The notes below the pieces were generated by a model. The model was not told where the DNA came from. It saw nothing but the letters and a program-made list of their open reading frames with translations, and made no database searches. Positions 1 to 45,773 of a stretch of DNA of 45,773 nt are shown here, piece after piece. Origin of the DNA: Granulosicoccus sp. (lineage in GTDB: Bacteria > Pseudomonadota > Gammaproteobacteria > Granulosicoccales > Granulosicoccaceae); NCBI GenBank assembly GCA_023301795.1, contig JALZVU010000016.1:1-45773 (forward strand). The letters are read 5' to 3'. The translations under genes were made by a program, and so were the position numbers. How positions within the stretch are numbered: the stretch's first letter is position 1; each line of letters opens with the position of its first letter.

Positions 1-213
1 TGGCTTGCGGCTGCGATGGAGTCGATGTGTAGCCTTGGCATGGCAATCGCTGTGAAAGTGTACTGCGGGCAGGGCTGGTCAGGCACTATCGTAGAAAATC
101 ACCGAGCTGTGTGGGTTACAGACGCACAGGGACATTCTCAGTCAATCGCTCTGGCAATGATTCTGGAGCGCTGTCAAGCCGTGCAGGTTCCTGCATGGAA
201 ACCAGGATTTTGA
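1..213 (+). CDS. C-terminal end of an unknown protein (5' end outside window)
   Basis: This frame is open from the first base to a TGA ending at 213, so it is probably the last 70 residues or so of a gene that begins before the window. An internal ATG at 16 is the first in-frame ATG, but I see no convincing ribosome-binding site before it. The tail carries no motif I recognise and has no obvious signal peptide or membrane segment. It lies 63 bases upstream of dsbC on the same strand and could share its transcript. Family unknown. Confidence 0.35.
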   Translation, partial: WLAAAMESMCSLGMAIAVKVYCGQGWSGTIVENHRAVWVTDAQGHSQSIALAMILERCQAVQVPAWKPGF

Positions 214-276
214 CTTAATTGAACTTTACGACATACTTGTAACCAAACAATCCTTGGAAGACCCGGATACCTACCC

Positions 277-1080
277 ATGACTAGATTCACAAAATACCTA
301 CCCATATTGCTTGCCTTGAGCGTTTCATTGATCGCTGGAACGCACGTTACACAGGCGCTAGCGCAGTCTGCCTCCACTGACTCTGACGTGCAAGCGAGAG
401 CAACAGATGCAGTGCCTGATATCAATCAAGTGCTAGAACGTTTGCGTGAGGCACTGCCTGGCATCGGATTCACCGACATTAGCGAAAGCACTATCCCAGG
501 TCTGTACGAGGTCATTACTGACGGACAAATCTACTACGTTAATGAATCTGCTCAATATCTTATCGATGGCAGCATGATCCGCCTGAGTGATCGTGCCAAT
601 ATTACAGATGCCAGATTGGGTCGGATTCACATGGGGCTCATCGACAATATGGATGAGAAAAACATGTTGATTTACGAGCCAGAAGATGAGTCCACTCGGT
701 CTATCACCGTGTTTACCGATATTTCATGTGGTTATTGCAGGCGTTTACACGCCGAAATTGAAACACTGCTGGATGATGGCGTTCGCGTTAGGTACCTGTT
801 GTTCCCACGTGCAGGTTTAGGCTCACAGGGTCACAAGGACCTGGAAAGTGTGTGGTGTGCGGATGACCCCCAAGCCGCCATGAACAACGCCAAAGCTGGC
901 GGAACGATCGAACCACAAACTTGTGATAACCCGATCGAGGAGCACGTAGCACTAGCTGAGCGGTTGGGACTCCGTGGAACGCCACTTATCTATACAGACA
1001 GCGGTGAAAAAGTACCAGGTTATCGAGAAGCCAGCGTACTTGCGACAATGGTGAATGGCTCCGAGCCCTTAGTGAATTAA
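277..1080 (+). CDS. dsbC: Periplasmic thiol:disulfide interchange protein DsbC
   Basis: DsbC is a disulfide isomerase that reshuffles wrong disulfides in periplasmic proteins and is kept reduced by DsbD. The 267-residue product starts with a signal peptide (about residues 1-30, cleavage after an ALA-type site). An N-terminal dimerisation domain (about 45-110) and a thioredoxin-fold domain follow. The active site CGYC is at 151-154 and the cis-proline loop RGTP lies near the C-terminus. Two further cysteines, in SVWC and QTC, match the structural disulfide of E. coli DsbC. Length is slightly above the usual 235-240. It is followed by two genes for exported proteins on the same strand. The family is clear; DsbC is preferred over DsbG by the CGYC motif and overall pattern. 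Confidence 0.93.
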   Translation: MTRFTKYLPILLALSVSLIAGTHVTQALAQSASTDSDVQARATDAVPDINQVLERLREALPGIGFTDISESTIPGLYEVITDGQIYYVNESAQYLIDGSMIRLSDRANITDARLGRIHMGLIDNMDEKNMLIYEPEDESTRSITVFTDISCGYCRRLHAEIETLLDDGVRVRYLLFPRAGLGSQGHKDLESVWCADDPQAAMNNAKAGGTIEPQTCDNPIEEHVALAERLGLRGTPLIYTDSGEKVPGYREASVLATMVNGSEPLVN

Positions 1081-1206
1081 ACAAAATCCGACGCGCGAGT
1101 GGGGCTGCTATTGGCTTGAGCAGTCTCTTCTCGAACACCCTGTCGTTGGACGCACAGGAAGCGTTTGCCATCACGTAAGAGACTTTTAAACATCCGAGGT
1201 TTTCCG

Positions 1207-1773
1207 ATGAAATGCACGCAACGATCTTTTCTGGCGTTGAGTCTGTCTCTTTTTATGGGGCTGATATGTTGCGGTGCGGTTCAGGCAGATCAGAATGCGC
1301 CTGAATTGCCTGCGTTATTCAGTGCGCTTGAGTCCGCTGGTAGTGCGGGCGAAGCAAACCGCATCGAGGGACTTATCTGGCAACATTGGCTGGAGGCTCC
1401 TGACGACCAGGCTGCCGAGGCAATGAGTGAAATTACATCAGCAATGGCGGCCGCAGACTTGGCTGTGGCTTTAGAGCTAAGTGATGGACTTGTAGAAAGT
1501 CATCCCGAGTATGCCGAGGCGTGGAACAAACGTGCCACCTTGCATTATATGCTGGGCGACAATACAAGCTCGGTAGCTGACATACGCGAAACTGTCGCGT
1601 TAGAGCCGCGGCATTTCGGTGCTATTTCTGGCCTTGGACTAATCTTCCTGCGCGATCAAAACTTCGAGGCAGCCATGGAAGCGTTTGAACAAGTACTGGC
1701 CATCAGTCCTGCATCGGTAGGCGCTCAACGTAGTGTGAACCGACTTCGTCAAGAGCTAGGGCGTGAAATCTAG
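1207..1773 (+). CDS. Exported tetratricopeptide-repeat protein
   Basis: The product is a 188-residue protein with a signal peptide (hydrophobic stretch about residues 6-24, ending in VQA). I chose the ATG at 1207 because a GAGG ribosome-binding site lies just upstream and the protein then begins directly with the signal peptide; an in-frame ATG at 1165 would add 14 residues in front of it. The C-terminal half (about 90-185) holds three TPR-like helix pairs with the typical A-W-N-K-R-A and G-L-G patterns and P at repeat ends, indicating a protein-protein interaction module in the periplasm. Its stop overlaps the next gene by 11 bases, so the two are probably translationally coupled. Specific role unknown. 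Confidence 0.8.
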   Translation: MKCTQRSFLALSLSLFMGLICCGAVQADQNAPELPALFSALESAGSAGEANRIEGLIWQHWLEAPDDQAAEAMSEITSAMAAADLAVALELSDGLVESHPEYAEAWNKRATLHYMLGDNTSSVADIRETVALEPRHFGAISGLGLIFLRDQNFEAAMEAFEQVLAISPASVGAQRSVNRLRQELGREI

Positions 1774-2800
1774 TCAATCATTCTTACTGAGCAACGGTTT
1801 TCTAAGGGTTTGTGCACTTCTACTTTGTTCAGCCAGCACAGTGAGTCTGGCAGAGCAAAGCGACGATTCAGCATTTTTTCAGCAACGATCTCAACACGCC
1901 TACAATGCGGTTTTCGGCTTGCCGGTAGTTGCTCCACGTATCGTGCAAAGCCTCGAATGGCAGGTAGCTCTCGAGCACTCTAATCAGTTTGCGGGTGGCG
2001 TAGCCGGTGACGAAACTCTGTTGCTTGACGGTGAGTCCACGCGAGTGTCGATCCGGCATCGACAACGCCTGGCATCTTGCTGGCAATTAGAAGCCACACT
2101 GCCTTTTGTGGCGCATAACGAAGGAGTATTTGACAGGGCAATTGACGACTGGCATCAGGCATTTGGTCTACCTGACGCCAACCGCGATCAGCGTGATTTT
2201 GATAGCCTGGCCTATCAGTACTCCGACGCTGACGGCGTCAGGCACAACATAACCCGACCTGAGAGTGGGCTTGGTGATGTTCAACTTGCTGTGCAGTACG
2301 CTCAGGGTTGCGGCGCTACTGCTGATGCCACCAAAGCTGATCCGATGTGGCGGGCTGGTATAAAGCTACCCACAGGTGATCCAGATAAGCTTCTAGGCAG
2401 TGGGACAGCTGACTTCTTTGCAGATTGGCAATCTCCCATCTGGCATAACGGGCGTCGTTGGCATGGTGGCCTGGCGTTGGGCGTGCTTATCAACTCCAAG
2501 ACACAACGTTTCGCCTCTCAAGAGGATGTGGTGGGCTATGGATCTCTTGGTGTGCAGTACGCTATGTTTCGCAAGCTGAGATTGATAGCGCAGCTGGATG
2601 CTCACAGCCCGATCTATCGCAGTGAATTGCGCGAGCTAGGCAGCTCGGCCATTAATCTGGCAGTGGGTGCACGGTATCTGCACGGAAGTTCGTACACGTT
2701 CGAATTTTCTATCAGTGAAGATGTGGCCATCGATACCACACCAGACATTGTTGCTCGTCTGGCCGTAACGTTCCGGCCAGACGAGACACGCCGCCGTTAA
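1763..2800 (+). CDS. DUF3187 family outer-membrane-like protein
   Basis: The product is a 345-residue exported protein that resembles the DUF3187 family, whose function is not known. Translation starts at a GTG at 1763, inside the end of the TPR gene (11-base overlap). The first 30 residues form a signal peptide with a hydrophobic core ending SLA. The rest is rich in alternating polar/hydrophobic stretches with many aromatic residues, and the C-terminus reads like beta-barrel strands, so an outer-membrane location is likely but inferred. Motifs typical of the family include the early phenylalanine-glycine-leucine-proline segment and a GIKLPTGD-like loop in the middle. The stop codon sits inside a perfect hairpin. 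Confidence 0.75.
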   Translation: MKSSQSFLLSNGFLRVCALLLCSASTVSLAEQSDDSAFFQQRSQHAYNAVFGLPVVAPRIVQSLEWQVALEHSNQFAGGVAGDETLLLDGESTRVSIRHRQRLASCWQLEATLPFVAHNEGVFDRAIDDWHQAFGLPDANRDQRDFDSLAYQYSDADGVRHNITRPESGLGDVQLAVQYAQGCGATADATKADPMWRAGIKLPTGDPDKLLGSGTADFFADWQSPIWHNGRRWHGGLALGVLINSKTQRFASQEDVVGYGSLGVQYAMFRKLRLIAQLDAHSPIYRSELRELGSSAINLAVGARYLHGSSYTFEFSISEDVAIDTTPDIVARLAVTFRPDETRRR

Positions 2801-2813
2801 CTCAACGGCGGCG
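2789..2813. terminator. Perfect GC-rich hairpin between convergent genes
   Basis: The bases CGCCGCCGTT at 2789-2798 and AACGGCGGCG at 2804-2813 are exact reverse complements separated by five bases. This gives a 10-bp stem that includes the TAA stop of the DUF3187 gene. Only a short T run (CTTTC) follows on the plus strand, and none on the minus strand. It could end transcription from the left-hand operon or protect its 3' end. Rho-independent termination is therefore plausible but not certain. Confidence 0.6.
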
Positions 2814-2848
2814 CTAGCTTTCAGTGAATGCTACTTAAGCCTGAGAAC

Positions 2849-5269
2849 TCAGCCTTTTTTCTTGCCAAACAAAATATCGAACACATCCGAATACTGTCCT
2901 GCATGATGGATGTTGAGTCCTGACACAATGTGCTTGGGCAGTTCGCTCACGTCGCGAACGTTTCCCTGTGGCAGGATGACATCCTTTATGCCGATTCTGC
3001 GGGCTGCAATCAGTTTCTCGCGCACACCACCCACCGGTAGCACCTCACCCGTGAGCGTTATTTCGCCGGTCATAGCGTATGACTTTTTCACGGGTTTATT
3101 CAAGGCTAGCGAGAGCAGAGCACTGGTCATACTGATACCCGCGCTGGGACCGTCCTTGGGCGTTGCGCCTTCAGGAACGTGCAGATGCAAGCTGCTTTTC
3201 ATGAACCATTCGGGATCTACGCCATAACGTTCCGCATTGGTGGTGACATAGCTATGCGCAATTTGAGCTGACTCGTTCATCACCTTGCCCAGTTGTCCAG
3301 TCAGCTTCAGACCACGATCACGGACATGTACCCGAGTAGCCTCAATGGGTAACGTGGCACCGCCCATAGCGGTCCATGCAAGGCCAGTTATGACACCGAC
3401 ACCGCCCAACTGTTTCTCAAGACGAAAAGGTGGCTCTCCTACAAAATCCACAATATTACGACCGCTGATACTGACTGATTTTTCCTTACCCAGTAATTTG
3501 ACTACGGATTTTCGTAACACCCGGTGCAACAGTTTTTCAAGACTCCGAACACCCGCTTCACGAGCATAGCCTTCGATCAGTGCCTTGATGGCAGAATCAG
3601 ATATTTTGACTTGGGAAGGTTTGACCTTATTGCGTTCGAGTAATCGCGGCCATAAGTGTGCTTTGGCGATTTCCAGTTTCTCGCTGGCGATATAGCCACC
3701 CAGCCGGATGATGTCCATACGATCAAGCAGGGGCCTGGGAATGGTGTCCAGCTGGTTCGCAGTACAGACAAACAACACCTTGGACAAGTCAACGCGCAGG
3801 TCGAGGTAGTGGTCCAGGAATTCCCCATTTTGTTCAGGGTCCAAAACCTCCAGCATGGCAGATGCAGGGTCGCCTTGATATGAGTTACCCATCTTGTCGA
3901 TCTCATCAAGCATGATGACGGGGTTAGACACATCGACCTCTTTCAGCGCTTGCACCAGCTTGCCTGGCATAGCACCAATGTAGGTACGACGATGTCCCTT
4001 GATCTCCGCCTCGTCACGCATACCTCCAACGCTGAAGCGATAGAACTTGCGCCCCAGGCACTCTGCAATGGATTTACCGATGGAGGTCTTACCAACGCCT
4101 GGTGGTCCGACAAACAAAAGAATGGAACCCCCTATTTCACCGCGAAAGGAGCCCATTGCCAGGAACTCAAGAATGCGTTCCTTAATATCTTCAAGGCCTG
4201 CATGATCGCGGTTAAGAACTGTTTTTGCGGTACGAAGTGATAGCTTGTCCTTGCTGTACTGGCCCCACGGCATAGCGCTTAGCCAGTCAACGTAGTTGCG
4301 TGTTACCCCGTATTCAGGTGAGCCCGTTTCGAGAATGGACATCTTGTTGATTTCTTCATCAAAGCGCTTTTGCACATGTTCAGGCGGCGTACGCGCTTGC
4401 ATGCGCTCTTTGAATTCGTCAATGTCAGAGGTCTTGTCATCTTTGGCAATACCTAGCTCACGCTGTATGACTTTGAGCTCTTCTCGCAGAAAGAACTCCC
4501 GTTGATGTTTAGACATCTTCTGTTCAACTTCTGAACGGATTTCTGCCTGTAACCGGGCGACTTCCAGTTCCTTGTGTAGAAGCACCAGTACAAGCTCCAT
4601 GCGCTTCTGCAAATCAACGGTGTCGAGTATTTGCTGTAAGTCAGGCCCTGGTGCTGTGGTAATGGCTGCTGCGAAGTCCGCTAACGGCGAAGGATCATTG
4701 AGATTGAAATGGTTGAGAAAGTTTTTTAGCTCTTCGTTATAGAGCGGATTGAGCGGGATAAGCTCTTTAATGGCTTGTATCAGTGCCATTGCGTAAGCCT
4801 TGATCTCAGGGGTGTTACGCGTACGGTCTACTGGATAACTGACTGTCGCTGCAAAGGGTGCCTTTTCGCTGATCCACTTGTCGATGGTGAAGCGCTGCAT
4901 GCCCTGAGCAATGAACTGTATCTTGCCATTGCCTCTGACCACGTTGTGCAGGCGCACAGCACAGCCAGTGGCTGCAAAATCTGAAGGCTCGGCTTTATCT
5001 TGCTCGTCATGTTCTCCGGCGTAACATAGACCAAGCAGGTGATGATCCATTTTGGCAAGACGTGCAAACGTCTCTTCCCAAGGGCTTTCATCGATAACCA
5101 GAGGTTGAACCTGAGCAGGGAAGAAGGGGCGCTCAAAAATAGGCAGGAGCAACAATTTGCCTGGCAGATTTTGCTCGGGCAATATCAACTCAGTGCCAGA
5201 CCCTTGCGAGCTATCGTCGTCAGACGAACGTTCGATAACTACGGATCTGTCGCGCTTTTTTCGTGCCAT
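2849..5269 (-). CDS. lon: ATP-dependent protease Lon
   Basis: Lon is a cytoplasmic ATP-dependent serine protease that degrades misfolded and regulatory proteins as a hexamer. The 806-residue product has a LON substrate-binding domain (about 36-230), a coiled linker (230-300), an AAA+ module with Walker A GPPGVGKT at 388-395 and Walker B VIMLDEID at 451-458, and a C-terminal protease domain. The catalytic dyad is Ser709 (in PKDGPSAG) and Lys752 (in GGVREKL). All key residues are intact. The N-terminal 33 residues are charged and serine/aspartate-rich, a small extension beyond the E. coli protein. The usual clpP-clpX neighbours are absent here; the gene stands alone between a convergent DUF3187 gene and rep. 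Confidence 0.97.
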   Translation of the reverse strand: MARKKRDRSVVIERSSDDDSSQGSGTELILPEQNLPGKLLLLPIFERPFFPAQVQPLVIDESPWEETFARLAKMDHHLLGLCYAGEHDEQDKAEPSDFAATGCAVRLHNVVRGNGKIQFIAQGMQRFTIDKWISEKAPFAATVSYPVDRTRNTPEIKAYAMALIQAIKELIPLNPLYNEELKNFLNHFNLNDPSPLADFAAAITTAPGPDLQQILDTVDLQKRMELVLVLLHKELEVARLQAEIRSEVEQKMSKHQREFFLREELKVIQRELGIAKDDKTSDIDEFKERMQARTPPEHVQKRFDEEINKMSILETGSPEYGVTRNYVDWLSAMPWGQYSKDKLSLRTAKTVLNRDHAGLEDIKERILEFLAMGSFRGEIGGSILLFVGPPGVGKTSIGKSIAECLGRKFYRFSVGGMRDEAEIKGHRRTYIGAMPGKLVQALKEVDVSNPVIMLDEIDKMGNSYQGDPASAMLEVLDPEQNGEFLDHYLDLRVDLSKVLFVCTANQLDTIPRPLLDRMDIIRLGGYIASEKLEIAKAHLWPRLLERNKVKPSQVKISDSAIKALIEGYAREAGVRSLEKLLHRVLRKSVVKLLGKEKSVSISGRNIVDFVGEPPFRLEKQLGGVGVITGLAWTAMGGATLPIEATRVHVRDRGLKLTGQLGKVMNESAQIAHSYVTTNAERYGVDPEWFMKSSLHLHVPEGATPKDGPSAGISMTSALLSLALNKPVKKSYAMTGEITLTGEVLPVGGVREKLIAARRIGIKDVILPQGNVRDVSELPKHIVSGLNIHHAGQYSDVFDILFGKKKG

Positions 5270-5467
5270 AGTGATGTCTATTTTTTAACTACAGAAGCGG
5301 AACTTATGCAGAATTCTACGTATTTCAACCGTTGTGTGACAAATAACCGAATTAACAGTTTCAGCTGACAGTATCAGTGCACTCCCAGTCAAGTTCTACG
5401 GTTTTTGGTGGTTGATTCAATGCAGATTTACATCTTGGTAGCTTTGCAGTTTTCAAGCCGAGTAAAT

Positions 5468-7474
5468 TCAGTCTCCTGATAGCAATGCCCGCAGTCCTTG
5501 CAAGGCATCTTTGCCCGCAGCACGGGCCTGTTCTGCGTTGTCGCCTCCAAGTTCTCCTATAACGTTGACATCGTCTGGCGGCAGGTCATCAAGAAAGCGA
5601 CTCCCATCGCATGCATTAGTCTCACCGAACTGCTGGCGGGCCCGCGAGCGGGTGAACGTTAATGTATGGCGAGCGCGCGTCATGCCGACGTAGGCCAGTC
5701 TTCGTTCCTCCTCTACGGTGTCGGCCTCAACACTGTTGCGGTGGGGGATCAGATCTTCTTCCATACCCACCATGAACACATGTGGAAATTCGAGGCCTTT
5801 AGCTGCATGCAACGTCATCATTTGCACTTGATTGTCTTCGGTCTCATCGTTCTGGCGCGACAACATGTCGTGCAGGCACAGTGAGCGCACGATATCGGAT
5901 AGCGGTTGATCTTTTTGATCATCATCGGTAGCCAGTCGCTCTATCCAGCTGAATAGTTCTTCAACGTTCTGCAGGGCGCGCTGCGCTTTGGGTGGTGAGT
6001 CGAATTGGTTTTCAATCCAGTCTTTGTAATCGATATCTTCAAACAGCCCTTTTACAACATCTAGAACGTCGCCACGTTCAGCGTTGTCGGCTGTCAGTGT
6101 TAGCCAATTGGCAAAGCGTTGCAGTCGATGAAGTGCCTTTCCACTGAGAACCGTTTCAAGGCCCAGATCGTGGCAGGCGGCAAACATGCTGCAGTTGCGG
6201 TTACGGGCATGTCCACCCAGTTTGCCTAGCGTCGTTGGACCGATTTCACGCCGCGGCGTATTGATGCAACGCAGAAAAGCGGTGTCATCATCTGGATTAA
6301 CCAACAGTTTCAGATACGCAAGCATGTCCTTAATTTCGACCTTGTCGAAGAATGAGCTGCCGCCACTGATGGAGTAGGGAATTTGCTTTTCGCGTAGTGC
6401 TTGCTCGAACGCACGGCTTTGAAAATTACTGCGGTACAAAATGGCGAAGTCACCCCAGCGGGTGTCTTTTTGATAATGGCGTGTGAGTATTTCTGCAGCT
6501 ACCCATTCGGCCTCGTCCAGCGTGTGCTTACACACGGATATTCGCAGCATGTCGCCAACACCCAGATCACTCCACAGCTTTTTTTCAAACTCGTGAGGGT
6601 TGTGACTGATGACGGCATTTGCACAGCGTAAAATACGTTGGCTCGAGCGGTAATTCTGTTCCAGTTTGATCACGCGGATGTTCGGGTAATCGACGGTTAG
6701 TGCCATCAGATTCTCTGGCCGTGCTCCGCGCCAGGAATAGATGGATTGATCATCGTCACCCACAGCGGTAAGTGCACCGAATTTATCCACCAGCATTCTG
6801 ACCAATTCATACTGTGCGGTGTTGGTGTCCTGGTATTCGTCCACCAGCAAGTGCCGGACACGCCCGCGCCATTTGTCGCGGATGTCGGTGTGTTCACGTA
6901 GTAGAGTCACAGGCAGGCTAATTAGATCGTCAAAGTCGACTGAATTACACGCGCGCAGCAGCTCATTGTATTTTGCATAGAGCAGCGCAGCGACACGATC
7001 ACGATCATCCACAGCATTGGCAGCCGCTGCGGCAGGGTCGATAAATTCGTTTTTCCAGTGCGAGATCATGTTCTGCAGATCACGTTCTTCAATCGCGCTG
7101 TTGGCCTCACGTATCAGTTCTCGCAGAGCACTGGCCGAATCTCCCTGATCGAGAATGGTAAAACCCTTACGCAAACCGATAGCGGCGCCGTCCTTGTGCA
7201 GCATATCCATGCCGAGGCGGTGAAACGTCGAGATGGTCAGCCCGCGCATCTGTTTCGGTGATAGCTGCTTTTTAAGGCGCGCCTTCATCTCCATGGACGC
7301 TTTGTTGGTGAACGTTACAGCGATAATTGATTGTGGGGAATAGTGTTGTTTTTCGATCAGCCACGCAATTTTTTGTGTGATAACACCCGTTTTTCCGCTT
7401 CCGGCGCCAGCTAACACGAGAAGTGGCGTTTCGAAATGCCTGACGGCTGCGAGTTGTTGCGGGTTTAGCCCCAT
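5468..7474 (-). CDS. rep: ATP-dependent DNA helicase Rep
   Basis: Rep is a 3'-to-5' superfamily 1A helicase that removes roadblocks ahead of the replisome. I chose the ATG at 7474, giving 668 residues and an N-terminus (MGLNPQQ) that matches Rep proteins; the frame is open further upstream but that part does not resemble the family. Motifs seen: AGAGSGKT at 22-29 (Walker A), DEYQDTN at 212-218, GDDDQSIYSWRG at 239-250, QNYRSS, TLHAAKGLEF and VGMTRAR. The length agrees with E. coli Rep (673). UvrD is an alternative, but the N-terminal sequence and length favour Rep. The gene is divergent from the phosphatase gene at 7601. Confidence 0.93.
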   Translation of the reverse strand: MGLNPQQLAAVRHFETPLLVLAGAGSGKTGVITQKIAWLIEKQHYSPQSIIAVTFTNKASMEMKARLKKQLSPKQMRGLTISTFHRLGMDMLHKDGAAIGLRKGFTILDQGDSASALRELIREANSAIEERDLQNMISHWKNEFIDPAAAAANAVDDRDRVAALLYAKYNELLRACNSVDFDDLISLPVTLLREHTDIRDKWRGRVRHLLVDEYQDTNTAQYELVRMLVDKFGALTAVGDDDQSIYSWRGARPENLMALTVDYPNIRVIKLEQNYRSSQRILRCANAVISHNPHEFEKKLWSDLGVGDMLRISVCKHTLDEAEWVAAEILTRHYQKDTRWGDFAILYRSNFQSRAFEQALREKQIPYSISGGSSFFDKVEIKDMLAYLKLLVNPDDDTAFLRCINTPRREIGPTTLGKLGGHARNRNCSMFAACHDLGLETVLSGKALHRLQRFANWLTLTADNAERGDVLDVVKGLFEDIDYKDWIENQFDSPPKAQRALQNVEELFSWIERLATDDDQKDQPLSDIVRSLCLHDMLSRQNDETEDNQVQMMTLHAAKGLEFPHVFMVGMEEDLIPHRNSVEADTVEEERRLAYVGMTRARHTLTFTRSRARQQFGETNACDGSRFLDDLPPDDVNVIGELGGDNAEQARAAGKDALQGLRALLSGD

Positions 7475-7600
7475 GAAGTGTTGTTTGTCTGCGCGCTGAA
7501 GGGCGCAAAGTGTACCCCAGTCAATGGCACCGCAGATACCCTTTGGAACATAGCTTATACTGTGGCCGAACACGAAACGAGAGCTGAGGGAAAAACAAAA

Positions 7601-8404
7601 ATGCCGGATTTACAGGCAGCGATGGTCGCTGCGCAAAAGGCAGTTGATGCGGCAGAGCAGGTTATTGAGAGCTATCTGGGAAGCGGTGACTGGCAGGTTA
7701 CGCTCAAATCAGATGATTCCCCGGTCACAGAAGTTGATGTGGCCGCAGAAGAGGCAATAAGTGCTGTGTTGCGGGCAGAGTTACCGGAGGCTGTGTTCTT
7801 TGGCGAGGAGACGGGTAAAAGTGACGCCACTGAAACGGCCGCGTTGCTTTGGCTTGTCGATCCTATTGATGGCACCAAGAGTTTTATTCGTGGTATGCCG
7901 TTTTATTCAACACAAATTGCCCTGGCAGTTGATCAGCGCTTGTCTGTTGGAGTCTCCAATGCGCCAGCGTATGGCGAGCGCCTGGTGGCCATTGCAGATG
8001 AGGGCGTGTGGTTGAACGGTAAAGCGGTTCAGGTTAGAGGTTCAGTTGAAAAAATCGAGGATGCGTTTTTATCTTCAGGCAATCTGACATCGTTGGCAAA
8101 AGATGCAGCGGCCTGGCAACGCTATGGTGCTTTGGTTTCGCGTGCACGCAGAGTGCGAGGTTACGGAGATTTTTGCCATTACCATCAGCTGTGTTGCGGT
8201 CAAACGGATCTGATTGTTGAATCGGATGTGAACATTCTCGATATTGCTGCTCTGACCGTTGGTGTGCGTGCTGCCGGTGGTTTGATAACCGACTTGAAAG
8301 GTGACGCTATTACACAAGACACTACATCGGTACTGGCAGCGTGTAGCCCGGCTTTGCATGCACAGACTCTGCAGCTGTTGCAATCCTGCGAAAGCGATCA
8401 GTGA
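7601..8404 (+). CDS. Inositol monophosphatase family phosphatase (HisN/CysQ-like)
   Basis: This is a 267-residue Mg-dependent sugar- or nucleotide-phosphate phosphatase. The start at 7601 has a GAGGG ribosome-binding site ten bases upstream; the longer open frame begins in unrelated upstream DNA. Family motifs are present: SPVTEVD near residue 45, FFGEETG (metal-binding Glu) and WLVDPIDGT (metal-binding Asp pair). The C-terminal metal motif, usually W-D-x-A-A with E-A-G-G, reads I-L-D-I-A-A and A-A-G-G, so the Trp and Glu are replaced while the Asp is kept. Substrate cannot be fixed: histidinol phosphate, 3'-phosphoadenosine 5'-phosphate or inositol phosphate are all possible. Its stop overlaps the start of the cyclase gene by four bases. 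Confidence 0.85.
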   Translation: MPDLQAAMVAAQKAVDAAEQVIESYLGSGDWQVTLKSDDSPVTEVDVAAEEAISAVLRAELPEAVFFGEETGKSDATETAALLWLVDPIDGTKSFIRGMPFYSTQIALAVDQRLSVGVSNAPAYGERLVAIADEGVWLNGKAVQVRGSVEKIEDAFLSSGNLTSLAKDAAAWQRYGALVSRARRVRGYGDFCHYHQLCCGQTDLIVESDVNILDIAALTVGVRAAGGLITDLKGDAITQDTTSVLAACSPALHAQTLQLLQSCESDQ

Positions 8405-9678
8405 AATTTCCGTTTTACAGAGCGAATCATCGCAGCCGAGCCTTCAGCCTGCTTCTGCTAGTTGTGTTGGCTTTGATGCTGTTTACCGGTCTGGGTGTAT
8501 TCCGGCTGTATTTTTCGTTCGATTGGACAACAGGTGATGAGGCCGGACAGTTGTTTGCGTTCAGCATTCGTGGTGGCCAGTCCCTTAATATTTTTGAAGC
8601 AGCTCCGTTTGGACGAGTATTCTGGATATCCCAGTGTCTTCTGGTAGCTCTGTGTGTACTGATGCCGTTTTTTCGTATCGCAGGTGCTGTTGTTCTATCG
8701 GTTGTCGCGGCGGTTGGGGTGACGTTTCTGCATTTGCAGTACCCGTTATCTCCCAGTGGCACGCCGTTAGAGTTTGAGTTACTCACCGTCCTGATCCTGA
8801 CGAGTGTTTATGTGCTGCTTAGCTATTTAGGCTCGAGGCGCGATCAGGTGAAAATAGCCGCCTTGTTATCCAAGTACGTTCCAGAGGAGGTCTCGCAGCA
8901 GTATCAACGAGATGCTAATGCGGTTCCCGAGGCAGGTGAAGAGCGTGATATCAGCGTCTTGTTTTGCGATGTTCGTGAATTTTCTGTTGTGGCCCGGGAC
9001 ATTGATTCCAGAAAGCTTGCTCAGTGGTTGAATCTCTATTTTGGCTTTGTGAGCAAAATCGTCATACGCCATCGTGGAAGCATCGACAAATACATGGGAG
9101 ATAGTGTGATGGCTGTCTGGGGCGCCCCTGTCACAAGCACTACGCATGCATTTGATGCACTTCGTACAGCACTCGAAATACAGAGCGAACTGCATGAATT
9201 AAACGCTCAGTACACGGCGCTGGGCTTGCCACAGATTACTGTGGGTATTGGCATTAGCACAGGTCCTGCAATGGTGGGGCCGCTGGGGTCGGAGTACCGA
9301 ATGGATTACACGGTTATCGGTGATACGGTCAACGTGGCGCAACGTCTTGAAGGGCAGACGCGTAAGTACGAAGTGCCTGTTGTTGTGAGTGATAAGACGA
9401 TGGAAAATGTACCCGATATGCTGTGTCGGGAGCTTGATACGGTTAGCGTGAAAGGGCGTGTAGAACCCGTCACCATGTACCAGCCGTTGTGTATGATCGA
9501 TGACGCCAGCGACGGCTTGCTTGAACAGCTTGAGATGCACGAGCGCGCCATGGCTGCAACCGCTGATGCTCAATGGGAAGAAGCGGTCGAGCTGTTTACC
9601 GAGCTGCGCGATGTGTGGGGCCCGGGAAAGATGTACGAGCTGTATTTGCGCGGCATAGAGATTGCGCGACGAGACTAG
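8401..9678 (+). CDS. Membrane-anchored class III adenylate/guanylate cyclase
   Basis: The 425-residue protein has three predicted membrane segments (about 14-37, 74-112 as one or two passes, and 126-144) followed by a class III cyclase catalytic domain (about 180-370). Metal-binding Asp190 (in LFCDVREF) and Asp234 (in KYMGDS) are present. So are the substrate-specifying Lys230 and Thr304 (in DYTVIGD) and the transition-state pair Asn311 and Arg315. Lys plus Thr fits ATP, so cyclic AMP is the likely product. A GTG start at 8401 lies in the last codons of the phosphatase gene (four-base overlap), implying coupled translation. No sensory domain other than the membrane part is visible. The C-terminal 55 residues are TPR-like helices. 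Confidence 0.88.
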   Translation: MKFPFYRANHRSRAFSLLLLVVLALMLFTGLGVFRLYFSFDWTTGDEAGQLFAFSIRGGQSLNIFEAAPFGRVFWISQCLLVALCVLMPFFRIAGAVVLSVVAAVGVTFLHLQYPLSPSGTPLEFELLTVLILTSVYVLLSYLGSRRDQVKIAALLSKYVPEEVSQQYQRDANAVPEAGEERDISVLFCDVREFSVVARDIDSRKLAQWLNLYFGFVSKIVIRHRGSIDKYMGDSVMAVWGAPVTSTTHAFDALRTALEIQSELHELNAQYTALGLPQITVGIGISTGPAMVGPLGSEYRMDYTVIGDTVNVAQRLEGQTRKYEVPVVVSDKTMENVPDMLCRELDTVSVKGRVEPVTMYQPLCMIDDASDGLLEQLEMHERAMAATADAQWEEAVELFTELRDVWGPGKMYELYLRGIEIARRD

Positions 9679-9702
9679 ACCTGGCTGATCATGACGCCAC
9701 GA

Positions 9703-10413
9703 CTACCTGCTGACGTCGTCCACCCAGTCGTTTCCATTAAAGTGTTCTTGTGGGTGAAAATCGGTTTTGTACTGCATTTTTTGACACCCGTCCACCCAGT
9801 ACCCAAGGTACAAATAAGGGTAGGCCATCGCTTTGCTCAACTCTATTTGCTGAAGAATGCAGAACTTTCCGAGCCCACGTGCGTTTTGCTCAGGGTCAAA
9901 AAATGTATAGACCGCTGAAAGCCCATCAGCTGTGGCGTCTGTAACCGCAACAGCGATGATTTTCGTGTCAAGCCTGACCTCTAAAAACAGTGTTTCGCCC
10001 CATGGGTTCAAGAGGAAGCGCGAAAAATCCTCAGGTTCGGGGTTATCCATTCCACCGTCGGGGTGGCGGGAATTGAGATAGCGACAGTACAGGTCAAAAT
10101 ACTCGTCAGTGAACTGTGAGGGCACAAAATCAACTGCAAGCTCGCTGTTGCTCGCAAGATTCCGTCTATCAGTACGTCTGGGTTTGAAGTCATCGCAACG
10201 GATGCGCACAGGCGTGCAGGCAGAACACTCAGTGCAGCCTGGTCGGTAGACGTATTCGCCAGAGCGTCTGAAGCCGCGTTTTATCAGCTGGTTGTAAACA
10301 GCCCTGGGGTGCGGATGGTGCGGATCGGCGTAGATATTAACCGCTTTGCGATCCTCCAGATAACTGCAATCATTGACCGATCCCTGGTAGAGCTTTATGC
10401 GTTGCTGCGTCAT
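9703..10413 (-). CDS. bpt: Aspartate/glutamate leucyltransferase Bpt
   Basis: Bpt transfers leucine from Leu-tRNA to proteins with N-terminal Asp or Glu and so marks them for ClpAP via the N-end rule. The ATG at 10413 gives 236 residues, matching the family length of about 235; an upstream in-frame start at 10476 would add 21 residues unlike the family. The N-terminal domain has the cysteine cluster R-P-G-C-T-E-C-S-A-C followed by PVRI, typical of bacterial arginyl/leucyl transferases. The C-terminal domain carries the GNAT-like fold with YTFFDPE and YLGYWVDGC motifs. It converges with the cyclase gene with 24 bases between them. Confidence 0.93.
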   Translation of the reverse strand: MTQQRIKLYQGSVNDCSYLEDRKAVNIYADPHHPHPRAVYNQLIKRGFRRSGEYVYRPGCTECSACTPVRIRCDDFKPRRTDRRNLASNSELAVDFVPSQFTDEYFDLYCRYLNSRHPDGGMDNPEPEDFSRFLLNPWGETLFLEVRLDTKIIAVAVTDATADGLSAVYTFFDPEQNARGLGKFCILQQIELSKAMAYPYLYLGYWVDGCQKMQYKTDFHPQEHFNGNDWVDDVSR

Positions 10414-10461
10414 CTTATTAACTGTATCAGAGCAGGTGGTTTGACAGTTGTCGGTAACCTC

Positions 10462-10475
10462 TGGGGATATCCCCA
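10462..10475. promoter_or_regulatory. 14-bp perfect palindrome upstream of bpt
   Basis: TGGGGATATCCCCA is an exact palindrome lying about 50 bases upstream of the chosen bpt start. Immediately next to it, AAACGCC and GGCGTTT form a second inverted repeat with an eight-base loop (10475-10496). The pair sits in a 243-base gap between divergent genes, so an operator or a small RNA structure is possible. No known binding-site consensus was matched. Confidence 0.35.
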
Positions 10476-10565
10476 AACGCCGTGTTATTGGCGTTTTATG
10501 AGCTCATGTGGTGCATCTTTGTAGAATACTGTCACAAAATGATCTCAAAGCACATGAAACCACGT

Positions 10566-10595
10566 TTGAGGCTTACCAAACTGTTAGAATATAAC
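10566..10595 (+). promoter_or_regulatory. Candidate sigma-70 promoter for the membrane gene at 10657
   Basis: TTGAGG at 10566-10571 and TATAAC at 10590-10595 are separated by 18 bases (4/6 and 5/6 matches to consensus). The predicted start would leave a leader of about 55 bases before the ATG at 10657. The -10 region overlaps an imperfect inverted repeat, AACTGTTA-gaata-TAACGGTT, which could bind a regulator. Support is by eye only. Confidence 0.35.
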
Positions 10596-10656
10596 GGTTA
10601 CGCAGAGGCAGACGTTTGGGTATTGCTGCTGCACTATACATCTAGGAATTGGCTCG

Positions 10657-11124
10657 ATGGGAAGTTCAAATAGTTCGCGTTCGATGTCTCATGCGTTGCA
10701 AAGCAGCTCCAAAGTCGTTATCCGGCAGGTTAAGTTTCCAGGACTCATCAGAGCGGCTGCCGAATCGCTTTTGTTCAGCTTTGCGTTTTTGGCAGCGGGC
10801 TACGTCAGCCTTGGTCTGGCACTAACTGAAATGCTGGTACCGATGGTACCTGTTGTGTTCATCATGATGCTGTCAATGGTTTTCAGTGGTGTCTATCGAC
10901 CTGAAATCACTAATTCAATCATGAACTTATATATACATTCGGCATACGGCTATGTTCTGGCATCGTTCATGTTCATCCTGAGTGTGCCACTCATTGCGCC
11001 TGAATACGCAACTCTTAAGTTCGAATTTTTCTTCCTGTTTTTCTCGTTCTTCGTCATCAATACCATGCGCCCTATCCTTAGCGGTACCGACTTTATGGAC
11101 GGTGGTGGTAGACGTACGAACTAG
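10657..11124 (+). CDS. Orphan membrane protein resembling the N-terminus of EpsB-type sugar transferases
   Basis: The 155-residue protein has a polar N-terminus and four predicted membrane segments (about 32-54, 58-78, 94-114, 121-137). Its layout and pattern, including S-G-V-Y-R-P-E-I before the third segment and the arginine-ending fourth segment, recall the membrane region of polyprenyl-phosphate sugar transferases linked to exosortase loci (EpsB type, TIGR03013). In those proteins a CoA-binding-like region and the catalytic transferase domain follow; here the frame stops at G-G-G-R-R-T-N and nothing downstream continues the homology in any plus-strand frame. It is therefore either a truncated remnant or a stand-alone membrane protein. 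The match is from memory of the family pattern and is tentative. No other polysaccharide genes are in the window. Confidence 0.55.
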   Translation: MGSSNSSRSMSHALQSSSKVVIRQVKFPGLIRAAAESLLFSFAFLAAGYVSLGLALTEMLVPMVPVVFIMMLSMVFSGVYRPEITNSIMNLYIHSAYGYVLASFMFILSVPLIAPEYATLKFEFFFLFFSFFVINTMRPILSGTDFMDGGGRRTN

Positions 11125-11130
11125 GGAGGG

Positions 11131-11149
11131 CTGTGGCTACGAGTCACAG
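11131..11149. terminator. Short hairpin between convergent genes
   Basis: CTGTGGCT at 11131-11138 and AGTCACAG at 11142-11149 can pair over eight bases as RNA, including one G-U pair, around a three-base loop. It lies just after the stop of the membrane gene and before the end of sbcB. No T tract follows, so its role as a terminator is weakly supported. Confidence 0.3.
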
Positions 11150-11154
11150 TGGTA

Positions 11155-12612
11155 CTACAGCGTGCTACCCACGTTGTGTGCCACCAGATGTCTGTAAGCC
11201 ACTAACTGGTCTTTAAGCTCGCGTTCCGAGCTTTCCCAGTCCACGCTTGCCATCTCTGCATCAAACTGCGCGAATGTGAGCCACGGCGATGCCTCATTAA
11301 TCAGCTTGTCGTGGCAGAACTCTTGCCAGCGTAGCGTCTGTTCTTCATCAAGTGTTTCGGGATAGTGGCGGGCTTGGTATCGCCATGCGAGCTCCAGCAG
11401 ACGTTTATCATCGAAATGCCCACCGGCCCCACTAATATCCTGAGGCTTGCTGTCTCTTAGAGCAGCGGCACGCTGGCGATCATCGCTGCTCATAAATGAA
11501 CCTGAATATAAGGTGCCTTCTACGTCTGTATGCGTTTCAGGCCATGATCGGGTCATCGCTTCAATAATGGTTTCTAACGTGTCGGGCTCGAGGAGTTTTC
11601 GCGCAATCTGCTCGTGGGCCTTGATGCTGGCTAAGTCGATTCCCAAGCGTTCGGCGTCGGCAGCTTGCATCGTATTGAACGGTACGATGACGGGACATTT
11701 ATTAATCTGTACTGTTCTTAGAGCAGGGCGTGCAGTAATGGGTTGATCGGCCTCAATATCAGCCGCCCTGGTAAACAGACGTTTGGCGATCTCATCAGCG
11801 CTCATGCTCAGGAGCTCAGATGGATCCTGATGCAGATCAATAACGATGATGCTATTACGATTATCCGGATGAATTGTCAGCGGCAATATGGGGCTAATAT
11901 GAGATCGGGTTGCAGGGATCATCCCCGATACTTGCAGACAGACTGCCGGCTTGCGGGTATTGAGTGAGTTTGATACCGCGTGTTTTGTTCGGTTGTTAAA
12001 CGCAAAATCATACAATTTGGGCTGCGCGTTGCGAATAAGCCGCGCCATGTCAATGGTTGCGCGCACATCACTTAATGCGTCATGTGCCTGACCGTGATCA
12101 ATGCCGTTGGCCGCAGTGAGGTGCTCCAGTCTGTTGCTGGGCCCACCTTGATCATTCAAAGGCCATTGGATGCCATCAGGACGCAAGGCGCGTGTCAGGC
12201 GTACGATATCCAGTAGATCCCAGCGGCTGTTGCCATCCTTGTATTCATATTCATAAGGATCGAAAAAATTGCGGAACAGCGTGTGACGAGTGAATTCATC
12301 ATCAAACCGAATGCTGTTATAGCCCAGTGAGCAGGTGCCGGGTTTGCCAATCTGCTGCACAATTTGTTCGATGAAGTGGTTTTCAGTCAGTCCTTGTTCA
12401 TTAACCAGTTGCGGTGTAATACCTGTGACTTTGCATGCAGCAGGGTGCGGCAGGTAGTCCATGGACTGCTGGCAGTAGATCACCAGGGGTTCACCGATTT
12501 CCACAAGGTTCATGTCGGTGCGAACGCCTGCAAACTGGCAAGGGCGGTCCCACGCGGGGTGCGTGCCAAACGTCTCGTAGTCAAACCAGTAGAGGCTGGG
12601 CGTATGGCTCAT
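11155..12612 (-). CDS. sbcB: Exodeoxyribonuclease I (SbcB)
   Basis: Exonuclease I degrades single-stranded DNA 3'-to-5' and acts in mismatch repair and recombination. The 485-residue product (E. coli 475) begins with the DEDD exonuclease domain, and the first acidic motif appears in F-D-Y-E-T-F-G-T-H-P. Further family signatures are the F-A-G-V-R-T-D segment, G-Y-N-S-I-R-F-D-D-E and the late H-x-A-x-x-D motif (H-D-A-L-S-D). The middle SH3-like and C-terminal helical domains typical of SbcB follow. It lies downstream of the DUF2058 gene (73-base gap) on the same strand, and an operon with the hydrolase and DUF2058 genes is possible. Confidence 0.95.
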   Translation of the reverse strand: MSHTPSLYWFDYETFGTHPAWDRPCQFAGVRTDMNLVEIGEPLVIYCQQSMDYLPHPAACKVTGITPQLVNEQGLTENHFIEQIVQQIGKPGTCSLGYNSIRFDDEFTRHTLFRNFFDPYEYEYKDGNSRWDLLDIVRLTRALRPDGIQWPLNDQGGPSNRLEHLTAANGIDHGQAHDALSDVRATIDMARLIRNAQPKLYDFAFNNRTKHAVSNSLNTRKPAVCLQVSGMIPATRSHISPILPLTIHPDNRNSIIVIDLHQDPSELLSMSADEIAKRLFTRAADIEADQPITARPALRTVQINKCPVIVPFNTMQAADAERLGIDLASIKAHEQIARKLLEPDTLETIIEAMTRSWPETHTDVEGTLYSGSFMSSDDRQRAAALRDSKPQDISGAGGHFDDKRLLELAWRYQARHYPETLDEEQTLRWQEFCHDKLINEASPWLTFAQFDAEMASVDWESSERELKDQLVAYRHLVAHNVGSTL

Positions 12613-12685
12613 GAGTGCTCAGGTGTGCGCCTAAATGGACTCTGCGCAGGTGTAATCCGACCAAAAGTCTCCAAGCCTTGAATGC

Positions 12686-13315
12686 TCACCAGATCAGGTC
12701 ATCCGGTATTGGAAATTCTTCATCCTCTTCACTGGAGTCGTCTACATCGGTGGTGATGAAGATGACCCATTGCGGGTTTGCGCGCCGAATCTGCACCGCG
12801 GTGTCTGCGGGTATCACCCGTGTCGCGCCGTTTAGTCGCGTGATCGCAAGCTCGCCACTGGCCAGTTGCTTGCGCACAGGTTCAGTGACCAGAAGCTCCC
12901 GAATTTTGTTCTGCAAGGTAAATCGATAGATTTCTTCGCCTTTGAAATTCTTCAAAGCCGTGGTGTCGATGAGCTTTTGAACCTCAGCTTTCATCTGGCG
13001 ACGCTTCTCAGCGACTACCGGATCAGCCGGTGGCCTGGCAGGGGCCTGCGCAGCAGGTGCTCGAGTGCTCCAGCTTCCAGCGCGCGCTTTTACTGCAGGC
13101 GCTTTTTTTGCCTTTTTCTTTTTGGGTGGTGAGGCAGGTACATGGGTGTAGCCAGCCTTCGGTTGAGTCTGTACTGGCGCTTTGGTGGACGGTGTGCTGT
13201 CTACTTTTTTGTGGGCGCTTTGGGGCTTTTTGGCAGCTCGTTTGCGCTTGGCAGGCGCAGGCTTGGGTTTGGCAAAGCCTGCGTTGAGCAACTGATCGCG
13301 CAATGAGTCAGACAT
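12686..13315 (-). CDS. DUF2058 family protein (YaiL-like)
   Basis: The 209-residue protein matches the DUF2058 family, to which E. coli YaiL belongs. It opens with S-L-R-D-Q-L-L-N-A-G, followed by a long lysine/alanine/proline-rich region (about 17-90) that is likely disordered and strongly basic. The conserved C-terminal domain (about 100-209) includes V-Q-K-L-I-D, G-E-L-A-I-T-R-L, V-I-P-A and the terminal P-D-D-L-I-W, nearly the same as the YaiL end. Nucleic-acid association has been suggested for this family, but the molecular function is not established. The basic tail and the neighbouring nuclease gene fit that idea only loosely. Confidence 0.88.
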   Translation of the reverse strand: MSDSLRDQLLNAGFAKPKPAPAKRKRAAKKPQSAHKKVDSTPSTKAPVQTQPKAGYTHVPASPPKKKKAKKAPAVKARAGSWSTRAPAAQAPARPPADPVVAEKRRQMKAEVQKLIDTTALKNFKGEEIYRFTLQNKIRELLVTEPVRKQLASGELAITRLNGATRVIPADTAVQIRRANPQWVIFITTDVDDSSEEDEEFPIPDDLIW

Positions 13316-13388
13316 GTATTTGAAATTTGTGGTCCACGAGTGAGCTATAGGATAGCGAATGCTGAAGCCATTCGGGAGATCTGGCCGT

Positions 13389-14159
13389 TCAGGAGGTTAT
13401 AAATTCCTGAACCACGCGGGTGAATTGGGCCGGTTTCTCGGCATGCGGCCAGTGACCCGCACCACCAATGATTTTCAGACTGGGCTGGGCGCATACACGT
13501 TGAATTTCAGGCTCATCGGAGGCTTCAAGGTAATCGCTATTGCCTCCTTTTATGAACAGTACTGGCTGTTCAATACGCGTGTGAATAGTGGGCGCTTGAG
13601 CGATCAGGTTGTAATCCTCGGCCAGTTGCGAGAGATTGAAGCGCCACATCCATCGGCCTGAATCGTGCCGATACAAGCTCTTGAGCAGAAATGATCGAAC
13701 CCCAGCGTCGCCGATGGTCGGGCGCAGCAGCTTATCGGCCTCTCCACGACCTTCGAGATTCTGTAGGTCGATGGCTTGCAGTGCGTCGAGAATATCTTGA
13801 TGGTGCGGCGGATAGGCGCGCGGGGCGATGTCGACAACAATCATTTGCTCTAGGCCAGTGCATCGAGGGTTGCCCGCCATACACATAGCTACCTTGCCTC
13901 CTAAAGAGTGCCCCAACAGGCGAAATTGTGTGACACCGGCGGCATCCAGTTCGTCTAGGACAGCCTCAGCCATCGCTTCGATTGATAAGGTTGGCAGGCT
14001 GGGAGATTGACCGTGTCCGGGCAGATCGATACGTAGCACTGACACACTGCGTTCCAGATGCAGGGCCACAGATCGAAAATTGTCCAGACTGCCAAACAAG
14101 CCATGTAGCATGACAAGCACAGGCCCTTGGCCGGCGTAAATACTGTTCAATCTGCTCAC
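13389..14159 (-). CDS. Alpha/beta hydrolase (YbfF-type esterase)
   Basis: This is a 256-residue alpha/beta-fold hydrolase. It carries the oxyanion-hole motif L-H-G-L-F-G, the R-I-D-L-P-G-H-G-Q-S segment, the nucleophile elbow G-H-S-L-G-G with Ser85, and a C-terminal G-A-G-H-W-P-H that supplies the catalytic histidine. These features match YbfF-like esterases that cleave short acyl esters or thioesters; the natural substrate is unknown. The start is a GTG at 14159 with GAGG about eight bases upstream, and it is divergent from gshA with a 48-base gap between starts. It is the first gene of a minus-strand run that continues to DUF2058 and sbcB. Confidence 0.87.
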   Translation of the reverse strand: MSRLNSIYAGQGPVLVMLHGLFGSLDNFRSVALHLERSVSVLRIDLPGHGQSPSLPTLSIEAMAEAVLDELDAAGVTQFRLLGHSLGGKVAMCMAGNPRCTGLEQMIVVDIAPRAYPPHHQDILDALQAIDLQNLEGRGEADKLLRPTIGDAGVRSFLLKSLYRHDSGRWMWRFNLSQLAEDYNLIAQAPTIHTRIEQPVLFIKGGNSDYLEASDEPEIQRVCAQPSLKIIGGAGHWPHAEKPAQFTRVVQEFITS

Positions 14160-14207
14160 AGCTTCTGCCTCTGGGTTACACTTCTGCGACGAGGCTGCGG
14201 GAATTTC

Positions 14208-15860
14208 ATGGTGTACTCCGAGGTTAGAAAAAAAATCGATCGACTGGTCAGTCAGTGCGATCCCGCCCTGTTTGCGGCGCGTAAGGTTGGCCTTGAGAAA
14301 GAGTCGCTGCGCGTAAACGCTACAGGTGGTATTTCACAACTTGACCATCCTGCGGCGTTAGGTCGTGCACTCACCCATCCGTTCATTACCACAGACTTCT
14401 CCGAAGCGCTGCTGGAAATGGTAACACCGCCGTGTGCATCCGCCGATGAAGCGCTGAACTACCTCGTCACAATTCATAAATTCGTTGCCCAGCGTTTGCC
14501 TGCTGGTGAACATATCTGGAATACCAGTATGCCTTGCATCTTGCGAGGTGGTGAGAGCGTGCGCATTGGTGAGTACGGTGATTCGCATATTGGAAGAATG
14601 AAGCACATTTATCGGCGTGGGCTTGGCTTGCGTTACGGTCGTCGTATGCAGGCCATTGCGGGTATTCACTTTAATTTTTCCATGCCGGAAGAGGCATGGA
14701 TGGCGCGCAAGAATCTTGATTCAGAAGGCTTGGGTGGATGTGACTATCTATCGCAGTGGCAGGCTCTGGATGCCACTAGCCAGCAAGCGCATCGCACGCA
14801 AGGATACTTTCACATGATGCAGAATCTACTGCGTGTGGGCTGGATGGTTCCCTATCTGTTTGGTGCTTCGCCTGCTATTTGCGCCAGCTTTCTGAACGAG
14901 GGCGAGGGTGACGAGCTTGACGTCTGGAACAGTTCCACGCGTTACGCGCCACATGGCACCTCCTTACGCATGGGTAAAATAGGCTATCGCTATCGTGAAG
15001 ATCACCCGATAGATCTGAGCGTGCGGCATACCAGCGTCGAAGAATACATACAAGACATTATCGGCCATGTCACCCAAGATCATCCTGCCTACAAGGCCTT
15101 AGGTACACTTGACGCTCAGGGCGACTACCAGCAATTAAATACGACACGGCTGCAAATCGAAAACGAGTTTTACAGCTCGGTGCGGCCCAAGCAAATTGCA
15201 GATTCCGGTGAGTTGCCTATTCATGCGTTGCGTGAGCGCGGCATTCGCTATCTGGAGCTGCGTTCGGTTGATGTGAATCTGGCTCAGCCTGCCGGTCTGG
15301 ATATCGAGCAAATTGCCATGTTAGAGATGCTCATGATGTTCGCGTGGCTGGAACAGCCTTCGCCATTAGAGGCCGCCGAGGTAGACGCTTGCACGCGCAA
15401 TGTTAAAACGGTAGCCCATCGTGGTCGTGAACCCGGATTAGAGCTTGAGGGGCCGACAGGCTCTGTGGGCGTGCAACAATGGGGCGAGCAAGTTCTGGAC
15501 ACGCTAGCCCCTATCGCCCAGTGGCTAGACAAAGATCGGGCCGATGCGCTCTATGTCAACGCACTGAACGCACAGCACGCCAAGTTCGCAGACCCCGAAC
15601 TCACGCCATCTGCTGCCATGATAAGAGGCATTAAGCAGACAGGCTCTTTCTTTGAGCATTCGCAGGAGTTGTCCAAACAGCATCACGAGCACTTACTGGC
15701 AACGCCGGTAGATGCCGAGATCGAAAAAATACTGGCCGATAAGGTTATTGAGTCTATTGATAAGCAGGCACTAGCGGAGCAAGAGTCGCTAGGCGGCTTT
15801 GAAGAATTTCTTGCATCTTATCTGGAGCAAATACACACTCCCGATCTGGTTGATGTCTGA
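14208..15860 (+). CDS. gshA: Glutamate-cysteine ligase (GshA, proteobacterial type)
   Basis: GshA makes gamma-glutamylcysteine from glutamate, cysteine and ATP, the first step of glutathione synthesis in the cytoplasm. The ATG at 14208 gives 550 residues, somewhat longer than the 518 of E. coli. It begins with the family-like segment containing G-L-E-K-E-S-L-R-V. Other signatures are T-D-F-S-E-A-L-L-E-M-V-T-P, I-A-G-I-H-F-N-F-S, N-E-F-Y-S-S-V-R-P-K and Y-L-E-L-R-S-V-D-V-N. An upstream in-frame ATG at 14127 lies within the divergent hydrolase gene and is not favoured. Its stop overlaps mobA by eight bases. Confidence 0.96.
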   Translation: MVYSEVRKKIDRLVSQCDPALFAARKVGLEKESLRVNATGGISQLDHPAALGRALTHPFITTDFSEALLEMVTPPCASADEALNYLVTIHKFVAQRLPAGEHIWNTSMPCILRGGESVRIGEYGDSHIGRMKHIYRRGLGLRYGRRMQAIAGIHFNFSMPEEAWMARKNLDSEGLGGCDYLSQWQALDATSQQAHRTQGYFHMMQNLLRVGWMVPYLFGASPAICASFLNEGEGDELDVWNSSTRYAPHGTSLRMGKIGYRYREDHPIDLSVRHTSVEEYIQDIIGHVTQDHPAYKALGTLDAQGDYQQLNTTRLQIENEFYSSVRPKQIADSGELPIHALRERGIRYLELRSVDVNLAQPAGLDIEQIAMLEMLMMFAWLEQPSPLEAAEVDACTRNVKTVAHRGREPGLELEGPTGSVGVQQWGEQVLDTLAPIAQWLDKDRADALYVNALNAQHAKFADPELTPSAAMIRGIKQTGSFFEHSQELSKQHHEHLLATPVDAEIEKILADKVIESIDKQALAEQESLGGFEEFLASYLEQIHTPDLVDV

Positions 15861-16485
15861 GATGGGTGCGCTCGAATCTACCGTAAGGGCATCTGATGTG
15901 GGTGCGGTGGTGTTGGCCGGCGGGTTAGCGCGGCGCATGGGCGGACAGGATAAAGGGCTTGTGATGCTCGGTGGGAAAGCAATGGCCAGCTATGCATTGC
16001 ATACCGTAATGCCGTTGGTTAAGCACTGTGTGATTAACGCTAACCGCAACAGCGAGGCGTATGCCAGCCTGCTGCCAGAGGGTGTTGACGTTATCGCAGA
16101 TACTCGTGTGGGGCATTTGGGGCCTTTATCGGGCCTAAGCTCAGCTATTGATTACTTCGATACTGACTATGTGCTGATGTGCCCCTGCGACAGTCCTTTT
16201 ATGCAATCAGAGCTTATTATTGATCTGATCACCCAGTGCAAGCTTCAAGATGCTGACATTGCTGCAGCTCACGATGGCGAACGCCTGCAACCGGTTTTTT
16301 GTGTGGTTCATCGGCGTGTGAAAACGTCACTGGACGCCTTCTTGGATAGCGGCGAACGAAAAATTGACCGATGGTTCGATGCGCACAAGTTGGTGGCAGT
16401 AGATGCCAGTCAGTACACCGATTCGTTTCGTAACATCAATACCGATGATGAGCTGGCAAACGCTGAGAAGAGCTTGCTTGCATGA
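15853..16485 (+). CDS. mobA: Molybdenum cofactor guanylyltransferase MobA
   Basis: MobA attaches GMP from GTP to molybdopterin to form the guanine dinucleotide cofactor used by the DMSO-reductase family. The 210-residue product carries the nucleotide-binding signature L-A-G-G-L-A-R-R-M-G-G-Q-D-K-G-L near residue 22 and the metal-binding aspartate in C-P-C-D-S-P-F. I chose the ATG at 15853, which overlaps the gshA stop; another ATG at 15862 is possible. The gene overlaps moeA by four bases (ATGA), so the two molybdenum genes are coupled. No molybdoenzyme gene is present in this window. Confidence 0.92.
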   Translation: MSEMGALESTVRASDVGAVVLAGGLARRMGGQDKGLVMLGGKAMASYALHTVMPLVKHCVINANRNSEAYASLLPEGVDVIADTRVGHLGPLSGLSSAIDYFDTDYVLMCPCDSPFMQSELIIDLITQCKLQDADIAAAHDGERLQPVFCVVHRRVKTSLDAFLDSGERKIDRWFDAHKLVAVDASQYTDSFRNINTDDELANAEKSLLA

Positions 16486-17756
16486 TTGAAAAACAACCCT
16501 CCTGCGACGATGTGTCAGAGCCTGAGCTAATGCCAGTGGATGAGGCGCGGCACCGTTTGTTTGCAGCGCTCAAACCCACTGCACGGGTGGAATCAGTGGG
16601 CTTGTCCAAGGCCTTTGGGCGCGTTTTAGCGGCAGATGTGGTGTCCACCATGGATGTGCCTGGGCAGAATAATTCTGCCATGGACGGCTATGCCATCAAT
16701 GCCTCCAGTATTCCTTCATCGGACGAGGCGACGCTTGCGCTCGTGGGTACTGCCTGGGCTGGAACACCGTTTGATAACGATGTGGGCACTGGCCAAGCTG
16801 TACGGATTTTTACCGGTGGCATCATGCCGGCGGGTACAGACACAGTCGTTATTCAGGAGCATGTGCGTGATGATGGTGAGCACATCGTCATTGACAGTGA
16901 CGCGGTTGCTGGCAAGAACGTGCGGCAAGCCGGTGAAGATATTGAGTGTGGCCAGAGTATTTTGCACAAGGGGCGCAAGCTAGAGGCGTCTGATGTTGGT
17001 GTCATTGCCTCGTTAGGTATTACGACTGTTGAGGTCTATAAACCTTTAAAGGTCGCTTTTTTTACAACGGGTGATGAGCTTCGTTCGCTGAGTGAGCATA
17101 CTCCTGGAGATTCTTTACCACAGGGTATGTTGTTTGATAGTAATCGCCACACGCTTGCGTGTTTGTTGCAAAACGAAGGCGTAGAAGCGATCGACATGGG
17201 CATTGTGCGTGATAACGAAAAAGATACCCGTGCAGCATTGCAGCGCGCAGCTGAGGTAGCCGATGTTGTGGTGACCTCTGGCGGTGTTTCAGCGGGTGAT
17301 GCTGATTTTGTTACACGTGTTTTTCACGAAATGGGTTCAGTAAAATTCTGGAAACTGGCTATGCGACCGGGTCGACCACTGGCGTTTGGGAAAGTCGGCG
17401 ATGCGGCATTTTTTGGCCTGCCCGGAAATCCGGTTGCCGTGATGGTGACCTACCTTCAGTTTGTTAAGCCTGCGATACGGCTGCTGTCAGGTATGGATGA
17501 TATCGAGCCTTTGACCTTAAGCGCTGTCAGTGAATCCAAGCTGCGAAAATCACCTGGACGCATCGAGTTTCAGCGTGGTGTTATGCGCGTGGACACCGAC
17601 GGCACATTGAAAGTTGCCTCAACCGGTAAGCAAGGGGCAGGGCGTTTAAGCTCTATGAGTCAGGCCAACTGTCTGATTGTGATTGATGCACAGGTGGATG
17701 GCGTACAGCCTGGCGATACAGTGGGTGTTCAACCGTTTCATGGTTTGTTGAATTAA
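16482..17756 (+). CDS. moeA: Molybdopterin molybdenumtransferase MoeA
   Basis: MoeA inserts molybdate into adenylated molybdopterin. The 424-residue protein has the N-terminal signature N-N-S-A-M-D-G-Y-A near residue 65, the V-V-T-S-G-G-V-S-A-G-D segment of the MoCF-binding domain, the F-G-L-P-G-N-P-V-A loop and a C-terminal beta domain ending around residue 420. Length is standard. It follows mobA with a four-base overlap and is the last gene of the gshA-mobA-moeA run. It converges with the P450 gene across a 63-base gap. Confidence 0.96.
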   Translation: MIEKQPSCDDVSEPELMPVDEARHRLFAALKPTARVESVGLSKAFGRVLAADVVSTMDVPGQNNSAMDGYAINASSIPSSDEATLALVGTAWAGTPFDNDVGTGQAVRIFTGGIMPAGTDTVVIQEHVRDDGEHIVIDSDAVAGKNVRQAGEDIECGQSILHKGRKLEASDVGVIASLGITTVEVYKPLKVAFFTTGDELRSLSEHTPGDSLPQGMLFDSNRHTLACLLQNEGVEAIDMGIVRDNEKDTRAALQRAAEVADVVVTSGGVSAGDADFVTRVFHEMGSVKFWKLAMRPGRPLAFGKVGDAAFFGLPGNPVAVMVTYLQFVKPAIRLLSGMDDIEPLTLSAVSESKLRKSPGRIEFQRGVMRVDTDGTLKVASTGKQGAGRLSSMSQANCLIVIDAQVDGVQPGDTVGVQPFHGLLN

Positions 17757-17819
17757 AACTATTACCTTCTATCGCCTATCTGATCTTGCGAGTAAGCAAA
17801 GAATCTGCGAGTAACACGT

Positions 17820-19052
17820 TCACCACTGCACCTGTAGTTCTGCCAGACCATGGAAATGAAACGCGTTTTGGTACTGCGGTTCATCGACCAATGCCAGGTT
17901 TGGCAGGCGTTTAAACAGAACCTGTAACGCAACCCTTAGTTCAAGTTTTGATAGATGTGCGCCTACACAGTAGTGAATCCCAGCACCCAGTGACAGGTGC
18001 GCAGCGTCGTCTCGTTCTGGTATGAATTTATCGGGCTGTTCGAAGCGTTGTGGGCAACGATTGGCCGCCGCCAGTAACAAGCCTACTTCCTCGCCGCGCG
18101 CGATGTTGATGCCCTCGCCGATGGTCACATCTTCTTGCGCGTAGCGAGTGAACAAGTGCAGTGGTGCTGCATAGCGAAGGCACTCCGCCACTATGGCATC
18201 GGCTTGTTCATTGTCGGCCAGTGCGTGCAGTAACGTCTTGCGATCATCTGGAGGGTATTTTTTCAGTAGCGTGAGCACTGCATTACCCAGCTGATGAACC
18301 GTGGCTTCATGGCCTGCATTTAGCAGCAGGATGGCCACAGAGATGATTTCTTCGTCAGTGATCGGCTGCGCATCATCGCGCATGGAAAGCATGTGTGAGA
18401 GCAGATCCTCACCTGGTGCCTTGCGCTTTTGTACAATAACATCGCGAAGAAACGCCTGAAAATCAGCCGCGGCCTGGTTCGCTAGTACTTCTTCATCGTG
18501 CGTTTGCGTCAGCGTATAGACCTTCACCATGGCATGTGACCAAGTGACTAGCTGAGGCCCCGCAGACTCAGGAACGCCCAACAGGCGGGTGATGGCGTTC
18601 AGCGGGATAGGCGTGGCGAAGTGTTCTAGCAGTTCAACATTTTTTGATGCGACAAACTTGTCGATGCAGGCATTGGCCATGGCATTGACTACCGGCTCCA
18701 TTCTGCCGATCTGTCGTGACACAAATGCCCGGTTTACCAGTTTTCGCAAGCGTGTGTGCCCTGGCGGTTCCATGCAGAGCAGCGAAAATTCCTCGGCAGC
18801 AGCAAAACTGCTCAGGTGTTCGGGGATGGCTTTGCCCGGCATACCCGGCGGTGGCAGGCGTGCAAAACGTCGGTCACGCAGCGCACTGTTAACGGCGTTA
18901 TAGCTTAGAACGCACCAGAATCCATACTCCTCCCAGAATATCGGCGACGCCTGAGAGTGCCACTGCGTGTAACATGCGTAGGGGTCTTGAACGAAAATAT
19001 CGTCTCGAAGTCCCTGCCGAACTGTGTTTTCTGGCACGATTCTGTTTGTCAT
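17820..19052 (-). CDS. Cytochrome P450
   Basis: This is a soluble bacterial P450 monooxygenase; the substrate is not known. I chose the ATG at 19052, giving 410 residues, the usual length; the frame is open to 19187 but the added 45 residues are unlike the family. Seen are the C-helix segment E-P-P-G-H-T-R-L-R, the I-helix oxygen-activation motif A-G-H-E-A-T (246-251), the ExxR pair Glu290 and Arg293, and the heme loop L-G-A-G-I-H-Y-C-V-G with the thiolate ligand Cys362. The usual phenylalanine seven residues before the cysteine is leucine here. No ferredoxin or reductase gene is nearby, so electrons must come from elsewhere. The gene is divergent from the receiver protein gene at 19208. Confidence 0.92.
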   Translation of the reverse strand: MTNRIVPENTVRQGLRDDIFVQDPYACYTQWHSQASPIFWEEYGFWCVLSYNAVNSALRDRRFARLPPPGMPGKAIPEHLSSFAAAEEFSLLCMEPPGHTRLRKLVNRAFVSRQIGRMEPVVNAMANACIDKFVASKNVELLEHFATPIPLNAITRLLGVPESAGPQLVTWSHAMVKVYTLTQTHDEEVLANQAAADFQAFLRDVIVQKRKAPGEDLLSHMLSMRDDAQPITDEEIISVAILLLNAGHEATVHQLGNAVLTLLKKYPPDDRKTLLHALADNEQADAIVAECLRYAAPLHLFTRYAQEDVTIGEGINIARGEEVGLLLAAANRCPQRFEQPDKFIPERDDAAHLSLGAGIHYCVGAHLSKLELRVALQVLFKRLPNLALVDEPQYQNAFHFHGLAELQVQW

Positions 19053-19207
19053 GGAGCAGTATTGGACGTATTTGTAGATAAGATCACATCTGCAGAGGTC
19101 GTTGAGACCGTGCACATAGGGTACCTTGTCCGCGTCTTGCATCGTTATTCCATGATGAAACTCTCGAATCAAAATATGCCTTGCCACTCATCAGATCTTT
19201 GGCTTTT

Positions 19208-20977
19208 ATGACCCACCGACTTCTTCTGGTCGAGCAATCGGCCACCATGCGCTACGTTATAGAAAAGCACGCAGAATCGCTGGGTTTTGCTGTGGATGCC
19301 TGTGAGAGCTACCTGCAAGCCACGCAGGCGCTCGATCAACAGTTTCAGCAGTACGGAACCGAATACAGCGGCGTGCTGCTTGGGTGGCCGACAACGGCTC
19401 AGGAGGACGCTACCGCTTGCGCACAGTTGCTGGAAAACAGTGACCACAAAGATCTGCCTGTGGTGGTGATGTCAACAGATATGCGAGCTGAGGCGCGTGC
19501 CTGGGCTGCAGGGCGAGACAATACGGCAGTCCTCGCCTGGAAGGAGTACCAAGGGCTGGAAGCACTGCTGAAGCAGCTTATCGATGTTGCGCCCAATGAA
19601 GATAATGAAGCTGACGCCTCTGACCTCAAACGCGACAATGCGGATGTGCACCTGTTGGTAGTTGATGATTCGGCGACCATTCGCTACTCGTTGCGCGATC
19701 TGTTCCAATTGCAAGGATACCGCGTGACGTTGGCTGCCACGCGCGACGAAGCCATGCGTCATGCCTCAAACACCGCTTTTGACATCGCCGTACTTGACTA
19801 CTATCTCACCGAAACCACTGGGGACGTTCTGTGCCGCGAGTTACTGGCTACTGAGGCCACAGGAGACATCGTGTGCACGGTACTCACGGGTACTTACAGC
19901 GATCATATTATTAAACGCAGTCTTCGCGCGGGTGCAGTTGAATGCATGTTCAAGAACGAGTCCAGCGAATTACTACTGAGCAGAATTGATGCGATCAGCC
20001 GATTTGTTAGGCAGAAACGCCAGATACAAGTAGAGCAACAGCTGCTTGCTGATGTACTTGAATGCGTTGCAGGTGCCATTGTTCTAATTGACAGCGAGCT
20101 GCAAATTGTCTACGTCAACGCGTTAGCCATCGAGGAGCTGGGCCTGGGTGATAAATCTGCCTTGGTGGGTCGTTCGTGTTCTGCACTTCTTGAGACTGAT
20201 GGACCGCAGCCGGCAGGGCAACAATTGCATTCGTCCACGTGGCATCTGCCGGATGGTCGTGAAATTGAAATTGACTATCAGCACTCACTGATTAAATCCA
20301 GCGGGCATGGATTGCTGCGATTTACTCGGCGCATTGTCTCTATCGCCGATGAGGATGTCACTGTACTTCTAAAATCTGACGATCCGGTTGTCACCGTTGG
20401 ACGTGTCATCGACCAGCTTGGGCTTGCCAAAGACTCGAACGCTTTTTTACGCGAAATGCACCAGTACCTTGCAGTTGCTAGACAGGCACAGCGACAAGGG
20501 AATTCGTCGGGTAGTGCAGATGTCCCACGGGTCAGTTTTCTTGTGCTGGATGTCTTTCGCCGCGGCGACAATGGAGATCTGGAATCAATAGCGGCTCATG
20601 ACGAACTGGCGTTACAGGTCAGCGAGTCTCTGCTCGGTGTGTTTAGTCGTGAAAATCATGTGGCTAAGCTTGGGGACAATCGCTACGGGTTTCTGATGTG
20701 TCTTCTTGAAGACTCGCAGGGCTATGTTCTTACGCGTAAGATTATGCAGCGGTGTCTTGAAGTGGTACCGAAAGATTCTCAGGCAACAACGCACGAGCGG
20801 CATCTTAGCTGTAGTGCCAGCTTGCTCAGTCTGACCCGCAATGCGGCGCAACCCATGAACTTGTTAGTGCAGCATACATTCAAGGGCATGGAGCTGGTGA
20901 ATACGCGTGAGCCTGATCAAGCACTGCTTCTGGATGTTCGACGCATGTTGAGTGCTTATCCGGCCGTTAGTGGTTAG
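19208..20977 (+). CDS. REC-REC-PAS-degenerate GGDEF signalling protein
   Basis: The 589-residue protein has an unusual layout. The first receiver domain (about 1-125) is degenerate: the phosphate-accepting aspartate is replaced by Gly59 (in L-L-G-W) and the acidic pocket is E-Q instead of D-D. The second receiver (about 145-265) looks active, with Asp153/154, Asp197 (in V-L-D-Y-Y), Thr227 and Lys249. A PAS-like domain follows (about 280-345). The C-terminal domain (about 440-580) resembles a GGDEF domain, but the catalytic signature is replaced by G-D-N-R-Y-G at 489-494, so it should not make cyclic di-GMP. There is no EAL domain. It is divergent from the P450 gene, with 155 bases between the starts. 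A role as a phosphorylation-controlled adaptor is inferred. Confidence 0.8.
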   Translation: MTHRLLLVEQSATMRYVIEKHAESLGFAVDACESYLQATQALDQQFQQYGTEYSGVLLGWPTTAQEDATACAQLLENSDHKDLPVVVMSTDMRAEARAWAAGRDNTAVLAWKEYQGLEALLKQLIDVAPNEDNEADASDLKRDNADVHLLVVDDSATIRYSLRDLFQLQGYRVTLAATRDEAMRHASNTAFDIAVLDYYLTETTGDVLCRELLATEATGDIVCTVLTGTYSDHIIKRSLRAGAVECMFKNESSELLLSRIDAISRFVRQKRQIQVEQQLLADVLECVAGAIVLIDSELQIVYVNALAIEELGLGDKSALVGRSCSALLETDGPQPAGQQLHSSTWHLPDGREIEIDYQHSLIKSSGHGLLRFTRRIVSIADEDVTVLLKSDDPVVTVGRVIDQLGLAKDSNAFLREMHQYLAVARQAQRQGNSSGSADVPRVSFLVLDVFRRGDNGDLESIAAHDELALQVSESLLGVFSRENHVAKLGDNRYGFLMCLLEDSQGYVLTRKIMQRCLEVVPKDSQATTHERHLSCSASLLSLTRNAAQPMNLLVQHTFKGMELVNTREPDQALLLDVRRMLSAYPAVSG

Positions 20978-20982
20978 CACCT

Positions 20983-22497
20983 TTAGTGAAAAACTCTTAG
21001 TTCTCCAACGCGATTTGATGGCGCTGAGCCATTGCTTACAGGCGTGGTCATTATTAGGGTTTTGCCATCGGGCGATAGCAGCACAGTTTGTGCAAATGCC
21101 TGTTTGGCCAGAGGCGTTAGCTGATGTGGTAGTTCCAGAGCGCTATGCCACTGCCGCTCGTTCACAAGGTAGGTATACGTGCTTAGTTCTGCTGATTCGC
21201 TGGTTAGACTCTGCCATCCCAATGCAACGGTATTCAGATCATCACTAGCTGAGAATCGTAGTGATGCCATTACGTCGGTGGTCGGTGGAGCACTTATCGA
21301 ATCTATTATTTGAACATCCGTGGTCTGGGAATTTTCTGAATCCTGGCTAGTATTCAAACGCCACATAACCGGTGATCGTTGGTCGATAGAGACGGTATCC
21401 CAGCCTGCAACAATAATGGATGATCCCTCGCTATTGGAATGAAGGCTTACCTCATTGTGCGCATTTACGCCTTGAATCAACCGACGTCCGACATTCTTCC
21501 ACGTTGATTCGTGCTCATGAGAACTTAGCCATAGTTGTCCATTCTCAAGTGTTACTACATGGACGATATTAAGTTGGCTGTTAACGGTGACAGCTTTTAT
21601 CGTGGCGTTTTGAGTCACAGATACAGGCGTCTCGATATTCCAGGCAAGTTGGTTACGTCGAAAAAGCAGCACGTTGTCAGCGGTATGCAAAAGGAGCGCA
21701 TCGCCGTTGTCTGAAAGGGTGATTTTACGGCTTGGGTCCACGTTAGCCAATTCTGGTGCGGACAAAGTGGACGTTGTGAACCAGTTTTCTCCCAAGCGCT
21801 CGATAATGCGAATGGTAGGCTGCGCGGTGTCGCTCACCATCAGCGCAGCCAGAGTGTCACCTGATTCTGAGCTTACGATGCTGTCGATTGACGCCGATGC
21901 CAAGTTATCCAGCCCAATAGGCGAGGCTGCTATCCATCTGCCTTCAATGTGAAAGTAGACTTGAATAGCACCCCTGACTGGCAGCGTTGCAAATATGACG
22001 CTCGCATCGTGATTAGTCGTGATGTGCTCAGCAAACCGTTCGCTCTCAATAAATTCGCTGGGTCTGATAGTTGCCGTGGTGTTAGCCAATAGCCCTGTCA
22101 AAGGTACCTTGGCTGAACTCACGCAACCGAGCGGATCGCACAGTTCAACTCTGAATTGCTCGTTATTCCAGATACGACGAGCGGATTTGCTTTCAATGGT
22201 AATGCTTGTGGTTTCAGAGCCCATATTGCCTTGAATCAGAATTTCTTCGTTAAGCGAAGGATTGTAGGCGTAGAGATTTGCTGTCTGATCGCGGCTGTCC
22301 GTTTGCCAGGTAAACACTAGTGTTTCAGGCGCCGCCGTTATGAGAAGTTCAGGTTGCGCAGGCGGCTGCAGGGAATCGCTGTTTAACTCGGCGGGCGAAC
22401 TATCAAGCTTGCTAGTAGAGTTCTCACTGGGGGAGGGATCGCTGGCGCAAGCGCTTAGATGGAGTGCAACGACGAGAAGCAAAATGAAGGATTTCAC
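20983..22497 (-). CDS. Large lipoprotein of unknown function
   Basis: With a GTG start at 22497 the protein opens with a classic lipoprotein signal: M-K-S-F, a hydrophobic run, then the lipobox L-S-A-C with Cys17. A TTG at 22566 would add 23 residues ahead of the signal and is less likely; the start is uncertain either way. After a serine/proline-rich linker (about 18-45) comes a fibronectin-III-like stretch (about 48-125). About 370 residues follow with repeated beta-strand patterns and S-D-N-G-D-A or S-P-D-G-K turns, which suggest a beta-propeller. It is probably anchored to the inner face of the outer membrane. Function unknown. It converges with the receiver protein gene with only five bases between stops. 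Confidence 0.75.
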   Translation of the reverse strand: MKSFILLLVVALHLSACASDPSPSENSTSKLDSSPAELNSDSLQPPAQPELLITAAPETLVFTWQTDSRDQTANLYAYNPSLNEEILIQGNMGSETTSITIESKSARRIWNNEQFRVELCDPLGCVSSAKVPLTGLLANTTATIRPSEFIESERFAEHITTNHDASVIFATLPVRGAIQVYFHIEGRWIAASPIGLDNLASASIDSIVSSESGDTLAALMVSDTAQPTIRIIERLGENWFTTSTLSAPELANVDPSRKITLSDNGDALLLHTADNVLLFRRNQLAWNIETPVSVTQNATIKAVTVNSQLNIVHVVTLENGQLWLSSHEHESTWKNVGRRLIQGVNAHNEVSLHSNSEGSSIIVAGWDTVSIDQRSPVMWRLNTSQDSENSQTTDVQIIDSISAPPTTDVMASLRFSASDDLNTVALGWQSLTSESAELSTYTYLVNERQWHSALELPHQLTPLAKQAFAQTVLLSPDGKTLIMTTPVSNGSAPSNRVGELRVFH

Positions 22498-22589
22498 AGC
22501 AGTGAGTGTCCGCGCCAGTAATGCAAAAGAAGCGCGGATGACATCAGTGACCTTCAGCTTTAACAAGTATTCGGTTTGAGCCGTCTGGA

Positions 22590-22703
22590 TTAGTTGTCCG
22601 AAGTGTATTGTGATGTCACCCGCTGCAGTGACTGTGCAATTACCGTTCCCGTGCTGCCTCCCTGATCGATTAGATCCTTCAGTTTTTGTTCGCTACTGCT
22701 CAT
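22590..22703 (-). CDS. Possible small protein of 37 residues
   Basis: A short frame begins at an ATG at 22703 and ends at a TAA at 22590. The product is 37 residues, polar, and begins M-S-S-S-E-Q-K-L-K-D-L-I-D-Q-G-G. It has a helical first half and no cysteine or membrane segment. Codon use looks ordinary for this genome. No good ribosome-binding site is seen, and coding potential is not proven. It fills an otherwise empty gap between the methylase gene and the lipoprotein gene on the same strand. Confidence 0.3.
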   Translation of the reverse strand: MSSSEQKLKDLIDQGGSTGTVIAQSLQRVTSQYTSDN

Positions 22704-22734
22704 TGCTATTCAAGAGTTAAAAGGGAGCCGCTAG

Positions 22735-22751
22735 GGCCGGTCTCGCCGGCC
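22735..22751 (-). terminator. GC-rich hairpin downstream of the methylase gene
   Basis: GGCCGG at 22735-22740 pairs exactly with CCGGCC at 22746-22751 around a five-base loop. On the minus strand it lies about 50 bases after the methylase stop. A CCCTTTT run appears about a dozen bases beyond it, so it may be a weak terminator or an attenuator before the possible small gene. Confidence 0.35.
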
Positions 22752-22798
22752 AGTATATTCTCGACCAGCCAAGCTGCGAGAAGTCCTTGCCATTTGGC

Positions 22799-23845
22799 TC
22801 AGATACGTCTGGCAACAACCACATCACGGATGATTGCCTGATCTACGCGATGGCGGAAATCATCGCAATCTGTTAGTGGTGACAACGTTAAACCTGCTTC
22901 CTCAAGTAATGAAATAACCTTAACCTTCCTTGCCAGGTAGGTATTCCATGAGAGCCCAATAGCGCCACCTCGCACCAGTAATTTGCTCCATACGGGCAGG
23001 CACTCTTCCAGCAAATTGATGGGTGATTTAGCGAGACCTGTTGTTGATTTGTTCCCATGCTTTACCCCATAGGGTAAATCGGCCACGATCAATTCGAAGC
23101 TTTGCTGCTTGAAGAATTCGCCTGCTCGCAGAGTGTCACTATGCACAACATCAAGCTTTTGAACGTCTTTTGCTTTGTACGCTTCTTTTTCACTGGCTAG
23201 GGTGATGTTGAGTCGCTGGGTATCGTCACGGCCGTCCTTACGAAGCTCAACCAAATCTGAAGCGTGTTTCAGTCGCTTGTCTTTCAGCCAACGATTGATG
23301 AAGACATTGTAGGCGTCAAAGTCACGTGATTCTATTTCAACACCACTGGCGTCAAAGCCGTACATGAGCGCTTGATTCAATGTGGTGCCACGTCCGCATA
23401 GCGGGTCAAGAACCCGAAGACGGCGACTCAGCATAGCGGGCGCAGATGTTGATGCCATGATGGTGATGTTTAACAACATCTTGGTGAACTTCTCGTTGGT
23501 CTTTCCCGGAAACTTCAAGATACTGACTAGATCGCTGTCGTATCGATCCAGTTTGGTCAGCGCTTGTGGCAAGAAATGCTGAAGCGCATCGTCGCCTGCC
23601 ACTTCAAACAACGCATACATGAAAGACAGATTGGACAGAAAGGCGATGTCCTGTGTGGACAGATCTGCACAACTAAATGTCAGATACGGTACGCCTGCTA
23701 TTTGTCTGGCTTGAATGTCTGTAACGCGATTATCGAGCACCGCAACATTGAATGCCTGTAGCTCAGCGTGTGCCAGTTTATCGGCACCGGTGTTGTATAC
23801 CCTGTTGCTGGAAGGTAGTACCAGCATCGCGTAGTGGCGGTTCAT
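22799..23845 (-). CDS. TRM11-like RNA methylase (UPF0020 family)
   Basis: The 348-residue protein has a Rossmann methyltransferase domain in its C-terminal half. The SAM-binding motif I reads D-P-L-C-G-R-G-T near residue 145. The catalytic motif reads D-L-P-Y-G near 260, a variant of the D-P-P-Y-G of N2-guanine RNA methylases. The N-terminal 120 residues lack a clear motif but correspond to the THUMP-like substrate-binding region in TRM11-type proteins. The likely substrate is tRNA or rRNA, by family. It is the fourth gene in a minus-strand series HIT, MoxR, VWA, methylase, with a 127-base gap before it. Confidence 0.8.
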   Translation of the reverse strand: MNRHYAMLVLPSSNRVYNTGADKLAHAELQAFNVAVLDNRVTDIQARQIAGVPYLTFSCADLSTQDIAFLSNLSFMYALFEVAGDDALQHFLPQALTKLDRYDSDLVSILKFPGKTNEKFTKMLLNITIMASTSAPAMLSRRLRVLDPLCGRGTTLNQALMYGFDASGVEIESRDFDAYNVFINRWLKDKRLKHASDLVELRKDGRDDTQRLNITLASEKEAYKAKDVQKLDVVHSDTLRAGEFFKQQSFELIVADLPYGVKHGNKSTTGLAKSPINLLEECLPVWSKLLVRGGAIGLSWNTYLARKVKVISLLEEAGLTLSPLTDCDDFRHRVDQAIIRDVVVARRI

Positions 23846-23972
23846 GCGGACGGTGAGCTCGTAGTGAGGGTAAGTGATTCAGCCCGGCGAGAAAAGTCAG
23901 CGCTTGAGGCGATAATCATTCCCTTGGGAATGCTAACTGTCAGTATTGCTGGATAAGAAAAAACAGGTGTAC

Positions 23973-25199
23973 TCATGAATAATCCGGGTTTGAGCTAATG
24001 CCACTGAGAGGAACTTTGAGTGCATCGATGGCCTCTTGTAAGCCATCGAGCGATAAGGGATACATGCGGTTGTGCATCAGCTCGCGAGTCATGCGTACTG
24101 AAGGTGTGCTGTCCCACCATTCACGCGCTTCCGGATTTAGCCATACGCAATGTGGAAAAGCCACTTGCAAGCGTTTAAGCCATAGTGCACCGGGTTCTTC
24201 GTTCCAGTGCTCCACGCTTCCACCGGGCACAGCTATTTCGTAAGGGCTCATGGTGGCATCGCCTACAATGATCAATCTGTGATCGTGCCCAAAACGGCGA
24301 AGCAGCTCAACAGTGGGTGTGGTTTGTGTATGACGCCGGGCGTTGCTCTGCCACACACGTTCGTACATGAAATTGTGGAACCAGAATGTGTCGAGCCGTT
24401 TAAATTCTGTGCGTGCCGCTGAGAACAAGGTTTCACATACTTGTGCGTGATAGTCCATGGATCCACCAATATCGATTAGCAGCAATACCTTGATGGCGTT
24501 CTGCCTTTCGGCACGCATGTGGATATCCAGCAAGCCAGCGTTGTTAGCCGTTGCACGAATGGTGGTGTCCAGATCCAGCGAATCGGGTCGGCCATCACGG
24601 GCAAGGCGGCGCAGTTTGCGCAGCGCCATCTTGAAATTACGTGTGCCCAACTGCTTGTCGCCATCAAGATCGCGGAATTGGCGTTTTTCCCATACTTTGA
24701 CAGCCTTTCCCTGACGCTTGGGACCATCGCCGATACGGATGCCTTCGGGATTGTAGCCACTGTGTCCGAAGGGCGAAGTGCCCCCAGTACCTATCCAGCG
24801 GCTGCCGCCGTGGTGTTCCTCGGTTTGTTCCTTCAAGCGTTCAGCGAGGGTTTCCATGAGTTTGTCCCAACCTCCCATGGCCTCTACCTGAGCCTTTTGT
24901 TCTTCACTCAAGGCATCTTTGTCTAGGGATCGTAGCCAGTCTTCAGGGATCGGTGCCTTTAATGAATCAAGCAGTTCATCGAAAGCCTGGGTCTGGCCAC
25001 TCCAGTACAGAGAGAAAACCTGATCAAAGCGATCGTACAACGCTTCATTCTTGATGAGTGCCAGACGGGCGAAGGCATAGAAGCGATCGATGTCCAGCGT
25101 ACCAATACCTAACGACAAGCCGCGCATAAGCAACAGCCACTCAGTAAGTGACACGGGTATGCCTGCGGCGCGCAGTTTGTCATGAAAATCCAGCAACAT
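23973..25199 (-). CDS. VWA domain protein, CoxE-like, partner of MoxR ATPase
   Basis: The 408-residue protein has an N-terminal helical domain (about 1-125), a glycine-rich linker (about 128-165) and a von Willebrand factor A domain (about 225-395). The metal-ion site reads D-I-G-G-S at 243-247, the variant usual for this bacterial CoxE-like family. The start at 25199 (MLLDFHDKL) matches family members; the upstream in-frame extension to 25277 overlaps the end of the MoxR gene. It follows the MoxR gene by 31 bases on the same strand. MoxR-VWA pairs are known to act as chaperone-like machines for enzyme or complex maturation; the client here is not indicated. Confidence 0.88.
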   Translation of the reverse strand: MLLDFHDKLRAAGIPVSLTEWLLLMRGLSLGIGTLDIDRFYAFARLALIKNEALYDRFDQVFSLYWSGQTQAFDELLDSLKAPIPEDWLRSLDKDALSEEQKAQVEAMGGWDKLMETLAERLKEQTEEHHGGSRWIGTGGTSPFGHSGYNPEGIRIGDGPKRQGKAVKVWEKRQFRDLDGDKQLGTRNFKMALRKLRRLARDGRPDSLDLDTTIRATANNAGLLDIHMRAERQNAIKVLLLIDIGGSMDYHAQVCETLFSAARTEFKRLDTFWFHNFMYERVWQSNARRHTQTTPTVELLRRFGHDHRLIIVGDATMSPYEIAVPGGSVEHWNEEPGALWLKRLQVAFPHCVWLNPEAREWWDSTPSVRMTRELMHNRMYPLSLDGLQEAIDALKVPLSGISSNPDYS

Positions 25200-25230
25200 T
25201 GATGATGCAATACCTTTAGCTTGTGAAAAA

Positions 25231-26067
25231 TTAACGCTTATTCTGTTGCTGCTTATGCAGAAAAATAATACGTTCAAACAAATGGATATCCTGCTCGTTT
25301 TTCAGTAAAGCACCGTGCATTCGCGGTAGTACTGTTCGTATATCATCAGCACCCAGGGCGTCAGCGGGTAAATCATCCGCGATAATAAGCTTCAGCCAAT
25401 CGAGTAACTCAGAGGTTGAGGGTTTCTTTTTCAGGCCGGGCACTTCACGCAAATCGAAAAAGATATCCATCGCAGCTTTCAGTAAGTCACTCTTGATGGA
25501 TGGGTAGTGTGATTCAACGATACGCTGCATGGTGGAGCGATCGGGAAAACTGATGTAGTGAAAAAAGCACCGACGCAGAAATGCATCGGGTAGTTCTTTT
25601 TCATTGTTGCTGGTAATGATAATCAGGGGGCGTTTTTTTGCACTGATGGTTTGTCGAGTCTCGTAAACCTCGAACGACATCTTGTCCAGCTCTTGCAAAA
25701 GATCGTTAGGAAACTCTATATCGGCCTTGTCAATTTCATCAATAAGCACCACGGCACGCTCTTCGGTCTCGAATGCCTCCCAAAGAACCCCTTTAACGAT
25801 GTAGTTGCCAATGTCGGCTACCTTATCGTCCCCTAATTGCGAGTCACGTAAGCGTGACACTGCATCGTATTCGTACAAGCCTTGCTGGGCCCGGGTAGTA
25901 GACTTGATATGCCAGCTGAGTAAGGGTGCGCCAAGCCGACGGGCAACTTCATGTGCAAGTTCGGTTTTACCCGTTCCCGGCTCACCCTTGATCAATAGTG
26001 GTCGCTCTAGCGTTAAGGAAGCATCAACGGCTAGCTGCAGATCGTCTGTAGTTATGTAAGTGCTCAC
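25231..26067 (-). CDS. MoxR-family AAA+ ATPase
   Basis: The 278-residue ATPase carries Walker A G-E-P-G-T-G-K-T at 28-35, Walker B with V-L-I-D-E-I-D, sensor 1 in I-I-T-S-N-N and an arginine finger region with L-R-R-C-F-F. I favour a GTG start at 26067, four bases after the HIT stop and with AGGA upstream; a TTG at 26088 would add seven residues and overlap the HIT gene by 17 bases. It forms a pair with the VWA protein downstream. ATP-driven remodelling of a protein target is inferred from the family. Confidence 0.9.
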   Translation of the reverse strand: MSTYITTDDLQLAVDASLTLERPLLIKGEPGTGKTELAHEVARRLGAPLLSWHIKSTTRAQQGLYEYDAVSRLRDSQLGDDKVADIGNYIVKGVLWEAFETEERAVVLIDEIDKADIEFPNDLLQELDKMSFEVYETRQTISAKKRPLIIITSNNEKELPDAFLRRCFFHYISFPDRSTMQRIVESHYPSIKSDLLKAAMDIFFDLREVPGLKKKPSTSELLDWLKLIIADDLPADALGADDIRTVLPRMHGALLKNEQDIHLFERIIFLHKQQQNKR

Positions 26068-26071
26068 GAGC

Positions 26072-26443
26072 TTATGATTTCCTGACAATCATGGGGCCAA
26101 CGTCTTCGCCGCCAAGCAAATGCATATGGATGTGCGGTACTTCCTGTCGACCGTGTTCGCCGCAGTTTATGATCAGGCGATAGCCTGAGTCGTTAATGCC
26201 TTCATCGCGGGCAATTTTTCGAGCAACGCTGAGCATGCGTCCCATTGCTGCCTCGTCCTCAGGGGTGACATCATCCACTGACGGTATGTGCCTGTTGGGT
26301 ACGATGAGCACATGCGTGGGCAGGCGCGGACTGATGTCACGAAAAGCTGTGACTAGATCGTCCTGGTAGAGCATGTCAGAGGGTAGCTCCTTTCTGATGA
26401 TTTTAGAAAAAAGCGTTTCTTCAATGGATTGATCGGATGCCAC
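26072..26443 (-). CDS. HIT family nucleotide hydrolase (HinT-like)
   Basis: The 123-residue protein belongs to the histidine triad family, which hydrolyses purine nucleoside phosphoramidates such as AMP-lysine. The triad H-I-H-M-H is at 104-108, and the early F-S-K-I-I-R-K-E-L and A-F-R-D-I-S-P-R segments are typical of HinT. Translation begins at a GTG with a strong GAGGAA site seven bases upstream. It heads the minus-strand series that continues to MoxR and VWA, four bases before the favoured MoxR start. It is divergent from the cobalamin adenosyltransferase gene. Confidence 0.93.
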
Positions 26444-26472
26444 AAGTATTCCTCAAAAAAGGGGGGTAACCC

Positions 26473-26480
26473 ATTATACT
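26473..26480. promoter_or_regulatory. Overlapping divergent -10 elements
   Basis: A perfect TATAAT reads on the minus strand at 26473-26478, 30 bases before the HIT gene start. A TATACT reads on the plus strand at 26475-26480, about 33 bases before the adenosyltransferase start. Neither has a good -35 hexamer at the right distance. The two genes may share this short promoter region and compete for polymerase. Confidence 0.4.
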
Positions 26481-26512
26481 GTGGATGCACTGTACCGATT
26501 GATCTGGAGCAT

Positions 26513-27082
26513 ATGGGTAACCGACTGTCCAAAATTTACACGCGCACTGGCGATGACGGGACCACAGGTCTTGGAGACGGCAGCCGAACAGACAAAGACG
26601 GCACTCGCGTTGCGGCCTACGGTACCACCGACGAGTTAAATTCTTTGCTCGGTGTGGTTCTGGCTCATGGGGTTCCTCGTAATGTAGAGCGAGTGTTGCA
26701 TGAAGTACAGCATCATCTGTTTGACTTAGGTGGTGAGCTCTGTATTCCAGGGCATCAGGCCATCCAGCAGACGCATATCGATTGGTTAGAGAGTACTCTT
26801 GACCACTTTAACGAGCAGTTGCCAGCGCTTAAAGACTTTATATTGCCGGGCGGCAGTCTTGCAGCTTCCAATTGTCACGTGGCGCGCACAGTGTGCCGAC
26901 GTGCAGAGCGACTCGTCGTCTCGTTACAACGTGTTGAGCAGGTCCCACCATTCAGCATGAAGTACCTGAATCGCTTGTCAGACCTATTGTTTGTCCTTGC
27001 ACGCGTTATCGCTCGTGATGGGGAGGGCAGTGAAGTGCTTTGGCAAAAAGATCGCGCGCCTATTGATCTGGGTTCGGAATAA
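26513..27082 (+). CDS. PduO-type cob(I)yrinic acid a,c-diamide adenosyltransferase
   Basis: This enzyme transfers the adenosyl group of ATP to cob(I)alamin to form coenzyme B12. The 189-residue product begins [16 protein letters not shown], the ATP-binding N-terminus of the PduO type. It has the second signature R-T-V-C-R-R-A-E-R around residue 124 and [10 protein letters not shown] near the end. The start at 26513 has GGAG just upstream; the frame is open to 26429 but that part is not family-like. No B12 riboswitch is seen in the short leader. Confidence 0.93.
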
Positions 27083-27099
27083 GCGGCCGACAGCACCCT

Positions 27100-28122
27100 A
27101 TGTCAAAGACGTTTTTAATGACATCCGACTCCCGACAACAAGTGGGAGTGGCTAAAACATCGTGCGTTGCCATATTGTTCATGGCGGGAATGATGCTGGG
27201 CGGATTTTCAAACCCCGATAGTATTGCCCGGGCGGTGTCTGAACCAGCCCCGATCGACGCCAATGTTGCCGTCACCGGCAGTTTCAAAGAAGAGGCTGGC
27301 ACCTCAGCGACACCACCTCGCGTGATCGTCACATCGCCCACAGTAGCCAAACGTCGTCCTGCAAGCCTAGCACCTGATCAGCTACTTCAGCCGGTGTTGG
27401 TTGAGCTTAACAGTCGCTTGTGGCTGCCTCCTTCCGTTTATTCTCCCGATCGGGTGATTGCTGATCAGGGAGCTGCATTAGTCGGAAAGTTTCATGGTGT
27501 AGGTTTCCCCGATATTCGTACCTATAAGCGTGCCAGACCTTCACCGTATGCGCCTCCGGAGCCCTGGGCGCCGTTGATTACCTGGCGTACTCTTGAAGGT
27601 CAGGATGCTGCCTCAGTGCCCATTGCACGAGTTCGGTGTATGGGGAGAACACCCATTGCCATCGCTCAGCGGGCAGATCGCTACGGCGACATGATCAACA
27701 CGTATTCTGAAAAATACCAGGTGAGCCCTCATCTGGTGAGAGCGGTAATCACTGAGGAGTCTTGCTTTAACAACAAGGCGTTGTCTCCAGTCGGCGCGCA
27801 AGGACTCATGCAGCTCATGCCGGATACTGCCAAATGGCTGGGTGTGGAAGATCCGCACGATCCTGCACAGAATGTTCGGGCCGGGATTCGGTATCTGGCT
27901 TCTTTGCAGAAAGAATTTGATAATCTCGAGCTAGCATTAGCTGCGTACAACGCAGGGCCTGGTAATGTCAGGCGCTACAACGGGGTACCACCGTTCGCTG
28001 AAACACAGGCTTACGTTGTAAAAGTGCAATCGCATTATCGCCGGTACGAGGCTGCGCACCGTGTGTCAAATCCTGTCGTGGTGTCTGAAGAGCATGCCAG
28101 ATTCGACTTGATCGGGCCGTAG
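27100..28122 (+). CDS. Lytic transglycosylase (SLT domain)
   Basis: The 340-residue protein has an N-terminal membrane or signal segment (about 20-36), a proline-rich low-complexity region (about 40-160) and a C-terminal SLT domain (about 185-315). The catalytic glutamate lies in I-T-E-E-S-C-F-N (Glu220), followed by [10 protein letters not shown] and [10 protein letters not shown]. Such enzymes cleave the glycan strand of peptidoglycan with formation of 1,6-anhydromuramic acid. It follows the adenosyltransferase gene by 17 bases. Single anchoring segment versus cleaved signal cannot be decided from sequence alone. The exact start is uncertain because no clear ribosome-binding site is present. 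Confidence 0.88.
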
Positions 28123-28216
28123 CCCTGTTGTTGGTATTGTGGGATAAGTGATATTCGCACGGGGACTGTATGATCCTTGTTAAACTACAGTGCTGCTCTA
28201 CCCGTAAGCTCTTGCC

Positions 28217-29146
28217 ATGAATGCCTTGTCAATATCCGGTCTGGAAAAGACATATGGTTCAGATATGCGTGCCTTGAAAGGTATCGATCTGAGCGTCCCT
28301 GAAGGTGATTTCTTTGCACTGCTTGGGCCCAATGGGGCCGGCAAGTCGACAGCCATTGGCATTATTTGCTCGCTGATTAACAAATCCGCTGGTACTGTCA
28401 AGGTCTTCGATTACGACATTGACCTGCAAAAAGAAGCGGCAAAGGCCAGCATCGGGTTGGTGCCTCAAGAATTCAACTTTAATGTCTTCGAGCCTGTTTT
28501 ACCTACGTTATTGAATGTCGCAGGTTATAACGGCATTGAGCGCGGTGAGGCGCTGCGCCGTGCAGAGTATTACTTGAAAAAGCTGGATTTGTGGGATAAA
28601 CGCAAATCCGCTGCGCGGGCGTTGTCTGGCGGGATGAAGCGTCGTTTGATGATCGCGCGAGCCCTCGTGCACGAACCCCGGCTACTGATTCTGGATGAAC
28701 CTACGGCTGGTGTGGATCTAGAGATTCGTCGATCCATGTGGGCGTTTCTCAAGGAGCTGAACGAGCAGCATGGCACCACGATCATCCTTACAACGCACTA
28801 TTTGGAAGAAGCTGAAGCCTTATGTCGCAATGTAGCCATCATTGATCGTGGTGAAATTGTAGAACAGGGAGAAGTCTCGCAGCTGTTGAGTCGTTCCATG
28901 CTAGAGACCTTCGTACTCGATACTCGCGGCCATCCGCAAACTGCGCCAGCGCTTGACCCTTTTGTCATTCGCGTGCGCGATGCTGAGCATCTGGAGGTTG
29001 ATGTGCCACGAGGTGAGTCGGTCAACAACTTGTTTCAGCGCTTGACTGAGGCTGGCATTGAAGTGACAAGTTTGCGCAACAAAAGCAATCGCTTGGAAGA
29101 GTTTTTCATGCGGTTGGTGAGTCATGAGAATGCAGAGGCCAAATGA
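28217..29146 (+). CDS. yadG: ABC transporter ATP-binding protein YadG
   Basis: The 309-residue ATPase has Walker A G-P-N-G-A-G-K-S-T near residue 38, the ABC signature L-S-G-G-M-K-R-R near 139, Walker B L-L-I-L-D-E-P-T and the switch histidine in T-T-H-Y. It matches E. coli YadG closely in these regions. It pairs with the membrane protein encoded 40 bases downstream. YadGH is an ABC-2 type exporter whose substrate is not established. The C-terminal 70 residues after the ATPase core resemble the extension of exporter ATPases. Confidence 0.92.
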   Translation: MNALSISGLEKTYGSDMRALKGIDLSVPEGDFFALLGPNGAGKSTAIGIICSLINKSAGTVKVFDYDIDLQKEAAKASIGLVPQEFNFNVFEPVLPTLLNVAGYNGIERGEALRRAEYYLKKLDLWDKRKSAARALSGGMKRRLMIARALVHEPRLLILDEPTAGVDLEIRRSMWAFLKELNEQHGTTIILTTHYLEEAEALCRNVAIIDRGEIVEQGEVSQLLSRSMLETFVLDTRGHPQTAPALDPFVIRVRDAEHLEVDVPRGESVNNLFQRLTEAGIEVTSLRNKSNRLEEFFMRLVSHENAEAK

Positions 29147-29186
29147 GTAATGTTGCTCAGATGTTGCGTAAAAATGTGGAGGTATC

Positions 29187-30014
29187 ATGAGCGCTAGTGA
29201 TGGCTTGATTCGAAAAGAGTCAGCTTTACCGCAACCGATTGATCTTGTCGCCGTCAACCGCATTGCTCTTTTGACGATTGTCAGGAAGGAGATACGACGC
29301 TTTGCTCGTATCTGGGTACAGACTATTGTTCCCCCATCAATCAATGCCGTCTTATACATGTTGATTTTTGGCACCCTTATCGGGTCACGCATCAGTGACA
29401 TGGACGGTTTTCGTTACATCGACTTTATTGTGCCCGGGATTATCATGATGTCGGTCATCATCAACTCCTATTCTAATGTGGCCAGCTCGTTTTTCAGTTC
29501 CAAGATGCAGAACTATGTGGAAGAGCTACTGGTATCGCCCGTCAGTAACCTGACAATAGTCGTGGGCTACGTTGCAGGTGGTATGGCCAGAGGGCTTTTG
29601 GTGGGTTCACTGGTGGCCACGGTGTCACTGCTGTTCTCTGATATCCGTCCAGTGCATCCGTTTATCACTTTCGGTATTGCAGTATTAACATCCATGATGT
29701 TTTCATTGGGCGGACTTATCAATGCCATATTCGCTAAATCATTCGACGATATCTCTATCGTACCCAGCTTTGTACTTACACCGCTAACTTATCTGGGAGG
29801 CGTGTTCTATTCCATCAGCATGTTGCCATCTTTCTGGCAAACAGCATCGCTGTTTAATCCGGTGCTGTATATGGTGAACGGGTTTCGTTATGGCATTCTG
29901 GGTACCAGTGACATTGCTATCTGGACCAGCTTCTTTGTCATTGTCGCTTTCATTGTGTTACTTGGTACCGTCGCTATTACTCTGATGAATCGCGGTGTGG
30001 GGATCAAGCACTAG
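29187..30014 (+). CDS. yadH: ABC-2 type permease YadH
   Basis: The 275-residue protein has six predicted membrane segments and matches E. coli YadH over most of its length. Shared blocks include R-I-W-V-Q-T, G-S-R-I-S-D-M, N-V-A-S-S-F-F, F-A-K-S-F-D-D-I-S, T-P-L-T-Y-L-G-G-V-F-Y-S and G-F-R-Y-G-I-L-G. The N-terminal 35 residues are polar and a little longer than in E. coli. It is the membrane partner of YadG. A GGAGG site lies directly before the start at 29187, in TGGAGGTATC. Confidence 0.93.
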   Translation: MSASDGLIRKESALPQPIDLVAVNRIALLTIVRKEIRRFARIWVQTIVPPSINAVLYMLIFGTLIGSRISDMDGFRYIDFIVPGIIMMSVIINSYSNVASSFFSSKMQNYVEELLVSPVSNLTIVVGYVAGGMARGLLVGSLVATVSLLFSDIRPVHPFITFGIAVLTSMMFSLGGLINAIFAKSFDDISIVPSFVLTPLTYLGGVFYSISMLPSFWQTASLFNPVLYMVNGFRYGILGTSDIAIWTSFFVIVAFIVLLGTVAITLMNRGVGIKH

Positions 30015-30021
30015 TGTAGAC

Positions 30022-30048
30022 TTGCCAACGTTACCAACAACGGCAAGG
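30022..30048 (+). terminator. Possible hairpin after yadH
   Basis: CTTGCC at 30022-30027 pairs with GGCAAG near 30043-30048, with an inner GTT/AAC pairing around a three-base loop. There is no T tract. It lies in the 47-base gap before the methyltransferase gene and may separate the two transcripts partially. Confidence 0.25.
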
Positions 30049-30061
30049 CAGGGTATAGCGC

Positions 30062-30883
30062 ATGGGCGCAGAGACAAAACAAGACACGCCGACAATGGCA
30101 GAAACAGCAGACAAGCATCTGTTGTATCAAGCCTCTGTACAAAATCCGGACTTTGAACTCGACTTCATCGATACAACGTTCAAGCAAATTCGCGGACGAA
30201 AGCCTGCCAGTATGCGCGAGGATTTTGCCGGTACTGCAATCTCGTCATGCCAGTGGGTGAAGCGGCGAAAAGGTAACACAGCAGTTGCTGTCGATTTTGA
30301 CCCTTCGGTGCTCGACTGGAGCCAGAAGCACAATATCGCCAAGCTAACTGAAGATCAGAAGCAGCGCATCGATCTGATTGAAGACGATGTACTGAAGGTG
30401 ACCACAGACAAGGTGGACGTGGTGCAGGCTTATAACTTCAGTTACTGGTTTTTCCAAGAGCGTGCCACCATGCTTGCATACTTCAAGCGAACTCGCGAAG
30501 CGTTGAAAGATGACGGTTTGTTGTTTCTGGATGTGTTTGGAGGTTCCGAGTGTTACCAGACTCAAAAAGAGAAACGCAAAGTTGATGGCTTCAAATACAT
30601 TTGGGAGCAGGCAGAATTCAATGCCATTACCAATGAGCTTACCTGTCATATCCACTTTCACTTCCCTGACAAGTCCAAGATGAAAAAAGCGTTTACTTAC
30701 ACATGGAGGGTGTGGGGAGCACGTGAGCTAAGAGAGATCCTCGCCGAGGCGGGTTATAGCAAAAGTGTTGTGTATCGCCAGAAGTTCGATGCCAAAACCG
30801 ATGAGGCTCTGGATGAATATGTGGCAACTGACCAGGCAGAGGACTACGCATGCTGGTTGGGATACATTATCGCGCATCCTTGA
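30062..30883 (+). CDS. Class I SAM-dependent methyltransferase
   Basis: The 273-residue protein has a Rossmann methyltransferase core. Motif I reads R-E-D-F-A-G-T-A near residue 57, followed by A-V-A-V-D-F-D-P-S as the acidic ribose-binding loop. A Y-N-F-S-Y-W segment near 125 and L-L-F-L-D-V-F-G-G near 160 follow. The pattern belongs to a widespread but poorly characterised family of small-molecule-type methyltransferases. Substrate unknown. The stop is two bases before the next gene's ATG, so the pair is almost certainly co-translated. Confidence 0.8.
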   Translation: MGAETKQDTPTMAETADKHLLYQASVQNPDFELDFIDTTFKQIRGRKPASMREDFAGTAISSCQWVKRRKGNTAVAVDFDPSVLDWSQKHNIAKLTEDQKQRIDLIEDDVLKVTTDKVDVVQAYNFSYWFFQERATMLAYFKRTREALKDDGLLFLDVFGGSECYQTQKEKRKVDGFKYIWEQAEFNAITNELTCHIHFHFPDKSKMKKAFTYTWRVWGARELREILAEAGYSKSVVYRQKFDAKTDEALDEYVATDQAEDYACWLGYIIAHP

Positions 30884-30885
30884 TC

Positions 30886-31347
30886 ATGGACTATTCAATC
30901 AGAGAAGCTGTACCGGCAGAACTTGCAAGCCTTGAAGCACTATTGCCCAGGTTGGCCGATTTCGAAGTACCCAACGGTCGTGAGCCCTCAGAACTATGGC
31001 ACGGTGATAGAGATCTTATCCGCGCCTGGGCCAGTGGTGAGCGCTCGGACGTTGAGGTAATTGTTGCGCTTAGTGAGGAACAGGTGCTGGGTATGGCCGC
31101 TCTGAGCGTGAGAAAAGAATTGCTGAGCGGTGGCCAGAGTGCGCACGTTGAGATCGTGTCAGTGTCAGCCCTTGCTGAGGGGCATGGGATGGGGTCAGCA
31201 CTGATGCAAGCTATGGAATCCATCGCATTGAAACGTGGGGCAAACAGTATGAGTTTGCATGTGTTTGCCAACAATACACGCGCAAGGGCGTTGTATGAAA
31301 AGCAGGGTTACGACGGGGAGTTGATGCGATATTTCAAGCGCCTGTGA
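30886..31347 (+). CDS. GNAT family N-acetyltransferase
   Basis: The 153-residue protein is a single GNAT domain. The acetyl-CoA-binding region reads V-S-A-L-A-E-G-H-G-M-G-S-A-L near residue 94, and the C-terminal F-A-N-N-T-R-A-R-A-L-Y-E-K-Q-G-Y is the usual beta-alpha end of the fold. I chose the ATG at 30886 directly after the methyltransferase stop; an in-frame ATG at 30850 inside that gene is less likely. Substrate unknown. It converges with the histidine kinase gene. Confidence 0.85.
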   Translation: MDYSIREAVPAELASLEALLPRLADFEVPNGREPSELWHGDRDLIRAWASGERSDVEVIVALSEEQVLGMAALSVRKELLSGGQSAHVEIVSVSALAEGHGMGSALMQAMESIALKRGANSMSLHVFANNTRARALYEKQGYDGELMRYFKRL

Positions 31348-31376
31348 TTTGCTTGTTATTTGCCTGTGATCTTGTG

Positions 31377-32699
31377 TCAGGAAAAGTACAAGATTACACC
31401 AGCGCCACCGCTGTCTATCCGCACTAACTCAAGCCTGCCGCCATAGGATTGCATAATTTGCACACTGGCGGCCAGGCCGATTCCCTGGCCTTGAGTATGC
31501 GTATCAGCCCGGATTCCGCGCTGCGTGTATTGCGAGAGATCGCCAACTGGCCAGCCCGGGCCATCATCCTTTATCGTGATTGCTTTTTGATCGTGATCGC
31601 TGGTGATATGAACGTTATGCGCGCCGTATTTGCAGGCATTTTCCAGTAAGTTGCCCAGCACCTCCATCAAATCTGTTTCATCGATTCGTACACTGAAGCT
31701 GCTATCTACCTGTACATCGAAGTTCACTGTGGGTGAGTCGTAAAGCTTATACAAAGAGTTGGCGATGCGCTGGATAAACGGTGCAACAAAAACAGACGGT
31801 GATAAATAGCGTGGCGCTTTTAGTGTTGCACGCTCTGCATAGCGTGCCAGTGAGCTTTTCATCAGCTCGGTCTGTTGGAGGATGCTTTGCCCGGTCTGGG
31901 TATTCTTCTCGCCGATATTCTGCAGGACAGATAACGGTGTCTTCAGGTTATGACTCAAATCGCCCAACAGGTTTTTATACTGCGAATGACGTTCACGTTC
32001 TGAACTTAACAGCGTGTTCAAGCTGCCGGTGAGTGCTTGTAATTCCTTTGGTACGGATTCGCTCAGGGTATCGCGCTCACCTTGTTCTATTTCGTCAATC
32101 TCAAGGCCAATGTCGCGTAAGGGCTTCAGTGAGACACGTAACATTATCCATTGCAAGATAGGCAATAGGGGGGCGACACCAAGCAGGGACAGCCACAGTA
32201 CTGTATCAAACCGTTTCAGCTGAGTAGTCAGATCCTCCACATTCTCTGCCACATGAACAATGAAAGGCAGTTCTTCACCGTTTTCCAGCTCCCAGGCGAT
32301 CACATACTGCACGCGTAGCAAATCGATACCGTCCTCGTTTGTGACCTTTTCAAACATCCAGTCGTTAATAGGGCGTATGGAGGTTTCAGGTAGCGGCTGT
32401 ACCGTAGAATTGCTTTTCCACAAGATGGAGCGGTCGTTGCCGACAATCTCGGCGTACAGATTTGCGTTAAAGCTGTTGAGGCTGTCATCGGGCAGATTGG
32501 GACTGCTAACCGTCAGCATGGCGTTGTTGTCGATATCGGTAGCGCCGAGAATTCCGTACACCACACCTTTCAATGCATCGTAGCGTGCAGTTTCTGCGCG
32601 GGCGTGCACTGAATAGGATATCGAGACTGCGAGCAGCACGAAAAACAGAACGATAAACAGGCTTGTGCCAATGACAAGCCGCGATGTTATGGATTGCAC
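31377..32699 (-). CDS. Sensor histidine kinase, PhoQ-like
   Basis: The 440-residue kinase has two membrane segments (about 9-30 and 166-188) flanking a periplasmic domain of about 130 residues. A HAMP-like linker, a HisKA region with His250 in L-S-H-N-L-K-T-P-L, and an HATPase_c domain with N-L-L-E-N-A-C-K-Y, D-D-G-P-G-W and G-Q-G-I-G-L-A follow. The S-H-N-L-K-T-P-L box and overall layout are those of PhoQ-type kinases, but the periplasmic domain does not show an obvious acidic cluster, so the signal cannot be assigned. It is downstream of its partner regulator by 84 bases. Confidence 0.9.
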   Translation of the reverse strand: MQSITSRLVIGTSLFIVLFFVLLAVSISYSVHARAETARYDALKGVVYGILGATDIDNNAMLTVSSPNLPDDSLNSFNANLYAEIVGNDRSILWKSNSTVQPLPETSIRPINDWMFEKVTNEDGIDLLRVQYVIAWELENGEELPFIVHVAENVEDLTTQLKRFDTVLWLSLLGVAPLLPILQWIMLRVSLKPLRDIGLEIDEIEQGERDTLSESVPKELQALTGSLNTLLSSERERHSQYKNLLGDLSHNLKTPLSVLQNIGEKNTQTGQSILQQTELMKSSLARYAERATLKAPRYLSPSVFVAPFIQRIANSLYKLYDSPTVNFDVQVDSSFSVRIDETDLMEVLGNLLENACKYGAHNVHITSDHDQKAITIKDDGPGWPVGDLSQYTQRGIRADTHTQGQGIGLAASVQIMQSYGGRLELVRIDSGGAGVILYFS

Positions 32700-32783
32700 G
32701 GTATTAATATCGTCGTGTCAGTAAGCTCGAAACGAGAGGGATTTATGGGCCTCACGATTCGTGGATGCCGGCAGGTGATTTTT

Positions 32784-33473
32784 TCAATCCTGTGCACCAG
32801 ATCGTGTCAGTGCCAGCCGATAGCCGCGGCCGCGTAATGTCTCGATAGGGTTGAGTGATTTATCAGCATCCAGCTTTTGGCGCAAGCGGCGTATGAACAC
32901 TTCCAGAATGTTCGGGTCACGATCAGTGTCTTCATCATAGAGATGATCCAGTAATGTGCTCTTACTAATGACTTTGCCGCCGTTAGTAGCCAAATACGTG
33001 AGTACACGATATTCGTAGGCAGTGAGCTCGATAACTTTCTCATCAACTGTCACCTGCTGGGCGCGTGTATCAATGCTCAACCGATCGAACTTCATCACTG
33101 AATCACTCCACCCACCTGTTCTGCGCAGCAGGGCGCGTACACGAGCAAGAAGCTCTTCCATGTGAAAAGGTTTGGTCAGATAGTCATCCGCCCCTGCCTC
33201 CAGACCATCGACTTTATCTTGCCAGGTATCACGTGCGGTCAGTATGAGTATGGGATAGTTCAGGTTTTGCTTGCGAACATTCTGAATCAGGGAGAGTCCG
33301 TCTTTTCCGGGTAGGCCCAGATCAACAATGGCAAGATCAAGAGGCATGTTCTGCGCAAGATATAGCCCTTCGTCACCGTCACCTGCCTGATCTATAGCAA
33401 AGCCTGTCTGGCGTAGCGTATCGACAAGTTGTTCGCGTAATGTGGGTTCATCTTCTACTACGAGGGCTCGCAT
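32784..33473 (-). CDS. OmpR-family response regulator, PhoP-like
   Basis: The regulator has a receiver domain with the acidic pair near the start (V-E-D-E), the phosphate-accepting aspartate in I-V-D-L-G-L-P (Asp51), the threonine in L-T-A-R-D and the lysine in L-T-K-P-F. A winged-helix DNA-binding domain follows (about 130-225), ending in the usual R-G-R-G-Y-R-L. I favour the ATG at 33473, nine bases after AGGAA, giving 229 residues; the GTG at 33482 has the same site abutting it and is less likely. Pairs with the kinase downstream and lies 59 bases after the small PepSY-like gene. Confidence 0.92.
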   Translation of the reverse strand: MRALVVEDEPTLREQLVDTLRQTGFAIDQAGDGDEGLYLAQNMPLDLAIVDLGLPGKDGLSLIQNVRKQNLNYPILILTARDTWQDKVDGLEAGADDYLTKPFHMEELLARVRALLRRTGGWSDSVMKFDRLSIDTRAQQVTVDEKVIELTAYEYRVLTYLATNGGKVISKSTLLDHLYDEDTDRDPNILEVFIRRLRQKLDADKSLNPIETLRGRGYRLALTRSGAQD

Positions 33474-33532
33474 ATTCGTCACTTCCTATCAAGGTGTTTC
33501 TGTCAAACGCACAATGAAAACGGACGAGCAGA

Positions 33533-33775
33533 CTAACTTTTTGGAATGCGAATGACTCGTACTCGGCCATTACTTAGCACCTTGACGGCAAACACCTGAC
33601 GCCCGCTGTTATCCACCTCAGTACTGACGCCAAGCACTTTGCCGCCACCACCACTTTGTTTCAAAGCGGCTTGGGCGGCCTGCTGCTCGCTGGCAGCGTC
33701 GGCCGCGTGAAGTGGGTAAGAGGCGCTGACAAGCATCAGCATCATAATCAGTAAAATAGATTTCAATGTGAGCAA
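33533..33775 (-). CDS. Small exported PepSY-like protein
   Basis: The product is about 80 residues with an N-terminal signal peptide rich in Leu, Ile and Met (about 4-24, ending L-H-A). A mature domain of about 55 residues follows, containing A-A-Q-A-A-L-K-Q and a V-F-A-V-K-V-L end that fit a short PepSY-type fold. The start is a TTG at 33775 or a TTG at 33766; the reading frame and signal peptide are good but the initiation codon is unsure. Small PepSY proteins next to PhoPQ-like systems are common in gammaproteobacteria and could tune the kinase; that is an inference from position. Confidence 0.7.
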   Translation of the reverse strand: MLTLKSILLIMMLMLVSASYPLHAADAASEQQAAQAALKQSGGGGKVLGVSTEVDNSGRQVFAVKVLSNGRVRVIRIPKS

Positions 33776-33828
33776 GTCAGTTCTCTGGTCGCGATGAATG
33801 AGCGATATGGGTGAGCTTACAAAGGTGT

Positions 33829-34485
33829 TTATTGTCTGGCTGGTGCAACACTGACTTGTAACTCGATGCGGCGACCGGGGTCACGCTTGGTCCTTGTCGT
33901 GAATGTTCGGCCCTTGTAACGATAGGTGACATCGTAGTGTTGAAGTCGCTGTGTTTGGCTCGCCTTAGAGACACGCTTGCAACGCTCCACTTCCACAGTC
34001 TGATAGATAGGTGCACCTTGTTGCAGTACTCTCTGATGACGTCGCTGCCTGTGGTTGTTACCGCGGCTCTCATTACCTACTGCACCGCCAATGATGGCTC
34101 CTGCAATGGTTGCACCCGCACGCGAATTGCTGCTGCGCCCTCGACCCAGCTGATTGCCGATGACACCACCTATCAAGCCACCCACTACAGCACCAGTGGC
34201 TGAGCGATGACTCTCGGAGCGGCGAGCTTCGTAGCGTTCATAGCGCGGTTGCTCGTAGCCTACAATTTTTTGAGTCGTCTCTATCCAGCATTCCTGGCGT
34301 GGCTCCCGTCCCCGAACGCCTGTATAGACTGGCCGGACATCAATCACCTCTCCATATTCTGTGAAGCGCTCTGTGGCAACACGTCTGTCTGATGCGCTGG
34401 CGGTGAACGAGGTCAGTGCCGCGGCAGTACCGATCGTGAGCGCCAGCAGGCCGGCTACCATGTCTTTTTTATGCTTCGTGTTCAT
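33829..34485 (-). CDS. Glycine-zipper 2TM domain envelope protein
   Basis: The 218-residue exported protein has a signal peptide (about 1-31, ending T-A-S-A) and a glycine-zipper region (about 92-140) with two G-x-x-x-G helical runs, V-V-G-G-L-I-G-G-V-I-G-N and I-A-G-A-I-I-G-G-A-V-G-N. The pattern matches the Rickettsia 17-kDa antigen type of 2TM domain. The C-terminus is rich in Arg, with a Y-R-Y-K-G-R-T segment. The ATG at 34485 is preferred because AGGAG lies five bases upstream; a GTG at 34491 is possible. It ends 53 bases before the PepSY gene and may be in one operon with the two-component system. Confidence 0.85.
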   Translation of the reverse strand: MNTKHKKDMVAGLLALTIGTAAALTSFTASASDRRVATERFTEYGEVIDVRPVYTGVRGREPRQECWIETTQKIVGYEQPRYERYEARRSESHRSATGAVVGGLIGGVIGNQLGRGRSSNSRAGATIAGAIIGGAVGNESRGNNHRQRRHQRVLQQGAPIYQTVEVERCKRVSKASQTQRLQHYDVTYRYKGRTFTTRTKRDPGRRIELQVSVAPARQ

Positions 34486-34595
34486 AGTCACTCCTGAGGA
34501 TATCCCAATGGCGTAAATGCCACGTTAGGGGGTAGAGTAAGCAGCCAGCACTGAACCTCGACTGAATATAGCGGCTGTATCGTGTCGATGTGTTG

Positions 34596-35306
34596 TTATT
34601 CGGGAGCCGCAATGGCGCCGTCTGTGGGGTCGTCTACATTTGCGACGCCCGCTTTATCCTCCAGTGGCGTAATTTTCGTGAGTATGCCGAATCGTGGGTT
34701 GTCGATGTAGTGCAACTCACCGCTGCGCATCTTGCGACTTTGTGCCAATCTGAACGTCTGGCCACTGAGCTCATCTGTGTAGGCCAATCTGGCATCCATG
34801 TGTAAAAACCGGCCCAACCGTACTGTGATGGATCCGTTAACTACGGTAGTGTTAATGGACTGCGAACGGTCAGGTGTAGGGTTGGCTGACGCTGGGTAGA
34901 ACTCGGGAAAGGCGCGTAAGTCTTCTGGCAAAAACAGCGGCACAGCACCGCCTAGCGCTATACGAACCGCTTTTGCCTCATCGTCGCCCAATCCGGGCTG
35001 GCGCCAGGCAAGGTGACGCAACAGTCGATAACGGCTGGATCCGGCGATATCAGCAGCGTTTTCAGTCAGTTGCAAGTTCTGCTCGACAGGCAAAAAGCCT
35101 TGCGCAACAGCCTCTTCCGACCCTAAGCGAAGGCTGTTTTCAATCCGGGGGAAATACAAGCCTCCGGCACTCAGATCTTCCCCGGCCAATGCCTCGAATA
35201 TGACCACTTCGATCAGATAGTCTTTGTTCTGGGCCATGCTGGTGCTGGCAAATGTCAGCAGGGCAAGCGCGGCAAGGCTGGATAACAGGCGTTGCTTTGA
35301 AATCAT
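34596..35306 (-). CDS. CsiV-family periplasmic protein
   Basis: The 236-residue protein has a signal peptide (about 1-25, ending S-M-A) and a C-terminal domain that matches the CsiV family. The family signature appears as L-A-W-R-Q-P near residue 100, G-S-I-T-V-R-L-G-R-F-L-H near 160, and S-R-K-M-R-S-G-E-L-H-Y-I-D-N-P-R-F-G near 195. In Vibrio, CsiV is reported to bind peptidoglycan and activate a periplasmic enzyme. In that genus it sits beside mfd; here it is next to a racemase operon, so the link is not conserved. Confidence 0.82.
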   Translation of the reverse strand: MISKQRLLSSLAALALLTFASTSMAQNKDYLIEVVIFEALAGEDLSAGGLYFPRIENSLRLGSEEAVAQGFLPVEQNLQLTENAADIAGSSRYRLLRHLAWRQPGLGDDEAKAVRIALGGAVPLFLPEDLRAFPEFYPASANPTPDRSQSINTTVVNGSITVRLGRFLHMDARLAYTDELSGQTFRLAQSRKMRSGELHYIDNPRFGILTKITPLEDKAGVANVDDPTDGAIAAPE

Positions 35307-35394
35307 GGGTGTCTCATTTACAAGGGAAAGACTCTGCCTCTATTCTACGACGAATCGCCAGTGCTTCGCCTATTAGCGCGTTGCCTGTGGAGTT

Positions 35395-36063
35395 TTACTT
35401 CATGGACTGATTCACAGCATGCAGCATTGTCAGTGCGCCGGTGGCTGCCACAACACCATCGATAACAGGAATTGAGTGTCGGACTGACAAACGCGCCGCT
35501 AATGGCGCCATTCCAGCGCAGCCGAGTACGATTGATGAGCAACCGTCAACCTGTATAGCGTTGGCAATTTCATCAGAAATTTGCTGCTCGGCCTCACTAC
35601 CTGCCTGTTCAAGAGCCAATACAGGTACATCGCTGGCGCGTACTTTTCTGCAGTTACTCATAAGACCAGAGCGCTCGATGTTTTCTTCGATGACAGGAAT
35701 TGATACCGCCAGTGTGGTGACGACAGAGAAGTTGTCGTACAGCATGATGGCTGTGTGAAAAGCTGCCTGTCCAATACCGACCACAGGCTTATCGGTTAAG
35801 GCGCGGCAATCATTAAGTCCTGTATCGTCAAAACAGGCAATCGCGAAGCCGTCATAGCCATTTGCGATGCCTGCTAGAAGCGCGTCAAGTAGTCCCGGAA
35901 GCGCAGCCTCTCCGTCTTCAGGCCCTTGAATGGAGGCGGGACCACGAGCCGATGTCGCCGCATCGATGATCACATCAGAACTTGCGGCAGCTCTGGCTGC
36001 CACCAGTACTTTATCGCTCATCGATTGGGTGGTGTTCGGATTGATAAACAAAAAACGTGGCAC
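35395..36063 (-). CDS. Asp/Glu/hydantoin racemase family protein
   Basis: The 222-residue protein belongs to the aspartate/glutamate/hydantoin racemase family. Two catalytic cysteines are present: Cys77 in A-C-F-D-D-T-G and Cys182 in L-G-C-A-G-M. The N-terminal F-I-N-P-N-T-T segment fits hydantoin racemase. Translation starts at a GTG at 36063 with AGGAG eight bases upstream, sharing one base with the TAG stop of the permease gene, so the two are coupled. The substrate may be a hydantoin or an acidic amino acid, but arylmalonate-type decarboxylation or maleate isomerisation cannot be excluded from sequence. Confidence 0.85.
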   Translation of the reverse strand: MPRFLFINPNTTQSMSDKVLVAARAAASSDVIIDAATSARGPASIQGPEDGEAALPGLLDALLAGIANGYDGFAIACFDDTGLNDCRALTDKPVVGIGQAAFHTAIMLYDNFSVVTTLAVSIPVIEENIERSGLMSNCRKVRASDVPVLALEQAGSEAEQQISDEIANAIQVDGCSSIVLGCAGMAPLAARLSVRHSIPVIDGVVAATGALTMLHAVNQSMK

Positions 36064-36881
36064 TAACTTGCTCCTGCTGTTCTTCGGCTTCGCCATACCA
36101 ACAGCAGTGCCAATCCAATCATGACAAACGAGAACATCGTGGTGAGTGTGCCAAGCGCATAGAGCACCGGCGTTGTCACGCTGGTGGTCATGCCATAAAT
36201 CTCTAGTGGCAAGGTGTTGTATGAGCCTGCTGTTAATAATGTTCTGGCAAATTCATCATAGGACAAAGTAAAGCCAAACAACGCAACGCCAATCAAGCTG
36301 GGTGCGATGATTGGCAGCACTACATACTTGAGTGTTTGCCAGTTGGTAGCCCCCAGGTCGCGTGCAGCTTCTTCAAAAGAGGCGTCAAACCGGTTGAATA
36401 CCGCAAACATGATCAGTAATCCAAAAGGAAGAGTCCATGTGAGTTGACTACCTAGGCCGGAGGTTGCCCAATGCACGTTCCAGTCAAGAAGATTGAACAA
36501 GATTCCTACACCCAGGGAGATCAGTATTGACGGAATGATCAAACTGGTAATGACTAGATAAAAAAGTACCGTTGATCCGCGAAAGCGATGTCGAAAGGCC
36601 AGGCCACCCATAACTGATACCAGAACTGTGACGGCCATGACTATTAAACCTAGCGCCATTGAGCGTCTGAACGATCCCCAGATATCACCCACCGCTTGTT
36701 GCTCATACAAGTTGCGAAACCAGTGTAACGATGTGCCGTTCATGGGAAATGTAAGGCCACCTTGTGGCCCCTGAAACGACAGAATGGCAATGGTGATGGT
36801 GGGGCCGTACAAGAAGAGAACAAACACGGCAAAAAACGCCGCGAGTAGGTAGAAACTTAATCCGCGTTTTTGCATTGTCAT
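36063..36881 (-). CDS. ABC transporter permease, PotC-like
   Basis: The 272-residue permease has six predicted membrane segments and the inner-membrane loop E-E-A-A-R-D-L-G-A-T near residue 175, which docks on the ATPase. The pattern resembles PotC of the spermidine/putrescine importer. It overlaps the upstream permease by four bases (ATGA) and the downstream racemase by one. Substrate is not determined by the permease sequence. Confidence 0.9.
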   Translation of the reverse strand: MTMQKRGLSFYLLAAFFAVFVLFLYGPTITIAILSFQGPQGGLTFPMNGTSLHWFRNLYEQQAVGDIWGSFRRSMALGLIVMAVTVLVSVMGGLAFRHRFRGSTVLFYLVITSLIIPSILISLGVGILFNLLDWNVHWATSGLGSQLTWTLPFGLLIMFAVFNRFDASFEEAARDLGATNWQTLKYVVLPIIAPSLIGVALFGFTLSYDEFARTLLTAGSYNTLPLEIYGMTTSVTTPVLYALGTLTTMFSFVMIGLALLLVWRSRRTAGAS

Positions 36882-37741
36882 AGCTCCTTGCGGATGTCGA
36901 CCATGCGCAGCATGGCAGCTACCATCAACAAGACAGTGAGTAGCAAGACCACAGCGCTCGCCGAGGCTGCCGGATATTGCAGTAAGCCTATTTCATTGGA
37001 AATCATTCGGCCCACCGAAGCGCTTTGTCCACCACTCATAAAGCGCACTGTAATGAAGTCGCCCATAACGAGGGTGACTACAAAAATGGAACCGATCATG
37101 ATGCCGGGCTTGGTGAGCGGCACAATCACGTGCTGAAGTATCTGGCGGCTGCTCGCACCAGCATCGCGTGCCGCTTCAATCAGCGAGCGATCAATGCGCA
37201 TCATGGTATTGAAGATGGGAACGATCATGAATAGTGTAAATAAATGCACAAACGCTAGGATCACCGCAAAATCTGAGAATAACAACCAGTCTAATGGTTC
37301 GTCTGTCCAGCCCCATTGTTGCAAGGTGTTGTTGGCGATACCGTTGCGTCCCAGAAACGGGATCCAGGAAATCATGCGAATAATGTTGGATGTCCAGAAC
37401 GGGATAGTACACAGCAAAAACAGTGATATTTGCCAGGTAAGGCTGTGTATGTGGAAAGCCAGAAAGTAGGCCACAGTAAACCCTATGGCCAGGCACAGTG
37501 CCCAGGTAATGAACGTAAACGTCAGTGTTTTTAAATAGACACTAAGCGTGACTTGTGAGGTAAAAAGAAATTCGTAGTTTTCGAAGATGAAGGCGGGGTA
37601 GTAGCTATAAGCGCTACTACCCCAGAAACTTACCATGACAATAACCACCACAGGCACCAATAAAAAAAGACCAAGAATTGCCGTTAACGGGCTAACGAGT
37701 AGCCAGCTTTTTAACGTTCTTGCAGTACCTGAGTGAGCCAT
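36878..37741 (-). CDS. ABC transporter permease, PotB-like
   Basis: The 287-residue permease has about six membrane segments and the docking loop E-A-A-R-D-A-G-A near residue 188. It resembles PotB. A strong AAGGAA site lies nine bases upstream of the ATG, and the gene begins 12 bases after the binding-protein stop. It forms the membrane channel together with the PotC-like permease. Confidence 0.9.
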   Translation of the reverse strand: MAHSGTARTLKSWLLVSPLTAILGLFLLVPVVVIVMVSFWGSSAYSYYPAFIFENYEFLFTSQVTLSVYLKTLTFTFITWALCLAIGFTVAYFLAFHIHSLTWQISLFLLCTIPFWTSNIIRMISWIPFLGRNGIANNTLQQWGWTDEPLDWLLFSDFAVILAFVHLFTLFMIVPIFNTMMRIDRSLIEAARDAGASSRQILQHVIVPLTKPGIMIGSIFVVTLVMGDFITVRFMSGGQSASVGRMISNEIGLLQYPAASASAVVLLLTVLLMVAAMLRMVDIRKEL

Positions 37742-37753
37742 AGTAATTGTTCC

Positions 37754-39061
37754 TTAAGCCGCGATGAACTCGTTCCATTTACGAACCATGTACTGGTTTT
37801 CGTCCATTACCGAGTTCCAGCAGGCAACTGATCCCATACGTTCTTCAAACGATCCACCGTCTCGCACTGCACCGGCCTGTTCCAGGACAACGCCTTGCGG
37901 GTTGACGATATCCCCCGTGGCAGGCTTACCTTCAAACCAGAATCCCCATTCGTCTTCGCTCATGAAATTCTTGGAGGTCTCTGGAACTGCCGAGTAATAG
38001 CCCTGACGCATCAGATAACCACCAACCCAGCCATCGAGGTACCAGTTGATGTATTCATAAGCGGCGTCCAGTTCAAGTCCAGACAGGTTCTTGGATAAAC
38101 CGATACCACCGCCCCATGAGCGGTAGCCTTCCTTCAATGGCTGATAGACACAAGGGATGCCTTTGGATCGAACAGCGGTAATGGCAGGTGACCACATAGA
38201 CTGGATGACTACTTCACCCGACGACATGAGGTTGACGCTTTCATCAAAGCTCTTCCAGAATGCACGAAACTGGCCGTTGCGTTTCGCTTCGATCATGATG
38301 CCCATGGTCTTGTCGATCTCTTCGCGCGTCATATTGCCTTTATCACCGTAATTGATTTCCCCCATGGCTTCACAGACCATGGCGCAATCCATGATGCCGA
38401 TGGAAGCGATGTCCAGAATGGATGCCTTACCTTTGAATTCCGGGTTCAGCAGTTCGGCCCAGGAATCGATATCGCGCCCTATAAGATCGGGCCGTATGCC
38501 TAGCGTATCGGCGTTATAGATGGTGGGAATCAGTGTCATCCAGCCCGACTCTTCATCTACAAAGTTTTTACCGCCGGGTCCGTCAACAAAACCTACGCTA
38601 TGCGGTGCAGTGCCTTGTGCGATTGTGCTATCAGGGGCTAGTTTTCCATCGCGAAAAATTCCAACGATTTTGTCGTAGTTGGTGATCTTGGAGGTGTCCA
38701 TAGCCTGCAGGTTGCCGGCAGGCCACACCTTCTTGCATATCCAGTACTCGATATCAGCGATATCAAATGAATTAGGCTGTGTCGCTGCTCGTTGGGCAAC
38801 GGAATCTGAATCCAGCGCTGTCATCTCGAGAGTGAAGCCTAAATCCTCTTTGACCTTGTTGGCGACATCATTAAGATTGGATACGCCTGTGCCGAATTGG
38901 CGCAATGTTACGTCTTTGATGTTTTGCGCCCAGATCATTGGAGCGCCTGTGATAGTACCTGCAGCTACGGTTGCAGCTGCAGCCCCTTTAAGCAGTTTTC
39001 TTCGGCTTACGCCCTTAGGGCCAAGTGACTGAAGTTGCTTGATGTTCGATGTATCGTTCAT
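37754..39061 (-). CDS. Periplasmic substrate-binding protein with Tat signal, PotD-like
   Basis: The 435-residue protein begins with a twin-arginine signal: S-R-R-K-L-L-K-G at about 19-26, then a hydrophobic stretch and cleavage near A-P-M-I-W-A-Q. Export through Tat is therefore likely. The rest is a PotD-like type 2 periplasmic binding fold with A-D-I-E-Y-W near 100 and repeated aromatic contacts. It is longer than PotD (about 350), so the ligand may not be a polyamine. A GAGGAAA site lies before the start. The gene follows the ATPase gene after 125 bases. Confidence 0.88.
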   Translation of the reverse strand: MNDTSNIKQLQSLGPKGVSRRKLLKGAAAATVAAGTITGAPMIWAQNIKDVTLRQFGTGVSNLNDVANKVKEDLGFTLEMTALDSDSVAQRAATQPNSFDIADIEYWICKKVWPAGNLQAMDTSKITNYDKIVGIFRDGKLAPDSTIAQGTAPHSVGFVDGPGGKNFVDEESGWMTLIPTIYNADTLGIRPDLIGRDIDSWAELLNPEFKGKASILDIASIGIMDCAMVCEAMGEINYGDKGNMTREEIDKTMGIMIEAKRNGQFRAFWKSFDESVNLMSSGEVVIQSMWSPAITAVRSKGIPCVYQPLKEGYRSWGGGIGLSKNLSGLELDAAYEYINWYLDGWVGGYLMRQGYYSAVPETSKNFMSEDEWGFWFEGKPATGDIVNPQGVVLEQAGAVRDGGSFEERMGSVACWNSVMDENQYMVRKWNEFIAA

Positions 39062-39186
39062 TTCTGTTTCCTCGGTTTTCCTAGAATTGTATTATTGATA
39101 AATTGAAGTTATGGACGTGCGTGCAATGGCTTGCCTGGTAAAGGGCTCCCTGTCAGTCGAATCGTTATCTTTAAGAATTGTTGCGT

Positions 39187-40209
39187 TTAATGAGTGCTAC
39201 TGAGTCTCACCGGATGCAGGTTTTCTGGATTCCAGCAGACGCCTGCGCTCTCGCCGGGGCGCCATCGACGTTGCTGGTATTGGTCATCACTGACTGAGAC
39301 GACTAACTGTCCTTGCTGAGGACTCGAAACAGTGATATTCACTGTTCGGCCCAAATACTCCACATGCTCTACCGTTGTGGGTATTGCTCTGGCATCGGCG
39401 GTTTCTGCAATCAAATCTGTTTTATCACTGCGAAGCGCACTGAGCTGACCGTCAATGGTGACCACGTTATGTCCACCCATGAAGCGGGCGACAAAATCTG
39501 TCTGCGGGCGATTGAAAATATCGCTAGGGCTACCTGCCTGCTCAATAACGGCGTTGTTCATCAACACGATGTGATCAGCCAATGCCAAGGCTTCGTCCTG
39601 GCTATGTGTTACGTGAATAAAGGTAATACCGAGTTCCCGCTGCAATCGTGATAACTCACTGCGCATGGCGATACGAAGAAAAGGATCAAGCGCTGAAAGA
39701 GGTTCATCCAGCAACAGCACGGAAGGTTTTGTGATCAACGCTCTGGCCAGTGCTACGCGCTGTTGCTGGCCGCCGGAGAGTTGGTCAGGTAGCCGCGCTG
39801 CAAATTCTTGCATGTGCACCAGTTCAAGGAGCTCATTCGCTTTGGTGTGTCGCTCAGGTTTGCCAACACCTGCCATACGTAGGCTGAACGCGACGTTGTC
39901 CAGAACCGTCAGATGCGGAAACAACGCGTAATTTTGAAACATCATGGCGGTGCCACGTTGTGCCGGGGATTTATTGATTAATGATGTATCACCGAGTTTG
40001 ATATCGCCGCTGGTGACATCTTCATGCCCTGCAATCATGCGTAACGTGGAGCTTTTTCCACAGCCCGACGGCCCCAATAGGCAGACATAGGTGCCAGTAT
40101 CAAATTTCTGAGAGAAACGATCTACCGCAATAGCGTCTTTACCGTACCGCTTGGTAACCTGGTCCAGTTCCAGGACTTTACCGTTGGCCTGTGTATCTTG
40201 CTCTGTCAT
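39187..40209 (-). CDS. ABC importer ATPase, PotA-like
   Basis: The 340-residue ATPase has Walker A G-P-S-G-C-G-K-S-S near residue 46, the signature L-S-G-G-Q-Q-Q-R-V-A-L-A-R, Walker B V-L-L-L-D-E-P-L-S-A-L-D, a switch histidine in V-T-H-S-Q and a C-terminal TOBE region (about 265-340). The layout is that of PotA/FbpC-type importers. It is the first gene of the importer run, and a candidate sigma-70 promoter lies about 60 bases upstream of its start. Confidence 0.92.
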   Translation of the reverse strand: MTEQDTQANGKVLELDQVTKRYGKDAIAVDRFSQKFDTGTYVCLLGPSGCGKSSTLRMIAGHEDVTSGDIKLGDTSLINKSPAQRGTAMMFQNYALFPHLTVLDNVAFSLRMAGVGKPERHTKANELLELVHMQEFAARLPDQLSGGQQQRVALARALITKPSVLLLDEPLSALDPFLRIAMRSELSRLQRELGITFIHVTHSQDEALALADHIVLMNNAVIEQAGSPSDIFNRPQTDFVARFMGGHNVVTIDGQLSALRSDKTDLIAETADARAIPTTVEHVEYLGRTVNITVSSPQQGQLVVSVSDDQYQQRRWRPGESAGVCWNPENLHPVRLSSTH

Positions 40210-40267
40210 GGATCAGACTTGTCTCTGTGCGCACAAAAATAGTGCAAAAAACGCTTGAATTTGGCTT

Positions 40268-40296
40268 AAATTACCTATGTATGTAACATGTGTCAA
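40268..40296 (-). promoter_or_regulatory. Candidate promoter of the importer-racemase operon
   Basis: On the minus strand a perfect TTGACA (40291-40296) is followed 17 bases later by TAATTT (40268-40273), a moderate -10. Transcription would begin near 40262 and leave a leader of about 50 bases to the ATPase start. The leader contains the 10-bp palindrome TGTGCGCACA at 40226-40235, a possible regulator site. Confidence 0.5.
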
Positions 40297-40340
40297 ACTT
40301 CGTACCAACAGCTGTGAACGCTAGTAAATCCGACATAAAA

Positions 40341-41222
40341 ATGACAACAACCCCTTCATCAGTGTGTACCCGTGTGGCATCTTTGAATGAGGTAGGGATG
40401 ATCCTTCAATGGGCAGGTAGTGAAGGCTGGAACCCAGGCATCGAGGACGACACTCTGTTTCATGCCACTGACCCGTCAGGCTTTCTGATTAGCCTTGTTG
40501 ATGACACACCGGTAGCCGCTGTCAGTGTGGTTAAGCACACTGAGAATCAGTTTTTTCTCGGCCTCTATATTTGCCTCCCAGAATGGCGCGGCACAGGTGT
40601 TGGGTGGACAACGTGGCAAGCTGGCCTTGCATCAACTGATGGACGTACTGTCGGCCTTGATGGCGTGGTTGACCAGCAGGCTAATTATCGCAAGTCCGGA
40701 TTCGATTATTGCTTTGGCAACAATCGGTTTAGCGGTGTGTTGGCTGGGGTCGAAAATTTCGTTGGCTTGAACGCTAGCGACACGCCTGTGCAGATCAGCC
40801 CGGCAACCCGAGATGATGTTGCCCAGATAGTTGACTACGATGCACGCGTTGGTGGTTTCGCGCGGCCTAGATTGTTTGACAGCTGGTCAGCTCATCAAGG
40901 CTCGCGCCACTTGTTTGTAGCCCGATTGAACGGACAGTGTGTCGGTGTCACGGGTTTGAGGAAGTGCGTTGAGGGTTACAAGGTCGGACCTTGGTTAGCG
41001 GACTCCGCAATTATCGCTATGAAGTTGCTGCATGCTGCGAGTGTGGTTTGTGGCTCTGAAAACGTCATGATCGATGTGCCATCATCGAATAGTACGTCCA
41101 TAGAGCTTATGCAGTCATTGGGGCTGGAGTCGATATTTGATACTGCCAGAATGTATAAGGGACAGGCGCCCGGTATTGACGTTGAGCGGCTTTTCGGTGT
41201 GGCGACGCTCGAGTTGGGATGA
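40341..41222 (+). CDS. Double-domain GNAT acetyltransferase
   Basis: The 293-residue protein has two GNAT-like parts. The N-terminal domain (about 1-140) has W-N-P-G-I-E-D-D near residue 32, the acetyl-CoA loop L-P-E-W-R-G-T-G-V-G and the family-specific G-L-D-G-V-V-D-Q-Q-A-N-Y. The C-terminal domain (about 155-290) resembles the YitH/Acetyltransf_18 type. I chose the ATG at 40341; a GTG at 40290 lies inside the opposing promoter and is less likely. Substrate unknown. Confidence 0.78.
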   Translation: MTTTPSSVCTRVASLNEVGMILQWAGSEGWNPGIEDDTLFHATDPSGFLISLVDDTPVAAVSVVKHTENQFFLGLYICLPEWRGTGVGWTTWQAGLASTDGRTVGLDGVVDQQANYRKSGFDYCFGNNRFSGVLAGVENFVGLNASDTPVQISPATRDDVAQIVDYDARVGGFARPRLFDSWSAHQGSRHLFVARLNGQCVGVTGLRKCVEGYKVGPWLADSAIIAMKLLHAASVVCGSENVMIDVPSSNSTSIELMQSLGLESIFDTARMYKGQAPGIDVERLFGVATLELG

Positions 41223-41593
41223 GTGGGGCAGGCCGTTGGTTTCTCCACGCGGAGCAGAGGAGGTGTTGATTTGAAGGTTATACTTGACGCCTGCTTGAGA
41301 GAAAGCCTCTGCAGTGCGCGGACAAGATTTAGTGGTGTCTAGTTCACAGAATAAGTCCTTTGATTTCAATATCATGAGCGTGCCGACGAGAAATATGTGG
41401 AAGATTTACCACAATAGTCGAATATCGCTACCGCATTTAACGATTTTTGAACCCAACACCCGATTGGCTGTCCGTACATACACATAATAAGAGTGCGATC
41501 GCATATTGCAGCTGGATGTCGATAGCTGCTGGTCTCTTTGTGCTTGAACTCAAGTCCTTAGCGCACTGCGTAACAATTTTAGTAAACATCCCC
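41223..41593. other. Intergenic stretch with no supported gene
   Basis: This 371-base gap lies between the GNAT gene and the sulfatase gene. Open frames are present on both strands but none shows a family motif or good ribosome-binding site; the sulfatase frame extends back to a TTG at 41447 without family-like sequence. An inverted repeat CTTGA-ac-TCAAG lies about 50 bases before the chosen sulfatase start. Nothing else is supported. Confidence 0.5.
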
Positions 41594-43231
41594 ATGAATC
41601 AAGATCAATCAATATCCCGCTCGACTATCATCGTGTTGCTGCTGACATTGGCAGCCTTTCACCTGTTGCTGTTATTCCCTGGCAATGTGGATGACTTTAC
41701 GGTAGCCCAATTTCTCTGGCTTCCTCTGGAGCTGCCTGCCGCTTTAGTGGTGTTGTTGCTACTTCGGGGGGTTGCGTTTAATGCCGCACGCGTATTGCTT
41801 GTGGCAGCGCTGGCTGCGCTTGTGTTGCTGCGTGCCGCGGATATCATGTCCCGTGTGGCGTTTGGACGTGCCTTCAGCCCTCTGGCGGAGTGGCACTTGA
41901 TCAGCCAAGGCTGGTCGGTGGCTGCCAAAACCATTGGCAAAGGCGAAGTTACGGCGTTTCTGGGTTTTGGTGTGCTGGCTATGGCGATTATCAGCATTGC
42001 GCTGTATCGCGGCTTTGGGCGATTACACCAATTACCCAAGACAGCCCGTCTCAGGACGGTGGTAACAGCCGGTTTGGTAACGGTTGTCGCCACGATTGCG
42101 TTGGGCTCACAGCAGTTCACTGAAGCCAAGCTGCCGATAAAAGCTGTCGGTGCACAAGAACTTGGAAAGCGTATCGCTGACGCTCATCGCTCCGTGCTGG
42201 ACCAGCAGGAATTCGTTATCGCTCTGGAAGATGATCCGCTGACCGGTGAGGCCACGCCAAAGTTTGCAGGTCTGAAAGGGCTAGATGTGATTGTGCTGTT
42301 TGTCGAGTCCTACGGTCGCAGCTTTGTGGACGATCCCTATTTTGCACCCATAGCGGCCAAGCGATTTGTTGAAGAGGACGAAAGGCTCCGCAACGCGGGT
42401 CTACATGTCAGAAGCGGCTATGTGGATTCGCCGATACGTGGTGGGCGTAGCTGGCTAGCCCAAGCCACCTTGTCGTCAGGTCTATCGTTGACGAACCATG
42501 CACGTTTCGATCGACTTATCACCTCTGAGAGAGTGCCGTTGTGGTCATTGTTCAGGAACGCAGGTTGGCAGAATACGGTGTTGCTCCCGGTTGCACAGGC
42601 GCCCTGGGTAGAAGGAGCCTGGTACGACGTGGATCAATTTCTTGATTCGACTGGCATGCAGTATAAGGGCAAGAACTTTGGTTATGTGACCATGCCAGAT
42701 CAGTACACACTCTCGGCGTTCGAGCGCCTGGTGCGTGAGCCTGCAGACAAGCCAGTAGCTGGACATATCGGTTTGCTGGGCTCGCATGCACCGTGGACGC
42801 CATTGGCGAAAACAGTGCCTTGGGATGATGTGGGTGATGGATCGATCTTCGATGGAACGCAGCGCTTTGGTGAGCCGTTGGATTGGTCAAATCGCGCACA
42901 GGCTCAAGAGCAGTATGGGTTGTCAGTGGATCGAACGCTGGCTACCGTGGGTGAATATCTTGAGCGCTATGGTAATGATGCATTGTTCATCGTTGTGGGT
43001 GATCATCAACCCGCCAGTATTATTGCTGGGTGGGCCCCGAATGCGCATGTGCCCATTCATTTTGTGAGCGACAATCCAGCTGTTCTAGACAGATTGCCTG
43101 TGTCTTTGTTTACGCCTGGCATGGTGCCAGCTGAGACTGAGGATGCTATGCCGATGGCCGATATGCGTGAGATGTTGTCCACTGTCTACGAACGGCCGTT
43201 GGCGTCGCCTGACACGCTGACCCTGCAGTAG
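41594..43231 (+). CDS. Membrane sulfatase-family protein (LTA synthase-like)
   Basis: The 545-residue protein has an N-terminal membrane region with about four to five segments (residues 12-30, 42-60, 66-84, 118-138, 155-172) and a periplasmic alkaline-phosphatase-fold domain (about 228-530). Metal and catalytic motifs are F-V-E-S-Y-G (Glu238), G-G-R-S-W with likely nucleophile Ser286, G-S-H-A-P (His398) and V-V-G-D-H-Q-P (Asp470, His471). In gram-negative bacteria such proteins transfer phosphoglycerol or phosphoethanolamine to glucans or lipids. Which one applies here is open. The usual nucleophile is threonine; serine here is plausible but unproven. The start at 41594 lacks a strong ribosome-binding site. 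Confidence 0.82.
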   Translation: MNQDQSISRSTIIVLLLTLAAFHLLLLFPGNVDDFTVAQFLWLPLELPAALVVLLLLRGVAFNAARVLLVAALAALVLLRAADIMSRVAFGRAFSPLAEWHLISQGWSVAAKTIGKGEVTAFLGFGVLAMAIISIALYRGFGRLHQLPKTARLRTVVTAGLVTVVATIALGSQQFTEAKLPIKAVGAQELGKRIADAHRSVLDQQEFVIALEDDPLTGEATPKFAGLKGLDVIVLFVESYGRSFVDDPYFAPIAAKRFVEEDERLRNAGLHVRSGYVDSPIRGGRSWLAQATLSSGLSLTNHARFDRLITSERVPLWSLFRNAGWQNTVLLPVAQAPWVEGAWYDVDQFLDSTGMQYKGKNFGYVTMPDQYTLSAFERLVREPADKPVAGHIGLLGSHAPWTPLAKTVPWDDVGDGSIFDGTQRFGEPLDWSNRAQAQEQYGLSVDRTLATVGEYLERYGNDALFIVVGDHQPASIIAGWAPNAHVPIHFVSDNPAVLDRLPVSLFTPGMVPAETEDAMPMADMREMLSTVYERPLASPDTLTLQ

Positions 43232-43453
43232 GGCAGCTCTGGTTTGATGTACACCTGTTATTGAACTTGCCTATTGGCCTTTATGCGAGTCGGGTAGCAG
43301 GGCGTTTAATCTGCTAGTATCGGCGGCAGCGCGCACTTGGAGCGCCTCCCGTCCGCGGCAAGGGATTATCCCATTCAGGTAGTAGCAATTGCTGAATTCA
43401 ACCTCTTTTCAGCCTGTTGACGCGGACTCGGGCATTGATGAAAGGAGGTCTTT

Positions 43454-45154
43454 ATGACCCGTTCCCTGCCAGAAAAACCCAGTATCCACCTGTTGAAAAA
43501 GCAGGCTAAGAAGCTGTTGAAGCAACTCCGCAACGCTGACCCTGACGCGCTAACAGAGCTTCAAGCCCATCATCCGAATCCAGCAACCTTCACAGGGCTT
43601 CGTGATGCCCAATTGGTTACTGCCCGAGGCTACGGTTTCCCGGGATGGCATGAGCTCAAAGATGCAGTACAGCTTGCGCAAGATACAGCGATTGAGCTCA
43701 GCGAAAAAGCTGAGCTTTTTATTAAACTGGGTTGTTTGCAGTACACCAGCGATGACAACTTGCGACACCACCAGCGTGCTCGCAGACTGCTAGAGGCTTG
43801 TCCTGACATTGTTGGTAGCTCTTTCTATGCAGCTTTGGTCGCTAATAACGCAAGGGTGGTTTCACAATATCTTGTATCCGATAGCACGTTAGCAACGTCC
43901 TCGGGAGGGCCACTTGCTTGGCCGGCATTGTTGTACGTGACGTATGGCAGAGTGGGTGAGTCTGGTGATAGTCAAGACTCGCTGTCTATCGTTAAACAGC
44001 TGCTCAGCTGCGGAGCATGTCCGAACTCACACATCATTTTAAATGAGACGTATCGGTTTACAGCACTAACCGGTGCCATGGGAGAGGGTGAGCAGGGATT
44101 GAACCAGCCTGCGCACCCGCATGCTGATTCAATTGTAACTTTACTGCTTGATGCTGGTGCAAGTCCGAACGAGGGGCAGGGCTTGTATAACACCATGTTC
44201 ACCGATAGTGCGGACAAGTGGCTGGCGCTGTTGATTAGCAACGGTTTACATGCAGATGCTCCGCTTAACTGGATTGATGCTGGCAGCGATGATCAAGTGA
44301 GTACTCTCGAATTTCAGCTTGCGTGTGCTGTTGACAGTAATCGCCACGAGCGCGCTAGTGTGTTGTTGAGTGCTGGCGTCAACGCCAATACCGTGAGTAT
44401 CTACAATGGTCGAGCTATTCACACCAATGCGCTGTTGGCAGGGCACACCGCTATTGCACAACTGCTGGAAGACAAAGGCGCGATTGCTGAGCAATTGAAC
44501 ATCAATGACCAGTTTGCCCTTGCGTGCGTGTCCGCAGATAGCAGCAGCATTGCCGCCTTGTTGCAAGATCATCCTGAATTAAAGGACGATGCAACGCTTT
44601 TGCACGCGGCTGCAGAGCATGCCAGCATGGATGTGATCAAGACGTTGGTAGCAAAAGGTTTTGATATTAACGCGCTGTCGAAACACGGCAGAACACTGTT
44701 ACATTATTTCGCACTACTCGGCGATGTTTCTCAGATTCGAGCGCTACTGGAGTTGGGTGCTCGAACAGATATTCCGGATAGCTCACACAGCAGTACCGCG
44801 GCAGGGTTTGCAGCGCACAGCGGACACTATGACGCTATGCGTTTATTGCTGGACTCTTGCCATTCATTAGTGGATGTAGTTTGTTGTGCGTATCTTGAAA
44901 GGGCAAAGGTGTTGGTCGAAATAGACCCGGCGGTGATTCAGCATAGAACTGAGAAGGGAAACACGCTGTTACATGTAGTCGGTTATTGGCTGCATGATGA
45001 ACCAAATTATGATGCATACAGTGCTTTTGTTGCATGGTTGGTGGCGGCAGGTGCTGACGTTAATGCCAAGAATCAGCAGGGGCAAACGCCGGAAGAGTTT
45101 AGCGTTGCAAACAGTTATGAGACGTTGGCTGATATTCTTTCAGAATACGGGTAA
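43454..45154 (+). CDS. Ankyrin-repeat protein
   Basis: The 566-residue protein is cytoplasmic by prediction, with no signal peptide. It starts with an N-terminal module (about 1-75) of the type S-I-H-L-L-K-K-Q-A-K-K-L-L and L-R-D-A-Q-L-V-T-A-R-G-Y-G-F, frequently found before ankyrin repeats in bacteria. Degenerate ankyrin repeats follow through the rest, clearest at about 280-350, 370-475 and the C-terminal 510-560 (V-A-A-G-A-D-V-N-A-K-N). A strong AGGAGG site is eight bases upstream of the ATG. Role unknown; protein binding is expected from the repeats. Confidence 0.83.
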   Translation: MTRSLPEKPSIHLLKKQAKKLLKQLRNADPDALTELQAHHPNPATFTGLRDAQLVTARGYGFPGWHELKDAVQLAQDTAIELSEKAELFIKLGCLQYTSDDNLRHHQRARRLLEACPDIVGSSFYAALVANNARVVSQYLVSDSTLATSSGGPLAWPALLYVTYGRVGESGDSQDSLSIVKQLLSCGACPNSHIILNETYRFTALTGAMGEGEQGLNQPAHPHADSIVTLLLDAGASPNEGQGLYNTMFTDSADKWLALLISNGLHADAPLNWIDAGSDDQVSTLEFQLACAVDSNRHERASVLLSAGVNANTVSIYNGRAIHTNALLAGHTAIAQLLEDKGAIAEQLNINDQFALACVSADSSSIAALLQDHPELKDDATLLHAAAEHASMDVIKTLVAKGFDINALSKHGRTLLHYFALLGDVSQIRALLELGARTDIPDSSHSSTAAGFAAHSGHYDAMRLLLDSCHSLVDVVCCAYLERAKVLVEIDPAVIQHRTEKGNTLLHVVGYWLHDEPNYDAYSAFVAWLVAAGADVNAKNQQGQTPEEFSVANSYETLADILSEYG

Positions 45155-45371
45155 GGGGTTTTAAGGGCTGTATCGACGAGGAAGAAAAGACAAAGTAGAT
45201 TTTGCCTTCGATCAGCTTGTGGGTCTCTACGGTAAGAGGCGTTTATCAGTGATGCCATTCGCAGGGACGAAATCAAAGTTGAGTGCCGTTGACGTCGCAA
45301 TCGTAGCGGATGACACTCTGTTTGGGGGCGATAGAGGATGCGAACACATGTTGTACACGACATGATCCTAG

Positions 45372-45551
45372 TCAGAAAATGTCGCAAACCTGCAGATTCA
45401 TCCAGAACTCTGGCGTTGTTCCTAGTGAAGCAGAAAGCAGCCAGGCTGTTTCAGGCGTGACCCCTCGCTTACCACGTATTAGCTTGTTTATTCGCTGAAT
45501 AGGGATGCCGAGATGTCGTGCAAATTCTGCCTGAGACACACCAACGCACAT
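45372..45551 (-). pseudogene. HigA-family antitoxin remnant
   Basis: A 59-codon frame from an ATG at 45551 to a TGA at 45372 matches the HTH core of HigA-type antitoxins: V-S-Q-A-E-F-A-R-H-L-G-I-P, R-I-N-K-L-I-R-G-K-R-G-V-T-P-E-T-A, and T-T-P-E-F-W-M-N-L-Q. The family normally starts 15-25 residues earlier with an H-P-G-E-x-L segment and ends slightly later; both parts are missing here. The upstream side on this strand is DNA of a different gene (YhcG-like, opposite strand). No HigB toxin gene is visible. The fragment is probably a decayed gene, though a short active protein is not excluded. Confidence 0.65.
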
Positions 45552-45558
45552 ACTTTGT

Positions 45559-45773
45559 ATGTCAGCTGCGCCGGCTCGTCACACGGCTGCTCGTCGTGTA
45601 AACGCCCTAATGAGCGCCACGTACTGGGAAATTGGTCGACGTATCGTCGAGGTCGAGCAAAAGGGCGCTGAGCGAGCAGGCTACGGTGAGAGCCTGATCG
45701 AGCGTTTGGCGGACGATCTGACGGCAACCCTGGGACGTGGATTCAGCACGACCAATCTGCGGCAGATGCGCGC
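45559..45773 (+). CDS. YhcG/DUF1016 family protein, N-terminal part (continues past window)
   Basis: From an ATG at 45559 the frame stays open to the window end (71 codons) and reads A-R-R-V-N-A-L-M, Y-W-E-I-G-R-R-I-V, Y-G-E-S-L-I-E-R-L-A-D-D-L, and G-R-G-F-S-T-T-N-L-R-Q-M-R. This is the start of the DUF1016 N-terminal domain found in YhcG-like PD-(D/E)XK nuclease-family proteins. The first helix usually has 10-20 more residues before A-R-x-x-A-A-R-R-V-N; here that part is missing or replaced. The gene may be 5'-truncated by the same event that cut the HigA fragment next to it. Confidence 0.7.
   Translation, partial: MSAAPARHTAARRVNALMSATYWEIGRRIVEVEQKGAERAGYGESLIERLADDLTATLGRGFSTTNLRQMR

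Follow-up and report, generated by a model that had tools for sequence, protein, structure and literature searches.

A two-receiver protein of Granulosicoccus with a pseudo-GGDEF domain and no EAL domain, a probable phosphorylation-controlled adaptor

Results

The window, a 45,773-nucleotide stretch of contig JALZVU010000016.1 from Granulosicoccus sp. (assembly GCA_023301795.1), carries on its forward strand at 19208–20977 (ATG at 19208, stop codon at 20975–20977) a gene for a 589-residue protein that consists of a pseudo-receiver, a receiver, a PAS-like domain and a pseudo-GGDEF domain. Judged from sequence, the product is probably a non-enzymatic adaptor controlled by phosphorylation, and it likely works by touching other proteins because both catalytic ends have been lost and the phosphorylation switch has been kept. 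In the clade of short proteins to which it belongs, the EAL part and most of the GTP, metal and c-di-GMP (I-site) residues are gone, and the GGDEF fold, the second receiver and the pseudo-receiver are conserved. The clade thus offers a bifunctional c-di-GMP enzyme turned probable non-enzyme across one change on a tree, with intact relatives for comparison, and also new conserved residues (an Arg in place of the motif Glu, and a C-terminal tail).

Gene bounds and domain layout

An alignment of relatives supported the ATG at 19208 over the TTG at 19181 at which the mechanical open reading frame begins. In a Pfam scan of the 589-residue protein (E up to 5), receiver 2 alone scored above the cut-off (E 5e-17), and neither a GGDEF nor an EAL model matched. 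Five bases separate the stop codon from the end of the convergent downstream reading frame; with the next gene that close and no EAL match, the protein is not an EAL phosphodiesterase. AlphaFold2 modelled the whole protein from a 72-row alignment (drawn from 77 candidates) with a pLDDT of 88.9 and a pTM of 0.51, values by which the single domains look reliable and the domain arrangement does not. The preliminary description, which listed a dead receiver, an intact receiver, a PAS domain and a pseudo-GGDEF domain in that order, without EAL and divergent from a cytochrome P450 gene, was confirmed, and this architecture is not a product of chance, as the same features recur across many orthologs.

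No histidine kinase adjoining the gene was recognised among the neighbours scanned, no sigma-70 promoter or terminator pattern was found in 19000–19260, and the 16 weak matches to the protein in plasmid records included none that covered 80% of the query. Literature searches, which left most subscription journals outside, returned no paper with the wording 'REC-REC-PAS-GGDEF-EAL' and none on Granulosicoccus together with c-di-GMP.

Family and loss of the EAL domain

Relatives came from two sources, a set of 57 genomes around the window and reference genomes searched with a pattern, where 80 of 89 were kept; the sample is non-exhaustive, and 53 of the 57 genomes had some match, many of them to receivers only. 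Removal of identical proteins and of three proteins cut by contig ends (L056, L081, L094) reduced 110 locus hits to 86 rows, and nine additions gave 95 distinct rows (the window protein and 94 relatives); of L099, only the last 870 residues were used. With short defined as under 780 aa and long as over 780 aa, 58 rows were long and 37 short.

On a tree built from the two receivers (midpoint root, for drawing only), one change separated short from long rows with an SH-aLRT support of 100; fifteen rows carried a long-branch flag, and some of their joins may be false. The short clade comprises the family of the window and two metagenome-assembled genomes labelled otherwise (L051 and L052). Every one of the 10 long rows scanned with Pfam had both a GGDEF and an EAL domain (L054, L060, L067, L099, L105, L107, L116–L119), and the DDFG motif, which we take to be typical of EAL domains, was present in the 58 long rows, whose record titles include Saccharospirillum, Chromatiales, Thiodiazotropha, Ectothiorhodospiraceae, Methylococcales and Lysobacterales. 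EAL was found by Pfam in none of the 8 short rows scanned (the window protein, L051, L053, L111–L115), so the earlier statement that no EAL domain follows is true of the window protein and of every one of these 8 out of 37. We infer that EAL was lost in the short clade and not gained elsewhere, because the GGDEF domain there is vestigial and the long form is widely spread. The ancestor would then have been a pseudo-receiver–receiver–PAS–GGDEF–EAL enzyme that made and broke c-di-GMP. An assembly fault was rejected as the origin of the short form, given 37 distinct rows and a conserved tail.

L051 is an intermediate, without EAL and with a recognisable GGDEF domain (Pfam E 3.2e-12) whose motif reads GNGQFG. 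Three long proteins (L105, L107, L119) have degenerate GGDEF motifs yet keep EAL, and the GGDEF motif has therefore been lost more than once. At the L051 locus (L051:6001–11444), a 1193-residue PAS-GGDEF-EAL protein, which is a candidate partner, is encoded on the same strand 38 bp beyond the stop of the EAL-less relative; L052 has a 1195-residue reading frame at the same place.

The first receiver

Receiver 1 (residues 1–126; 19208–19585, forward strand) was placed by its conserved positions and by its fold in the AlphaFold2 model. It has E9-Q10 at the acidic pair, G59 (codon 19382–19384, forward strand) where the phospho-acceptor Asp would stand, S89 at the Thr and K112 at the Lys, and it is a pseudo-receiver (PsR), a receiver fold without key phosphotransfer residues (E9, Q10, G59). 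Among 31 members, 15 showed a weak match of this domain to the receiver model PF00072, the best at E 0.0037, and a profile of receiver 1 matched receiver structures (best E 2e-7). In the alignment of 95 rows, position 59 was Gly in 94, Glu in one and Asp in none, the long relatives with GGDEF and EAL included. Three other positions were near-invariant: E9 (Glu in 93, Asp in 2), R103 (93) and W111 (94).

The absence of the Asp from the first receiver, already noted in the preliminary description, is thus common to the whole family. What did not find support was the use of this dead receiver as an argument for an adaptor: it occurs just as well in relatives that carry both GGDEF and EAL, and a trait present in the long members says nothing by itself on an adaptor role. 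A recent loss of the receiver 1 Asp was likewise rejected, since the non-Asp state is family-wide; on the alignment, the dead first receiver is part of the ancestral design. Its constancy suggests a selected function, which may be an adaptor surface, a partner site or a ligand pocket, and receiver 1, lacking an acceptor Asp, could serve as a fixed adaptor or pass a ligand or partner input to receiver 2. The family provides a pseudo-receiver whose near-invariant residues hold across many gammaproteobacterial lineages; in bacteria, the mechanisms of such domains 'remain a mystery' in the wording of a 2025 review, so far as its accessible text goes (PMC12632262).

The second receiver and the PAS domain

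Receiver 2 (residues 146–268; 19643–20011, forward strand) was described beforehand as intact with Asp197, and both the Pfam match (E 5e-17) and the full DD/D/T/K set of a response regulator receiver bear this out. In the 95 rows, D153 was kept in 95, D154 in 92, D197 in 94, T227 in 91 and K249 in 95; D197 (codon 19796–19798, forward strand) is the predicted phospho-acceptor and would be phosphorylated by a histidine kinase. Residues 241–251 (AGAVECMFKNE) were invariant in the 72-row alignment. A long helix in the AlphaFold2 model (residues 253–285; 19964–20062, forward strand), a predicted signalling helix, runs from receiver 2 towards the PAS-like domain (residues 285–375; 20060–20332, forward strand), which had a sub-threshold Pfam match (E 0.0039); PAS models matched several scanned relatives above the cut-off. 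The signal may pass from the end of receiver 2 (241–251) through helix 253–285 to the PAS and pseudo-GGDEF domains.

Some short relatives have also been losing receiver 2 residues (L115:5980–7998, L114:348–2126, L112:5970–7610). In L115, Asp197 is replaced by Glu; all three are on long branches, and their alignment is unsure.

The C-terminal domain

The pseudo-GGDEF domain (residues 393–589; 20384–20974, forward strand) was recognised by profile comparison, AlphaFold2 modelling and structure comparison. A profile of 22 short proteins, from which the intermediates L051 and L052 were left out, aligned by hhalign to 30 intact GGDEF domains of the family with a Prob of 95.5 and an E of 1.4e-8, and AlphaFold2 folded the C-terminal domain alone from the same 22 rows with a pLDDT of 92.4 and a pTM of 0.89. 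Foldseek returned 30 matches to this model at E up to 0.001, all of them GGDEF-containing chains, with TM-scores near 0.5 (by query length). A second structure aligner gave DgcZ (Z 15.6, rmsd 3.1, 152 residues aligned), MorA (Z 14.8, rmsd 3.2, 152 aligned), PA0861 (Z 14.5, rmsd 3.4, 154 aligned) and PleD (Z 14.2, rmsd 3.5, 153 aligned). A profile search with the C-terminus reached the WspR GGDEF domain over most of the domain at E 1.2e-5; the GCN4 coiled-coil chains at the top of that search matched short helical stretches only and were set aside as composition matches. By fold and homology, then, this is a GGDEF domain, and the earlier description of a GGDEF-like C-terminus without catalytic residues is borne out by the profile, the AlphaFold2 fold and the motif. 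Two observations that would have spoken against it, a predicted structure without a GGDEF fold at the C-terminus and close homologs with a standard GGDEF motif and an intact receiver 1 Asp, were not made.

Sequence and alignment place GDNRYG (G489–G494; 20672–20689, forward strand) where GGDEF(A/G) would stand. The Glu of the motif was Arg in 31 of the 37 short rows, in which the ND, GHxxGD, KxxGRN and other motif residues were mostly lost as well. With GDNRYG and the loss of several GTP and metal residues, and with the first metal Asp kept, the protein does not have the makings of an active diguanylate cyclase, and catalysis by it is not expected from its sequence. Since 23 of the 37 short rows, the window protein among them, retain that first metal Asp, some nucleotide or metal binding may persist.

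This bears on a rather unlikely alternative, in which the protein is a non-enzymatic nucleotide receptor that would signal the level of c-di-GMP or GTP by still binding it in the pseudo-GGDEF domain or the pseudo-receiver. Precedents are described for both domains, since the degenerate GGDEF domain of SgmT (PMC4877007) and the pseudo-receiver of ShkA (PMC7010744) each bind c-di-GMP in the published accounts as far as these were accessible, and the own genome has 43 GGDEF matches, so a c-di-GMP signal is likely present. The I-site argues the other way: its Asp is kept in 7 of 37 short rows and is Asn in the window protein, which, with S aligned to the R and N to the D, lacks an RxxD I-site, and the Lys of KxxGRN is also Asn there.

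In the adaptor reading, the pseudo-GGDEF domain would act by protein contact, perhaps through R510 (conserved in 36 of the 37 short rows), K511 (35) and Q514 (35) together with the C-terminal tail, which has the consensus of about LLLDLRRMLPxYP in the alignment of the short clade (20915–20962, forward strand).

Constraint on the domains

Mean identity within the short clade, computed on 31 of its 37 rows (all but L051, L052 and L112–L115), was 0.54 for receiver 1, 0.66 for receiver 2, 0.29 for PAS and 0.35 for the C-terminus; the 58 long rows gave 0.34, 0.59, 0.48 and 0.52, respectively. By these identities, relative constraint has shifted toward the receivers in the short clade. The low identity of PAS and C-terminus there could be drift, and with the further losses in L112–L115 it favours a decaying remnant, in which the loss of EAL set the C-terminal half drifting and left all function to the two receivers, for instance as phosphate sink or dimer. 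We consider this quite unlikely, as C-terminal dN/dS was 0.02–0.25 in 7 of the 10 pairs with usable dS, and as the motif Arg, R510, K511, Q514 and the tail are conserved. The other three pairs, all with L020, had C-terminal dN/dS of 0.50–0.60 at a dN of 0.83–0.85, where dS is probably saturated.

The divergent P450 and the neighbourhood

The divergent cytochrome P450 gene lies at 17820–19052 on the reverse strand (Pfam p450, E 1.5e-21); its start at 19052 is inferred from relatives, which point to this position and not to the mechanical GTG at 19187, and with this start 155 bp separate it from the start of the 19208 gene. A divergent P450 neighbour, as first described, is present here and in 28 of the 37 short rows, the window's included; the P450 was absent in 8, and L020 could not be judged at a contig end. 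Absence here means absence within the flanks examined, which differed in length, and in such flanks none of the 58 long rows had a P450 beside the gene. The expectation that a P450 would always be adjacent failed on these 8 rows and on three whole genomes, G014 (98% complete), G031 (100%) and G034 (80%), in which nothing matched this P450 at E 1e-10. G027 had distant P450 matches only, and G029, G030 and G033 carry a P450 ortholog (54–55%) elsewhere in the genome. An obligate P450 partnership was therefore rejected, the P450 being missing from genomes that keep the gene.

The usual block of the clade, in loci long enough, is gshA-moeA-(P450)-19208 gene-(lipoprotein-like gene)-VWA-MoxR-cobO, in which the MoeA, P450, VWA and MoxR neighbours were run against Pfam and gshA, cobO and the lipoprotein are our own reading. 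The adjacency of the P450 is not special, given that gshA, moeA, VWA and MoxR neighbours are also kept. The L113–L115 loci retain only gshA and moeA of this block. The convergent lipoprotein-like gene (20983–22566, reverse strand) had no Pfam match at E 0.01, and many Granulosicoccus loci carry a relative of it in the corresponding position. VWA (CoxE-like) and AAA/MoxR-like genes (23973–26088, reverse strand) lie near the gene in many loci of the clade and also in the L051 and L052 loci, which are without P450.

A CRP-type box upstream of the gene

The CRP consensus is TGTGAN6TCACA. A box with at least 9 of its 10 bases stood upstream of the gene in 25 of the 37 clade rows, 15 of the boxes being perfect, and was found in 24 of the 28 rows with P450 vs 1 of the 9 without. 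The four P450 rows without a box were the window (L001) and L012, which score 8, and L027 and L112, which score 6; the box of L008 sits at a different place. The window has a degenerate box, TGTAGATAAGATCACA (19073–19088, unstranded), at the place of the relatives' boxes, with 8 of 10 bases and a shuffle p of 0.13, non-significant alone. The upstream regions of the 37 clade loci held 24 sites of at least 9/10 vs 16 in 438 kb of clade loci outside these regions, in a control of 37 long loci with L046 and L128 as one locus and the window's locus not included. None of the 16 outside sites was perfect, and three of them (L121, L122, L125) were again upstream of the gene, displaced through an extended ORF start. 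The half-sites of the box persist and its inner six bases vary between lineages; long relatives had a box in 2 of 56. Within the same divergent region, TCTTGCA at 19135–19141 (forward strand) was unchanged in all 11 close relatives that were aligned.

The concentration of the box in P450 rows fits a shared control of the P450 and the gene, the co-regulation that the preliminary description suggested as possible. Against this, L003, the single close relative without P450, retains a box (9/10), and the relocated P450s have none (score 6/10). The distance from the box to the start of the 19208-type gene (64 to 184) is somewhat less variable than that to the P450 (−7 to 208), which, along with L003 and the relocated P450s, speaks for a box that serves this gene. 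If the protein served specifically to regulate the divergent P450 or its product, this would account both for the box pattern (24/28 vs 1/9) and for a P450 in 28 of 37 clade rows when, in the flanks examined, none of the 58 long rows has one; such a role is nonetheless very unlikely, considering that G014, G031 and G034 (80% complete), all whole genomes, have the gene and not this P450 and that the orthologs in G029, G030 and G033 lie elsewhere and lack the box.

The own genome encodes a CRP over the curated cut-off (306 bits) with the helix SREMVGR, and has seven matches to class III cyclases and none to class I. One of the seven, encoded about 10 kb upstream (8401–9678, forward strand; PF00211 match at 8941–9480, E 3.5e-19), is a class III nucleotide cyclase whose N-terminus is apparently membrane-bound. 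A CRP-type regulator probably controls transcription in many close relatives, to judge from these boxes; for the window's own strain such control is doubtful.

Discussion

We favour the adaptor, and extend it only tentatively to a fuller scheme in which a two-headed c-di-GMP enzyme, stripped of both activities, became a phospho-switched scaffold, the family-wide pseudo-receiver (E9, G59, R103, W111) serves as an unrecognised ligand or partner input, and expression depends on cAMP-CRP in most of the clade. If this were true, cAMP would steer a dead c-di-GMP module.

Several known systems resemble the protein in part. PleD of Caulobacter has two receivers ahead of a GGDEF fold and was the best chain in a Foldseek search with the whole model (TM 0.26). 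PleD is an active cyclase without PAS, of the Rec-Rec-GGDEF type; the window protein differs in lacking the catalytic residues and in having a dead receiver first and, despite a similar order of folds, is not a PleD-type regulator. PA0861 (5xgb), which we take to be RbdA, is the best relative among solved structures for the PAS-GGDEF-EAL portion of the long members, although its solved part is without receivers and has a catalytic motif. FimX and CfcR (REC-PAS-GGDEF-EAL) have receiver, PAS and GGDEF in the same order; the window protein differs in having no EAL and an additional N-terminal pseudo-receiver. Regulators of the FimX type have a GGDEF followed by an EAL domain (degenerate in FimX), and without EAL the window protein is not of this type.

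CfcR is described as requiring its receiver Asp D65 and as having cyclase activity (PMC4951495, accessible part). CbrR of Campylobacter jejuni (Rec-Rec-variant GGDEF) is likewise an orphan response regulator with two receivers, a variant motif and, in the portion of its description consulted, no EAL and no PAS in the arrangement given (PMC8779298). Unlike the window protein, CbrR has a predicted phosphorylation site in each receiver (D53 and D174), and its variant I-site (KGRD) binds c-di-GMP; the low c-di-GMP detected in E. coli expressing it makes weak synthesis possible (PMC8779298). The GGDEF domain of TmoK neither makes nor binds c-di-GMP according to the passages available (PMC4877007), and E. 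coli GGDEF/EAL proteins that act through an interactome are the subject of another paper, as its accessible text presents it (PMC5635695). ShkA, likened here by description, also has a dead receiver directly ahead of a second receiver; its pseudo-receiver, however, is part of a histidine kinase and binds c-di-GMP (PMC7010744). By analogy with these partial accounts, the nearest known proteins in their way of working would be CbrR and CfcR/FimX, with ShkA the nearest for the pseudo-receiver.
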